Below are positions 1 through 64,000 of a DNA stretch of 64,000 nt, piece after piece. A model generated the notes under the pieces. It was not told the DNA's origin. It ran no database searches and was given only the letters and a program-made list of their open reading frames with translations. This stretch comes from Coprinopsis marcescibilis. Lineage: Eukaryota > Basidiomycota > Agaricomycetes > Agaricales > Psathyrellaceae. Made by a program: the position numbers and the translations under genes. Within the stretch, counting starts at the first letter, position 1. Each line of letters begins with the position of its first letter. The DNA is taken from assembly GCA_004369085.1 (NCBI GenBank), contig ML210265.1, positions 28,444-92,443 on the forward strand, read 5' to 3'.

Positions 1-1285
1 GAAGCCGCGGGCGCAGATGGCATCGACGATTTTGGCCCGTTCTTCAACATCCGCCACCTTGAGCTTTTGTTGCAGAAAGATCGAGGCTTGCTGGTCAGAG
101 GACTTGATGATGCGAGCAACGAACACATGGTACGGTGGAGAGGAGGACGGGTGGAGGAGGGAGAGGAAATTGATGGGCTGCGAAACGCCACATCAGGTAA
201 TGATACACGACCGATCTATATGTACTCACCTCATGGGCCGACAAGCTCGTCTGGGGCGTAGACGCCGCATATCCGAGTGAAGAACGCAAAGTTTCCTGAG
301 AAGTTGGACAGAAATGATGATCAACAGAAGAACCCTTTTCGGACACAGTCCTCCAGTCTGGCATCGAAGTCGTTTGCTGAGGTTGACTAGCCAAGCGCCA
401 TTCCAACTGCCCATCCCTCCCATGATCGGCACGACGAGAGGTAGAAGAGTTATACAGAGAAAGTGGGGTAGAGGCAGATGAAGCGGGAAAATTGTCGAGA
501 TATGAGAGCGAAGTAGTGCTAGCGCTGTTGTTGTGGCGAAGCTGAGAGTAGGCGGCGCATATACCTGAGGGCTGAGTTCCAATTGGCAGGCCATCTTGGT
601 TCTTCTCGGGAGCGCCATTTTCAAAAAGCAAAGAGGACTGAGAGTGGTATGACTGGAGAGCTGCATTTGCCTCGTAGCCAGCAGGGAACTTGCCTTCGAA
701 TGGTCGGACAGGCGAAAGGTCAGTGGGGGTTAACAGAGCGGAAGAGACGGAGGCCGGAGAGAAATCTGGCGAGTTGGGGGTAGTGTCCACTGGAGGTAGC
801 GTGTTGGAGGCGAAAGGGGCAGGAGAATTGAGGTTCAACGTGCGCAAAAGCTGTTCAACATGCTGTTTGGAGTCAGTAAGCTAGATGTATGCGTCCAAAA
901 ACCGAAGAAGTCAAACCGTGTCCTCCTGTTCTGGACTAAACCGCTTTCTTCCGTCGCCAATGGCCCCAATATCGCGCGAAGAACGAACCTGAGGAGGCTG
1001 AAAAAGAGTAGGCTGTGCGCCAAATACGTCCTCGCGAGTGATAGCGGGCATATTAGCAGCAGAACGGCGGTAATCTGGCCGGGCGATGTACTCAGAATCT
1101 CGCTCAGAGCCGCGAGAGAACGAGTCCAAAGCCTTTGGCCACGTCGTGTCCAGTGGCTGCGGTTGTGGCGCCCAGATAGAGCCAGAAAGACCAGAGGACT
1201 GTCGTTGGCGTTGTGGTTGGTGGGTGGTAGGGAACGTGGCGAGGAACTGTGCAGTCTGTGCAGAGGGTTCAGTGGAACGAATCAT
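1..1285 (-). CDS. Pumilio-type RNA-binding protein, N-terminal part (runs off left edge)
   Basis: Assembled as exons 917-1285, 230-862 and 1-177 on the minus strand, with introns of 54 and 52 bases. Both junctions are GT-AG and keep frame. The first ~330 residues are Ser/Thr/Pro/Gln-rich and look disordered. Exon 3 then reads a conserved segment containing FVARIIK, DQQASIFLQQKLK and IVDAICARG. This resembles the start of the Pumilio homology domain in fungal PUF proteins, which bind mRNA 3'UTRs and control stability or translation in the cytoplasm. The PUF repeats themselves lie beyond base 1, so RNA specificity cannot be judged. The start is the first Met of the open frame at 1285; a more upstream exon is possible. 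The PUF assignment rests on about 40 residues, so the family is likely and the subfamily unknown. Confidence 0.6.
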
Positions 1286-4200
1286 AAGGAACGACAGGAG
1301 ATGGTGGTGGTTGAGGAGAAAGAAGGATTCGTCGCCTTTCTACATTTTTTATACACGAAACACCCTTCAGCGAAATCAGATCACATTCCCAATTTCAGGT
1401 AATTGCCTCCCAAAAATAGAAATAAAGCCGATTCTCCACATTTTTCATCAGAAATTGGACGTATTTGGTTGCAGAAGTCTTCGGATTCCGGTCCTAACAC
1501 GTCAGACCGTCAGATATAATTGATCCCAGAACAACAACGCAGACCAACAAACCACCTCATTGACTTGCTTCGCTGCTGTTAAACCTTTGAAAAGTTAGCT
1601 CGGGTTAGAAGATAGAGGCACCAGGAACATATATCTTGGGCAAAGGCCCAATCTCGTTGACGATCAGAAGTTGATCTGCTGTGGTCAAGTCGCTGTCACC
1701 TTGTGAAGTGAATCCCTAGAGAACCATCATTCTATCACCATCTGCATCTCTAACAGGCGTTAGGAGCGATGGATAATCGGAGCAAACTGTTTTCAGGCGG
1801 TCCCGGACGCAGGACATGTCGACCAAATCATAATCCATGCCAGTTATGACGTCAAGGCAGGGAAGGACGCGATAGAATGGCAGATTTTACACTAGTCCGA
1901 GTTTTACGCGTCGAAATAACATGAACCTTCTCGGAACCGCCTCATTTAACGATTCGTCTAGCCATCAAGCAGAGAATATCCTAGGCGCCATGACATGGAA
2001 GCCCCTGCATATGGATAGGGGCTCATTATGATCGTCGGATCGAACGGTGCAAAATTACAACGGTCTGAAAAGGCTTGGATACATCCAGGCCCATATACTG
2101 CTGGCTGTCTGTATGCATAGCATATGTAACCCATTGGTATAGTCTCAAAATTGCTGCTCATGGAACTCGAGTCGGGAGGAAGCGCGCCGTGGACCCTTTA
2201 AGGAAAAGAAGCGCCGCGGGGCGGGAGATGCCGCGACAAAGGGGGCAACGACGAACGCCTTCTCTGTCGCGCAGATCCAATCAAATTGCACTCAACTTCT
2301 GCTCAGACTGCTCATTCTAATTGAGGAAATCTATTCGGTTGGTCCCTAGATCACAACCATGACCCCACTGAGCCGCTCGGTGGCACTAGAGACAGTGGCG
2401 TCGATGTTTTACTGAACCTAAGTAGGTAAGTAGCAGTGAACACTGAGAATGTACCAGTATATGGCGGGTAAGTGTATGGGAGAATAGGCACCGATATAAA
2501 TTCAATGTCCACGAAAGCATCCGAGAGCACCCTCGTCCCAAGTGAGCTCCGACCTGGATTCTTTCTTGCGTGGACGCACGGGTGGCAAGGTGACCACTGG
2601 GCAAAGCACCGAGTTAAAACAGATTAGAATCAGTCGGTGAAGCATGAGGAGAATTGAATTAGATCTCGTCTTCGACGAAGAGTGGCGTCGAACATAGGCA
2701 GGTCGCGGGAACCAGGGGAACTGGGGTGCAGATTCGAGCGTGTGTGGACAAATGGTATCCAGTCAATACCTTTGTGGATAGCCAGGGAAGTATCGTATCG
2801 TCTCGCTCCAAAGTCAATCTCACTGTGCATCTCGCACAGACTGGAGAACAGTGGACATATCAATCTCAATAGGATTCGAGTTGGCCAAATCGAGGGACAA
2901 GTAACATGACTTGTACCTGAGCGTTGAGCAGTGGCAGAAACGGGCGAGTGAGACATCTTTGATTATAACTGGTCCAACGTCCGGCATTCATCCTTCCTTA
3001 GACCTGCGAATTCGCCACCTTTCAAGGTAATTGCGGCGTTTAAGTTAGACTTGATGAGAGAGAAACACGGGGTACTTGTGTCACCTGGGCTCCCATTCTT
3101 ATTTCATAATACCGTCACTGTGTCTTCGGAGATACCCCATTGTTGACCTATGCCTTGAACGAGTTGGCCTTCAACGGCGGCTATGCAGACCAAAAGACAG
3201 GATGGGAATCTGGACTGAATGGATCGCATTAACGAGAATAAAATCCACTATTACCTACTACCAAGAGTCGGAGTGGCAAGGACTCACCGTAATTTCCACC
3301 GGGTGGCGTGCAGTTTTTGCAAGGATGCCCTACAGCGAGTCTTGCGATTTTCAACCAACATCACACGGTACCTAGTCCTTGCTATGAAACTCTATCTGTG
3401 AGACCACACACATACATCTAACGAACAAGGGATGAAAGGGTTATCGATTATCCGTGCAGCTCGGTTCCATACACGGTAAAAGGTCAAGTTTGCACATGTA
3501 ACTGTGTCACATCTAGTGTAGATGAGCTAAAACGCGCCGTCACGGCCGTTACAGTCCGTATCCTTACTGGGTAGATCACAACCCGTGTCAGTTTTTGGAA
3601 ATCGAATCAGTTAGATATGCTACGAGAACAGGAGTGTGATGCTCTCCTCATTTCACAGCCGAGCGAACACCACGAGCCACGGGAACCCGCCATTTGACAA
3701 GGAAATCTAGTCCGAGATCCACAAGGAGAACGCTGCATTTGCGTACACCTACTGAAGAATATAGTCATTTGCAACTGGCTCCCAGATCTCGTTTCTCCGC
3801 GGAGAATTGGGAAATAGAGCATGGAGTGATATACCTCGTCAGATGGGGCTAGTTCCAATCTCGAATCAATACTTCTGGTTTGGATGCCGTCAAGACATGA
3901 GGCGCTGAAGGGGACGATGCTCAGAGATAGAGGTCTGGGAGCCGGATCACACAGGATTTAAGGCAGTGGTGAATGAGTTGAAAGAATTTTCACCTAATTC
4001 GAACGGTGAGTATTTTGAAAACTAAAAGTACGATGTTCTGGAGTATCGGCATCAGGGCACGTAAACAAAACAGAGTCAGCAGCAGTCAGGTTTCATCCGA
4101 TCACATCATATATCTCACCAAATATCGTGCATGTGCTCAAGGAGAAACCACTGTTTGTTGCCGGCAGGCAGGAATAATCCAACTCACTCCTAAGATTAAA

Positions 4201-7200
4201 GAAGGAGCCCGCCTTGCAAGCAGATGTAGGGCAAATTCGTTGTGAAACGTCCAGCTTGCTCCACCCAGAGAGCCTAGGCCCGAGCGTTTCGCAAATCTGC
4301 ACTTCGTAAGGTAAGCAACTTGTATTTGTCGTCCGGAAGAAGTACAAGAACCGGGATGTTCTGACTTCTACCATCGAAGCGCCAGTAAGGAAATACAGTA
4401 CGGTGTCTACTGTCGTTCCAAAGGCACGAGTCACCGGACAACTTTCTTGGGGACACCTCCGACAAACGATCTATCCATGTAGTAAAAGCAGGGCGAGAGT
4501 GACCTCAATCAAAATGGGGTGCTTACCAGATATTGACACACTTCCCGTTCGATTTGAATATTTTACAACATTGTCCGAAGTCAGCGTGGTGAAGGTGCTT
4601 GTAAGGGACGAGAGAGTGGCTACTTGAGAGAAGCGCGCAAGATCTAAATTCGATCACAGGTCTGTCAGAGTGGGCATATACCTCCCAGTTCAAGCAGATG
4701 ATGGTCAAGAGACAAACAGATGGATCGAAACTCCATTGAGTTGGCACTCGAAGCACGCACGCGGTGATTCGACTTCTGACCCTAAAAATGGTATTCAGAC
4801 CAAGACCCCCTTTTCCAAGACTACACTATGACACATACCTTCGTATAGTTATTTGCGCCGACGTGCCTTGGAAGATTCTCCTAAAGCACAATATGTGTGT
4901 GAGAACTAATAATTCGAAGAGAGGAATCGAGGAAATGGAAATGCTAACCGGGCACGACCTCAGACTGTCCAGAATTACAGAGAAGATTAGTAACTTCCAT
5001 GTATTCGAATTTGGCACACATGTCAAAGCACCTGCCGTCCTGGTACGTATGTCAACAAAATTCAATTGGTGAGTCCACGGAAGCGAATAAGCCTCCAACT
5101 GACCGACTGATAATTCTAATCCTCAGGCCTTGGGCCCAGGCTCAAAGTTCTTGTAATTTTGTCGTTGACGGGCAGAAGTATATGGACGGTGGAGATACCT
5201 CTACCCCGCCCGTTTTCGTCTCAGTCGCTTGACTATACGAAGGGACCTGTCTGTATATACTTACCACAGCTTGCAGAATCAGAAGGATTCGGTTATCAGA
5301 CCTAAATATAGGGTGAAAAATGACAGGCTTCCTTTCGACTTTCACGCAAGCATCCCACAGTACGCCTCCCTCCCAGCCAGCTCAGGTCGGTATTAAGGCG
5401 GCGGTGCCTCTAAAACCTTAAGCTGAGAACCAGTAAGTAGATCAACCTATTGCGCAAATCGGTATGGCGAAGTTGAATTCACCTTTGATTCACCTTGAGG
5501 AGACCTTGAGACGACGTGGGAGTCAGATTGGTAAGAAACCCTGACAGAGGCTGAGCGATGAGCCCCTATCAAACCCTAAAAAGATACATACAACGAATCG
5601 CACGACTTGACCAGCGCTGTCCGTGTCGAAAGCAAGTACCAGCTGGCATGCACTGAGATGGCATCAAGATACAGATATGTTACGGGGTTTCAACGAGACG
5701 TTGAACACAGTCTTGCGCATTGAGGTGAACACGTTCGTCGGCGTGAGTACACGCATTTCTCATTTCGGGAACACACATGGCGAATGTCCCTTCTAGAACT
5801 TCAAAGACACTAACAATAGAACTCGTGGGGTTTCCCTTGAATACACCAAGTTGATAGCTTACCATCGGTAGCCGGAGATTGAGGTTGACGCTATAAACAT
5901 AGAATACATTTCGTAAAGGGATTTGGAAGAAACTGCCCGCGTACGCCCTGTGAGCAAACCCGGAGAAACTACTATTGCTATCGGAACGCGTCGCAAGCTT
6001 GTAATACCGAGAGTTTCTTCGGTCGGATGTATTTCAGGCTACAAAATTGTATCCTTGAGGGTCTGGTCCACGTTTGATCCAACTTCTCTAAATAAAGTCG
6101 CTGGACGGTACAAACAAGACTATCCTTAGACTCGAATGCTCTAGTTGTGTCAGAACCAAAGTAGGCAGAGGCAGCTCTTGACGACGTTGAGGGCGATGAT
6201 AGTTCGTGTACAGCGTCCGAGGGAACCCTTAGATTTAAGAAGAACCGCCAGAATCGTCTAAGAAACATCGAGTAAATGCATGAGGAAAAATGCAAAGCAT
6301 AATAAACATGCAACGCACCTCCATGGCCCCTAACATTCTTTTCATTCATCAATATGGCCCTTCATGTCCGTTATGAAAGGAGGCGGAGGGGGCATAGGTT
6401 GCCGGAGAGCCACCTGAGCAAGTCTCGCGCCTTCGAGATGGTTCGGTTTCTCCGCGAGCTCCGCCGCAGATCGCTGGTGTTTCGCACTGTGTGTACCTTG
6501 GCTGAAAGCAGGGTACCGAGTGGGAACACGATATTCACGTTGTGTGACACGAAGAGATCCATAGATTCCACGGAGGAACACATCCGACACCCTAGCATGT
6601 TATTTCGCGGCTTGCAGTAAGCTTGAATGCGTCATCGCCACGAAGGAGACAATCGAAGACCACATGTTGATTGTAAGGCTTCTCGATAACAAAGTTAAAC
6701 GAGATAACGGTCATTTGACAGAGAGGAACGAGGTTGATATTTGCATCCGGAAATTGAGGGTTCGAACTTCGAAGCTACCATTCGGCGAAGGCTTCCACTG
6801 ACAAGAATGGTCCGAGTGACAAATCTGTTTCCAGATATCACCAATTAGTCCCAAGCCTCCAGCGGCACCATTGCGTAGGTGCCAGGTCGGCCCTTCCAAT
6901 TCTCTTGACGCATACAGCCTGGACTCTGAAGGGTGAACATTTGAATGTCGTGACTCGTCAGCGAAGAGCTTCCTACAGAGGTCCCGAGGCCCAGGATTTG
7001 ACAAACCTTCTGTCAATCGCCTTTGTCTGACCCCCTTTCCTCGGGAGCAGTCCAATGTACCATGTCCCAGATGCATCTGTCTATCGCCCTCTCGCCTTCT
7101 TTCTTTCGAAACGATGACTAGACGCACCCCTGAATTCTGACCCTCGGATGTTGGGTGCCGGTAGCCTCAGGTAGGCTTGATCAAAGCTTCCGATCCAGGC

Positions 7201-9589
7201 AGGAATGACGTGCGATGTTCAGTGGGTGACAGGTACTAATATTGCGTTGCGAACGGACGTTGCATGGTGTAGGGTGCAGGGACGTTCAAGGACGATGCAA
7301 TACACAAGTTCAACCCACTTCAGACAACCAGCCGATCAACGGAACGGACCAACAAGCTAGGCCGCCGCCGAGTCCATCACCGCCATTTGGCGGCCGCGGC
7401 AGCCTGAGTTTGACATTGCCTGCAGGCGTACAACGGCGAGCAGCGGCAAAGGGTAACGTTAACCAAGCAAATGGGAAGGTATACTCTGGTAGATTCTGGG
7501 GGCAATTGGTGGATTCAGACGCTCGAGCCGGCCATAGACAGTTAAGTATGAACTGGTGTGTGGGTTAACTTGCTCCTAGTAGTTGCCTTCCTGTTAAACG
7601 ATGATTGCAATTCGCAGAGTACGGCGTGAAGGTAGTATGCACCACCAGCTTCTATGTGTGCCGAAATCCATGGTCTGAGCGGTACTATGTAGCATTAGTC
7701 TTTGGAACGACTGAGTGGAACTGGGCTCTGGGCCAGATCGAACGTTGCATTCGGAGGGTCCGGTAACATCGTAAGTATCGGAACAGAAGATAGCTCAAAG
7801 TGTTCCATGTCTCTAGACTACACCCTATGTGAATGTTTGCGGGAATATTTGAATGCAAATAATAAGCGCCCAGACATCGCATCTTGAGTGACCAATGTTC
7901 TGTCTGAGTTCTTGTACGCTGCATATTCGCGTGCGACAGTCCCTTAGCTTGATAGTCTGCAAGGATATCCGAAGTCTTCGTGTCACTATAGGGGTTCATC
8001 TCATACACTGCGCGATCAGATAATAGCTATAATTCGGCGAAAATGTGTTGACAGGTCCGATGGAATGAACAATTGAGCGACATGGTCCTTCTCTCACGCC
8101 TTACGGATGGAATGTATACGCACAAATTAGTTTCTCTTTCCAGTTGCAATGGACCCCGATAAGGTCAATGGGATACTGCTGGGACGGTTTGACCGCGTGG
8201 ACACTCCCATGCGCGCTATCATGCTGCCCTCTGCCCTCGCCCCACCCCGAAATTATCGCTAATACGGGCCCGGTGCGCTGTCACCAACCCAAGATCTAAG
8301 CCCTTACGCACATTCTGTAGATAACGACCAACGCCACTTACCGGACCCATACCAAATCCTCCCCTTTGGGCGACAGGACACTGTCAGTCTCTGATCGCAT
8401 CGAGGAGAGGCAATTGAAAAATTTCCGCCCACCACGGTGAATGGATTTGTAGCACTTCAATTCATTGAAAGGCTAACTAAAGTACTGAGCGGCTGGTTTC
8501 ATCGCGTCAGTCCCGTTTATATTCTGATTGCATCACGGTGATCGCAGCGGAGAAACTAAAGGGGGTCCTTTGCGGGAGTTGCTTCGCGCATCGCCAACAT
8601 CTGCATGAGCATTCAAACACATCGTGGCGACAAGGCTTCTAATTTCCTGCAGATGCTAGGTGGCCACGGTCATTCCACCATGCAGATATCGAGTCTTGCT
8701 GCGCAACGGGAAGTCGATGAAATCGGAGCCCACTTTTGGTTACATACATTCAGCAGTCTGTGTGCGTGCAATAACTGTGCAACTGGAGCTAAGCTGAGTT
8801 ACCAACTAGGCAAGTTGATTTGTGGCCCCACTGTATGCTGTACGTGGTTGGGCTTGACTCAATGGGTTCCAGCGTTTCCTGGGTAGCGCAGGAGAAGCTG
8901 ATCAAGTTTTATCTTCCCAAATCTCGCATTGGGAACGAACAACGCTCTACCACGGAACGCTCTCTGCTCACTAGCCTGTCAAGGTGCTTATCTGCACCAA
9001 TTGCTATCTTTACAAATAAAACAAACCCTTGTCATCTGAATGACCACCAGTGCCGAGTCGGATTGGTTGCTCGCAGACAGCTCAAGTTGAACTTCCGCAT
9101 TCTCGGGCCCATTGGTCGGATATTGACTAAAGCGAGGTGAGACCTCAGACTCAATCAGTATCATAGTAGCTCCTAGTACTGTTTCGACGTATAGGTCCGG
9201 GAAGTGGGCACAGATGTGCATTGCCTTGACTAATCCCGCGTTGAGTTTATTTTTCCCTTTGAGCCATGGGTTCTCGGGCTGAGTCATCTACACGAACAGC
9301 CTTCCAGTCGCTTTGCACACAGAAGAGCGCCAGTGAGATTAAAGGAACGCAAGAAGATTCAGCTAACGCTTCGGCATACGGCAATCCATCAGTGCGATCA
9401 GGGATCAAGCGCCAGCCGAGACACGGGAGAGGATGAGAAGTCGGAGTTGCCACCCCATATATGAATCGACGGATAGATTGTGCCCGAGACGATACGTATG
9501 TAAGTATTTAGCATCGAATTGGAACAAGTCGGCCAATAGGCAGCGATTGTGGACGCAATGTCACACATTGAAGTGGAGTATCAACAGTA
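1286..9589. other. Gene-poor interval, no supported gene
   Basis: I found no reading frame with recognisable homology on either strand. Open frames are short, mostly under 140 codons, and overlap at random. Scattered splice-like motifs occur on the minus strand between about 3.0 and 6.4 kb (for example near 4523, 4839, 5263 and 5861), but the frames around them do not join into a recognisable protein. Decayed transposable-element sequence or an unrecognised, rapidly evolving gene are both possible. Confidence 0.5.
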
Positions 9590-10375
9590 AACGGGCATTT
9601 TAGTTTCCACGGGTTTCTCGACCCAGAAACCCTAGGTCCATTTTTGCGGAAACTGAGTTTGGCCTACGGAGTATAGACTTGGGTACCGTAGGAAATCTAT
9701 CAAAAGCAGAAGAGAATACATCTAGGTGTGAAGTGGTTTCCAGGTTCCGAGGTTTCTCAGGTTTGTAGGTTTCAGGAAACCTTGAAACTGCGAAAAACCA
9801 GCAGAAACCCGGAAACTAAAATCACATTTTACTGACGTCATGTATGGATTCTATTGTCCATCGCGTGAACGAACAGCTGAGAGCGACAGTACCGCTGCCG
9901 AAAGATGGGTAGGGTGATCGATCGCTGTAAAAGGCGTGCAAGTGGACAGGTAGGTTCGTTGTCAAATACACCTATTGTCAAGCGTGTTCATCAGGAATAT
10001 TTTGCAGAGGTTCTCCATCACAGAATCCGAGAAAACTCTAGGAAACCTGGTAACCGGGTGACCTGGAAACCTATAAACCTGCTGTAAAAATAAGTATAAG
10101 CTACCGAAACCTAGGAAACCAAAAAAACTAATACCACGAGGCTATATACAATATTTAGAGTAGCCTTATGTATTTAACACGATGTGAGACAATGTAAGAA
10201 TAGGGCAAGACAGAAACAGTGTATGGTTTACAGTAGAAATTAGTCTCGCAGAGCATACCGGTAGCAGTTAATTTCTGAGTTTTTGAGCGCTTCCAGGTTT
10301 CCTGAAACCCTAGAACCGAAAGACACCCACTGACACCCGGAAACAAATCTGACATTTGCTGATGACTTGCTGCTG
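9590..10375. repeat. Degenerate repeat cluster rich in GGTTTCC/GGAAACC
   Basis: The motif AGGTTTC and its complement GAAACCT recur many times here, around 9606-9650, 9735-9815, 10025-10075, 10105-10125 and 10290-10345. Two segments are diverged direct copies: 9807-9840 and 10336-10370 both begin CCCGGAAAC, followed by a related A/T-rich tract and a TGA-containing end. No coding potential is visible. The pattern suggests nested or decayed non-autonomous DNA transposons, possibly hAT-like because of the repeated CAGGTTTCC-type ends, but I could not define target-site duplications. Confidence 0.5.
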
Positions 10376-12344
10376 AAACACCTATATCAACCAGCAGTAT
10401 TTTGTACAGGATAAATCGGCGTTTCGATTGATCGCTATTTCACGACAATGTATTTGGAGTTCCGATACAATTGGCCAGTTGCCTCAAATCAAACAGCAAT
10501 CAATATACCACTCGCCTGAATAAACGGCGAAAACTCCGGACATGAAGGTTCAATATCACAATAAAGTCCATCTGCCAACTCTGAGGGTCAGTCATAAATA
10601 CTAGATCTGTCGCAGTAGCGCCCAATGAAGCCTACTCCAGACCTAAATTGGCGCCCGTACGAATTTCAACAGCCGCGAGTGAGGCCACTGCAATCCCCGC
10701 GTCCATCCCCATCCACGCAAACTCGCAAGGGCGCACCACGCAAGGTCATGCAGCGCGTGTGGATGGACCCTAGCTGCAGTCAAAGACAGCGTCCCCGGTG
10801 TCGGAGGGAAGCCGTAGCGCTGCACAAAGGCATGCATCATATATCTATATCGCGCGTCATTCATGTACATAATGATAATGATCCTCTATACCTGTCATGT
10901 GAGCCCAATAACCCAGGGTGAGCTGTTACATGCACTATGACGACACAAGCAAGAAGAAGATAATATTAATCATAGTGACATAGGCCTTGTGACCGGCTTG
11001 GTCCGTGCACTGCGGCAGCTTGTCAGGGAATCAGAGGATGATCTGAAGATTCAGAATTCGCTGGAAACAGTTACTTACGAACCGATACCAGCCGAGATGC
11101 CTCGCACCGATGATCGCGACCCCACGCACGCGGGATAATCAGAACTCGAATGCAGAGTAATGCCAGTGCTGGTGCGGGGTCTAGACCAGTGGAGCGTATG
11201 TACCATGTACGTAGACGAAAGAACGTTTTGCGATGTACTACAAGGTCACACACGGGCATACTAAATTCTCGACTCTCGTGAAGATCAAACTGGAGCTCGC
11301 ACGCAGTACGAAATGCAGCCAAAAGGTCCGCATCCAGACTGGCTCTACCCGCACCGAGCGTCCGAAGGCAGCTGAATTCTCGAAGCTTGTTTTTAACCTC
11401 TAGTACCGACAGCCAATTGCGGTCCAACTTTAAGCTGAGCTGGCTCGGCCACTGGCAGAAGCTCATGCCTTGAACTCCGCTTTGTCTTTGGCGCCGCTCC
11501 ACTTCTCCAACGTGTTTTCCATTACTGGGACTTCGACTCGCTCCGGTAAAGCACTCACATGACACACAGCCAGCGCTCGAGTCTCCAAATCACACACCCA
11601 CGCACACACCCCATTGACCGGAGATGCCCAGGCCGGTGATGATGATTAGTAGAGTGATTGATACCACATACAACACTCAGCGAGTAAAGGGGTCGCTCCG
11701 GACTTCCGGCGATTCAACGTACATATATGTACTGAGCTATCTCATCCAAATCACCACATCGAATTATGTAGGGGACCCATGATAGCGCTCGTTGAGTTGT
11801 ACGTAGCTGAAACACCTTGCTTACTAGCATGCCCAGAGATAACGGACGGTGATACCAGAACTCAAGCTCAAGCCGTACGTACCTGACCTGCCAGTCCAGG
11901 TTGATGGTTTCCCTAGTAGCTTGCCGAGTCTGGTTCCTGTCCCTTTGGCGATCGTGCTTCTAGACTCTACAGCTGTGAGGGGAGGCACGCAACAGGAGAC
12001 TGGAGCCCCAGTAAGGGCTTATCAGAAAGTGGCGGGGAGGTGGATAATGGAGAAGGAATCAGAGAGTCGAGGACGTCGGGTACAAGAAGCCCCCTGTCAC
12101 CGAGGTCATCGCACACAAGTGCGTAGGGTGTAAGATGTACATATAGGGTCAAGGGTACCACGCAGACCGAGTCTTACAGAAGGACCTTCTGATGCGCATC
12201 AGGTCAATTGAATAGAGCCCTGCCGTCTAATAAAAGAGGGTTGCCATCATCAACAATTCAATTCCAGTAGAACGAGGTATGTATGCATTCGCTAAAAATA
12301 TCACCGCACATAGCTCGATAGTTTCACCGCGGCCGATATATATA
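10376..12344. other. Gene-poor interval, no supported gene
   Basis: The longest open frame is 164 codons on the minus strand (11071-11565). It has no recognisable domain, no convincing splice partners and no low-complexity or signal-peptide features, so I do not call it a gene. Nothing else stands out in this interval. Confidence 0.5.
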
Positions 12345-12886
12345 CAGTCGAACCTGTCATAACCCATACTCTTCCATGGACAGAGGCAGGTATGGGTTAT
12401 AAGCGACTATGGGATACCACAGGTGTGCTAAAAATAGATAAATAAATTTGATTTTTTTGAACATTTTCTGTGAGATGGTAGATTCACGTCGCGCGTTGGG
12501 TACCGTTAGTAGCGCCCAGTGGTGGATCGAGTTCAGCCTCAAACTCACGATTTCGCCCATTCCTGGCACTTGAAGCTTCGGAGCGGTGATTATCGATTAA
12601 CCCTGACCCAGCAAAAGTCAAAAGCAAATGGTTCTCCAGACCTTCAAATCCTCGCAAGACATGAAAAATGGTATGAGGTATGCTACATCTGCGGAATTTG
12701 ACTAATTTTCAACTAAATGTTCTTCCCATAGCCACCGAATTTCTGTCCACGCTATGGGTTATGGGGCTTCAGCGACTATGGGTTATGGGGGAGTTTTCCC
12801 CACTCACCAACTCGGTGGACGCCAAAATGTATGGGTTTCCGGAGATTATGGGTTATAATAGATATGGTTTAGGACAGGTTCGACTG
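12345..12886. mobile_element. Non-autonomous Tc1/mariner-pogo-like TIR element, 542 bp
   Basis: The left end reads CAGTCGAACCTGTC and the right end is its exact inverse complement, GACAGGTTCGACTG. Both ends are flanked by TA (12343-12344 and 12887-12888), the target duplication expected of Tc1/mariner/pogo-type transposition. The interior has repeated GGGTTATGGG-like and TATGGGTTAT motifs and no transposase-like frame, so this is a MITE or internally deleted copy. It shares the interior block around GTGGACGCCAAAAT with the smaller element at 51058-51235. Superfamily assignment is inferred from the CAGT ends and TA flanks. Confidence 0.8.
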
Positions 12887-13246
12887 TATTAGGATACACC
12901 CCTCCGCAAAGTAGCTAAGTCCAGCTATCACCGTAGGCACCCTCGGAACCCGGATGTTTCATCCCGAACGCCCGAACGACTTCGCGCGCGCGAAACAGGA
13001 CCCTAACTTATCGATGATCCCCCATCCGGCCAAGGCAAAGCCAAGGTACACACAACGACTGCCTCAGCCCCATTCAGAATAGAACAGGCATCGGAATCAG
13101 CGGACATGTGCGGTATGTCGAGATCAGTCGCTAGACTAGGAGTCTGGCGATGATGATATCGATCGTTCCTCCTGTCCCGTCGCGTGTTCGAAGCAGACAA
13201 AAGAAGGACGTCGGACTTGAATTCTTGGAGTTCAAGGGTAATGTAT

Positions 13247-13270
13247 ATCCATCCATCCATCCATCCATCT
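13247..13270. repeat. ATCC tetranucleotide microsatellite
   Basis: About six uninterrupted copies of ATCC are visible in the sequence. A TTAC repeat of about four copies follows at 13404-13420. Both are simple repeats in noncoding DNA. Confidence 0.9.
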
Positions 13271-14184
13271 TTCAAGGATCTCGATTTAATATCTCAACTC
13301 AACTTCCTCCGGTGGGAGTGGAGGGTGAGTGTGGTGTTGGATCACACGGCTGAATAGCCGGTGTACACGCGAGTGTTATGTACCAGTTAATATATTGTAC
13401 TCAATTACTTACTTACTTACATTTGTATGATATAAATATGAAAATGGAGCTGCAAGCGTAAAGCCAAGCCAAGCCTCGCACCGGTGCCCCCGATGTCTCC
13501 GTCTCGCCTTTTGGGGTAGTTCACGCCAAGGTTGTCTGGCGTCTAAGACGACGCCCGACTGATTGGATTATTCATTCATTCACCCATCATCGGCATTATG
13601 GCGACTGTGAATAATCAACAGCGCTGAGCATAGCTTTGTCCATGTACATAACTTGCGGTATGCCACCCCCGCCCGTACATACACCGGCCGGCAGCAAGCT
13701 GCGAGGTGCCGACATCCAGCGCCAAATGTTCAAGCGCTCAAGCTCGCCGGTCTATCCTTACGATTGAATACACGGCTTTAACCGCTTCCGGCACCGGGGG
13801 CTCGTTCACCATTATAACCGTAGCCGCACTGGCGGATCCTTCAAGTTCCTCGACATTCAGGCATCACCTCCATCACCCCGAGTCCCTACATAGCCGCCCG
13901 CCATCAGCTCCGAGACCGACTTTGTGTGCACAGAGTCGCACTTGCCGGTCAAGGTAAAACTGAGGTTAGGGAGGTTGAATTCAACGGACGTACGATGGAA
14001 GACTGTGTCGGCGATACACAGAAAACACTAGACGCACACAGACGAGCTGATATGAACAATGTCTATACGGGTGATGGTCGTGGTTACAGTATAAGGTAGA
14101 ATACCTAGTCTACTGATCGGACGCGTGCATATAAGTGTCATCCTTACATACGAGCATGTAGTATATACACCAGGCGTGCGTTTG

Positions 14185-14211
14185 TATAGTATAGTATGGT
14201 ATGGTATGGTA
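14185..14211. repeat. TATAG/TATGG pentanucleotide repeat
   Basis: Consecutive TATAG units pass into TATGG units over about 27 bases. It is a noncoding simple repeat with no associated gene. Confidence 0.85.
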
Positions 14212-16571
14212 CCGCCGTTGGATCTGGATGAAGGTAGAGCTTCGGTGGGTTCGAAGATGCTTCGCGGGAGAACTCTGAATCTTTGATCAGTCGAGTACGT
14301 GAAATCGTAGGCGATGCATATCAATGGATGAGTTCGCAGAGATGCCGATGGGTCGGAGAAACGGAAGGAGGGGTACTGATGCTTTAGATTCTGCATTGCC
14401 TAGAATTGGGGGACTCGTTGAGAGGCTTTAGCGTTTAACAGAAACCTGCGAACGTCCGGCTTAAAGGTCTATGTGACCATCTACCACTGGACAGTGCCTT
14501 AAGACGTATATCGATCACTGAACGCATGATAGAAGCATTGAGAGGTGCAGAAGGTCTTGGCTCTGTTCAAGCTGCATCTGAAAATAAGACGAGCAAGTTG
14601 AGTCCTGCAGACCAGGCGGAAGTCAAACTCTCCAATCAGGAATATTGATACAAAAGGACAATGAACATGAACTTCTGTACAGGTCACCCCCTTTCCGTCA
14701 GAAGTGGACACGCCGTGCGGACTTGGTCACTTGAAGCTGGCCTTTTCTCCAATCAGCTTTCGCCATCTGGAGTTTCTCCTGCGCAAATATATACGTGGGT
14801 GTGCTTCTTATGTTTTGCCTCGCCATAGAACTGGGAACATTCCCAAGGCAAGGCTGGGAGCTTCCAGGGCTTCGACGATGCTTCGCGGGAGAGCTCATCA
14901 TCATCCATCTCTGTACATCGCAGTCACGGTGTGCGTGTGTAAGCTTGCAATTGATGCGTCGGCTGTCCGTTCGTGAATACCAAGCAAGTTGGACGGGGAT
15001 TAGGTACCGAACGGAGGCGGGGACTCCCTTCCTGTACTGGCGCCGCGGCCACCCTCAGGCTCCGCCGATAATCTCAGCGCTCATCATAGCCGACAACCCG
15101 TCAGAAGTCATACTTGACCACCATCACAGTTCAACCGAGCAAGAAATTCCAAGTACTACATATAGTCGTCGGTTGAGCCCGAGCTTGAAACATGTATGTG
15201 CAATATAGTATGAGCCCAGACACGTACAATAACATGACCAGCGCATAACCAAGCTGTTTGTGCATGACGAGGGCCATTCGGCAGCCTCCATTGCCGCCGC
15301 AAGTATTCCCGCAGATCCTCGGAAGGGGGACGCGAGCTTGCTTCGTTTTCTCATGCTCGTGTTCAGAACTCGTAGAATGAAGCTCGAGGAAGGAGGGAAA
15401 GGCTGCAACTTCCCAGTGGTCGTGTTTGCTTTCTCATGTCCGTGTCATATGTCGCGGAGTGGAGAATGAGGAAGGAGGGGTAGGAAGATGAAATATGTGG
15501 AGGAGGGGGAGGAGGAAAAAGGAAAAAGAAGAAGAAGGACTTGACCCTGAGGACAGGCAAAGACAAAAAGAAGATGGAGAAGGAAAAGGAAGGCTTGACT
15601 GGGAAGCGAGACGGTGAACTCTAGGTATACGTAAACGTGCGAGTTAGTTGAGCGTCGACTCTCGAGTGCTGGTCTTTCGTTCCCATGGATGATTGGATGG
15701 GATCCCCGGGGTTCCTGTTGCGGTAATGAAGATGATGATAAGAATCAAGATGATCATTGGGCGATTCGAATGAACGTTGACCAAGTACCTATGTGGACTC
15801 GGGAAAGCTCCAACAAAAGACGGATTAAGCGCTCACGCCAACCCGAGCTGCTTGAGGATCAATCGAGTAGTAGACAGTGGTATTTATATGCCAAGAATCA
15901 CTGCTGCGCGTCACTGAGGAGAACAGGTGTACTTGGACACCCGGGGCTAAAAGGACATGAACATTCGCGGCATTCTGCTCCGCACATCCGATCAGAAGCG
16001 TGGGCGCGACGGCGTTCTCAAGTCAACGGAGAGGTACTACTACTACAAGTTGATGGAATGATAAGATGTGTGCGTGTATGGTTATCAAATCGGGAAAAAG
16101 GTAGAGCTAATTTACCCGTGGATTATCTCGCACATCGCCGTTGGGAATGCAATTTGGTATGCTAGGAAACAGATGGACTGCATAGAAGGAGAATGTATCC
16201 AGTGGGGCTGTGACGTGGATTGTGGATTCGAGTCGCAGCAAGATCGGCAGACGACGGCCGTTGGTGGTGGACGGAGACGGCTAGATCGAAAGCCGAAAAG
16301 AAGTGTTGATTCCGACAAGACTCGAGGACGGCGATCTGGTGTTTGGCTGACGATGGACCAGGAACCTGGACCGGGGCGAGGAGGAGACGCAAGATGTGAT
16401 CCCCGATCAGCAGCTGAGATGTGGGAAACGAGCTAACCCCGTGGGGAACCACTTTGTTAATTTCCGCCCTGTTGGTTGCTCGGCGTTTGCCTTTGGAGAG
16501 ATGAAGCAGCAACTTATTTATAACGAGGGGATTATAAGCTCGGACCGACTCTCTCTCTCTCTCCCCAAACG

Positions 16572-19500
16572 ATGGACAGTCTGCCTCTGCCACTCCTTGA
16601 GGAAATCGCATTCCACCTCGTCACAGGAGAGCCCGCCGACCTGCTCCGGAGTCTGGGCTACCTCCCGCCGTTGTTGCGCCTCAGCAAGTCTGTCTCCGCC
16701 CGTCTCTCGCCGTCCTCCGCCACAAATCTCTATGCCCGCCTATGCCGCTTCTTCCTCGACACCGCCGCCGTCAGCCGCCGCTGGTGGTCCACCGCACGCG
16801 AGCCGGCGACAGGCGGGCCAACGCGCAGCGCATACACGGCGCACCTCATGAACGTCTGCCGCACCCTCCGCTTCTACAAGACCCTCGCCCGCCAGATGGG
16901 CAGGACGACGGCCAGCACGGACGACCGGGAGCGCATTCAGCGTCTCTTTGGCGACCCCGCCCTCCCCGACCACCTCATGACCACCTACCTCCTGCTGCTC
17001 GAGAACGACGGCAGGAATCTCCGCGTGCTGCAGGACGTCCAGGCGTATACCTGGGTTAGGTTTCTGGTGCTCAAGCGCCTGTGGGAGGGCAGAGAGTACA
17101 ACGACGGATGGCCAGTCGAGAACGTGCTCAACACACTCAGCCTCTGGGTGCTCTGGATGCTCACCACCGACGACGAGCTGCGGCAGGAAACAGACGGAAA
17201 CCGCGAGATGCTCGTTAATCTCGTTCTGCCCTTTGCGACCGTTCCTTATCGTGTATGTGTCTTGTACCGTTTTGTATTACCACCACTGATCGCAGCAAAA
17301 TCTAGTATGCAACTGCCTATGCGCCTCCAACCCATTTCACGCTTCCCCTGCCCAATGTGCCGATATACCAGACCCCTGTCTCACTTGGTACCGCGCACGG
17401 GCCATTCCCGGTGTACTACTCGCAGCCCTTTCTCGAGTCCAACATTGTCGCCGCGCCCAAGCACATTCCAACCCGCGCGGACCGTGCGCCGACAGCCACA
17501 ACCTTTGACCGCATCCCGCCCCGCCGCCCCCCGCCAACCCCTATCAACACCCACCGCCACCCCAGCCAAGGCGTCCGAGTATTCTGGTACTCGTCCCCAG
17601 CCCTCTTCCAACGCGACCTCGACCGCAACGGCCCGACCTACGAAAGCCCCTACGCACCACTTACAGTCTATCCCCCACCACTCAGCGCACCCGCCAAGCT
17701 CCTCTTCCTCTCCAGACGCGAGCTCACCAGCTGGCCGATCCCCAATGGCATCCCCGTCCGCAGGCCTGCTGCTGGTGAACCGGGCGAGTGGAGGCACAGT
17801 GGCCCGACCCGCGCTGACCTCGTCGAGATTGCCGGCTGGAAGATTGCCAAAGTGCGAGGGACGACGGCGGGCGACGTGAATCTGAACACGGCCACCTCGC
17901 GCGACTATGAGACGGAGTGGCATAGGATTCTGCAGTGCGGCGACATTCGGGGTGAAGAAGAAGAGGAGGACCGGCTGCCCACTGCGCATCTCTGGCGCAA
18001 GTGGAGCCTTGGAAGGGTATATGAACGAGGGATGTTGACGGGTCTGTGGCAGGGGTATTTCTACGTGAGTCTTTCATTGTTCTCTTGCCCTGTCCAAGCT
18101 GACACCGGGCTCTACATAGATGCCAGACGAACCCGCCCTGCTCTCCATCGCGCGCAATAGGGGTATGGCGAGCAATTTCGGCGAGGTGAACATGGTGCTG
18201 GCGACGCGGCCCTTGTTTGTGAGGTTGGAGGAGCACGGGTATGTGCGTGGGCCGGGGCTGGTAGAGGCTGCGGCTGCGGGCTCGCTCGAGGGGTTGGTGA
18301 AAAGGAGCACTGCGAGGGGGATGAAAAAGTGGAAAGCGAACGCCAAGGGCAAGCGCACCAAACGCGGGTACAGGCTTTACCTTGCGCCCCGGGACAGTGA
18401 GTATCATGCGCAGAGCCAGAGCGACGAGGAAAGTGTGCAAGGAAGCATGGACCTGGACCTCGACGAGATTTTCACCGCCCACGAGCTCGAGTCGGATTTG
18501 GATTCAGGTTCACAATCAGAGGTGGAGGGTTCATCTATGGACTCGGATTCAGAGTCGGCGTATTCCGTCCCCCGTCCCTCGAGCGAGGAACAGAGAAAGC
18601 GGGAGGAGGCGGTACGCAAGCGGAGGTGGGTCTTGAAGGAGGTTGAGAGGTGGAGGCTTGGTGCTTCGAGTGGAAAGGCCGGTGGGGATCTGGATGCGGC
18701 GGGTCTGTGGGAACGCAGGCCTGTGCCTGTTGCGCGTGCCAACACGAGTTTGAGAACGTTTGAAGAAGTTGAGGAGGAGGAGGTTGAGGAGAGTGGGAGT
18801 AGTGTTGGGGATGATGGGGATGGTGGGTGGATGGGAGAGGGGGAAGGGGAAGATACGGCCATGGCTGGGACACCTACACCGACAGGTCCACCCCTCACAG
18901 CCAAGTGGCCGTTTGGAGAGGACGAGCTGGTGCGGCTCACTAATGAGTTTATACACGATTCTCCGGACCCCGCTTCCACATCCACGCACAAGCAAAATCA
19001 AAAGCTCGACCCCGGTAGAAAGATGAAGGCGAAGGCGAAGAGGAGGATGACGACGCGGTTGGTCACTGTGCGCAGGCAGAGGGAAAGTTTCTTGGATGAT
19101 AATATGAACAATGCGTGGTTCCCTGGTGTACCCGGCAGCCTTGTCTGGGATAAAGTTGGGCAGAGGATTGGGGCGGCCAAGGAGGGCGGGGTGGGTGAGG
19201 ATGTGTTGGGCGATGGGAGTTGGGAGGATAGGTATCTGCGTGCTCAGCGGCTTTTGCTCGGTACTGTGAATGGGAATCAAGAGCACGAGCAAGAGCAGCA
19301 CGAGTTGAAACAGGAAAAGGAAGAGGAGGAACGACAGCCGTTGGACGCGGTCAAGTTTAGGATTGTGGACGTGCCGAGACAGACCGAGGTGGATGCGACG
19401 ATCCGGAATATGAGGGTGAATGCGGGTGTGGTTGTTGATCCTGCGTTTGCGAATTGGAGTAATTGTGGGGAGAGTGAGGTTATGAGGGGTGTGTTTGGGG

Positions 19501-20705
19501 AAGGGAACAGGGGGGAGTGGGTGTATGAGACTTTTGGGGTTGGGGTTGGTGAAGATCCGGATGAAGGTGGGGCAAAAGGTGTTGGGGGTAGGGAAAGCGT
19601 CCATGAGAGGATGGAAAAGGCGCGGGAGAGGGGTGCGGTTGTGAGGGGTGTGCGAGCCAAGGATCGACATGAACATGACCATGGGGAAGGAGAGTACGAA
19701 CCGGAGATTTATAGTTACCTACATCCGGGCTGTTTGCAGTGTCGTGAGCGGGAACGGGTGGTTCGGGATGCAAAGGTTGTTGAGAAGGCGTTGGAGCTAC
19801 TTGGGAGGGAGAGGCGGAGGAGGGTGCGGAGGCAGAGGGTGCGTCGGGAGAGGAGGGAACGTGAACGTGGGAAGGAGAAGATGGGTGGTAGGAGTGGGAG
19901 TGGAGAATCGGATGGACGGGTACGTGAACCGGTCCAGTCGCAGGTCCAGACCCAGGTCTTGAACCGTGACCCTCTGAACCCTCTCGCGCATTTGGCGCCT
20001 GAGCAGAGGAAGAAGATGGATGAAGAGGCGGAGAGGTATTTTGCGAGCATTGGGATGGGTGCAGAGTTTGTGGCGATGAAAGCTCGAGAGGCGACTTGGG
20101 CTTCGCGTTCGGATGATGGGGAGGGGGATGAGGAACGAGAGAGGAGGGAGGTTGTAGAGTTGAATTTTGGACGGGGGAGTGGGGCTGGGATTGGTGTTGG
20201 AGGGGCCCCGTCTGATGGTGGATATGGGGATGATGATGATGATGAGAGTATGTGGGACGATGAGGAGGAAGATGATGAAGAGGACGATGCGGATGCGGAT
20301 GGGTGTTACACCCCGCCCAGTCTCGCCTCGCACTCGTTTAGGCCCTGTACCGACGGCGTCGAGGACGTGATCGTCACCGGCCTGACCGACCTCTCGCACT
20401 CGCTCGCCTGGGGTCCGTATGTCTTTTACGGCCGCGTGCGGCCCTGGGACGGGCTTGTTGGCCTGCTGCGCATGAGCGTCGCGGTGCCTCCGCCGCGGGA
20501 TGGCGAGGTTGATTATAGCTTCACGCGCCATGTGAGGGCGCATGATGCGGGTGGGCGGGTTGCTGAGCGGGGGCTGGACAAGATGTTCTTTTATGGGTAT
20601 GTGCATGCTGGGAGGAGCATTGTGGGGAATTGGAGGTATGTGGGTGTGGATGCGTGGGCGCCGACTATGGAGAGCAGTTTTGTGGTTAGCAAGAGGGAGG
20701 AGTAG
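16572..20705 (+). CDS. Large F-box-like protein with long acidic/basic insert
   Basis: Exons 16572-17252, 17306-18064 and 18120-20705; introns of 53 and 55 bases keep frame and give 1341 residues. The N-terminus (MDSLPLPLLEEIAFHLV) has the Leu-Pro..Leu/Ile spacing of an F-box-like helix, which in SCF ubiquitin ligases binds Skp1. The middle, about residues 560-1200, is highly charged and repetitive, with Glu/Asp runs and Arg-rich stretches, and looks disordered. The last ~120 residues form an ordered block with VIVTGLTD, FYGRVRPWDGLVGLLR and FFYGYVHAGRSIVGNWR. I recall this block from C-termini of uncharacterised agaricomycete F-box proteins. Length is far above a typical 400-700-residue F-box protein. 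The start is the first Met after the TATTTATAA element. The substrate is unknown. Confidence 0.75.
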
Positions 20706-23700
20706 GGGGATGTGTGGGTTTAGAGTGTTGTTGCCCTGTTGCTGGCTTTCGTGGTTTCGGCTTCTGTATATCTATGCATTTTCGGTTTCGGTTTTGGCGA
20801 GTCATCGACGTCTTTCAATTTCAATTTCGTGGCTTGGTTTCTATCTCTATCTATCTCTTCAGTCTCTCTCTCTCTCCACTCCCCATACACGCATCTGCTA
20901 CCTACGACCATCACCGACATATGTACACAACCCAACGCACTATATCTTGTTGCCTCGGCTTCTTTTTGCATATTCTTTTTATCTCGTTCTCGATTTCGAT
21001 TCCCAATTCTCTCGATTCATTCATCGCCATGTTGTATTACCCGCATCTTATCCATATATCAATATACTACTACCAGTTATTACTACTTACTATTACTCTT
21101 TCTTCTTCTTGCCCGTCCGTTATCCCTAGCCTACATATCCTCACTCGAAACTCGGACTCGTACATTCCCTCTCCCTCCCTCGCATATACATACGACAAGA
21201 TCATACGACAACTTATGTACCCCACCAAGTGTATTTATACAATTTATACAACCCTATCTGCTTTTTGGAATGATGATGATAACGATTCGATACGTTAATG
21301 TTAATGTTAGACGACGGGTCTATTTGTCGAGTTCGCCTTGAACTGTCCAAGTTGCTGACGTTCGTAATCTTTGTCAACCGCTCCACACACGTTTTGTTTT
21401 CGCCAGCTCGGGAGGGTTATAGCGTTATACATGGAGGATCTGGTGGGAAGCATGCATGAATACATACATACAGCAGCAGCAGTTCTAAATCCAGATATCC
21501 AGATTCAAGTTAGACTATGTACAATTAAGAAATCAATAGGGCGACAACTCTATGAGATCCCTGAAACCCTGATCCACAATCACATTCAATTATCACAACC
21601 ACAATAGCAAAAACAACCCCCGCGCTGAGCCCTGCAAGAGCTAGCTCTTAGAGCCTGCCTTTCCGGGAACGGCGAACTAAACAACCAAAGACTATTCATT
21701 CATTACGCCGTCCAAACCAAGAATGTACTGTGACGTACACCCCCGCAGCACAGCACAGCACCACAACCGGCGGGCAGCTTGACAAAGTTGTATTGAATCG
21801 CAAGATGTGATTCACTTGTTCGCAGATTCGGATATTGCCAGATTGCGCTAGATGATTAAGGAGGTGGTGAGTGAATGTGCCGTGCCGTTCAGTGCTGCTG
21901 CAACTCGCACGCCATTCACGTTTGGGGGGAACTGTTGGTGGACATGTGCGTGCCAAAAGTGGGGATCGGGACGTCCAAGGACGACAACTGCGGTTGGGAT
22001 GTTGCTGCAGCACACGCGATGTGCACTGTCAATGGCGAATTGGCATGACAGTTCCCCGGCAATGGTCCCGAGCCCTTGCCAACGACCCCTTCCGAATCAG
22101 CAGTACGTACGATCCAGCTCCCTGCCTTCACAGTTCAGGGGTGCACCACTGCCAATTATGTCGTCGTGGTAAACTGTTCAAATGGGATCCCACCGCCAAA
22201 CCTGTCACCGCTTCGTTGCTTCGTATGCATCTATTAGTCACAAGTCAAACAGGTCGGCCAGGAGCTCACAATTCCAATTGGCTAGCGCAAGGACGGCTCT
22301 CCGAAGTCCGTTTCTGACCTCAGTTTGCTAGGGAAGCCAACCCCCACGCCAGGTCGCCGTAGCGCCGCTCGTGGCTACCTGGTCAAGTGACAGTCAGCTG
22401 CTACGTAGGCACTTACCGCTGGGATAACTCACGATCCCACCACAAGCTACGCACAACGGCGTATCTTTGAACGGATACATTGAACCAAGCGAACGGAGCC
22501 TCGCGCGCTATCACTAGCTCCCCCTGCGTAACACACACCTTGGATCTCCCTGCAACGCCGCGTTACTTGTGTACTGACTGTGGCGCCACAACGCCACATC
22601 TTGCCCCTGTGTGAACAAGTATGTCGCCCACCGTCCAAACAAGAGTCTGGAACTCGTGACACAAGCATTAACGGCGTCTGAATCAGAAAAGTGGTACGTG
22701 AGCGTCCAGAAACGATCGCAATTCAATACGGGTACGTACATACCAGCATTCGACGAAGAACAGCTGCTCCAATCTTGTTCACAAACACCCAATACCCGCG
22801 CTGGCATTATTCACCAACTCCGTCAATATACTCGCACAAAACGGGAATCTGTGTAAACCCGGCAAAGCAGATGAGCCAGCAATAGACTAGATTTTGCCAC
22901 CGCAGGATGCCACCCCTCCCTGAAGGTTCCAAGTCCCCGTTTGAAACCAGAGAAGGAAGAAGCTAACCATAGCCCCCGCGTTTTAAGCTCGACAAAAGAA
23001 TCGCTGTGGCAAGTCAAGCCTCAAGGAGACAGTGGGTCCATTATTAGCGTTGAAAGGCACGCTTGGGACGGCCTCGGCGAAAAGGAAAAGGGAAGAGAAG
23101 GGATACCAGGGTGCTGGTAGTGAAACAACCGGCCGGCCATTGCTCCAGTCTTACGAAGACGGAGAGAAGCATGACCTGCCTCGTTGCTGAGAGTTTTAGA
23201 AGAATCGGCGCAGAAGCCACATCTGGACCTGGGGCGGGGATTCAAAACGCGGGATTGTCTTTGGTTAACGTTACCCCTTGATGATCGTATAGCGGCAACT
23301 TGGGACGATAAGGGCCCACCTTGCTTGGCAGAAGCTCCAAAAGAAACGGCGGCGTGCTCAACGCCCGAGATCGCCTTTAACTTCCCTACGGCTTGTACCG
23401 AGAGCATTTGCACCATTTACTACGGTTAGGCTTAGAAGATTGCTACCAGCGGATGAGAAAAGGGGGACTAACTTTATCTGAGTCGTGACAGGAACACGTA
23501 ACCTCGAAAATGTTTCAAGCTAACAATACCTCACATTCTCACCCAAAGAACCCTCGTTTCTGGAGAAAAGTTTTTTTGTAATTCGCCTATGGGTCTTCGG
23601 CAGTCCTTGTAAAAGCGCCTGGGCAAGGTTTGATGAGACCTTGCCAACTTTAAAACAATGAGAGGAATTGACATACCTGGTCTAGGGCGCCCTTCTCTTT

Positions 23701-24522
23701 GGGAATACTGTGGAGGCAATTGAATGAGCTTAAATGACTTTGGGTGGGATTAAGATTTTGTCTGAAGACCTGGAAGGGAACAGGCGGCGACCGAAACTGC
23801 GTATCGAACGGCATTCGGTCCTGACATGCCTTTTTGGTCACCGTTGCGGGAACGAGGCCACTTTCCGCCGCAATTGGGCCGAACCCGCATTTCGTGCTAG
23901 TCCATAATGTCATACCAAATTATTGCAGGCAGCTTACTGGGGTTGTGTGCAGTTGTGCGAGTTGTAGAAGTGGCGAACACGGTCGGCGCTTTGCGAGAGC
24001 AACGTAGATCTACTGTTAGCGAACTCCATGGGTTAAGCAGAAATCTGGCAAGCCAATTCGGTTCTTGTCGAGGCAAAAGGCCTACTAGCACTTGTATCTC
24101 GATCAGTGTTTGAGAACATGCACAGCTACGACTCCTTGGTCTGGCCTTTTGCTGCCAGTGCCAGTGTGGATCTTGATAAATTGGCAGGACCGCGATAACC
24201 AGCCTGCAGCTGCGGAAGGAGATCTTCTGATGTTCGAGAGCGTACAACTCAATGAAAACGAGGCACCTCAGATCTCATCCAAGCCGACCTGTGTCCACTG
24301 GCATAAGATAATACGTATTAGCATTTTTTCAGCAATATCACGAAATGGATATATACTTACCAATAAGGTAGGAACGGAAGGCGAACGATCATCCACTTGA
24401 AAACCAGGAACGAAAAGTACCGCTCGAACGGAGCTGCTAAACCAGATAAGGCGACAGGAGTTTGAAAATGCGGGATATATGTGAACGTTCTAAGTACAGA
24501 AGCCTTTCCAAGAAAAATCCAA
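20706..24522. other. Intergenic interval, no supported gene
   Basis: About 20706-21300 is pyrimidine-rich with long CT runs and probably includes the 3' untranslated region of the F-box-like gene. From about 21300 to 24522 open frames are short and without recognisable domains on either strand. I saw no terminal inverted repeats or tRNA here. Confidence 0.5.
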
Positions 24523-27500
24523 TTATACAGTAAGCGGCTTCGCTTCCTTTTGAGCTACCCACCGAGGAGGATTTAGTCAAGATGAAACACAACAAAGAGG
24601 CAATACACATACCCATTGTAATGCGATCGCCCAGCGACAGAGCTATACCCTGTGTCTTGGCACGAATGCGGACATGTCCAGTCACAGTTCCCAGCTCGGT
24701 ACGCTCCACGCTCAGATTCGCCAAAGCATCCTCACCTGGCAGGTCGAATTGTATGTCAGTGTTGTTAAAATAGAGAAACGGTAATGAACAACGCACCAAA
24801 CAGACTGCGTGCATACATGTTGGCAGAAAGGAAATCGCAGTCGCCTGATGTGGCACCTTCAGGGGTCAGACACGACATGTTGGTAACCTTCATGACGTGG
24901 TTTAGGTATTCTCGGGGATCGCTAAGCACAACCACTCAGCAACTGTCCAAAAGCGCAAATTACAAGAAAGACGCTTACGATATAGGCGAGTTGACGTTAA
25001 CCCTATTCTCCCACTCGAACTCGGTCCACATGCTTCTGAACTAAAAGTTTTGTCTTTATCAGTTTCGGGTAGAATATATGCGCTGGGAAAGCACAGTACT
25101 CACTTGGGCCTCATTGCAATAGGCAGGTTTGATGTAATCCATAATATCGATATGGATATCATTCAAGATCACACACGATTCGCCCATATTCGGTCCTTCC
25201 CAAAGGATGCTACCAAAGATAACACCAGTCTCAGTCGACGAGACCTTGATAGTTGCCTTGATACTCTGGAATCCATGGGGTGCGATGGTGAAGACAGATG
25301 GACGCTCTACGATCTTAAGGTCCCCAAGGGTCGCAAAGTCGATGCAGAGGTTCTGCAGGGTGTTCGGCGTTTGGTTGACAAGAAGGACGTCTAGATGGGA
25401 AGAGTGTCAACATCAACTGTGCGGAAATTGGTAAGCGAGGCAGGCTCACCCAAGAGGATATCAAAGCCGTGCATCTTGACAAAGGCTTCAGCATAGATGG
25501 GATCGGAGAAGCCAGTAAGCTGCGAGATCCTACTCAGGTTAGACATGAAGTCTTCCTGTGTCTCTGCGGAACCCGTCGCTTTGCTGACATCCTCATCATA
25601 CTACCAACAGGATTAGCAACAATCGACATGGCAAGACAATCGACATACATCAATACCATCATCAGCAACCCGTTTGGAGAACTGTCTGAACGAGAGCAAA
25701 TCGTCTACTTGCACCAGAACCTTCTTGGTCGTTTCTTTCTCTTTCTTCTCTGCAGCGCGTTTCTATTCAATTTCCAAGATTTAATGAATTTAAAGTGAAT
25801 ACGGATGTAAGGGAAGCAAACAAATACCTCTTGAGCAGTCAACATCTTCGTAAATGCGGCTTGGGTATCGTCCAAGAATGCTTCGTGGGCATCCTTGCTG
25901 GTATTCAGCTCGCTCAACGTTTGGATGCAGTTCATGATACGCTCGTTGGAATCTTCGTCAATCTGAACTGTCACAAACTTGGATTGACCAACTCGAATGA
26001 TAGAGGTCATGATGAGCATCGCCTATCATGACGAGTCAGGGATTACAGCTAAACAAAGAAGCATTAAATGAAGACCAACCTCAGCACGAAGGATGTTCGA
26101 AATCGCCACATCCTTTGAAACGTCCGCAAATCTCAATATCAGTTTGGTCAACGCAGACGCCAAAACAGTGCCTGTGAAGAAATCTCCACCAAGGATGAGA
26201 GCTACGGAAGGGCAGTCAGCACCTCTTTCGCTCTGGACTGTCAAGAGACAGGGACTTACTTCGTAAAGGCGGTTTAGATGCAGCCTTGACAGCCTCCAAC
26301 CTCGCATTGGCAGACGAGGTCGAAAACGCAGTCTCCGTGGCATAGGTTCCATCAGCCAATACCCTTGGCTTCGTCGACACGGCCCTTTCCTTCTCCTTCT
26401 CCTTATCCTCGCCCTCCTCACCGGCTGGGCCACTCGCCTCGTCCAACAGCTTCTGCTCGCTGGCCAAAATGGGTATCTCACCCAACACTTTCCTCACCTC
26501 GCGCATAGCCTCCTGGATGTTATCCACACCCTCCGTGTACTCTCCTATAATCCAGAGCACGCCTCGGAAGACCTTTCCAGACTTGACCTCGGGGAGGGTG
26601 CTGATGAGCTTGGAAGTAATGGCGGAGCGCAGGTGGGGGAACTTTTCGACGACTTCACGCACGAATGAGACGACGTCGAGTGCGCTGGGGTTGTTTGAGT
26701 CGCCGAGGAAGTCCATGAGGGCGTGGACGACGCTGGCTGCAACCTCACTGAATTTGATGGCAGTGATGTGAATAGATTGGATGAGCAGTTGTCGGTATTC
26801 TGGAGACTAAGACACAGGTCCACGTTAGATTTATGTATACGAACGAGGAAGAAAGTGTATGTACCTTCTCCGCATCGGATTCTTGGGTACGCTGTAATTG
26901 CTTTTTGAGGAACAGGACGACATCTTCAACGTTGCGGCTGGAGGTCATGCTCATGACGATGTTGACGGCCTTGCGGCGAACCTCAATATCAGTGCTGTAC
27001 AAGAGAGTCTCTTGTGAGTACGCATCGGGGACAAGAACCAACAAAGAAGAATACACACCTGTGCGACAAGGTCTGCAGTACGTCCATGATCAGCCCATCA
27101 AAGACGTGATCATGTTTAGCATGGAGGCTTTCAAGGCGGTCGAGGACGATGAGCTTGACGTTATTGTCAGACTCCTTGATGACGAGGTTGATGAAGGAGG
27201 ATGCGGCGGCTGAGGTGTCCAATGAGTATATCTTCCATTCAAGCAGGAAACAACGTCTTACCTTTGACTGCGGCAGGGTTCTGTGTGAGGGAGGTCAATG
27301 TCGTTGCGGCCTCGTACTTGACTGCATGTGATGATGCATTCAGAAGTTCAAAGATAGCACGGATGTAGCGGGCCTAAAGCAACATCGTTAGTACTCATGG
27401 CTGACGTTGGATCCGAAGAACAGGTCCTACACGATGTGCGGTTTCACCCTTGCAATCCAACCTAATCACTTCGATGATGCTCATTTGCAACGCCTCGTCC

Positions 27501-28376
27501 AGCCCTCCGACGTTATCACCGAGACCCAGGATGTACTCCACCGCCTTGTCCCTCGCCGCATGCGCCAAAAATACGAAGGCATTCCGCTTGCATGCAGCAT
27601 CGGTTTCAGCGCCGAGGAACGCGGTCATAAGCTCTGCAGCATCCGGAATAAGATTCTCAAACTCCCTGTAGATGGAGTACAGAGCGAACACTGCGTTCTT
27701 GCGGACGTAGGAGTGGCGATGTTCGAGGCAGGAGCGGCAGGTAGGGATGAGCGGTTCTAGGAGTTCGGCGTCTTTGGAGATTTTTTGCAGAAATCGCAGG
27801 GTTGCGCCGCGAATGTATTCGTTAGGGTGTTGCTGATGTTCTCATTAGTGCCTTCTGTATGCAATTGGGGAATATAGGGACATACGAGGTCGTTACGGAT
27901 TGCATTTCTGTGTATAGGTGATCAGGATATGGTGGCCGATGGGATGTTTATTGGTACTCACACCACGAGAATCATCTCCTGCTTCAGCTTCCCATTTTCG
28001 TCGTACTTTGGACAGACCTCCCAGTAGAAATGCAACAGCTTCTTGAGCTGTTTGTTCTTGGAAGGCAACACATATTGGATAATTGGCATCATTAGCGTTG
28101 GCTGTATTCATTTAACCCATTTCAAAGCAATACGATATCATCCAACACATATCCAGACGGTTCCAATACAGAGTTAACCTAGAGAAACGCAGAGAAACAG
28201 AGTAAACGCGCCTGAGGGTTGCCATTGATAGTCGCGATGATGATCTTGCGCAACGTGTCGAATTTGACGTCGTCCGAGCCCTTTTCGAGTCCTGAACGAA
28301 GCTCGCTGACTGAAGGAGTCTCGGCTCCTGATTCAAAGACCACAGTGTAGCAGGTCGCATCTTGAGAAGCCGCCAT
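24523..28376 (-). CDS. SEC26: Coatomer subunit beta (beta-COP)
   Basis: Seventeen exons join in frame to 959 residues, the usual size for beta-COP: 28212-28376, 27962-28101, 27886-27907, 27431-27832, 27262-27373, 27059-27209, 26865-26994, 26260-26806, 26080-26201, 25828-26022, 25649-25762, 25450-25600, 25104-25390, 24979-25040, 24797-24921, 24613-24735, 24523-24554. The product is a subunit of the COPI coat that returns cargo from Golgi to ER. The N-terminal two-thirds reads as HEAT/ARM-like repeats ([38 protein letters not shown]). The C-terminal part matches the appendage region ([32 protein letters not shown]). Exon 3 is only 22 bases. The first intron (28102-28211, 110 bases) appears to begin with GC, not GT, because the conserved Gln-Pro junction demands CAG followed by GCGCGT. 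Confidence 0.95.
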
Positions 28377-28583
28377 CGTGTCTCCTGAAAGCCAGGAAGC
28401 GTGAAGATATCGAGAGTTGTAGAGTGCGCCCAAGCCAGCCCGGCGGACACGTTAATTCTGGCCCCTGCCAATCGTGAGAAATCATTCCACGAATGGTCCC
28501 CGGCAATGTCGGCATCGGTTGTGGAAGGTTGCACGTTCGAACCCTGCCAGTTATTGTCATTAGGTCGCACCTGCAGCTTCACC
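28377..28583. promoter_or_regulatory. Bidirectional promoter, SEC26 / SCI1-like gene
   Basis: Only 207 bases separate the start codons of two divergent genes, so their promoters must share this segment. I see no clear TATA box. Co-regulation is an inference from the geometry. Confidence 0.6.
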
Positions 28584-29913
28584 ATGCCTTCTCGTCGCTC
28601 GGCTTCACCACATAGAGAACATGGGAGCCATAGGTCAAGAGGGAAATCCAGTGAAAGAACTAGAAACCGCTCCAGGGACCGTCGTAGGTCACGGTCAAGA
28701 ACGAGGTCAAGGTCCCCAGAGCGTGCAGTCGAATTGCCTTTCAATGCCCAACCCATATCCGAGAAGGATTACTTCCAAAAGAGCGACGAGTTCAGACTGT
28801 GGCTTAGAGAGGAGAAGGATAGAGTGAGTTTTCATTTTTCTGTTCTCTCGGTTCATCACAGTCAACATGTGTCATTTGCCCCAGTATTTCGACGAACTCT
28901 CTGGAGACAAAGCAAGAAGGTAAGTTCTGCCCCATAACTGAAAAGTCAACTCTCATGATAAAGCAGCTACTTTCGAAAGTTTGTAAAGGTGTGCATCTGT
29001 CTGCCTTGGTCTGGCCAGAACTCCTTGAACTCATGCTTCCTTCTCGTTTGACAGGCGTGGAACAGAGGCAAGCTCTCAAGTACGCGTATATTTTATCCAC
29101 CTGGATCCATCTCACAACTATTATTCTTTCTTTGCAGAGAAGCACTATAGAGGCATTGAGCCTGGCTCCGTAACAGCCACCACGAACACTTCCTACAAAT
29201 GGTCTTTCGCCGCCAACTCCAACGCCTCGGAAGGAAATGCCCTTCGCGCTGCCCGAGAAGAAGTCGGAGCAGCAACCTATGGCCGCTCAGCACGCTACTA
29301 CAACGATGATGATGACGACGAAGTTGATATTCCTGCCCGACCCAGCGGGAGTCGTTCCAGTCGCCCTCTAGGTCCTACTCTCCCAACGGCAGCCGATCTC
29401 ACACTCGCCCGCGAGCTCAACGCAGAGCAAGCAGACGAACTACGAGCTTATAAACGCAAGCGAGAAAAAAAGGAGGCTAAAGACCGTGTTGAGGATATGG
29501 TTGGTCCCAAACCAGTTGGAAGAGAGGCCATGTTGGAGAAGAAGCAAGCCAAGAGGGAGAACGACCGGGCTTTCAGGGAAGGCGGAGACGAAGGTCTGGA
29601 GGTCGATGAAGACACGCTTATGGGAGGCGGTGACAGTTTCAAGGCACAGTAGGTCTCATCGTCGATCCCAGTTTTTGTTCCGCGCTTGATGAGATATTTA
29701 GGCTGGCGCGACGCGATGCCGCGAAACGTAGATGGCAAGACAAGCGCACGCCTGATGACACAGTTGCCCAGGAGCGAGGAGTCCAACGCCGAGAGAAAGA
29801 AAAGGCACTTCTGTTCTTGGCTGCACTTGGAAAGACTCGTATATTGACAAAATATTTTTCCACAGGCGACTATGGACATGTTCCAGCAACTGGCCAAACA
29901 GAGATTCGGTTAA
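28584..29913 (+). CDS. RS-repeat nuclear protein, SCI1-like
   Basis: Seven exons join in frame to 327 residues: 28584-28823, 28885-28919, 28967-28988, 29055-29079, 29138-29648, 29702-29804, 29866-29913. The N-terminus is an Arg/Ser-rich tract (RSRDRRRSRSRTRSRSPER), typical of splicing-speckle proteins. A short conserved domain follows at about residues 57-110, with DYFQKSDEFRLWLREEKDR, FRKFVKAWNRGKL and HYRGI. It resembles the domain of plant style cell-cycle inhibitor SCI1 and its uncharacterised fungal relatives. The rest is charged and helical, ending in MDMFQQLAKQRFG. The last intron (29805-29865) appears to start with GC. Without that intron the frame runs on to a different C-terminus. 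A role in pre-mRNA processing is inferred only from the RS tract and family resemblance. Confidence 0.75.
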
Positions 29914-30314
29914 TAGCTTCCGTGCTTGTTCCATCCCCATGACCTTCAATTTCTGTATCAGCATGTCATTCCGAGTGCAGACGCTTGGTCATGATATTAT
30001 ACATCTGCGCCATGACACCTATTTTCAGATATACGACGCCATTCATGTTCAGAGAGCTGCCTTGGGCAATGGTCAACGGACAAGTGGAAAGCTCCGCTCA
30101 CTGTACTGCTATGTCTCCGCCGTCCGGGCAGAGCGGTTTGCGCCGAGCTTGGTCATAACCACATCCCATCACATGATTTGATGCTCACCAAGCATCGCGA
30201 AATCAGTGGGACGGGTTTATTTGCTAGCTATAAAACACTGGTTGTTGCTCCTCAGACCTCAACCTTTATATCTCATTTAAATCCTTCATCCTCCAAACAA
30301 GCACCACTAACACC
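29914..30314. promoter_or_regulatory. Intergenic region with TATA box for first thioredoxin gene
   Basis: TATAAAA at 30229-30235 lies 80-86 bases upstream of the ATG at 30315 and is followed by a pyrimidine-rich leader. Nothing else in this stretch looks coding. Confidence 0.6.
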
Positions 30315-30868
30315 ATGGGCGTCGAAGCTATCACCTCTCATGAACAATTCAAGGCCCTTGTGCGTCTCAAACATTCATGGTTTGTTCCAATACGCCGGAA
30401 ACAAATCGCTTCGAATTGCAGTTAACCTACAACTCTTATCTATTCTAGATCAACGGCGACAAGCCCGTTATTGTGGACTTCTGGGCTACCTGGTGTGGCC
30501 CTTGCAAAGTCATTTCGCCCATCTTCGAGAAGCTCTCCGCTGGTGTTGAAAACGTTGGATTCTACAAGGTGGATGTAGACAGCCAGCCCGAGATCTCGCA
30601 GGAAGCCGGTGTCCGCGCGGTTCGTATCGCCGTTTAACTTCCTTTTGTCTGCCAATATTCACTCGTTGTTTTCTTCAAACATAGATGCCCACCTTCTTCC
30701 TGTACAAGGGTGGTGTCAAGATTGGCGAAGTTGTTGGCGCCAACCCTGCTCTGCTCGAGGTAAGTGTTCCAGAGGATATGTTTCACCCGTACCCAGTCAT
30801 ACTCCACCCCGATTTATTTCAACACATGCTCACTCTTGCGCCTACAGAAACTCATCGCCCAAGCATGA
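30315..30868 (+). CDS. Thioredoxin, tandem copy 1
   Basis: Exons 30315-30359, 30449-30619, 30685-30759 and 30848-30868 give 103 residues, the normal size for cytosolic thioredoxin. The redox site is WCGPC (Cys31, Cys34) in the context VDFWATWCGPCKVISPIF. The conserved cis-proline segment MPTFFLYK starts at residue 73, and a Gly-Ala-Asn turn precedes the last helix. There is no signal peptide. It reduces protein disulfides using electrons from NADPH via thioredoxin reductase. It is the first of three same-strand copies with matching intron positions, and its active site is canonical, so it is the best candidate for the housekeeping copy. Confidence 0.93.
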
Positions 30869-31310
30869 TCACTTCAATTGACACGCACCACGCACACGCT
30901 TTCCAAATAAACCATCATCGATTATGTTATTTTGTTGTGTCGCCACGCTATTGTATCTCATAGTCGCTCTAACGAACAACGAAGCCAATGCAAATCTAAC
31001 TTTCACCTATTCCCGCCGTCAGCAAAAATCCTCAGCTGCGTGACGTCATTTCAACTCGTCGATCTCCTGTCTTCAATCCTGTCACCGCCACAGCCGACAG
31101 GGAAGTCCGAATATCTTCCCTCACCCATCTATGTAATTGAATTCGGATTCGTCGGCGAGCTTATGCATCTCGTCACATGTGCATGTCTACCATCATCAAG
31201 TATTTCCTATAAAGCTAGGCTCACCCTACCTTGCCCGCGGTAAGTGCCTCTGTACCCTCATCGATCTCTTTCTCTTTCTACTGCAGTTTTACCTTATCAA
31301 CTCGTGCATC
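30869..31310. promoter_or_regulatory. Spacer and promoter of second thioredoxin gene
   Basis: CTATAAAG, with TATAAA at 31208-31213, lies about 100 bases upstream of the ATG at 31311 and is followed by a pyrimidine-rich leader. I see no coding sequence in the spacer. Confidence 0.5.
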
Positions 31311-31927
31311 ATGGTTCATCCTATCACCTCCCTCGAGGAATTCCGAACCGTGGTACGTCATCCAGCTGCCGACCTTCGACCCTGGATCTTCCGAGCACGA
31401 GCGCTTTCCACTTAACTCAACCATCTCTTATCATAATCTAGATCTCCAGCGGCCAGCCTGTCGTTATCGATTATTGGGCAACCTGGTGTGGACCGTGCAG
31501 GGTTATCTCGCCCATCTTTGAGGGGTTTGCGACCAAGTTTGGCGACGTCGGCTTCTACAAAGTGGATGTAGACACGCAGGAGGCGATCAGTCAGGAAGTT
31601 GGCATTAGGGCTGTGGGTCACTTTCTTTATGAAACATCTGGCCAGGGCAACTGCAGATGGTCCCTGGCAAGGCGTGAATGTTCGAAATTCTGGTGATTGA
31701 CCCAGTGATGCACGCAGATGCCGACATTTCATTTGTACGTAAAGGGTAACAAGGAGGGCGAGCTGGTTGGTGCCAACCCAGTTGGGCTTGAGGTTCGTAC
31801 ATCTTCAATCTTCACCTACATTTTCCCTTTCGTACATATACTACAACATGGAGATTACACAACTCACTTTCCCATTTTTCGTTCCCGCATACAGGCCCTC
31901 CTCAACAAGGCCAATACGTTCGTATGA
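31311..31927 (+). CDS. Thioredoxin, tandem copy 2
   Basis: Exons 31311-31352, 31442-31612, 31718-31792 and 31895-31927 give 106 residues. The redox site is the canonical WCGPC (Cys30, Cys33) within IDYWATWCGPCRVISPIF, and the cis-proline segment MPTFHLY begins at residue 72. Exons 2 and 3 are 171 and 75 bases long, exactly as in the copies on either side, and all introns are in phase 0, so the three genes arose by tandem duplication. The C-terminus (ALLNKANTFV) is longer than in copy 1. It is predicted to be a cytosolic disulfide reductase. Confidence 0.92.
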
Positions 31928-32611
31928 TCACGTTGAACACCCGCACCACAGCCAACTTGTTCTATCCGATTCCATCGATCTTCTTGCACCTTCCCGGTGA
32001 CAATCCAACTGTTCAATTGTACTATTCCTAGTAGTCCAAGCCAAATCAATGTATTTTTGTCCTATCGATTACCTTCGATTGCCCTCTTTCGCTCCGCCAA
32101 AACTCCTACGAGCCTGAACCTGAGCCTTGAATCCGTAGCACCTGAATGACGGCATCCCGGTAACACCTCTATCCAGTCATCAACGTAGGCATTAGCATCT
32201 TCCATCATCACCGTGACGAGCTTCCAGCCTCGAGGCGCAGCCCTACGTACACCGTCTTACAGCATTGCTGGGTTCCAAACGAATGTACCTTCCGATTCGG
32301 TAAGCTTGGTCAGTGGATATCGCCACCTCGTCAAGCAATTGCGACTGCAGCCATTTGAATGAAATCAGTCTCGCGACTGAATCGCTATAAAACTGCTCAC
32401 CTCTATGTTGCGTGCTTTTGCACTTCTGGATTTCTTGCTTTCTCCATCTCCAACTTTCCTGAATCAGCTCGGTTTTGTTTCCGTTTTTCACTTGCATTTA
32501 GCGCGATATTCGTTCAGCCAACGCCACCGGCTTTAATCACACTAGTACTCTCACAATCAATCCCATCGGATTCCTTAAGCTCTGCGCAGCAGCTAAACCC
32601 TTATCGTGACC
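31928..32611. promoter_or_regulatory. Spacer and promoter of third thioredoxin gene
   Basis: CTATAAAAC, with TATAAAA at 32386-32392, lies about 220 bases upstream of the ATG at 32612. This is farther than in copies 1 and 2, which leaves room for a long leader or a 5'UTR intron. No gene is seen in the spacer. Confidence 0.45.
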
Positions 32612-33144
32612 ATGCCCGTGCACGCAATCACTTCCCCAGAGCAGCTGAAAGACCTCGTGAGTACCAAGCTTTCTATTTTTGAGTTTGATGTACGGATCTT
32701 ATAGTAAGCGTTAACCAAAAGTAATATTCTTCCCTTTCACAAATGTGTTAGATCACAAGCGGCAAGCCTGCGCTTATTGACTTTTGGGCAACATGGTGTG
32801 GGGCCTGCGCCGTTATGAGTCCAATCTTCGAGTACCTCTCGACGAAGACAAATAAGATCGGGTTTTATTCGGTGGATATCGACGCGCAAAAGCATATCGC
32901 AGAGGCTGTTGGGATTCGTTCGGTGTGTCTCTCTTGTGTCTGCTGTGGGAATGGGAATTTGGAACTGACGTTGGTATGATTAGACGCCGACGTTCATTTT
33001 CTTCTCGGGAGGTGACAAGCGAGAAGAAATTGTTGGGGCTGATCCAGCCGCTCTAGAGGTTAGCTCTTGCCATCTCTGCCCCATTGTCTTACATGACATT
33101 AACCCCAGTCCCAACAGAGAATCATCAAAACCTTCAAGTCATGA
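32612..33144 (+). CDS. Thioredoxin-like protein with WCGAC site, tandem copy 3
   Basis: Exons 32612-32656, 32752-32922, 32984-33058 and 33118-33144 give 105 residues. The fold markers are present: IDFWATWCGAC, VDIDAQ, and the cis-proline segment TPTFIFF beginning at residue 73. The active site reads Cys31-Gly-Ala-Cys34, so the usual proline between the cysteines is alanine. In thioredoxins the residues between the cysteines tune redox potential and pKa, so this copy probably has a different redox potential or partner range. The cis-proline is preceded by Thr where copies 1 and 2 have Met. Intron layout matches copies 1 and 2. The frame is intact, arguing against a pseudogene. Confidence 0.9.
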
Positions 33145-33719
33145 ACCACGATTAACGACCTTACTCGCATATTGCATTATCATCTTCTTGGCATTCTTTC
33201 AAGTCCATCCTCATTCGCATTACTAGTTCATCGATCATCAATTCACCATTACCATTCATCCATCTATACTATGCATTGTTTACATTCCAGAGTGTATGTC
33301 ATAGAGACTGTATAATACTAGCTAATCGCTGCTTGTCATCTGCTTGATTCGGTAGAATAAGCGCCCGACGGATTCGGTTCTATCGGGGCTTCAGCGGCCT
33401 TTGGACGTTTTGAGGCTAGTGAACACTGTTCAGAACGACACGGAAAGGAGTCCAAATGAGTATGGCACGGTCACATGTTGACAGAAACTGGAAATGTTCG
33501 ACGCCACCGTCCCCGGGCTACCTGGGTCCTGTTTTACTCTGCGAGATACCTAGTTCCCAAACAAAAAATTCAAGACGAGGACGGCGAGTCATGCACGAGC
33601 TAAATATAATAGATCCAAGAAAAAAGTACAGACAGATACTAGATAGAAACACGGATATACATACCCACTAGATCGGCAAGGATACATACTTAAATAATAC
33701 AAAGCCACAGCAACCTCCA
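33145..33719. other. Convergent 3' spacer
   Basis: This lies between the third thioredoxin copy (+) and the methyltransferase (-). It is pyrimidine-rich near 33150-33300, consistent with a 3'UTR. No gene is seen. Confidence 0.5.
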
Positions 33720-35147
33720 CTACGCCCTGACCCATCCAATCTCGAACATCATATACGCATTCTCATCCGCACGTCCAACCCCTCCCCTTTTATTGATCTC
33801 CTCTGTCGTCAAAATCGCCAGCTTCCACGGGCCAACTCCATCTCCATCACAATCCGACTCAGCACCTCTGTACCCAAACAGCTCATCCACGGTCTTATGT
33901 AACCCCTCGTGTCTGCCAGAATTCCGGACAGCGATGAAGAGCCAGAAAGTGCCTCCTCGATGCTCTTGGGTGGGTAGGCACAACAAGTTCCTCACACAGC
34001 CTTTGATCCACGTTGCATGCTCGGGTTCGTAGACCACATCTGTCCCCAGGATAACTTCAAACCGCTTGTCGAGGTATGGCGCACAATAATCAGGGTTTGC
34101 CCAATCGAGGGGGAGGACAGCGATAGGCGTCGAAGGGGATATCGATGGCGAAGGAGGAAAGTTCAGCTTGATGTTCAGCTTCAAGTTTTCGAGGACGTCG
34201 GGATGAAAATCAGTCGCCACGATTTCTGGCCGTTGGTTCGCGAGAAGCTTTGCAGCGGCGATGCTGGTAATGCCTGTTCCCGCCCCCAGCTCCAGAATTC
34301 TACGCGGGCTTGGACGACCAGGAGGACCACCAAAGTAGCTCGAAGGCGATGCGCAGAAGGATTCGCCGAAGATAATCGAGCTTCCCCAACTTTGAAGGCC
34401 GACAGAAGTATGATCCTCGAAGTTGAGTTGGTCATTGATTTCGACAGTGATGGGAGGAGATTTTTCTGCAGAGTCCTGAGAACCAGTCTGGAAAGTAAAG
34501 ATTCGGGTGTAGGCTTCTTCCATTTCAGGGTCTTCGTCCTCCTGTTCGTTGATTTCCCCATTGCTAAAAGCAGACAGTAGGTCTAACGCTTCTTCGAGCA
34601 GCTCGGCTCTCGATACTTCAACGACTGGGTTGGCAATAAGCACCACGTCTCCGTCCTCCTCGTCCAAATCCTCCAGTTCAGCCCACTCCTCCGCCCTCGA
34701 GATAAACCCAGTCAACCATCGAACGGCAAACGCGCGTTCAAAAGGATCGGCCCGGAGGACATTAAGGGTCTTGCAGCGAGATTCCAAATCCACGACGCCA
34801 ATGCTAAGTGCATCCCCGAGCGCACGTTCGTTATCGTTATCGTCTCCTTCCTCTTCAGCCGAAGCATAGCCCGAGTCAACAATGATCGGAGTGTCATATC
34901 CACGTTGGCTAAATGGAGATTTCTTGTTTTTCTTTGAGATGGGTGTGATGAATGTGCCCGACCTTGTCGCTGGAGTCGTTATCGGTGGAGGCGTGGTGTA
35001 AGATGTGGAGGGCGGTGAAGAGACTAGGACTCTAGGAAAGTAAATCCTTCTGAGATTTTCTAGGGATTCCTTGACTTGTAGCGTCGTGCAGTCTTCGACT
35101 AGCGTCTTGAGCGCCGGGAGACAGGTGGTTGGACTCGAGACTGACAT
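33720..35147 (-). CDS. Seven-beta-strand SAM methyltransferase (METTL21/EFM-like)
   Basis: A single uninterrupted frame of 475 residues. SAM-binding motif I is ILELGAGTGIT (residues 284-294), followed by an acidic post-I region (ATDFHPDVLENLKLN, from 311). The characteristic GTDVVYEPEH motif begins at 368, and there is an aromatic/hydrophobic C-terminal sheet. This pattern is that of the family-16 protein methyltransferases (METTL21, EEF2KMT, yeast Efm2, S. pombe Rrg1), which methylate lysines on translation factors and chaperones. The first ~240 residues are an acidic, Ser/Pro-rich extension with a possible FAM86/EFM2-like helical start (LENLRRIYFPRVL). The substrate cannot be told from sequence. 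The absence of introns is unusual among its neighbours. Confidence 0.85.
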   Translation of the reverse strand: MSVSSPTTCLPALKTLVEDCTTLQVKESLENLRRIYFPRVLVSSPPSTSYTTPPPITTPATRSGTFITPISKKNKKSPFSQRGYDTPIIVDSGYASAEEEGDDNDNERALGDALSIGVVDLESRCKTLNVLRADPFERAFAVRWLTGFISRAEEWAELEDLDEEDGDVVLIANPVVEVSRAELLEEALDLLSAFSNGEINEQEDEDPEMEEAYTRIFTFQTGSQDSAEKSPPITVEINDQLNFEDHTSVGLQSWGSSIIFGESFCASPSSYFGGPPGRPSPRRILELGAGTGITSIAAAKLLANQRPEIVATDFHPDVLENLKLNIKLNFPPSPSISPSTPIAVLPLDWANPDYCAPYLDKRFEVILGTDVVYEPEHATWIKGCVRNLLCLPTQEHRGGTFWLFIAVRNSGRHEGLHKTVDELFGYRGAESDCDGDGVGPWKLAILTTEEINKRGGVGRADENAYMMFEIGWVRA

Positions 35148-36377
35148 TCTATCGACAAGCTTTCGTCGTGCAAAAAAGAATAAATCGTGTAGCGAGCGTC
35201 GTTTCGTGTGGTGAGCTGGCCTCTACGTTGTTGATCGTATCGCTGGTTCTTCTATGTTTCTAGGTTCGTTAGAGTCTAATTTGAGCCTCTATTTGTTCTA
35301 TGGTCGTGAGCGCCGTTGTTTGAAACCAAAAAAAATCTTCTATGGTCTATGTCGAACGTCTAGTAGGAGCAAGCAGTAGAGAACCTGAATCCAATACGAA
35401 TCCAGGTTCAGCGCGTATAATCCGGCATGGCGACTGTCGGTATTGGTGAAGATTATGGAAAGGTGAGAGAAGGAGGACAAGCTCGAGTCAGAAGCCAAGC
35501 TTGGTCCACGTTGTAGGAAGGAAAAATCAACGGAGAACCGTCCCGAACCAATAAATCGGATACGGAGAGAAAAATGATGAACCGCTATTGGCGGATCAAC
35601 GCAATATTAATATGCGGTGCAGTGGCACTTGCCATGGCAGTTGCTGAATGATATTTCTCAACGTTTCTTGTTGCTAGACGAAGGAAGAGAGAGAATGATC
35701 AGTAAGGTACACAGTTTCGTACTATGCAAGATGCGCAGATGTTAGGCTGAACGCTGCAGTTGGGCAACCGAACTATCGACGGGGCTTCGCGTGCTCCGGT
35801 GGCTGTGCTAACCGGCACGGCCAATGCCAGTGAAGGCGGGCGCCTATTCTTATTCACAAGCCGCCTTCGCTGCAAGCAATTGTTCGAGGCGGCATATACT
35901 TGACACCCAGGGATTCTATTCGACCAACTTAATCCCACATGACCTCTGGAAAGCCGAGTAAGATTAGATGCATAATGAATGATGTGCTATAAATTGCCTG
36001 CATCATCATCATGTCTTCCTAGAGCAGACCAGATACGGCAATCCGTGTAGCGACGGGAACTCAGGTAAGTAAACGCTCAGAGATGATTGATCTGGTATCT
36101 GACATGCACAATGTACGCTTCTAGCGTCAGTGACAGTGAGTACTTAAAGCCTGGGGTCGCACCAGCCATTTCTGCATCCGAGCTGGTTTCCTTCCCTCCT
36201 TTCTTCTCTTCCCTTGCTCTGCGGTTGATGCTTGTCCACAGATGGCTGGCCCTTTCAAAACTCTTGGCCTGAGCGGCGCTGTGCGATCGTTTGAACTGTA
36301 TCAACATGTAAAGGCGGGTTTCTTTCTCAATCATAGCAGGCGGTGCATGAGGCTGAACCAGGGTGTTTATTCAGTAT
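35148..36377. other. Intergenic, no supported gene
   Basis: It includes the methyltransferase upstream region and probably an unidentified first exon or leader of the membrane-protein gene that follows. No frame with recognisable homology was found. Confidence 0.5.
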
Positions 36378-38008
36378 ATGAATCGTGAGTCGTCCTCCGA
36401 GTCTCTGTCTGCAGTATTTGTTTGCTAAACGGTGCACCTCAGTTGCAAGCTTCGTGCTGTATGTGCGTGGGTTTAGCGGCTATATTCCATAGAATGCTAG
36501 CTAAGTAACCAGTAGGTTTGCGAATACATGTACATGCTGGAGGTAGAGGTAAGCCATGACGCTGATATTTGATACTCGGCCTTTAACATGTCTTTTATTC
36601 CGTAGGTAGAAGTCATCTGGAAGGTGGAATGGAGCTTGGGAAAGGCCATCTACATATTTGCCCGATTACTCCCATTCCTTGACGTACCTCTCGTCATATT
36701 CTGTAGGTGTTAATGTTACGACGTAGTGCTCCCATTAAATGGCTCGTTGACGTTGACCGCTTCATTAGATCGTCTTTACCCTGGAGTTCCTTCATTGCCA
36801 AGCAGGGTACGAGATAGATTGCGGCCTGAAATGCGATAGAAACTCATACACGAGGGATAGGTATGCAATTTGCTATATAAGGTCTCAACATGTACGTTCA
36901 AACATGCGGTATGCTATTCCCGCACGCCGTAACATCTAATGAACTTAGGGTCCACACTCGTCGGTATTTTCGCGACAGAGGGTGAGTCTGCCACCAGTCC
37001 AGTCTGCTGCACAGTTGCTGAGAAGACGATCCCAACCTTACAATCAACGTAGTCATTCTAGCCATGATGCTGTACGCTTTAGGCCAGAGGAACAAGACCC
37101 TAAAATGGTCTTTGATCCTCCAAGCAACGGTACGATCATACTACTCAAAATAGCCCATCATCTAATTCTGTCGCTCTGACGAATAGTCTCTCTTCGCTTC
37201 CGCGTCCGTGATGTGGGGCCTCCTTTTGGACACTCTGCGGTGTATGTTTTGATTTCCATCAATTCATCCCCTAAAGTTCATGCTGACCAGTTGAAGTCGC
37301 TCGGCCAACCAGGAAGTTCGCAACAGGCTGCTATCTTATCAATGGAGACTATCGCCTTGCGTGTTTTGGATTTGGTATTTTAGCGCTGAACGAGCTGAGT
37401 GAGTATTCTCCCTCGCGCTACAATACTCCCGCTAATTGCGTCGGTATGCAGTCCTCATGTCCATTGGCCTGGCTCTGGGAGTTTCTCGGTACAAGGACTC
37501 AAAAAGCACACTCATTCGCACACTGTGCAGAGATGGGATTTTCTACTATGTGTTTCTGTTCCGTGAGTCATGCTGTTATAGTTATGCACATTGACCGCAC
37601 AGCTCATTCCAACCGCGTTGCTCCTTAGTTGTATCCCTTGGAGAAGTCATAGTACTGCTGTTGGGACCCGTAAGTCCTCCGTCGCCTATCCTCATCACAC
37701 TCTTCTTTGACCGTCAGTGATATAGCCCGAATACGCCGATCTTCTGACAGTGTGAGGGCTTCCCAGCTTCACGTTTTATATGATTAGTTCTCTGACTGCA
37801 CATTATTAGCTTCCAGCGAGTTATGCATAGCATACTGGCTGCGCGGGTAATGCTCAACGCCCGTAGCACCGTGAAAAACGAAGATTTGCTGAACTCGAGA
37901 CGGTCCCGGTTGACCTTGTCTCGTTCTGTCGTTTTTGAAAATGTCACGACTTTAGGCTTCCCACGAGAATCCAAGTGGCTGCGCGAGGGGGGGTATTGGG
38001 AACCTTAG
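36378..38008 (+). CDS. DUF6533-like multi-pass membrane protein, 14 exons
   Basis: Exons 36378-36384, 36443-36462, 36516-36548, 36606-36702, 36769-36806, 36861-36891, 36949-36981, 37053-37129, 37187-37241, 37291-37398, 37452-37562, 37629-37669, 37726-37751 and 37810-38008 join in frame to about 291 residues. Most exons are under 110 bases, so no long frame marks the gene. The product has several hydrophobic segments (for example LVGIFATEVVILAMMLYAL, LACFGFGILALNEL, YYVFLFLVSLGEVIVLLLG). Family-like motifs include VEWSLGKAIYIFARLLPFLD, STLIRTLCRDGIFYY and FQRVMHSILAARVML. These match the architecture of the large DUF6533 family of Agaricomycetes, which are probable integral membrane proteins of unknown function. 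The first exon is uncertain: the Met at 36378 starts almost inside the first membrane segment, and a more upstream exon is likely. Confidence 0.75.
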
Positions 38009-39027
38009 GTTTACATTTGGTTGGCTAGTTGGCAGGTTGGGGTGTGGTTATACGGACATATTTAGCTGATTCATGATACATGGACTATGGAGTGGCTAGC
38101 AAGCAGGATCACGGAATGTACAAAGATTGAATACAATGTCACGGGAGTTTATATATATAGTGGAGACTTTATACTGTCATAAAGAAAGATGGAAACCGAA
38201 ACCACGTTTGGGGAGGAGGGACTTTCCAATCGGGCTCGACATTTTGACGAGATTGCTTCAGGTCAATAACATTGACGTAGACGTTGTCGATTCAAACGGA
38301 CACACCGCTCTTTTCAGAGGCATTAGCGCACTGCCGCATCGATATGCGATATGGCGGATATATTACTCGTCCACGAGGGGATCAGCATCAGCGGCCACGG
38401 TGGAAGGAGAAGAGCGTTGATATTAGCTGCATTCATACAGTTGACCGTCCCGCGATGATTCCCAAACTTGAACTAGAATTTAAAATAGCCCATTGAGACT
38501 GGTAGTAGAAGTATACTTTCAATAAGTCAGCCATTCAACCAAAACATATGATCAGGCTCTAGTGGTCTGACACTCTGTCTTTACCAGGGACTAATAAACA
38601 TCCTCACCAACGACCCAGTGGAGACACCTGAAACGGGCGGAAGTAACCTTCCGCGCTTCGCTGCTTACCAACCGTTGCCAGCGACATTGCGAGAGGGCGC
38701 TTGTTACAACTTTGTCGTCGCCCAGACCCTTTTCACCAAGAAATCCTATCCACCTAGCAGCAATAGAAAGTAAGTACTTGGCTCTACGGCATCATATGTC
38801 CCTCCAGCGTCTGAAGTTTGCTACACGCCGGTGCATGTAAGAGTTTCCATTCTATAAAGGCCTTGGGTGGATACGGGCAACGGCTTACCCCTGCGGACCG
38901 TTACGTGAAGACAACAGTCTAGTAACTAATAAAAGGGCAAGGAGAAATCGAGTTGTATTCCAACAAGTTACTTGATTTTCTGTCTTTTGCATCCCTTCCA
39001 ACACTTTTACTCCTACTCTCAGAATCC
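38009..39027. other. Intergenic, no supported gene
   Basis: Short frames only. The last ~90 bases are a pyrimidine-rich leader before the metalloprotease start codon. Confidence 0.5.
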
Positions 39028-40354
39028 ATGAAGCTAAACGCGACCTTCATCTGTCTCACCACACTCAGTGCAGTCGGAGTAGCACTTGGACTTGATCTTA
39101 GAAAGTTTCCGCGCCAAATCGCAACCCCCATTGACTTGTAAGGCTTAAGCCATCTTTTATGTGTACCATGCCTGAATCGCTAATGGTTTTTGACTTATGA
39201 CATGCAGGGAGTGCGGAAGTATCGCGACCCCTGACGATTTTGCCCGCCAACAGGCTGCGTCAGACAGTGTCCGACGCGAGCTTGAAGGTCAAAACGATAA
39301 CGCCGTCACTAGGCGGCAAACTAGGGATTTTGTCTTCCCTCTGCATTACCACGTCATTGCACAGGATACCAACTTTGAGGATGGTTTTCTCCAGTACGTA
39401 GATATCCTCCTTGCTTGCAGTCCCCCTCGCCTCTTTTGACTTCATGATTGAGCGCTAACTTGAATATCATCATCAGGGATTCACACGTGAATGATATGGT
39501 CACACTATTGAATCAGGGCTTCGCAAATACGGGGGTTCGGTTTGAACTCCAGGAAATTACGCGCGATGTCAACCGGACCTGGTTCCAGAGGGCTGACCGT
39601 GACCGGGGAAAGTGAGTCTAGATGTTATCGATGTTGATACCAAGCGACGGGAGACTCAACGATCTGACTTTTAGGGCAATCGAAATCGAAATGAAAAGAA
39701 AGACTCGGGTCGGTGGCGCAAATACCCTCAATATATGGACTGTCGGGTAATTCGGTTGACTTCACTCAGGGACTTCACAATCTCACACGTATGGTTATAG
39801 GTTCTTCAACCCAGGTGCTCCAGCTGGATATTCCAGCTTCCCTTGGGACTTGGAGAGATCAGAGGAGGACAGAGCTAGAGACGGAGTTGTTATGAAATTC
39901 GACCTTCTCCCCAGCAACCCCGACGGGGCACCCCACCGTATCGGCAAGACCTTGACTCACGAAGTCGGCCACTGGGTCGGCCTTTTCCACACATTCGTAA
40001 GCTCTTCCTGGAACTTGGTCTGAACTTTGCTCAACATTGATATCTCTTGATTCACAGGAAAATAGTACACAATGCACAGGAAATGGCGACTTCGTGGACG
40101 ACACGTCTTTGCAAAAAAACCCAACGGGTGTGTTGGACGGGTGTGTCGAGCGCAACTCGTGTGGAGCTGGACTTGACCCAGTCGGTGTGTTCTCTTCGTT
40201 TGGATCTGTCGTTATCGGACATGCTTTGCTGATACTCAGCTTGTTCATGTTAACAGACAACTTCATGGACTACTCATCCGATGAATGCCGAAGCAAGTTT
40301 ACACCGAACCAGATTACCAGAATGCACGAGCAGCTTACTAGGTTCCGCTCGTAA
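39028..40354 (+). CDS. Secreted metalloprotease, M43 (pappalysin-like) family
   Basis: Seven exons (39028-39137, 39208-39393, 39477-39611, 39675-39746, 39801-39996, 40058-40184, 40257-40354) give 307 residues. A signal peptide is evident (MKLNATFICLTTLSAVGVALG). The zinc motif is HEVGHWVGLFH (His221, Glu222, His225, His231), the metzincin-type HExxHxxGxxH. A Met-turn follows in NFMDYSSDECRS (Met279). The combination of this motif, the upstream NTLNIWTVGFFNPGA segment and paired cysteines matches fungal extracellular M43B metalloproteases (MEP1-like). It is predicted to cleave extracellular proteins for nutrition or interaction with other organisms. The stretch after the signal peptide is probably a propeptide. 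Confidence 0.92.
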
Positions 40355-40938
40355 GAAAGGGGCACACGAACACTCCAGCTTGCCTTATTGGGGACACCAA
40401 CTTAACTTACCAGTACCAGTATAATCTACTCATTGTTCCGTCGCTAACATCGATTATTTACGCACATACGTCGTGTCCAGTATCACTACCATAACGGCAT
40501 TAGCCTATAATCCTAACGCTTCTCTGTATAATATATGAATCAGCTTTGCTCCTGAATGATGACTTGCCCAGGTGGTAGGAACCCAAAAACGTTCATTACA
40601 GCGCTTGACTCGCGGTTACAATCCATGATCCTTTGACATGTCATTGTCACTAACTCAGACTGAAGTTATGGTTCCAGCTCGACCATAGGGGGCACTGAGG
40701 GTCTTGTTTCGGTTTCTAACGTCCCCATTATCATGTCATTGGTTCCACCACATAGCCCGAGCAGCATTGCGGAAAGGTAATTAAATCAGGTAGAATACAA
40801 TCAGATAGAATACGCGAAAGGTAAACTGGGAGGGGTCAATCAATACGATGTGCTTACAGAGCAAGCTGAACATGGACCTACTAATAGTTCATGAAGGTCA
40901 TTGACGAAAGGTATTACAAGGTGGACATGACGGAATGA
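40355..40938. other. Convergent 3' spacer
   Basis: Noncoding sequence between the metalloprotease (+) and the fasciclin gene (-). Nothing recognisable. Confidence 0.5.
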
Positions 40939-41710
40939 TTAATCGAGTTCAGTGCCATCGGGGATGATAGTTCCATCGATGATGTAGAGATCGCCGTTGG
41001 ATGCCTAAGAGAGTCAAAAGTAAGCAAAAGGAGTGAACAAAGTTCCAATATCTAGGTACCTCTTTCTTGCTCAAAATGTGGATGCCACTTTCGAGAGTCA
41101 CTTGATTCCACTCGGGGTTCTTGATCTTGGATGAAACAGGTTTAAAGGAGATATATTTAGAAGGGTAGAGGGTTTGCTGGGTGCCAGTGAGGGGTATAGG
41201 TGCGCCCTAAAGCATGGTGGGTCAGCTGTTAATGAGGTTGAGGGGGTTAAACGTACTGGTACGATATGAGCTGAAACCCAGCGCTCGACGTTGGATTTGG
41301 AGTTGCGCTCGTATTCTTGCTCCGAGATTTCAATACCGTCCTCTCCAGATGGCTTCGAATCTTGGTGCCTGCATTGGCAACAAAAGACCTTGTTACAGCC
41401 CGTCCTTCGACCACCGGAACTCAAGTAATACTCACGGTTTGCGAGCCAGAGCCATAACGGCCTTGTTGGTGGGCACAAAGAGAGTCATCTTCATGTCCCG
41501 TTGCGAGAGCCCCCGACTTAGCTCCAATTCACGGGCATAAGAGTAGAATATCGATGCAGAGCTCTCAATGGTGAGAAGGTCGGCCAAGGATGGTTTGCTT
41601 GAAACCTGGGGTACGTAGTCTTCGTTTGGAATGGCCATAGGTATCTGTTCACTCTGAGATGCAAGCACTGGTGTCAAGAGCAATGAGAGAAGGAAGTATG
41701 GGAGCTGCAT
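40939..41710 (-). CDS. Secreted fasciclin (FAS1) domain protein
   Basis: Exons 41436-41710, 41257-41368, 41060-41206 and 40939-41004 join in frame to 199 residues. A signal peptide begins at Met1 (MQLPYFLLSLLLTPVLA). One FAS1-like domain follows, with markers SLADLLTIESSASIFYSYA, the FAS1 H1-like block TLFVPTNKAVMAL, and the C-terminal block NGDLYIIDGTIIP. FAS1 proteins are extracellular or cell-surface adhesion-type proteins. This one has no visible GPI signal or membrane anchor, so it is predicted to be free or wall-bound. It is divergently arranged with NOP10, sharing 175 bases upstream. Confidence 0.85.
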
Positions 41711-41885
41711 GATGATCGTTAGCCTCAAGGATGAGGTTAATTGGAGCGACTGGAATGACCGTGGCGCCTCGAAATGGTCCATGTGGCTGTGCGGTTATGC
41801 CAAGACCAAACACAAACAGCTTCAAATCACTTCCCCTTTTCAGAACCTTGAATTTCTCGACGACGACGTTCAACGATCTCCCACC
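41711..41885. promoter_or_regulatory. Bidirectional promoter, FAS1 gene / NOP10
   Basis: The two start codons are 175 bases apart on opposite strands. I see no clear TATA element. A secreted-protein gene and a nucleolar RNP gene sharing so short a control region is an accident of arrangement or implies asymmetric control. Confidence 0.55.
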
Positions 41886-42182
41886 ATGCATTTGATGTAC
41901 ACTCTGGATAGCGACGGTAGCAGGGTCTACACTTTGAAGGTGCGTGTCATGTGCTGTTTAATGATTGCAAATTGCTGAAAATAGAGCAGAAAGTGACAGA
42001 TGAGGGCCGCACCACCAAATCCGCCCACCCTGGTATGAACTCCTCGATCCATTAACGCCTCTTACCGGCTCATGGTCCTTTCAGCACGATTCTCTCCTGA
42101 TGACAAGTTCTCTCGCCACCGTGTAACAGTCAAGAAGCGTTATGGCATCCTCTTGACCCAACTGCCCTCGAAACCCATGTAA
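41886..42182 (+). CDS. NOP10: H/ACA ribonucleoprotein subunit Nop10
   Basis: Exons 41886-41939, 41990-42032 and 42085-42182 give exactly 64 residues, the size of eukaryotic Nop10. Hallmarks are the N-terminal [18 protein letters not shown], the [17 protein letters not shown] core and the basic VTVKKRYG segment. Nop10 binds the pseudouridine synthase Cbf5/dyskerin and is needed for H/ACA snoRNP assembly, rRNA pseudouridylation and 18S rRNA maturation in the nucleolus. The introns are 50 and 52 bases and all junctions are GT-AG. The gene is easily missed because no exon exceeds 100 bases. Confidence 0.95.
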
Positions 42183-42545
42183 AGGGTGGCACACCAACCT
42201 GGACAAAACCCAAAAACTCGCTTGCGAGCTCGATGCTGAGGGAGATTCCGCTGGAAGTCACACGCAACCGGTGTTCTGCAACTACAATGCAAAGCCAGAT
42301 ACGATTTGGTCTCATGCTATATCTATGCGAGCAGACCCACGATAGGCTTTGGACGTTTGAAAAGTCACAGTGTACATCATAGTAAATTCGAAACAAATGT
42401 CGCCCTCAATGCCTTTGGAACAAAAGTGATGCTTTAATCGCCTACTCGTGTGAACGGGTCCACACGAAGTGGTGGGCAAGGTGTTGAGCTGTGAACTGCG
42501 ATTTGCGAAAATGTTGTCAATTGAGTCGAAAAATTTCCAACCTGC
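42183..42545. other. NOP10 3' region
   Basis: No gene seen between the Nop10 stop and the tRNA terminator. Confidence 0.5.
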
Positions 42546-42550
42546 AAAAA
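42546..42550 (-). terminator. Pol III oligo-T terminator of tRNA-Glu
   Basis: Five consecutive T residues on the minus strand begin five bases beyond the tRNA 3' end, the normal RNA polymerase III stop signal. Confidence 0.8.
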
Positions 42551-42554
42551 TGTT

Positions 42555-42626
42555 TTCCGGTACGGGGAATCGAACCCCGAGCTACCGCGTGAAAGGCGGT
42601 AATGTTAGCCGTTACACCATACCGGA
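42555..42626 (-). tRNA. tRNA-Glu (anticodon UUC)
   Basis: The minus strand folds as a complete cloverleaf without intron. The acceptor stem is TCCGGTA paired with TACCGGA. The D arm contains GTGTAACGGCTAAC. The anticodon stem is ACCGC/GCGGT with loop CTTTCAC, giving anticodon TTC. The T arm is CGGGG-TTCGATT-CCCCG. The sequence closely resembles yeast tRNA-Glu(UUC). A and B box promoters are internal. The discriminator base is A. Confidence 0.95.
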
Positions 42627-42789
42627 TCATGGAAGTAAATCTACACAAAGCACCTAGACCCACCCCTGGATACAGTTTAGTGTGACAAGCGTGACAAGAA
42701 CTCACACTTGACGCGCCTCTCATTTCAACGCGTTGTTTAACTACCAAAGTTCAACTTTTTCGCCAACAACAAGATACGAATCGGCAGCC

Positions 42790-45700
42790 ATGCCTCCCAG
42801 GCGCTCCTCGCGCGCACCCAGCATAGCAGTTGAACAACCAACAGAAGCAACTGAAGGCCTTCCAGCTAAGAGAAAACGCGGACAAGCCAGCAGCAGCAAG
42901 CCCGAGTCGTCGGTTGGAGCAAAGCCAGCTTCGAGAGCTCGAGGTAGTCGGGCGTCCGCTGTGCCAGCACCAGCAGCGAAGGGACGGACCTCGAAAACAC
43001 GCTCTTCGCTGCCCGAAGTCGCAGAATCTGACGATGAAGAAGAAGAGGACGTTGCTCCACCTGCCAGGAAGAAATCTCGACCTTCTGTGGAGAGCGAATC
43101 CATGAAGGAGGAGGACGGCGATGATGCAGAGGAAGTAAGCGAAGCTGTGGAGGAGGAAGAAGAAGAATTACCTCCATCGAAGGGAAAACGACGCGCAACA
43201 TCGTCCAAGAAGAAGGTCAACGATATGGAAGTCGATGAACCCGCCGAACTGCCTAAACGACGCGGCTCGAGGCAGATTAGCTCTACGGCGACGCGAAAAC
43301 CCAGCTCTTCTGCTCGCCCTGCTCGCAAAAGTCGCGTCACATCCGTCGCCGATCCTGTGCCTGAAGAGGACCAAGACGAGGAGGAGGAACCCAAACCTAC
43401 AAAGCGGTCCCGACGCGACACAGGGAAGGCTAAAGTCAAAGAGGAACCTGTTTCTGACGCAGAGCCCGAAGTCGAGCAGCAAGAGGACGACGAAGAAGTA
43501 GATTATGAAGAGCCGATTGCTTCAAAGGGGCGGAGGGGCAAAGGAAAAGCACCAGCGAAGCAAGCACCCAAGGTCGGAAAGCGACTCCCTACCGTCGTAG
43601 TTGCAACGGACTCGGAGGACGAAGGTAGCGCCCCTCCCGTCTCGAAAAAGCAAGCGAAGGCATCTTCCTCAAAGGAAAAGGAGAAGAGCCCCAAGAAGGA
43701 GGAACCCGAAGAGGAGGAGGAGGAGGAGGAGGAGAAATCACTCTTTGAGCCCATCCCCATTCCCGACCCTGCAAGTCTTCCACAGTCTGCCCCAGAAGAA
43801 CCACAAGGACCAAAACCCCGCCTCGTCATCTCCAAGATAGCTCTCGTCAATTTCAAGAGTTATGCTGGACGTCAAGAAATTGGTCCTTTTCACAAGGTAT
43901 TCATGCCCTAAAACACTGCTTGAAAGTAAATATTCTGATCATCTCTCTCTCGCAGTCGTTCTCAGCTATCGTTGGGCCCAATGGTTCTGGAAAGTCCAAC
44001 ACCATCGATGCACTCCTTTTTGTCTTTGGTTATCGTGCATCTAAGATGCGTCAAGGCAAGGTTTCTGAGCTGATCCACAACTCAGCCGCCTACCCCGACC
44101 TCGAGGAGTGCAGTGTCGAAGTGCATTTCAGGGATATTCTCGACCTTCCTGGCCCGGATTCGTATAAGGTCATTCCTGGATCCAAACTTGTCGTCGCGCG
44201 AACAGCGTTCAAAAATAACCTGAGCAAGTACACGATCAACGGAAAGGTTGCTACGTTCAAGGAGGTTCAAGCGTTGTTGAAGGGACGTGGTATTGATTTG
44301 GATCATAATCGGTTCTTAATTCTTCAGGTTAGTGTTGTTGTTATGTTGCAGGATATGATGTTCTAACGCAAAAGGGTGCGTGCAGGGCGAGGTCGAATCT
44401 ATTGCGCAAATGAAGCCTAAGGCCCAGACCGAGCACGACGAGGGCTTGCTTGAGTACCTTGAAGACATCATCGGTACCGCCGAGCTCAAGAAGCCTATTG
44501 AAGAAGCCCTTGTCGAGATGGAGCACTTGCAGGAGGAACGACAGGGAAAGCTCAACAAGCTGCGCTTGGTGGAGAAGGAGAAGATGGCGCTAGAAGAACA
44601 ACGACGTGAGGCGATCAACTTTATCAAGATGAAAAACGACCATATTCGTGCGCTGTCCCGTTACTACCAGTGGGTCATCGACCAAATGTATGGCCACGCA
44701 GCAATCAAGGAGAAGCAGAGGGTCAGTTTGATATTTTCTTGCCGCGTGGCTTGTGTAGCTGATTGAAGCGGCTCTCTGGTTTTAGGCAGTCTACGAGAAA
44801 CAACTGGCAGCTGAGGCTGAAAAACATGAAGAGGAGCTCAAGTATGTAGAAGACCTCAGGATACATTACACAAAGAAAGAGCAAGCGTACAAGGTCAGGT
44901 TCTGCCGCACAATCGCCTTTGCTACTCCTAACATCATTCTGTGCACAGATTGTCAAAAGCGAGTTGGAGATACTACAGAAGAAACAGAGAGACCAGGAAA
45001 AGCTTGCTGTGGGTGCTAAAGAAAGGCAGAAGCATGGAAAGTCACGCAAGAAGAAGCTCGAGAAGTCTGTTCATGAGGTTGGTTCGACAGTGCCTTTGTT
45101 GAGCAACATTTCTGACAGTGGCCGTTGCGGGCCTTAGGATACTTCAGGATTGAAGGCGGCTCAACAAGCTATCAAGGACGGCGAAGCCAAACTTGCACAA
45201 GAGAAAAGCAACCTTGATAAACACGAGAGAGAGTTGATCGAAGCTGAGGCCGCTTTGGAGGAGATTCAAGAAAGTTTGAGAGGTATGTCGTAGCTTTGAC
45301 CGTTCTGGTACGCATTTGCTGAGGCTCGCGTTGTGTAGGCAAGACCGATGTCTTCAATAAGCAAATTCAACAGAAGCAGAAAGAATTGCAGCCCTGGACA
45401 GCCAAGATCAACGAGAAGACGGCCGAGCTCAACGTTGCGCAGAGTGAACGCGATGAGCTGGTCAGGAAGGCTCAGGCACTTGAAACCTCAGTCAAGGACG
45501 CCGAGGACGCCCTTCAAGGTTTGGAAAACGAGCAGCAGGAAAAGGTATTCATCATCTAGTCAAATAACACGGGCACCTCGATCTGACATATTTAAACTTA
45601 GCTCGCCGACCAGTCTGGCTGCAAGTCAGAGAAGGATACGTTGAAGAGGAAGCTGGCTACGGCTACTGCGAAGCAACAGGTGGGCGATATCATAATACTA

Positions 45701-48680
45701 TTGTATTCATACGTTGATGGGCTGAGTTTTAGGCAGCGCAAAAGGATATTAATGACTGGCGTGGCAAGGCAACCTCGTTAAGAGGCCGATTGGAGGAAGC
45801 CAAGGCGAGCCAATCTGCCAACAGGTCTCGAAATGCTCTACTGGAGGGCCTCAACAACCTCAAACGTCAAGGTCGTCTTGACGGATTCCATGTATGTGTC
45901 TCTCGTTCTCGGTCTGTGAATCATTCCTGACTTTTCGATTATAGGGCAAGCTCGGTGATCTAGGTACCATCCCAGACAAATACGACGTTGCCATCTCCAC
46001 AGCTGCTGGTGGCTCCTTGTCGAACATGGTCGTCGAGAAGGTGGAACAGGGCAAGGCTTGTATCGACCACTTGCGCAAAAACAACATGGGCCGAGCGTCG
46101 TTCATGGTTTTGGACAAGCTGAAGGACTCGCATGGAATGAACCCCGTGCAGACCCCAGAAGGCGTATCGAGGTTGTTTGACCTCGTGAAGCCCAAGGACC
46201 CGATGTACCGCAAGGCATTCTACAAGGCTATGGGCGATACCCTGGTCGTCAACGACATGGAGCAGGCCAACAGGATCGCGTACAATACCCCTGGAAAGAA
46301 GTGGCGTGTGGTTACTTTGGCTGGACAGCTGATCGAAATGAGCGGTGCGATGTCGGGTGGAGGCAACCAGCCTTCACGGGGGGCGATGAACTCGAAGCTG
46401 TCGGTGAATATTTCGCCGGATACGCTGAGGGAGTATGAGAACGATAGCGAGAAGGCTGCGTTCAACTTGAACAAGGCGCTGAAGGAGGCTCAGGAGGCTG
46501 ATATGGAGGTTGAACAACTCCAGAAGGCTGGTCCCGAGTTGGATTTGAGGTATCAGAAGTTGACGATTGAGATTGAGACGAGGAAGGCTAGGATCAAGGA
46601 GGCAACCAAGCGTGCGCAGGACCTGAGGTATGTTTCATAATTCTTTTAGCTTTCGGTTAGCTAATATGCATTTTCTTCTTTAGGGCGCAGAACAAGCCAA
46701 ATGCTGGTGATACAGCACGCATCAAACAACTGGAATCGCAGATCACGTCTATCACGGCTGCTTTGGAGAAGATCCAGCGTGAAGCGGACAAGATTTTGGG
46801 TGCGATCAAGGAACTCGAGCAAGAGATTTTGAAGATCGGTGGTGCCAAGTTGATGACGCAGAAATCACGAGTGGAAGGTATTCGAAATTACATCTCACTT
46901 ACCAACGACGCTATCAGTAAGGCCGAGCACGACAAGAACAAGGGCGTCAACGACGTAAAGCGGTTGACTGCTTCTGTTGAGGCGAATTCGAAGCAGTTGG
47001 CTGAAGTTACTGAAGAGCTGGAGACGTTGAACGAGGAGGCGGACAGGGCAGAAATAGAGCTCCAAGGCCTGCTGCAGGAGATTGAAGAGGGGCAGACCGC
47101 CCTGGAGACCGAGAAGGATGCATTTGATCAAGCTGAGGCGGATTTGAAAGAGGTAGAAGATGGGCTAGCTAAGTATAACAAGAAAAAGGTTTGCGCATTT
47201 CCGTTGCTTAAAAGGTGTGCCGTAATTGATGGATGTTTCTGTTTAGCTCGAACTGGAGCAAAGGATCGCCGACGCTACAAAGGAAATCAAGGAGAAGGAA
47301 GACGTCATCGACGGGTTCCAGACGAGCCATGATAAGCTTGAACTTCATGACATTGAGTGAGCGATTTCGTATTCCTGTATAATCTTTGTTAACAACTGAT
47401 CTTCTCTATCCTAGAGAGGAAGAGGAGGATGACAGCGACGACGAAGAAGACGAGGGTGGAGACTCCAATAAAGGCGAAGCCGGCGACGAAGAGATGAAAC
47501 AAGACCAGGAGGAAGGCCGGTCATCGTCTAAGAAGAAGGCCGAGCTGACGCTAAAAATCTATACTTCGGAGGAGTTGCAAAACTACCGACAAGCAGAATT
47601 GCTCGCAGATACCGAGTTACTCGATGGTGCGTCTCTGATATTCTCCTCTTACTGATTTATAAGCCCCTGATCATTTCGATCGTTTGCAGAAAAGATCAAG
47701 AACTCTAAAGCTGATACGAGCGTACTGAGGGAGTACAAGAAGAAACAGGCCATCTTCGATAACCGGGCCAAGGACGTTGAGGAAGCAACGAAGGCTAGGG
47801 ATGAAATGAAGGACAAGTACGATGGCTTGCGCAAGCAGCGGCTGGATAACTTTATGTCTGGATTCAACACCATTTCGCTGAAGCTGAAGGAGATGTACCA
47901 GGTATGCTTGTCTTTGGGTTTTCCTGTCCATTTGGAACTGATCAAAGGTTCGTAATAGATGATTACTCTGGGAGGCAATGCCGAACTGGAACTGGTGGAT
48001 AGCATGGATCCGTTCTCCGAGGGTATCATTTTCAGTGTAATGCCGCCCAAGAAGAGCTGGAAGAACATTTCTAACTTGTCTGGCGGTGAAAAGGTTCGAT
48101 TATAACATTCATATCGAGCTTATTCACGGAACGACTGACACCATTGCACCCTAGACTCTCAGTTCTCTAGCCCTTGTCTTTGCACTACACGTATTCAAGC
48201 CCACGCCTCTGTACTTCATGGACGAAATCGACGCTGCACTCGACTTCAGGAACGTGTCGATTGTGGCCAATTATATTAAAGATCGAACCAAGAACGCACA
48301 GTTTATCATTATCTCCCTCAGGTACGTACTGTTCGCTTCTTTATATTGGTATGAGAAGACTGAAGCTTGTCTCTCAATAGAAACGATATGTTCGAGCTAA
48401 GCCACAAACTGATTGGTATCTACAAGACTTCGAACGCTACAAGGAGTATGTGCATTTCTTTCCATCCATTCCTCTGGTTTCCCCTTGTTGTTCTCTTCTG
48501 TCTGCTTCTACTCTTTCGTGTAATTGAAAATCATTCTGACGTTCTATTATAGGTATCTCTATCAAGAACCACAGGCTCTTGACAACTATGCCGCATTTTA
48601 TGGATATGGTGAACAGCGGGGGCAATGGTAACGCCAATGACAATGCCAATGGGGTTGCTGCCACCACTGCACCGGCATGA
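42790..48680 (+). CDS. SMC4: Condensin ATPase subunit SMC4
   Basis: Eighteen exons join in frame to 1618 residues: 42790-43896, 43956-44327, 44386-44721, 44786-44893, 44949-45077, 45138-45282, 45339-45544, 45602-45679, 45733-45891, 45945-46627, 46684-47188, 47247-47356, 47415-47626, 47690-47901, 47959-48093, 48155-48321, 48381-48445, 48553-48680. Walker A is GPNGSGKSN (from residue 376), the signature motif NLSGGEK ends at 1499, and Walker B is LYFMDEIDAAL (about 1518-1528). Two long coiled coils flank a hinge containing YDVAISTAAGGSLSNMVVE. FGYRASKMRQGKVSELIH identifies SMC4 among SMCs. It pairs with SMC2 in condensin to compact mitotic chromosomes. The N-terminal ~350 residues are a charged Lys/Glu/Ser-rich tail, longer than usual. 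A second acidic insert (about 1315-1345) lies in the C-terminal coil. Confidence 0.95.
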
Positions 48681-49355
48681 TGCAAGTTGGTGTTTACTTG
48701 ATACGATGTACATAGTATCTGGCTGCTCGTTTCTCTCTATATTTTCGTTTTATTCCCCCTTGCACCGTGACGTTTGTCTTGTCCTTAGCTTAGAATCGCA
48801 TTCTGTATATATCCTGTAATCAATTTGCTATCTCGAAGAACTCGAATGGGCCCGGAATGAAGGAGAACGGGGACGTCGGACGATACTAACTGACTGTCAA
48901 AATGGGTCAGTGGTGCCTTTCTTAGTAGCGTGCCATCCGAGATGCCGGATATCTGCACACCAGGGCGGGCCACATGGAACACGAACTGATTTGATCCCAG
49001 CACCAGCAGTCAGCTTCAACCTCGCCCACTCAAACTTAGTATGCTCAGCAGTTATCTTTGGATCGGATCTATTGCGAGATCCTATTGTACACTGCACTTA
49101 GGAATGTCGGACGTGTTGACAGATCCGACCTAGTTCTGAATTACGCGGTAGTTGACATTTCATCTCAACAAATTGTTACTTTATGAGAATGGTCCGCATG
49201 ATAGGCAAGTCAAGAGCATGAATACATACCTCATGCGTAGTAGTCAGACCAAAGGATGAGTATGTCTGAGTCTATGCGACCAATAAGAGAGTGACATTGT
49301 TTATAGTATACTGGATAAGTTATGGTAAGCGTCCTAAGTTCGACAAATTAACTCT
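48681..49355. other. Convergent 3' spacer
   Basis: Noncoding between SMC4 (+) and an SGNH hydrolase gene (-). No recognisable feature. Confidence 0.5.
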
Positions 49356-50124
49356 CTAGGGAGGGGGACCGTGGATAGGGAAGATCCATCCCCTGGAGTC
49401 TGCGCCGGTAATCGCATCGTAGAAGCACCTGCCAATACGTTCATAGGCACCATCGTTGGGGTGGGTACCGTCCGGAATCTCGTTAAGGCCAACCAGACGT
49501 CCACAATCGGCGAATATAACCGATCTTCCTGCATTGACGCGCTGCTGGACAACACCCGGGAGTGCTGCATTGAACGCATTGATCCTAGCATTGGTCGCTG
49601 CGTTTGAATTTGGTGGGAGGGATGAGACCACGACGAGGGTGAGAGGTGGGAAGTCGAGAAGTTGATCAATGAGCGTGCCAAGTCTCCTGGGCGCGTTACC
49701 GACATCAATGTTCCTGGACATGTCATTGGTTCCAACGAGAATAGTGGCAATGTTCGGGCGATTGATGGGCATGGAGGCCCGCATCCTGCCAGCGACCTCG
49801 TCGATAATTGCACCAGGCCATCCCTCAGTGTCCTTGTCGTGGAAGGTGGAGCCAGTGGCAGGGTTGGAGCCGACCATGTTGACGGTATTTCCGTCTCTGG
49901 CGAGGAGGTTGTAGAGGTCGTCACGGTAGCCATTACCTTGGCTGCTTCCTACGCCAAAGGTGATGGACGCTAAAATTATGCCCAGCTTAGCGAATGAACA
50001 ATCAAAAAGGCTTTCCAGTAGTTGACTCACCACCAAGAGGCATGATTCTGCAGGTCTTCCCGGTGAAAGCGAAAGCATTTGGGAGGAAAGCAGCGATGGC
50101 CACCAAAGAAAGGGCAGAGCGCAT
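49356..50124 (-). CDS. Secreted SGNH/GDSL-type hydrolase, paralogue 1
   Basis: Exons 50031-50124 and 49356-49969 (intron 61 bases) give 235 residues. A signal peptide is evident (MRSALSLVAIAAFLPNAFA). Block I is MPLGASITFG with the likely nucleophile in GAS, where classical members have GDS. Block III is VGTNDM and block V is DGTHPND, supplying the Asp-x-x-His pair. This fits secreted SGNH hydrolases related to carbohydrate esterase family 3, which remove acetyl groups from plant polysaccharides; the substrate is inferred only. The single intron falls at the same codon as in the two paralogues near 59.3 and 61.1 kb. This copy is on the opposite strand about 9 kb away. Confidence 0.88.
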
Positions 50125-51057
50125 TCTGAAGAGAAAGCTGGAGTGAACTGACTGGACAGTAATAATATGACGAACTATTTATATTCGCGCGAAGAATTCC
50201 TGCGTTTCACGGAGATCAGAGATCGCAGTGGGCACTATGATCCCTGTGGTCGTCCATACTTATCATTGTCGACAAAGGACTATAGGTCCCATATTCCGAA
50301 GCCACGGGTCTTAGTCAATACAAGATAATCATGCAGTTATTGTTCCGACGACAGGCTTTAAACCTTCTCCTAGCATACAATGTCACAGTTCCACAAATCC
50401 CAGCGCCTATTCTTTCGGTGGCCACCCTGCTACATTTTAGGGAGTGTATCGCGCATGGTCCTGTCAATCATCTAAGGCAAGCTCCAAATTCAAGGGCCTG
50501 TCGCTCTCGGCCTCTTTGCTTGCCCGTAGGGACAACCACAGCTCTCCGCAGTATCATTGTTGAAACGGCCGCTGGGCAAGACCAGCGCCACATGCCGCAT
50601 AATGTCCTAACATACAAAGCGCAAAGGGAGCCGCCCTCGGGCAACAGAACGTGCTTGACGCTCAGATGAGTTGATGATGCTCAGTAGGCGCCCAGACTTT
50701 ATGGCGCGCTGTGTCACTTGTGACAACCCAAAACGTCACGAGCTGGTGCGCACATCCGAAATACCTCCCGAATGGCATACATACCATGCCTAGAGTCCGT
50801 TGGCGCCACCCCCGTTCATTCTACTCCTGACCTGAGGCGGCGTCTCAGGCCTCAGAGCTACATGCGATACGTTTCGTAATAACAATACTTGTTTGGATAT
50901 CGAGCAAGTGAAGGGTATTAGGGGGATGCGTTCAAGGCGACGGTGGCACACCGCTTGAATGATGATATTCCGTCGTGTTATGGAACCTGTACGTACTGCA
51001 TTCTTTGGCAATGTAAGTATTGATCGCTCTAGTCTCTGACCATAGTATGTATTAGTA
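50125..51057. promoter_or_regulatory. Upstream region of SGNH paralogue 1
   Basis: On the minus strand TATAAATAG lies at 50175-50183, about 50-60 bases before the ATG, followed by TTCG. Similar TAAATAGCTCG sequences lie at the same place before paralogues 2 and 3. The rest of the interval shows no gene. Confidence 0.6.
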
Positions 51058-51235
51058 CAGTCAACACCGCGGTAACCCATACCCCCCAGTGGACGCCAAA
51101 ATTTATGGGCTACTGCGGGTTATGGGTTATGACGGGTCAATTTGGCGGGGATTTTACAGTTCGGTGGATGCCCAGAGGTATGGGTTATGAGGGGGTATGG
51201 GTTAGCACGGGTATGGGTTACCGCGGTGTTAACTG
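51058..51235. mobile_element. Short TIR element (MITE), 178 bp, TA target site
   Basis: The left terminal repeat starts CAGTCAACACCGCGGTAACC. The right end is its inverse complement with one mismatch over at least 26 bases. TA flanks both ends (51056-51057 and 51236-51237). The interior has several copies of TATGGGTTA and shares GTGGACGCCAAAAT with the 542-bp element at 12345. There is no coding capacity. The high TIR identity suggests recent activity. Confidence 0.88.
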
Positions 51236-51237
51236 TA

Positions 51238-51907
51238 GTAAATACATCGTAGTAGACGTGATTACTATGACACTTATCTACCTTGAAACCACTCGTGCAC
51301 CTCGAAACCCTTGAATATCTATGGATATCTCGAAGCAGACGAAGTTAAACCCAGGAGTGAGTGAATCGAGATGAATAGGTAAGCAGATAGCCCAAGAAAA
51401 CTACCAACGCCGTCCGTCTTCAACGCGTTCTCGAATCATAAATCCACGCTTTAACAAATAACCCCCGAGATATGAAACAAAAGTGTAATGATGAATCGGA
51501 AGCCAAGGGGCGGGCGGCACTATGTACATAGTGCCAGCAAAGATCCGTCGGAATGCAGAGTTAATAAATACACCAAAGAACCAAACCAAAAACACCAAAG
51601 GAAAGGAAAGTAAAAGTTCAAACTTCTGCCACTGTCTCGTATGGCATCGATGCTACGTATTGACTTACTACTATTTACTACTTACTAAACTAACTTTGCT
51701 ATGCATAAATAAATATGGGTTAACTATACGTGAGGTGTTTGTTACTTCATTAGAAAGGTGCAGATGGGGATTTAAACGATATCGTGATTCGAAAAGGGCA
51801 GACAGACCAGATCGAAATGTGAAGCGAGCGTTGGAGAGCGGTGAACAAGAGTCCATGAATATCACTGGAGAGAAGGGGAGAAATGACTTGGAAGCGAGAC
51901 GCCACTG
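51238..51907. other. 3' spacer of kinase gene
   Basis: Noncoding, no recognisable feature. Confidence 0.5.
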
Positions 51908-53938
51908 CTATGAATGCTGCGAGTTGGCTGATCCAGGAATACTAAGCAGCATCGAATGCAACCAATCTCCCAGCGGCTTGCCCTTCCACTCGTACACACT
52001 AATCTTCTTCAGATGTGATCCAAAGGACGAGGTCGCCGGTAAAGGCATCCGCGAATTGCCGTTTGTACCGACCCCAACCCCAGCACCAGCACCGTTCACC
52101 ATCCCCGGATCCCCATAGGAACTAATCCCATTTCCATTCACGCTGCTCACCCCATTCCCGATATCATCCCCAATGCTCCCATTCCCAAAATCATACTCAT
52201 ACCCCCTCGGCAAGAGAATGACACCATCAGCTGCAAACCATGGATGCTGCAGTGCCTCTACCGCGCGTTGCCGAGAGCCAGACGGGTAGACAAGGAAGCG
52301 GCTGAGCAAATCGAATGGGGTAGGTTTGCGTTGCGGGTCCAGGGCTGGGTGGCGGTACGCCCGTGGGGTCGTCACGCTCGAGGCACTTCCGTTCAGGGGG
52401 GACTGTTGGTGGGTCGTGCGTGTTGACGGGGGCAGATTGGGTAAGAGGGGTTCAACAGGTACGGCAGGTACCACGTTGAACACTACGCTTTTGGCTCCGG
52501 GAAAGTCGTCAAATTCCTGTGCGATGATTGATTAGAATGAGCAATGTGGATGTATGACTCGGAGAACCGAGCTAAAGCTATAAATAGAATGGTTGTACGA
52601 AGCAGAAGAGATCTGGAGGAATGTGCGGGGGACTAGGATTGGGATTGAAACGAATGGCGGAAATAGACACTTACAGGCCAGTTGTCCAACGTAGGCGTAC
52701 CATAGATCTTGAATATACTCCAAGCGAGACCAATCTCTCCGCGATCCCCGTTGAACAACGTATCTCGTTGCCATTGTGCACCCGGATAACCAATCCGAAG
52801 ATAGCGGGGCACGACGAAAGGTTGGATAGGGTTTGTTTCTACTTGTCTGTAATCACCTTCAGTATCGTCGTCGTCGCCATCATCCGTGTCATCACTGGAG
52901 AGCCGGAGGGGGGTAAAGAACTCTGCGAGGGTTGCACCTATGCTCCACAGATCAACGGCGATATGGTCGTACGTTCTTGACCCGAAAAGAAGCTCTGGGG
53001 CGCGGTATGCACTGTTACGTGAGTCAGAAGGGTTTGGGTGATGGAGTCGAAGAGTGAGACGATGGGGAGGATTGTTGCTAGTGCTACGTGGCAGGGTGTA
53101 GCCCCAGCACATAGCAGTAGTAGCAGCAAGGGAAACTGCAGTACGGGATCGAACGATGTTTCGTAGATGGACACTCACCCAGTGCAAACTTCGAAATACA
53201 GCTTTCCGCGGTACTCTGGCCAGAGGTCGAGCTGCTTCGAGTATCCAGGTTCCTTTTCTTTCCATGCTACGCCAAAATCGATTAGCTTGACGCAACCATC
53301 CTTGGTTAAGAGAATGTTTTCGGGCTTGATGTCGCGATGGGCGATGAGGCGAGATTGGTCGTGCAGGTACGCGACTGCGCAAAGCAGTTGACAGATTATG
53401 GAGCGTGCAACCGTGTTAAACTGCATTTCGTATTGTCTGCTGGCGTTCTCATCTGGTGTTGGCAAAGGTGGGAACGGGTGAGGCGAGAAGTACGGTGAGG
53501 CAAGCAATTCTGCCAACGAAATTGAGATATAGGGCATGTAGATTTTGAGCGTTTGGTTCTCTTCATCTTCGAAGCTGCCCAAGACCGAGATTATCTGCGT
53601 ATCCTGCGAGTTAAAACTCGTCAACCTTGATAGACTTGTGGAACTGGCTCACGTTTCTATGCGATAAACTCGTCACGAGCCGTAGTTCCTTGTGAATATC
53701 GTGGGGTTCCCGAGAAAACTTGCGGACAATGGGTGCTGATTTGACAACGATCCACTGGGGTTGCTCATTTTTCATAGAGACCCATGCTCTTGCCACTGTT
53801 GAAGCTGGACCGTCTGCGATATTGTCATAGTGAGATGGGGGCTGTTGACGGGCAAAAGGTCAGACATTCGTCATGCACACGACCAGCAAAACTGACCGTG
53901 GACTGGATCCTGAGGACATCTGCCTTTGTGAGAGTCAT
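51908..53938 (-). CDS. CMGC-type protein kinase, Cak1/Csk1-like
   Basis: Exons 53897-53938, 53653-53841, 53179-53603, 52675-53011 and 51908-52516 join in frame to 533 residues. The catalytic core is intact: Lys48 in IVVK, Glu66 in the C helix, HRDIKPEN (catalytic Asp168), DFG at 186-188 and YRAPELLFG from 221. The glycine-rich loop is degenerate: the position reads [13 protein letters not shown], without GxGxxG. Yeast Cak1, the monomeric CDK-activating kinase, also lacks that loop. Together with the CDK-like APE context, this suggests a Cak1/Csk1-type kinase; that assignment is inference. An acidic insert ([14 protein letters not shown]) interrupts the C-lobe, and a ~90-residue Gly/Asn/Ser-rich tail ends the protein. 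Two introns are unusually long for the window (167 and 158 bases). Confidence 0.82.
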
Positions 53939-54180
53939 TATCGGTGGGGTTATGGTGGATGGTGATGGTAGAGAAAGGTAGAACTGGCGAATTATCCCGC
54001 CAGTCTTTGTATGCAGAGCGCCATTCGCTGCTGTTGTCGCTCAACGTGGTCACTGTACAAAACACCTAAACTGCCATATTCGGACCGGCCCAAGCTTAAT
54101 TAGTCTCCGCCTCCGGACTTTACCACCCAGGCACGCGCCTCCTGCTTCTATCCCCCACCTACCTTTCCCTTTATCCTACA
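53939..54180. promoter_or_regulatory. Bidirectional promoter, kinase / ankyrin gene
   Basis: 242 bases separate the divergent start codons. A pyrimidine-rich leader precedes the ankyrin ATG. No distinct TATA box is seen. Confidence 0.55.
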
Positions 54181-55004
54181 ATGTCTGAGATCAAGGGCGC
54201 AAGCAATAGTCAGTTTTTCTCTTTTATGTTCGAACAAAATATCTAGAAGCTCAACAAGCCCAGATGAGCGACTTCTCGCCGCTGCGAGGTCCGACAACGA
54301 AGAACTGATCTCGACCGTGTTCGAGCAAGGTGGCTTTGACATTAACTGCCAAGATGGGTCCGTCTAATATATCAAAATCCATTGTGGTTCTATCACATTA
54401 ATCACTTATACAGTCTAGGGAACACTCGTATGTGGAGTTTCTTTCCGATTCGCGATCGATAACGCCCAACTCAGTCCCCGCACCTCAAAAGCGTTGCATA
54501 ACGCGTGCGTGAGCGCTCTAGTCTTTTCAAGACTGCCTCGATAACGCGTCTACAGCGTGCTTCATGGATCTACAGATGTCCTCGAACATATATTGTCGCA
54601 TGAAGAGTGCGATGTCGACCCCGTGAACCGGATTGATCAAGCGACACCCCTCCATCTGGCTGTACAGATCAAGGATTCAGATCTGCGAAAGCATATAGTG
54701 GAGAGTCTGCTTGATGCTGGTGCGGATACCACGTAAGGTCTTTATCTACGCGACTTCCCCCTATTGATTGCGATCCCTCCAGGTTGAGGGACAAGAATGG
54801 TTTCAACGTGCTAGATCTCATTTCCGCCGACCAAACAGACATCTTAAACCTGATTCGCAAATCTCGGGCTACCAACGCCGTCTCGCGAGATGACATTGCA
54901 AGTGGTACGCTACTCCGCTATTTCATGGCATCCCTCTTATTGACCGTCCCCTGCTAGATGACGATGGTGAAGCAGGGTCAGGATCAGGATCGGAATCGGA
55001 GTAG
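54181..55004 (+). CDS. Small ankyrin-repeat protein
   Basis: Seven exons (54181-54208, 54264-54357, 54414-54427, 54492-54504, 54556-54732, 54783-54904, 54958-55004) join in frame to 164 residues; two exons are only 14 and 13 bases. The protein shows ankyrin signatures: LLAAARSDNEELI, GNTPLHNAVLHGSTDVLEHIL, and TPLHLAVQ followed by LLDAGAD and the last-repeat DKNGFNVLDLI. It ends in an acidic Gly/Ser/Glu tail (DDDGEAGSGSGSESE). Size and layout resemble the small fungal ankyrin proteins YAR1 and YGL242C, which act in ribosome assembly or are uncharacterised. No enzymatic domain is present, so it is a predicted protein-interaction module. Confidence 0.83.
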
Positions 55005-55688
55005 CCGCTCAGATATCCCTTATCACCCTTTTATGCCATTACCGAACTACATATACCTCGATCTTACTATCTCTAATGACTTTAGGCTTATCAATTCGCT
55101 GCCACCTGGACAACGCATCAGTGACCAGTCCAACCCCAACAGGAACAAACCTTCCCATATGTCCCTCTGAAGATCGTACCTGTAAACCAGGCCTTACTTA
55201 GCCTTGCCCTTTATCATGTTTTACTTGGCCTGCCGACGAATTAGTGGGTTGTTACCGCAAATCGCGACTGGACTCGCCAGTTACTGCTAAGAACTTTTCA
55301 TCCATCAGCGCTAGCTGGTTGCTACCACTGCTCCTCTATATTCGCGAATAATCTTGACCTTCGAGGTCTTTGACTTCCCTCTGTTTTGACCTGCGTATAG
55401 ATATCGAAATATTGTCGATCTTGTCCTCACAATTCAGGTCTCGAGCCTTTTCTCCGCCTTGTCATCATGGCGCTTATTTCCCCCTCGGACCCCCGACGGT
55501 TCTGACAGCACCTTGTTGTCTTCAATGGTAGTGTAAACGTTTATGCTAACATCAGTCTTTTCTCTACGAGCTATCTGCTCTGCAGGTGGACGGCGCAAGG
55601 GATTTTGGCTGTTGTTTATTCTTTGACGAAGGGTGGTTTAAACCTGACATCTCCACCGATGCGCTTTGCGGGGGGCAGTATAATTCTA
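55005..55688. other. Convergent 3' spacer
   Basis: Noncoding between the ankyrin gene (+) and the RNA-repair gene (-). No recognisable feature. Confidence 0.5.
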
Positions 55689-58331
55689 TTACTTGAATTT
55701 TACATCAAGGGTATTTACACGAAGATTCCCCCGCGTCCAATGCTCATTTCCAGCAATAAAATCCTTCCTGACCACCTTCGACCGGAAGGAAGCCTTCGCA
55801 CCAAGTTCCGCCTTGACATACACACCCTCCACAGGCCCATCATAGAACTTCGACTTCTGCTGAACCATATCTTTCAATTCCGCTTCACCCGGCATACTGT
55901 TATACCGTCCCAGAATAGGTACAGAGAAGATGCTCGTCTCGGCGAGCATCGCCTTCAAAACACCCACACTGACAAACTCATCCTCTGTCCGGTCATAGAA
56001 ATCATACGCCAGAAAGTAGTCGGGGAGGTGCGTATAGGGAATTGAATGCGTCGCGTAAACCCATTCCCCGAACAGAATATACCGTTCAGGGAAGTGGGGG
56101 TCCCTATTGAGCAGCGCGAACAGTTCCACCCTATGCCTCTCGACCCATGCACCGAGCTTCTTGAACTGTTCATGCGTATTTGAGTTGACATAGTGTGACC
56201 GGTTCTGCACGACGATCCGCGACCTGTCCTGGCTGAGCGAGAACCCCATGTTTGCACCGTCAATCTTTTCTGTAATAACGACCTCCCCATGGACTTTCAA
56301 ATGACGTGGATCGAGTTGAATGTCGTCCTCCGTTGCTGCTCCGAGATTGACCAAATGAGGTGTCCTAGGGAATTTGTGTACCCCAACAGGTGGAGAAAGG
56401 AACTCCACGAGTTCCTGCGCAGCAGCGAACGATCGTATAGTGATGATCGCGTCGAATCCCTCCTCCAACTTTGGCCGTTCAAACACCTTGGACATCTGGT
56501 CGATCGCATTACGAACACGCCTTCCAGGTGGTAACGTTGGGTGGTCCGTGCGCATTTGCGCCCTTGAGGTGCACAAATCACTGTCATAGTTGAACCAGAT
56601 ACAAACTGGATGGGTGCACCAGTTCGATGCCAATGCGATCCAGCTCTTGCGATCCTCGGACGACATGTTACATCGATCCAAGAGTACCTGACCCTTCGCC
56701 CTACCAATTTCCGCCTCGCACAAGGCCCTGCTCCCACTGTCATCTTGCGAGATGTGCTGCCAACCTTTCGGTTCTCTCGTAACCAAGCACTTGCTAAACC
56801 ACGACTTCCCCGACCCCGGAAGCCCAACGAGCATGAAAAGATCGCGGCTCGCGTATATCCTCCCCTCTACTTCCATAGGGCAAGGAGGAGGCTCCTCCGG
56901 CAACCCAGGCAAGACGCGCTGTCTCTTCCAAATCGTACTGCACCATTTGGATACAAAGGCTTCCTGCTGAGATGTCTCGAGACTTCCAGGCCTCAACGAG
57001 CGCAGAATGTTTATCGCATCGCCGGCAGAGAGCTCTGGTTGCGTCCGTTCGTGGGACACTGAGCCAAATCCACATGCGGCAATGTAGCATGCAGCCACCG
57101 TCCCTGCACGTCCCTTGCCGCCACCACAATGAACGAGGAGCGGGAGGTTGTCGTCGTCCAAGAATAACCGCATGACAATGTCCATTTGCTCGATCGACGG
57201 TGGGTGGTAGTTTGGAACAGGGAGGAATGTGTTCGTTATGGAGGTGCGAGCCTTGAACCACTTCTCCTCCAGTGGTGTTTCCTCCGTCAATGTCAGAACC
57301 CTCCTAATACCCAGTGTGGACGAAGCCAGCGCCACAATATCTTCTTCGCAGCGCGGCGTCGACATGATTGCGAGTTTGAAAGGGATAAGCCATCTGAAGA
57401 ACCGAGGAAGCTTGTAGAAAGCCCGGATATCGACGTTGCCTTCCATGTCGCCAGAGCCTTCTAGATCTTGCAGACGTCTGGGGATGTACAACGCGTCGCG
57501 GGGTTGAAGACATAGCTTGGGCGTCGTGCTTGCTTCGGAAAGGGCGAGCTGAAGGTCGTTGGACCAGGGCTTGATTAAAACTGGGCCTAGGTCGAATGGA
57601 ATTTGCGCGAATTCGTGCTGTTGAAATACACATCCCCACTCCGTCTTTTCAGAGCACGCAATGAGCTTCTTGATGCAGTACTTGCGAAGCTTTTCCTCCT
57701 CGGCCCGCTCGTAACACGCTGCGTATGCCAGCATGGCCCGTTTAAAATCCTCCGTGGCCAATGACGCGTCCGCGAGTCTGAGGAACCCTTTGTGGGATTT
57801 GGGGAATTTGGACATGAGGGTCTCGCCATAGCCCCCGGCTGCCCCATAATCCCCCATGATATGTCCTGTAAATGCGCTGTGGTCGTAAAACTCTATGAGC
57901 AAGTCTGTCTGGATCATCTGGGTCAAGTATTGGCCAGAGAACAGGGATTTTACTCCCTTGTCCATGTCGTGGTCATCTTTGGGCGAAAGGGTGATGTGGA
58001 AGTGTTTCGGTGGAAGTCCAAGTTGCTTTCGCAGTTGTTGGCCTGCAGCCCAAATAACAACAATGTAGATAACTGAAGAATCCCTGTTTCCGCCCAGGCC
58101 GACGGGGAAGACGTAGCGGAGATCTACTTCTAGACTAGCAATTTTGTCTGAAGGAATTTGGCGTAGTTCGTCCTTTGTTAGCAGAGTAATGTGGTAAGAG
58201 GCGGATGGGTCGTAGGGAAGTCGGTGTCGCTTGTTCGAAGGGGATTGTATGGTTTCTTGTACAATGTTGGTAATGCGAGGCCCAACGAGCGCAAGAACGC
58301 CACGATTTCGGGTTAATACGAGGTCGGCCAT
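55689..58331 (-). CDS. Multidomain RNA-repair protein: 2H phosphoesterase, phosphatase, kinase, RNA ligase
   Basis: One uninterrupted frame of 880 residues from the Met at 58331; an in-frame Met 26 codons upstream is possible. Four modules are visible. (1) A 2H-phosphoesterase-like region with paired HIT motifs at His47 and His112. (2) After a helical, TPR-like stretch (about 175-225), a dual-specificity-phosphatase-like P-loop, HCGGGKGRAGT, with Cys402 and Arg408. (3) A P-loop kinase with Walker A GLPGSGKS (503-510) and LLDRCNMSSEDRKSW (550-564), as in polynucleotide-kinase-type enzymes. (4) A nucleotidyltransferase with motif I EKIDGANMG (Lys689), ILFGEWVYA (Glu756), EGVYVKA (835-841) and SKVVRKDF (851-858), as in Rnl2/DRB0094-type RNA ligases. 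The motifs suggest an enzyme that opens cyclic phosphates, removes a phosphate, phosphorylates 5' ends and seals RNA. Fungal Trl1 instead has the order ligase-kinase-cyclic phosphodiesterase and no phosphatase. The absence of introns is striking. Confidence 0.85.
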   Translation of the reverse strand: MADLVLTRNRGVLALVGPRITNIVQETIQSPSNKRHRLPYDPSASYHITLLTKDELRQIPSDKIASLEVDLRYVFPVGLGGNRDSSVIYIVVIWAAGQQLRKQLGLPPKHFHITLSPKDDHDMDKGVKSLFSGQYLTQMIQTDLLIEFYDHSAFTGHIMGDYGAAGGYGETLMSKFPKSHKGFLRLADASLATEDFKRAMLAYAACYERAEEEKLRKYCIKKLIACSEKTEWGCVFQQHEFAQIPFDLGPVLIKPWSNDLQLALSEASTTPKLCLQPRDALYIPRRLQDLEGSGDMEGNVDIRAFYKLPRFFRWLIPFKLAIMSTPRCEEDIVALASSTLGIRRVLTLTEETPLEEKWFKARTSITNTFLPVPNYHPPSIEQMDIVMRLFLDDDNLPLLVHCGGGKGRAGTVAACYIAACGFGSVSHERTQPELSAGDAINILRSLRPGSLETSQQEAFVSKWCSTIWKRQRVLPGLPEEPPPCPMEVEGRIYASRDLFMLVGLPGSGKSWFSKCLVTREPKGWQHISQDDSGSRALCEAEIGRAKGQVLLDRCNMSSEDRKSWIALASNWCTHPVCIWFNYDSDLCTSRAQMRTDHPTLPPGRRVRNAIDQMSKVFERPKLEEGFDAIITIRSFAAAQELVEFLSPPVGVHKFPRTPHLVNLGAATEDDIQLDPRHLKVHGEVVITEKIDGANMGFSLSQDRSRIVVQNRSHYVNSNTHEQFKKLGAWVERHRVELFALLNRDPHFPERYILFGEWVYATHSIPYTHLPDYFLAYDFYDRTEDEFVSVGVLKAMLAETSIFSVPILGRYNSMPGEAELKDMVQQKSKFYDGPVEGVYVKAELGAKASFRSKVVRKDFIAGNEHWTRGNLRVNTLDVKFK

Positions 58332-59127
58332 GATTAGTAGATGAAGGTCAAGTGGGATACAGATTTTGCAGAAAGATTTCTGGACTTTTTCGGATTGCCT
58401 TGAGTCCACATATCTTGTCCTGAGTCATTTACATGAGCGCCGTCGTCAAGCAGGGACCCGCAGGGCTCCGAGCCAATACGGGTTGATCTAATCATATCAG
58501 ATAAGATGAGTTGAGTTTTTCCCTCACTGTTCGTTCGGATCGGTGAATACACTGAACTTCGTGCAGAACTTGAACTTTTAACTACTACCTCTGAGATTAC
58601 GATGAACTTCTTGTATGCAACAAAATGAATTAGTCATTAGCGCGTTGAAACGAGCCTAAGACTTGGCATAGATAGTAGAAGCCAAGGTACTACTGTAGCC
58701 ATACTCCGATGTTGTCGTCGCCCACTGGCGACTTATGGAGCTGCAGAAACACAGGTGACCGGTACAATGAAGATCGATGTTATGTTCAATGCTATCCTGG
58801 ACTTCCTGCCACTGAATCGACGTGGACAATAAAACACATGCAGGAGGCTCGATCGGGTATGGCATGGACAGGCGTGGGCTCTCAGCAAAAAGCTATGCAT
58901 CCATGGGGGCAAAACGTTTCAGATATCTTCGTCCGGATACACGTCGGAAGCGACAAGGAAGCCTGAGGGACACAATGACCGAAAGTACTGCGTTTATCTC
59001 CTTTGGTTTTTATTTTAGGCTGTTCGTTCCATTTTTCCCCGATGGACGACAGTCTATGACAACTTTTATATTACTGCGCATTACAGCCTGACAAACCGAT
59101 CCATGCTTTACCGGCTATGAGTCCATT
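58332..59127. other. Intergenic, upstream of RNA-repair gene
   Basis: No gene supported. Short frames only. Confidence 0.5.
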
Positions 59128-59326
59128 TCTGAACATGTCAATGAACAAGGCGGGTGCCGCCAGCAAATAGCGCTGATGGAGGCGTCAATAAGGCTTCCGC
59201 TGCCAACGGATATCCGGTTGGTAGTCGCAACCGTCCTTGAATCTCAGGGTCTGCGCTCGAGGATAAATAGCTCGTGTTTCTGCCCTTGTAACATCAGTTC
59301 CTTTCAACCTCTTTCAAACTTTCAAC
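59128..59326 (+). promoter_or_regulatory. Upstream region of SGNH paralogue 2, duplicated before paralogue 3
   Basis: GATAAATAGCTCG at about 59262-59274 lies roughly 60 bases before the ATG and looks like the core promoter. The segment shares blocks with 60900-61063, including CAATGAACAA followed by GCGGG, and a TGCC-ACGG-TCCGGTT block. The promoter was therefore copied together with the gene. Confidence 0.65.
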
Positions 59327-60093
59327 ATGCGCTATACTCTTTCTTTGGCAATCATCGCTGCTTTCCTCCCCAATGCTTTCGCATTCACCGGAAAGACTTG
59401 CAGAATCATGCCTCTTGGTGGTGAGTTAGCTATCGACATACCTTTACCGTAGCTCATGCTGAGCTATATACTGTTGCAGCATCTATCACGTACGGCAAAG
59501 GAAGCAGCCAAGGCAATGGCTACCGCGACGACCTCTACAACCTCCTCGCCAGAGACGGAAACGTCGTTAACATGGTCGGAAACAACCCAGCAATCGGCTC
59601 CACCTTCCACGACATAGACACTGAGGGATGGCCTGGCTTCAAGATCGCCGAGGTCGACGCGAAGATGCGCATCTCCATGCCCAGGAACCGCCCGAACATT
59701 GCTACCATCCTCGTTGGAACCAACGACATGTCCGCAAACGACGACGTTGGCAATGCACCTGCGAGGCTTGGCAGGCTCATCGACGGAGTCCTCGACTTCC
59801 CACCACTCACCCTGGTCGTCGTTTCCACCCTACCGCCCAATGCGAACCCAGCCACCAACGCTAGGATTAACACGTACAACGCCGCGATCCCAGGCGTTGT
59901 CCAGCAACGTATCAATGCAGGAAGATCGGTGGTCTTCGCCGACTGTGGACGTGTGGTCGGCATGGGTGACATCCCTGACGGTATTCACCCCAACGATGCT
60001 GCCTATGAGCGCATTGGCAGGTGCTTCTACGATGCGATTGTGTTCGCGGATTCCAGGGGTTGGATCTTCCCAGTCGACGGCGCCCCTCCCTAA
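59327..60093 (+). CDS. Secreted SGNH/GDSL-type hydrolase, paralogue 2
   Basis: Exons 59327-59420 and 59480-60093 give 235 residues, the same exon lengths (94 and 614 bases) as paralogue 1. The signal peptide is MRYTLSLAIIAAFLPNAFA. Block I is MPLGASITYGKGSSQGNGYR, block III is VGTNDMS, and block V is DGIHPND. Conserved cysteines appear in the mature start (GKTCRIMP) and in FADCGR and GRCFYD, consistent with an oxidised extracellular protein. Its function is predicted as an acetyl- or other ester hydrolase on polysaccharides. It is same-strand and adjacent to paralogue 3. Confidence 0.88.
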
Positions 60094-61106
60094 ATAGTAA
60101 CTTACTCTTATTTACCAAGGGTTCTTGTAAATATCCGCTGCTGTTGTACTTCGAACGTCGAGCAATTATGACAATGCGAGGGACAGGTCACGTCGAGGAT
60201 TAAACAACAAACCAGACAAGTAGAATCATGGCATGAGTGGCCATCTTGAAGAGGCGGGAACGTAACGGGAAGCTTAGACGGGCATAGGTTCGTAAGTATG
60301 TACTATGAGCTATCTCTTTGAGGTTGCTCTTTGAGGTTGCGCTTGGTTGCGTGAGTCTCTTCAAAAGAAATGAGATGTGGTCTGGAGATGAATGCACGTA
60401 TATCATTCAAGTTGGACCATCATGGCACAGTCGGCGAGGTTATGCATCGCCTAGATAATTTTCTTTACCCCTTATCCCTGTGGCTAGTTCGTGACCACCC
60501 GAGCGCCGGTTTCAGCTTTGACTCTTGTACGCGACCCACGGAACGTGTGCCATAATGATCCTTTTCTGGAGATGCCCCTTCATTGTCGTAACAAAAGTTG
60601 ATACAGACCGTGGCGCTCCGAGCCGCAGCAACTCTCCAAGTTTTCGAAGCTTGACTAGTACAAGCTGCATCACACCTGTGCATAATTACGCGAATATATG
60701 TCTCATAGCGGAGCATAATCGTCCGGAGAAGAGGAAATGCAAACATGCAGGGTATGTCCAAGGTCTACGAGGAGTCGAGATCTATACCATTCCACTTACG
60801 CTTGCTTCTTCCGTTGGATCCGGTCCAACTCTCCACCGCTTTACTCAGGTCTGTTCCAATCTATTCTCGCATTCGCTTCGTTTCCAACTATGACGCTACT
60901 TTGAACATCGCAATGAACAAAGCGGGAGCCAATAACGCCGACTGGCGCACCAATAGAGCTGGCGGTGCCGACGGCTGTCCGGTTCCCTGTAACCCGAGCT
61001 GAAGGCAAACGTAATGTGATTGAAGCTCCAAACTTAGTCTTTGGACGAGGTTAAATAGCTCGACTCCATGACCCTGTATAATCAGTTCCCTGCATTTCTT
61101 TTCAAG
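60094..61106. other. Spacer between SGNH paralogues 2 and 3 with duplicated promoter
   Basis: About 60900-61063 matches the region upstream of paralogue 2 in blocks. TTAAATAGCTCG begins at 61051, about 55 bases before the next ATG. No gene is seen in the rest. Confidence 0.55.
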
Positions 61107-61861
61107 ATGCGATATACTCTTACTTTGGCGACTATCGCTGCGTTCATCTCAAATGCTTTCGCATTCACCTGCAGAATTATGCCGCTTGGCGGTGAGTCAA
61201 AAGACTGTAGATTGATCGCAACTTCCCTGAGGCTGATATCAATACAGCATCTATCACCTTTGGTGTGGGAAGCAGCCAAGGTAATGGCTACCGTGACGAC
61301 CTCTACAACCTCCTAGAAGCAGACGGAAATGTTGTCAACATGGTGGGCAACAACCCCGCAGTAGACTCCACCTTCCACGACAAGGACACCGAAGGCTGGA
61401 GTGGCTTCAAAATCGCTCAGGTCGACGAGAAGATGCGCATTTCCATGCCCCAAAACCGCCCTAACATTGTCACCCTCCTTGTCGGAACCAACGACATGTC
61501 CGGAAATGATGATGTTGCCAATGCGCCCGGGAGACTTGGAAGACTCATCGACGGAATCCTCGGCTTTCCTCCCCTCACCTTGGTCATCGTTTCGTCCCTT
61601 CCACCCAACAGGGATGCGGCCACCAACAATAGGATTAACGCGTACAATGCCGCGATCCCAGGTGTTGTTCAGGCACGGGTTGATGCGGGGAGGTCGGTTA
61701 TGTTTGCTGACTGTGGAAGTTTGGTTGGCGCGGATGAGATTCCAGACGGTACCCACCCCAATGACGCTGCCTATGAACGTATTGGCAGGTGCTTCTACGA
61801 GAAGGTTGTGGAGGCCGACTCCAGGGGTTGGATCTTCCCTGTCGAAGGCCCTCCTCCCTAA
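61107..61861 (+). CDS. Secreted SGNH/GDSL-type hydrolase, paralogue 3
   Basis: Exons 61107-61191 and 61248-61861 give 232 residues. Exon 2 is 614 bases, as in the other two paralogues. Exon 1 is nine bases shorter because the Thr-Gly-Lys before the first cysteine is missing (AFAFTCRIMPLG). The signal peptide is MRYTLTLATIAAFISNAFA. Catalytic blocks are intact: GASITFG, VGTNDMS and DGTHPND. The C-terminal DSRGWIFP block is shared by all three. It is predicted to be an extracellular esterase. The tandem position next to paralogue 2 and the matching promoter show local duplication. Confidence 0.88.
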
Positions 61862-62197
61862 ATAGCTAAATGTCAAACTGAGTATTTATGCCAATTTAAT
61901 TATGCGCTTCGTTGTTGTTGTGGACGCTGACAAGCTATGTCGACCTTGACCACGGTCCAGCGGGGGCTAGTGGGTACGTTTCCTTATCTGAGGCGAGTAT
62001 GATTCGACAGTCGGATGCGAATTGAGAATCGTCGAATTCAGGATGCCGAGTTTTCAGTGGTGATTGTGATGGAAGTTAATGGCAAGGCCTCCAATTCATG
62101 ATCAAGGGATTCATGAACAGAGTGATCAGATAAGATGAGATGAGCATTCGATCAATCGGCTTGTCCGCCAAGGGAAAAGCCATTCCGGACTTCGATC
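61862..62197. other. Intergenic, short spacer
   Basis: Noncoding, no recognisable feature apart from being the upstream region of the RCC1-repeat gene. Confidence 0.45.
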
Positions 62198-63535
62198 ATG
62201 ACCCTCACATTGCTCTCTGCAGGATCCAACGCGCACGGCCAACTAGCCCACTCCTCCAACGAAGATTCACACACCTTTCTGCCATGCCAATTTTTGGGAT
62301 CCCCAGCTAACAAGCTACCTTCCAATGCTACCCAACTCCTTGACGTCGCGACTGGTGCCAACCACACTCTCATTCTGCTCCAGCTTTCCCCCGTAAATGA
62401 CAAACCAGGAGGAAGAAGGATACGAGAGGTTTGGGGATGCGGAGATGGTCGAGCAGGGCAGCTGGGTCGCAAGTATCAGGAATTCCTCGACGTTGCACGG
62501 GCTAGCGGAAAACCTTTCCAAACGGACGTTTTCCGGAAGCTCGAGTTGGATCTGGAGGCCGAGGGATTGGAGGGTTACGAGCCGAAGGCGATATCTGCCG
62601 GCTGGGAGACCTCGTATATCACCCTCTCCACTTCAAATGGCAACATGAGCGATGTTCTGGTATCGTTCGGCTCGGATGACTTTGGCGATCTCGGGATTGG
62701 TGGACTCGCCAAGCGGAAAGGGAAAGAGGCGAGAAAGGAATTGAATCGCATTGACTTCAGCCATCTCCTCCCAGACGGTGCGCTGGTTTCTATTGTTGGC
62801 CTGTCGGCCAACCAGCATCACGTTGTCGTCCACATTAGGGCTGGCGAGAAGGGTTGGGTGGTTGGGTGGGGAGCTGCTCGACACGGGCAAATTGGGGTTC
62901 CACCCACCGTTGGAAGTAAACCAGCACCTACTGTTGGCAAACCCCAACTCATGATGGTGGAAGACATGAACGATCCATTCGTATCCCTCTCTGTCGGTTC
63001 ACAACATAGCGTGTTGTTGCGTTCGTCTGGCAAATTGGTTGGCCTAGGTTCGAACAGGAAAGGACAATTGGATGTAGTTCATCTCGAGAACGTGAAGGCA
63101 GTTTCTTGCACCTGGAACGGGACATTTGCCTTGGTGGAAAAAGATACTACATGGCGAGTGCATGGCACCGGGAGCAATACTCATGGGCAGTTAGGCCGGG
63201 GTATAGGGTCGTCGAACGAAGGGCAATCTGAACACATACATTTCCGCTCGATGTCAGATGGTGCACAACCGGTGTTACTGAGCTGTGGGACGGAGCATGT
63301 GTTTGTATCGTTGACAATGGAACGAGAAGACATTTGTGGTTCTCAAAGTGACCAGGTGTGGGGGTGGGGGTGGAATGAACACGGAAATCTCGGTATGGGC
63401 CATACAGACGACCGTCATGAACCGGTCAGAATATTCCCGAAAGAGTCTGGAGAAGCAGGGCGCCTCGCAGGCATTTGGACAGGATCTGGAACTAGTTGGA
63501 TCCTGTGGCGTACGAATAATGTCCTCGTGTCTTGA
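62198..63535 (+). CDS. RCC1-repeat protein, Ats1/Kti13-like
   Basis: A single-exon frame of 445 residues. At least seven RCC1-type blade signatures are spread along it: GSNAHGQL (residue 9), GCGDGRAGQLG, SFGSDDFGDLG, GWGAARHGQIG, GLGSNRKGQLD, GTGSNTHGQLG and GWGWNEHGNLG. They fill the whole protein, so it is a lone beta-propeller without other domains. Size and lack of extra domains fit yeast Ats1/Kti13, which binds Kti11/Dph3 and supports diphthamide synthesis and Elongator-dependent tRNA wobble-uridine modification; yeast Ats1 is somewhat shorter. The large subfamilies of RCC1 proteins make this assignment probable, not certain. The start is the Met immediately before the first blade. Confidence 0.82.
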   Translation: MTLTLLSAGSNAHGQLAHSSNEDSHTFLPCQFLGSPANKLPSNATQLLDVATGANHTLILLQLSPVNDKPGGRRIREVWGCGDGRAGQLGRKYQEFLDVARASGKPFQTDVFRKLELDLEAEGLEGYEPKAISAGWETSYITLSTSNGNMSDVLVSFGSDDFGDLGIGGLAKRKGKEARKELNRIDFSHLLPDGALVSIVGLSANQHHVVVHIRAGEKGWVVGWGAARHGQIGVPPTVGSKPAPTVGKPQLMMVEDMNDPFVSLSVGSQHSVLLRSSGKLVGLGSNRKGQLDVVHLENVKAVSCTWNGTFALVEKDTTWRVHGTGSNTHGQLGRGIGSSNEGQSEHIHFRSMSDGAQPVLLSCGTEHVFVSLTMEREDICGSQSDQVWGWGWNEHGNLGMGHTDDRHEPVRIFPKESGEAGRLAGIWTGSGTSWILWRTNNVLVS

Positions 63536-63907
63536 ATTCACAGGAGACGGCGCACAAACTTCTCTCGATTACTATTAGTCCATCTTGGTGAGTCCAGACT
63601 GCTTAATTTCCGATGGTCCTGAATGCTACGAGGGGAAAAGGATTATGCATGAAGTATACATATGCTCTAGGTTCATCTTGCATACTTCTGAACTCGATAT
63701 AATGTCTTAAAAGCTTAACTTCGTTAGTAAACCTGGTTACGGAAAGCATCACGATTCGAAGCGAGTAGCCTGTAACGAGCTATTTACCTCAGTTTGACAT
63801 CTCAGACGATAAATAATGCGCCAAACTGCTTCGTTGTCTCGTCTACCATGTCGAGCTTCCCTTTCGTTTTCCTCTCTGGTCTTTTTCGGCAAAGTACCAA
63901 GGACATA
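63536..63907. other. Intergenic, no supported gene
   Basis: Noncoding 3' region of the RCC1-repeat gene. No recognisable feature. Confidence 0.45.
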
Positions 63908-64000
63908 CAGTCGACACCGTCTTATCCCATAACGGTTGGGGGAAGCCCAAGGTTATGGGATTTCACGGGGTATGGGTTCAGGAGGGGACTTCCGTAAATA
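63908..64000. mobile_element. Third TIR element, left end only (runs off right edge)
   Basis: Preceded by TA (63906-63907), the sequence starts CAGTCGACACCGTCTTATCC. This is related to the left ends of the elements at 12345 and 51058 (CAGTC-A/G-A, then ACC or CCGC). The interior again has GGTTATGGGA and GTATGGGTT motifs. The right end lies outside the window, so the element type is inferred from its similarity to the other two. Confidence 0.65.

Follow-up and report, generated by a model that had tools for sequence, protein, structure and literature searches.

The minus strand of the window, the 64,000-nt stretch of Coprinopsis marcescibilis DNA analyzed here, carries an intact, uninterrupted reading frame that begins with an ATG at 58331 and ends with a stop codon at 55691-55689. 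The N-terminus of the predicted protein aligns with the start of homologue P0002, and its AlphaFold model has a mean pLDDT of 88.9. From N- to C-terminus, the modules are a 2H phosphoesterase, a TPR-like segment, a PTP-type phosphatase, a kinase and a ligase (Table 1). An earlier note made from this DNA had described four modules in one chain. All four are backed by Pfam, and the phosphatase, kinase and ligase are also backed by the AlphaFold model, which matched solved enzymes of all three kinds in a fold search. The residue numbers given for H47-I-T, H112-I-T, C402-R408, Walker A (503-510), LDRCN (551-555) and K689 were exact. Judged by these domains, the protein is probably a member of an already known family, the Swiss-Army-Knife (SAK) enzymes that heal and seal RNA ends, in which the domains PF22547 and PF22784 are annotated; here the same two domains occur with a kinase and an RNA ligase in one chain. 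We found no difference of substance from the Pfam annotation; the Asn that replaces DUSP23 Asp65 and the TPR-like module, neither of which is in that annotation, recur in relatives.

Table 1. Features of the putative RNA repair gene and its predicted product.
Feature	Residues	Position in window	Strand	Evidence
Probable SAK-type RNA repair gene		55689..58331	-	uninterrupted ORF, 880 aa
2H phosphoesterase (2H-SAK), predicted	11-121	57969..58301	-	PF22547, E 6.7e-21
HxT motif 1 (H47-I-T49)	47-49	58185..58193	-	H in 164/188 aligned proteins
HxT motif 2 (H112-I-T114)	112-114	57990..57998	-	H in 185/198 aligned proteins
Helical TPR-like module	about 136-266	57534..57926	-	AlphaFold and structure matches
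DSP/PTP phosphatase (PTP-SAK), predicted	309-460	56952..57407	-	E 6.3e-57
N374, aligned with DUSP23 Asp65	374	57210..57212	-	N in 217/223, D in 4
P-loop HCGGGKGRAGT, with lysine K406	401-411	57099..57131	-	conservation counts
E452, aligned with DUSP23 Glu134	452	56976..56978	-	E in 214/220
P-loop 5'-OH polynucleotide kinase, predicted	496-647	56391..56846	-	Pfam, PDB and fold matches
Walker A GLPGSGKS	503-510	56802..56825	-	K509 in 210/215
Kinase motif LDRCN	551-555	56667..56681	-	D552 in 219/222, N555 in 215/220
Rnl2-type ATP-dependent RNA ligase, predicted	650-878	55698..56384	-	chain ends shortly past motif V
Ligase motif I K689-x-D-G-A-N694	689-694	56250..56267	-	K689 in 280/285

In the Pfam search with the 880-aa protein, PF22547 (2H-SAK) scored 75.3 bits (cut-off 27), and two HxT motifs, which at the sequence level mark a 2H phosphoesterase, lie inside the match. 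The domain is predicted to be a 2',3'-cyclic phosphodiesterase. The earlier note had called these motifs paired HIT motifs. The motifs at His47 and His112 are indeed present, but as HxT motifs they belong to the 2H phosphoesterase superfamily and not to the HIT hydrolases, which are defined by an HxHxH active-site motif. No HxHxH occurs in the protein, and no HIT family is among its 11 Pfam matches at E ≤ 1. No 2H enzyme and no RNA triphosphatase appeared among the best 50 fold-search matches, an absence that does not count against either. Between the 2H domain and the phosphatase, the helical segment forms a fifth module that was absent from the earlier reading. Residues 125-305 have a pLDDT of 86.2, and the best structural matches, with modest scores, are mostly TPR proteins. 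The module's probable role is to keep the protein together or to recruit substrate.

The phosphatase match (PF22784) scored 192.4 bits (cut-off 27), and its P-loop is strongly conserved among the aligned proteins (C402 in 227/227, K406 in 219/225 and R408 in 220/223), with R408 altered in three shorter records. DUSP11 and the baculovirus phosphatase act on RNA 5'-triphosphates, and a corresponding role can be considered here, with the phosphatase acting on 5' ends (for example RNA 5'-triphosphates) or another phosphoanhydride and 3' healing left to the 2H domain or other enzymes. We regard this as unlikely. The SAK phosphatase shares with DUSP23/VHZ the fold, the catalytic Cys/Arg loop and the Glu134 equivalent, and differs in the Asn for Asp65, the P-loop lysine and its place in an RNA repair chain. 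As judged from the alignment, the usual general-acid Asp is missing (N374) while the equivalent of Glu134 is retained. The nearly invariant Asn would do no harm where the leaving group can depart without a protein acid, and PMC9038691 describes PTPs that lack this acid and cut phosphoanhydrides, namely PFA-DSP acting on inositol pyrophosphates. Action at 5' ends would also fit the retention of the phosphatase in proteins with a broken 2H motif. However, E452 is kept almost throughout, and the same paper names Glu134 as the primary general acid of DUSP23 (PMC9038691). In addition, there are two-domain 2H and PTP proteins of 437-463 aa that lack kinase and ligase, and all six inspected have their motifs. 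That the two domains travel as a pair points to a joint job at the 3' end.

The kinase module matches Pfam AAA_33 (PF13671; E 1.3e-11, 45.4 bits), and it carries the Walker A motif, catalytic Asp and lid Arg of Pnkp-type polynucleotide 5'-kinases; among shorter records, K509 is altered in four and D530 in two. It matched solved Mucorales kinases (E 4.4e-21 and 1.3e-19), the GDP-bound structures 9d8a (Rhizopus azygosporus) and 9drz (Lichtheimia corymbifera), which have the same fold and motifs at 31-34% identity but were deposited as kinases of 165-176 aa. Our literature searches found no paper on these two structures. For the ligase, PF09414 (RNA_ligase) matched residues 683-853 above its cut-off (E 4.8e-33, 115.1 bits). 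K689, R711, E756, E835 and K852, which we take to be motifs I, Ia, III, IV and V of an Rnl2-like ligase, are aligned and conserved, with E756 in 292/292 aligned proteins; in shorter records K689 is replaced by Gln in four and by Arg in one. The structural matches are T4 Rnl2, Naegleria RNA ligase and RNA-editing ligase 1, the first two having the nucleotidyltransferase fold and the five motifs in common with the SAK ligase. Rnl2 has a C-terminal domain, whereas the SAK ligase is fused to healing modules and stops soon past motif V without one. Many records bear the automatic name "ATP dependent DNA ligase" and the kinase resembles mammalian PNKP, as would a DNA or RNA/DNA repair enzyme. Given that the ligase matches RNA ligases in both Pfam and structure, and that a 2H cyclic phosphodiesterase fits RNA ends, we consider DNA repair most improbable.

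Relatives outside eukaryotes were found mainly for the ligase. When the SAK alignment was searched against viral contigs, nearly all of the best 80 of 82 relatives matched in the ligase; two (L021 and L069) reach the kinase, and none of these 80 matched the 2H or PTP domain. A search of viral contigs with the kinase-ligase proteins P0202 and P0195 gave 17 and 4 pattern matches, none of them a relative, which weighs neither for nor against a giant-virus origin. Prokaryote genomes yielded 5 loci, all with the ligase module. The nearest prokaryotic or viral relatives found for the SAK ligase are HEC-03-associated RNA ligases of bacteria and prophages (L012-L014, 34-40% identity), which, unlike the SAK ligase, are encoded on their own (226-243 aa), following genes for a DUF3696 ATPase and a small protein. 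HEC-03 is a candidate anti-phage gene pair, and these nearest prokaryotic ligase relatives come after it.

The 880-aa protein has 442 relatives at E ≤ 1e-3. Domain content was read in the 120 listed, and, in answer to the search for the same architecture that the earlier note had proposed, 118 of these (query included) have all four Pfam domains. These numbers rule out a chance assembly of modules. A close relative, 65% identical, occurs in Coprinopsis cinerea, and the architecture or parts of it were found across fungi, rotifers, a fern, an alga and oomycetes, several of these taxonomic names resting on one record each. Contamination is an unlikely source of the fern copy, given that it lies on a contig of 139 Mb. 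The architecture is thus not unique, and the suggestion that the domain order was undescribed is contradicted in substance by the Pfam families 2H-SAK and PTP-SAK and by named relatives, such as P0298 ("Swiss Army Knife 2H phosphoe..." in UniProt). Two papers apply "Swiss-army-knife" to a HAD-type RNA-end phosphatase family, citing Burroughs & Aravind 2016. Our literature searches found no title on the biochemistry of a SAK protein, from which we do not claim absence from print. A tree of the ligase nests rotifers and oomycetes within a fungal group and places the fern with chytrids, the pattern expected of conflict-related repair genes spread sideways; P0227, labelled "euk" without a source record, falls outside the eukaryotic clade.

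The modules are not equally constant. In the 123 relatives that align at every one of the eleven key columns, no protein has lost a key residue of the phosphatase, kinase or ligase, while the 2H motif is broken in 20, which on a quick tree takes ten or more changes. The four steps are therefore not always together in one chain. Part of the 20 may be gene-model errors; P0098 lacks the stretch ahead of 2H motif 2 and P0337 has an odd N-terminus. Among 150 proteins of ≥740 aa, with gaps uncounted, we found phosphatase-site substitutions in no protein, kinase-site substitutions in one (P0304) and ligase-site substitutions in three (P0249, P0283 and P0285), all outside the set of 123, so the phosphatase-kinase-ligase core is not perfectly fixed. 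Kinase-ligase proteins of 379-389 aa (six inspected, all with their motifs) also exist, and together with the short 2H and PTP forms they suggest a split along functional lines. The new points, as far as the alignments indicate, are the repeated breakage of the 2H motif beside intact other modules and the phosphatase Asn in place of DUSP23 Asp65 with Glu134 kept.

The earlier note had proposed that the phosphatase could replace Tpt1 and that the genome be checked for Trl1 and Tpt1. Both families are present, and replacement is rejected for this genome: Trl1-type ligase, kinase and CPD matches lie in order on C310:1244-3876, and there are two Tpt1-family (PF01885) loci, on C45 and C131. These searches find exons one at a time; two in-frame TAG codons fall within the Trl1 ligase match and five stops within the C45 Tpt1 match, all presumed to mark introns. 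Neither RtcB nor a second PF09414 ligase was found in the host genome; together with the Trl1- and Tpt1-family matches, this means that tRNA splicing has its own enzymes. HAD_SAK_1 (PF10307) had no match in the host or any control genome, which makes the blank in the host uninformative. In the 880-aa protein itself, neither PF09511, whose host matches are on C310, nor the PTS_2-RNA domain (PF01885, Tpt1/KptA) matched at E ≤ 1. Fungal Trl1 (PF09511-PF08303-PF08302) likewise combines a ligase, a 5'-kinase and a 2H-type phosphodiesterase in one chain, but in the order ligase-kinase-CPD, whereas the SAK protein has 2H-TPR-PTP-kinase-ligase, an Rnl2-type ligase and an extra phosphatase. The shared set of healing and sealing activities could indicate a backup or specialized splicing enzyme that duplicates the role of Trl1 on tRNA introns or HAC1-like mRNA. 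This is quite doubtful, however, with Trl1- and Tpt1-family genes already in the same genome, a ligase of PF09414 rather than PF09511 type, and a family scattered unevenly over more than one kingdom. What the DNA shows directly is the set of modules, their active-site residues and the presence of Trl1- and Tpt1-family genes alongside them.

The heal-and-seal logic of the earlier note is supported by the domain assignment, with all four modules matched in Pfam and three of them, phosphatase, kinase and ligase, also in PDB and fold searches; the broken 2H motifs and N374 in place of the usual general-acid Asp count against the four-step reading. We infer the order of the reactions, the substrate of the phosphatase and the biological substrate as follows. 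A 2',3'-cyclic phosphate would first be opened by the 2H domain to give a 2'-phosphate, which the DUSP23-like phosphatase would strip to leave 2',3'-OH; the kinase would phosphorylate the 5'-OH, and the Rnl2-type ligase would adenylate the 5'-phosphate and seal it to the 3'-OH. The junction would be free of a 2'-phosphate scar. The ligase of fungal Trl1 depends on a 2'-phosphate. It is more likely that the SAK phosphatase acts ahead of sealing, which would bypass Tpt1's substrate and the 2'-phosphate route of Trl1/Tpt1. The SAK protein would then be a parallel route beside Trl1/Tpt1, probably a second route and not a replacement, with broken RNA (tRNA or rRNA cut by nucleases) its most likely substrate, not ordinary tRNA introns.

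More tentatively, SAK could perhaps be a eukaryote-wide, horizontally spread RNA-repair immunity enzyme, whose ancestry includes ligases from bacterial defence loci (the HEC-03 trio), with an indispensable phosphatase-kinase-ligase core and repeated loss of the cyclic phosphodiesterase. If so, many fungal SAK proteins would need ends opened elsewhere (e.g., by the Trl1 CPD) or breaks with plain phosphates. Bdelloid RNA-ligase genes are reported in PMC11258130 to be induced by a fungal pathogen, but they need not be SAK members: the paper gives bacterial and phage ligases as their top BLAST matches and groups PF13563, PF09414 and PF09511 together in its methods. Eukaryotic models for dedicated RNA damage repair are few, and a single-chain, genetically accessible system, with a close relative in the laboratory mushroom C. 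cinerea, would allow the question of whether eukaryotes have such repair apart from tRNA splicing to be asked. That one catalytic module has decayed repeatedly with three staying fixed predicts which step another protein could provide in trans, and a phosphatase acting ahead of sealing would give the cell a scarless route next to that of Trl1/Tpt1.

The gene for the Swiss Army Knife (SAK) RNA repair protein is a single unbroken minus-strand frame of 880 codons, running from an ATG at 58331 to a stop at 55691-55689; it could be extended to 906 aa from an upstream GTG, and the N-terminus of the homologue P0002 coincides with the ATG. Four modules matched Pfam (see table), and the kinase module also matched the solved Mucorales kinases 9d8a (4.4e-21) and 9drz (1.3e-19). 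Every residue number in the earlier note proved exact. What it called HIT motifs belong to the HxT type that characterises 2H enzymes, HxHxH being absent from the protein. The gene is an uninterrupted 2.6-kb frame, and neighbours such as a protein kinase at ~52-53.9 kb look intron-split. Three GDSL-lipase-like frames (PF13472), a local gene family, flank it on both sides (49356-50078 (-), 59572-60093 (+), 61265-61861 (+)), and an RCC1-repeat protein is predicted as a single 445-aa frame at 62198-63535 (+).

Modules of the SAK protein, Trl1-type matches in the same genome and loci with an RNA ligase behind two other genes
Feature	Position	Remarks
2H phosphoesterase, 2H-SAK	res 11-121	Pfam 6.7e-21
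DSP/PTP phosphatase, PTP-SAK	res 309-460	Pfam 6.3e-57
P-loop kinase, AAA_33		Pfam 1.3e-11
RNA ligase, RNA_ligase domain	res 683-853	Pfam 4.8e-33
Trl1-type ligase match	C310:1244-2153	first of three in order
Trl1-type kinase match	C310:2534-2967	second of three in order
Trl1-type cyclic phosphodiesterase (CPD) match	C310:3097-3876	third of three; two HVT motifs
Trio, viral contigs	L012:1338-3675; L013:1072-3675; L014:1078-3666	
Trio, plasmids	L098-L101	

Residues were counted in 355 fetched proteins, with gapped rows left out site by site. Those of the phosphatase (C402 227/227, R408 220/223), kinase (K509 210/215, D530 214/216) and ligase (K689 280/285, E756 292/292) were kept, and those of 2H less often (H47 164/188, T49 169/189, H112 185/198, T114 170/197). 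Where all eleven key columns were aligned, phosphatase, kinase and ligase residues were intact in 123/123 proteins, both HxT/S motifs being intact in 103 and not in 20. In a wider set, the 150 proteins with a length of 740 aa or more, 2H was hit by substitutions in 28 proteins, the phosphatase in 0, the kinase in 1 and the ligase in 3 (gaps uncounted). Local alignments of the 20 proteins with broken motifs revealed mostly clean substitutions, such as HILL or HIAL in Mycena and YIPL in Galerina. On a quick tree of residues 305-880 only, with SH-aLRT as the sole support measure, the intact/broken label needed 15 changes, at least 10 of them forced by well-supported branches; given a mean of 18.9 for shuffled labels (2/500 as low as 15), the label is somewhat clustered. 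Judged from sequence, broken motifs in 20/123 proteins against otherwise fixed residues mean that evolution tolerates loss of the cyclic-phosphodiesterase step far more readily than loss of phosphatase, kinase or ligase. The 2H motifs of the window protein are intact. A literature search covering few subscription papers found none on this difference between the modules. The 2H-SAK match was absent in 6/6 Kwoniella records listed (P0271, P0279, P0283, P0284, P0285, P0288), and YSIT stands where motif 1 should be in P0271; clade-wide loss of the cyclic-phosphodiesterase is possible, some models perhaps being truncated.

With numbering anchored on DUSP23 Arg101, the position aligned with DUSP23 Asp65 is Asn in 217/223 SAK phosphatases and Asp in 4, and that aligned with Glu134 is Glu in 214/220. 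In VHZ, Glu134 is reported as the primary general acid, with Asp65 able to substitute (PMC9038691). Since the Glu134 equivalent is kept, the SAK phosphatase is probably active via E452. The P-loop lysine K406, kept in 219/225, may suit nucleic-acid phosphate.

A whole-protein database search yielded 442 relatives from 7990 candidates scored. All four Pfam domains were present in 118 of the 120 listed (query counted), among which the named relatives are Agaricomycetes, 'ATP dependent DNA ligase' is a frequent label and the Coprinopsis cinerea copy is closest (65% identity). A second search used the 2H-PTP half, a query whose length limit excludes most full-length mushroom proteins. It gave 167 relatives, and the 120 listed include fungi (Kwoniella, Pseudohyphozyma, Penicillium taxi, Myriangium, Aureobasidium, Tuber), chytrids (Gaertneriomyces, Globomyces), bdelloid rotifers (Adineta, Rotaria, Didymodactylos), the alga Trebouxia, the oomycete Globisporangium and the fern Adiantum, whose copy lies on a 139-Mb contig. 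Some records hold an incomplete module set: the 2H match is absent in Kwoniella, the fern and longer rotifer models, and others are fragments. Smaller forms divide along predicted functional lines, with complete-looking 2H-PTP (437-463 aa) and kinase-ligase (379-389 aa) proteins, each with motifs present in 6/6 inspected; the kinase-ligase protein P0198, whose sequence opens partway through the first kinase strand, could be truncated. In gene models from two distant fungi (P0090, Mycena maculata; P0114, Cytidiella melzeri), SAK is joined to a PfkB sugar kinase, either through a true fusion or because gene prediction ran SAK together with a conserved neighbour.

In a ligase-domain tree of 43 domains, 27 of the 28 rows labelled eukaryotic formed one supported group (98/89), the odd one out being P0227, without source record. 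Rotifers and oomycetes fell inside a 13-row group shared with fungi (98/89), and the fern paired with the chytrid Gaertneriomyces (96/83). These placements, in an unrooted tree of 234 columns, suggest that the family spread laterally.

The most economical reading of SAK is healing before sealing. The cyclic phosphate would be opened by 2H, the remaining phosphate taken off by PTP, a 5'-phosphate added by the kinase and a normal 3'-OH sealed by the Rnl2-type ligase. In the Trl1 route, the 2'-phosphate is retained through sealing and then removed by Tpt1. Because the proposed SAK pathway takes the phosphate off before sealing, unlike Trl1/Tpt1, SAK would bypass Tpt1 rather than stand in for it. 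For broken-2H proteins, 2'-phosphate ends might be handed over by another phosphodiesterase, such as the Trl1 CPD; alternatively, the true substrates would bear plain phosphates.

The earlier note had raised SAK as a Tpt1 substitute and the question of whether Trl1 and Tpt1 are also encoded. Both families were found in the 36.3-Mb assembly (window on contig C120; one SAK protein encoded), with Trl1-type domains on C310 and Tpt1-family loci on C45 and C131. Splicing enzymes are thus available, and substitution was not borne out. RtcB had no match in the genome; the same search found it in 9/14 control genomes. The second Tpt1/KptA-family gene (source genome G000, C131:29341-29892; L003:1288-2217) starts MLSRLSVRYAST..., which looks like a mitochondrial targeting sequence.

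The best viral-contig relatives of the SAK ligase module (L012-L014, 34-40% identity) are encoded directly behind two other genes. In the two loci tested, L012 and L014, PADLOC matched these to HEC-03A (1e-18, 2e-25) and HEC-03B (3.4e-110, 1.3e-124), the latter genes also matching NsnB and PDC-M55A more weakly; neither ligase matched a PADLOC model at E<=0.01. Of 23 plasmid records matching the L012 ligase, the 4 opened (Azotobacter, Aeromonas, Rhodococcus, Tistrella) all resemble this arrangement: an ATPase gene (DUF3696 or AAA), one for a small hypothetical protein, then the RNA ligase. The stand-alone ligase may be an unrecognised third gene of the candidate anti-phage system HEC-03, perhaps repairing RNA cut by HEC-03A, a protein with no Pfam match whose start, VDTN, looks PIN-like. 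Same-family ligases also lie directly ahead of an HD-domain kinase gene in a proteobacterial MAG (L092:1491-3517) and downstream of a kinase-HAD (PNKP-type) gene on a viral contig (L021:2998-6569).

Pfam already gives both N-terminal modules the 'Swiss Army Knife' name, UniProt gives it to one relative (P0298), and a literature search covering few subscription papers found no title on the biochemistry of the protein; we therefore file the protein under an already-known family. 'Swiss-army-knife' is also used for a HAD phosphatase family, citing Burroughs & Aravind 2016 (PMC9503650, PMC7824862). In rotifers, a fungal pathogen is reported to induce horizontally acquired RNA-ligase genes strongly, and repair of ribotoxin damage was proposed; their top matches are bacterial and phage ligases, and they are not said to be SAK members (PMC11258130, 2024). 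Given this report and a patchy, apparently laterally spread family, SAK most likely serves to repair damage that arises in conflicts.
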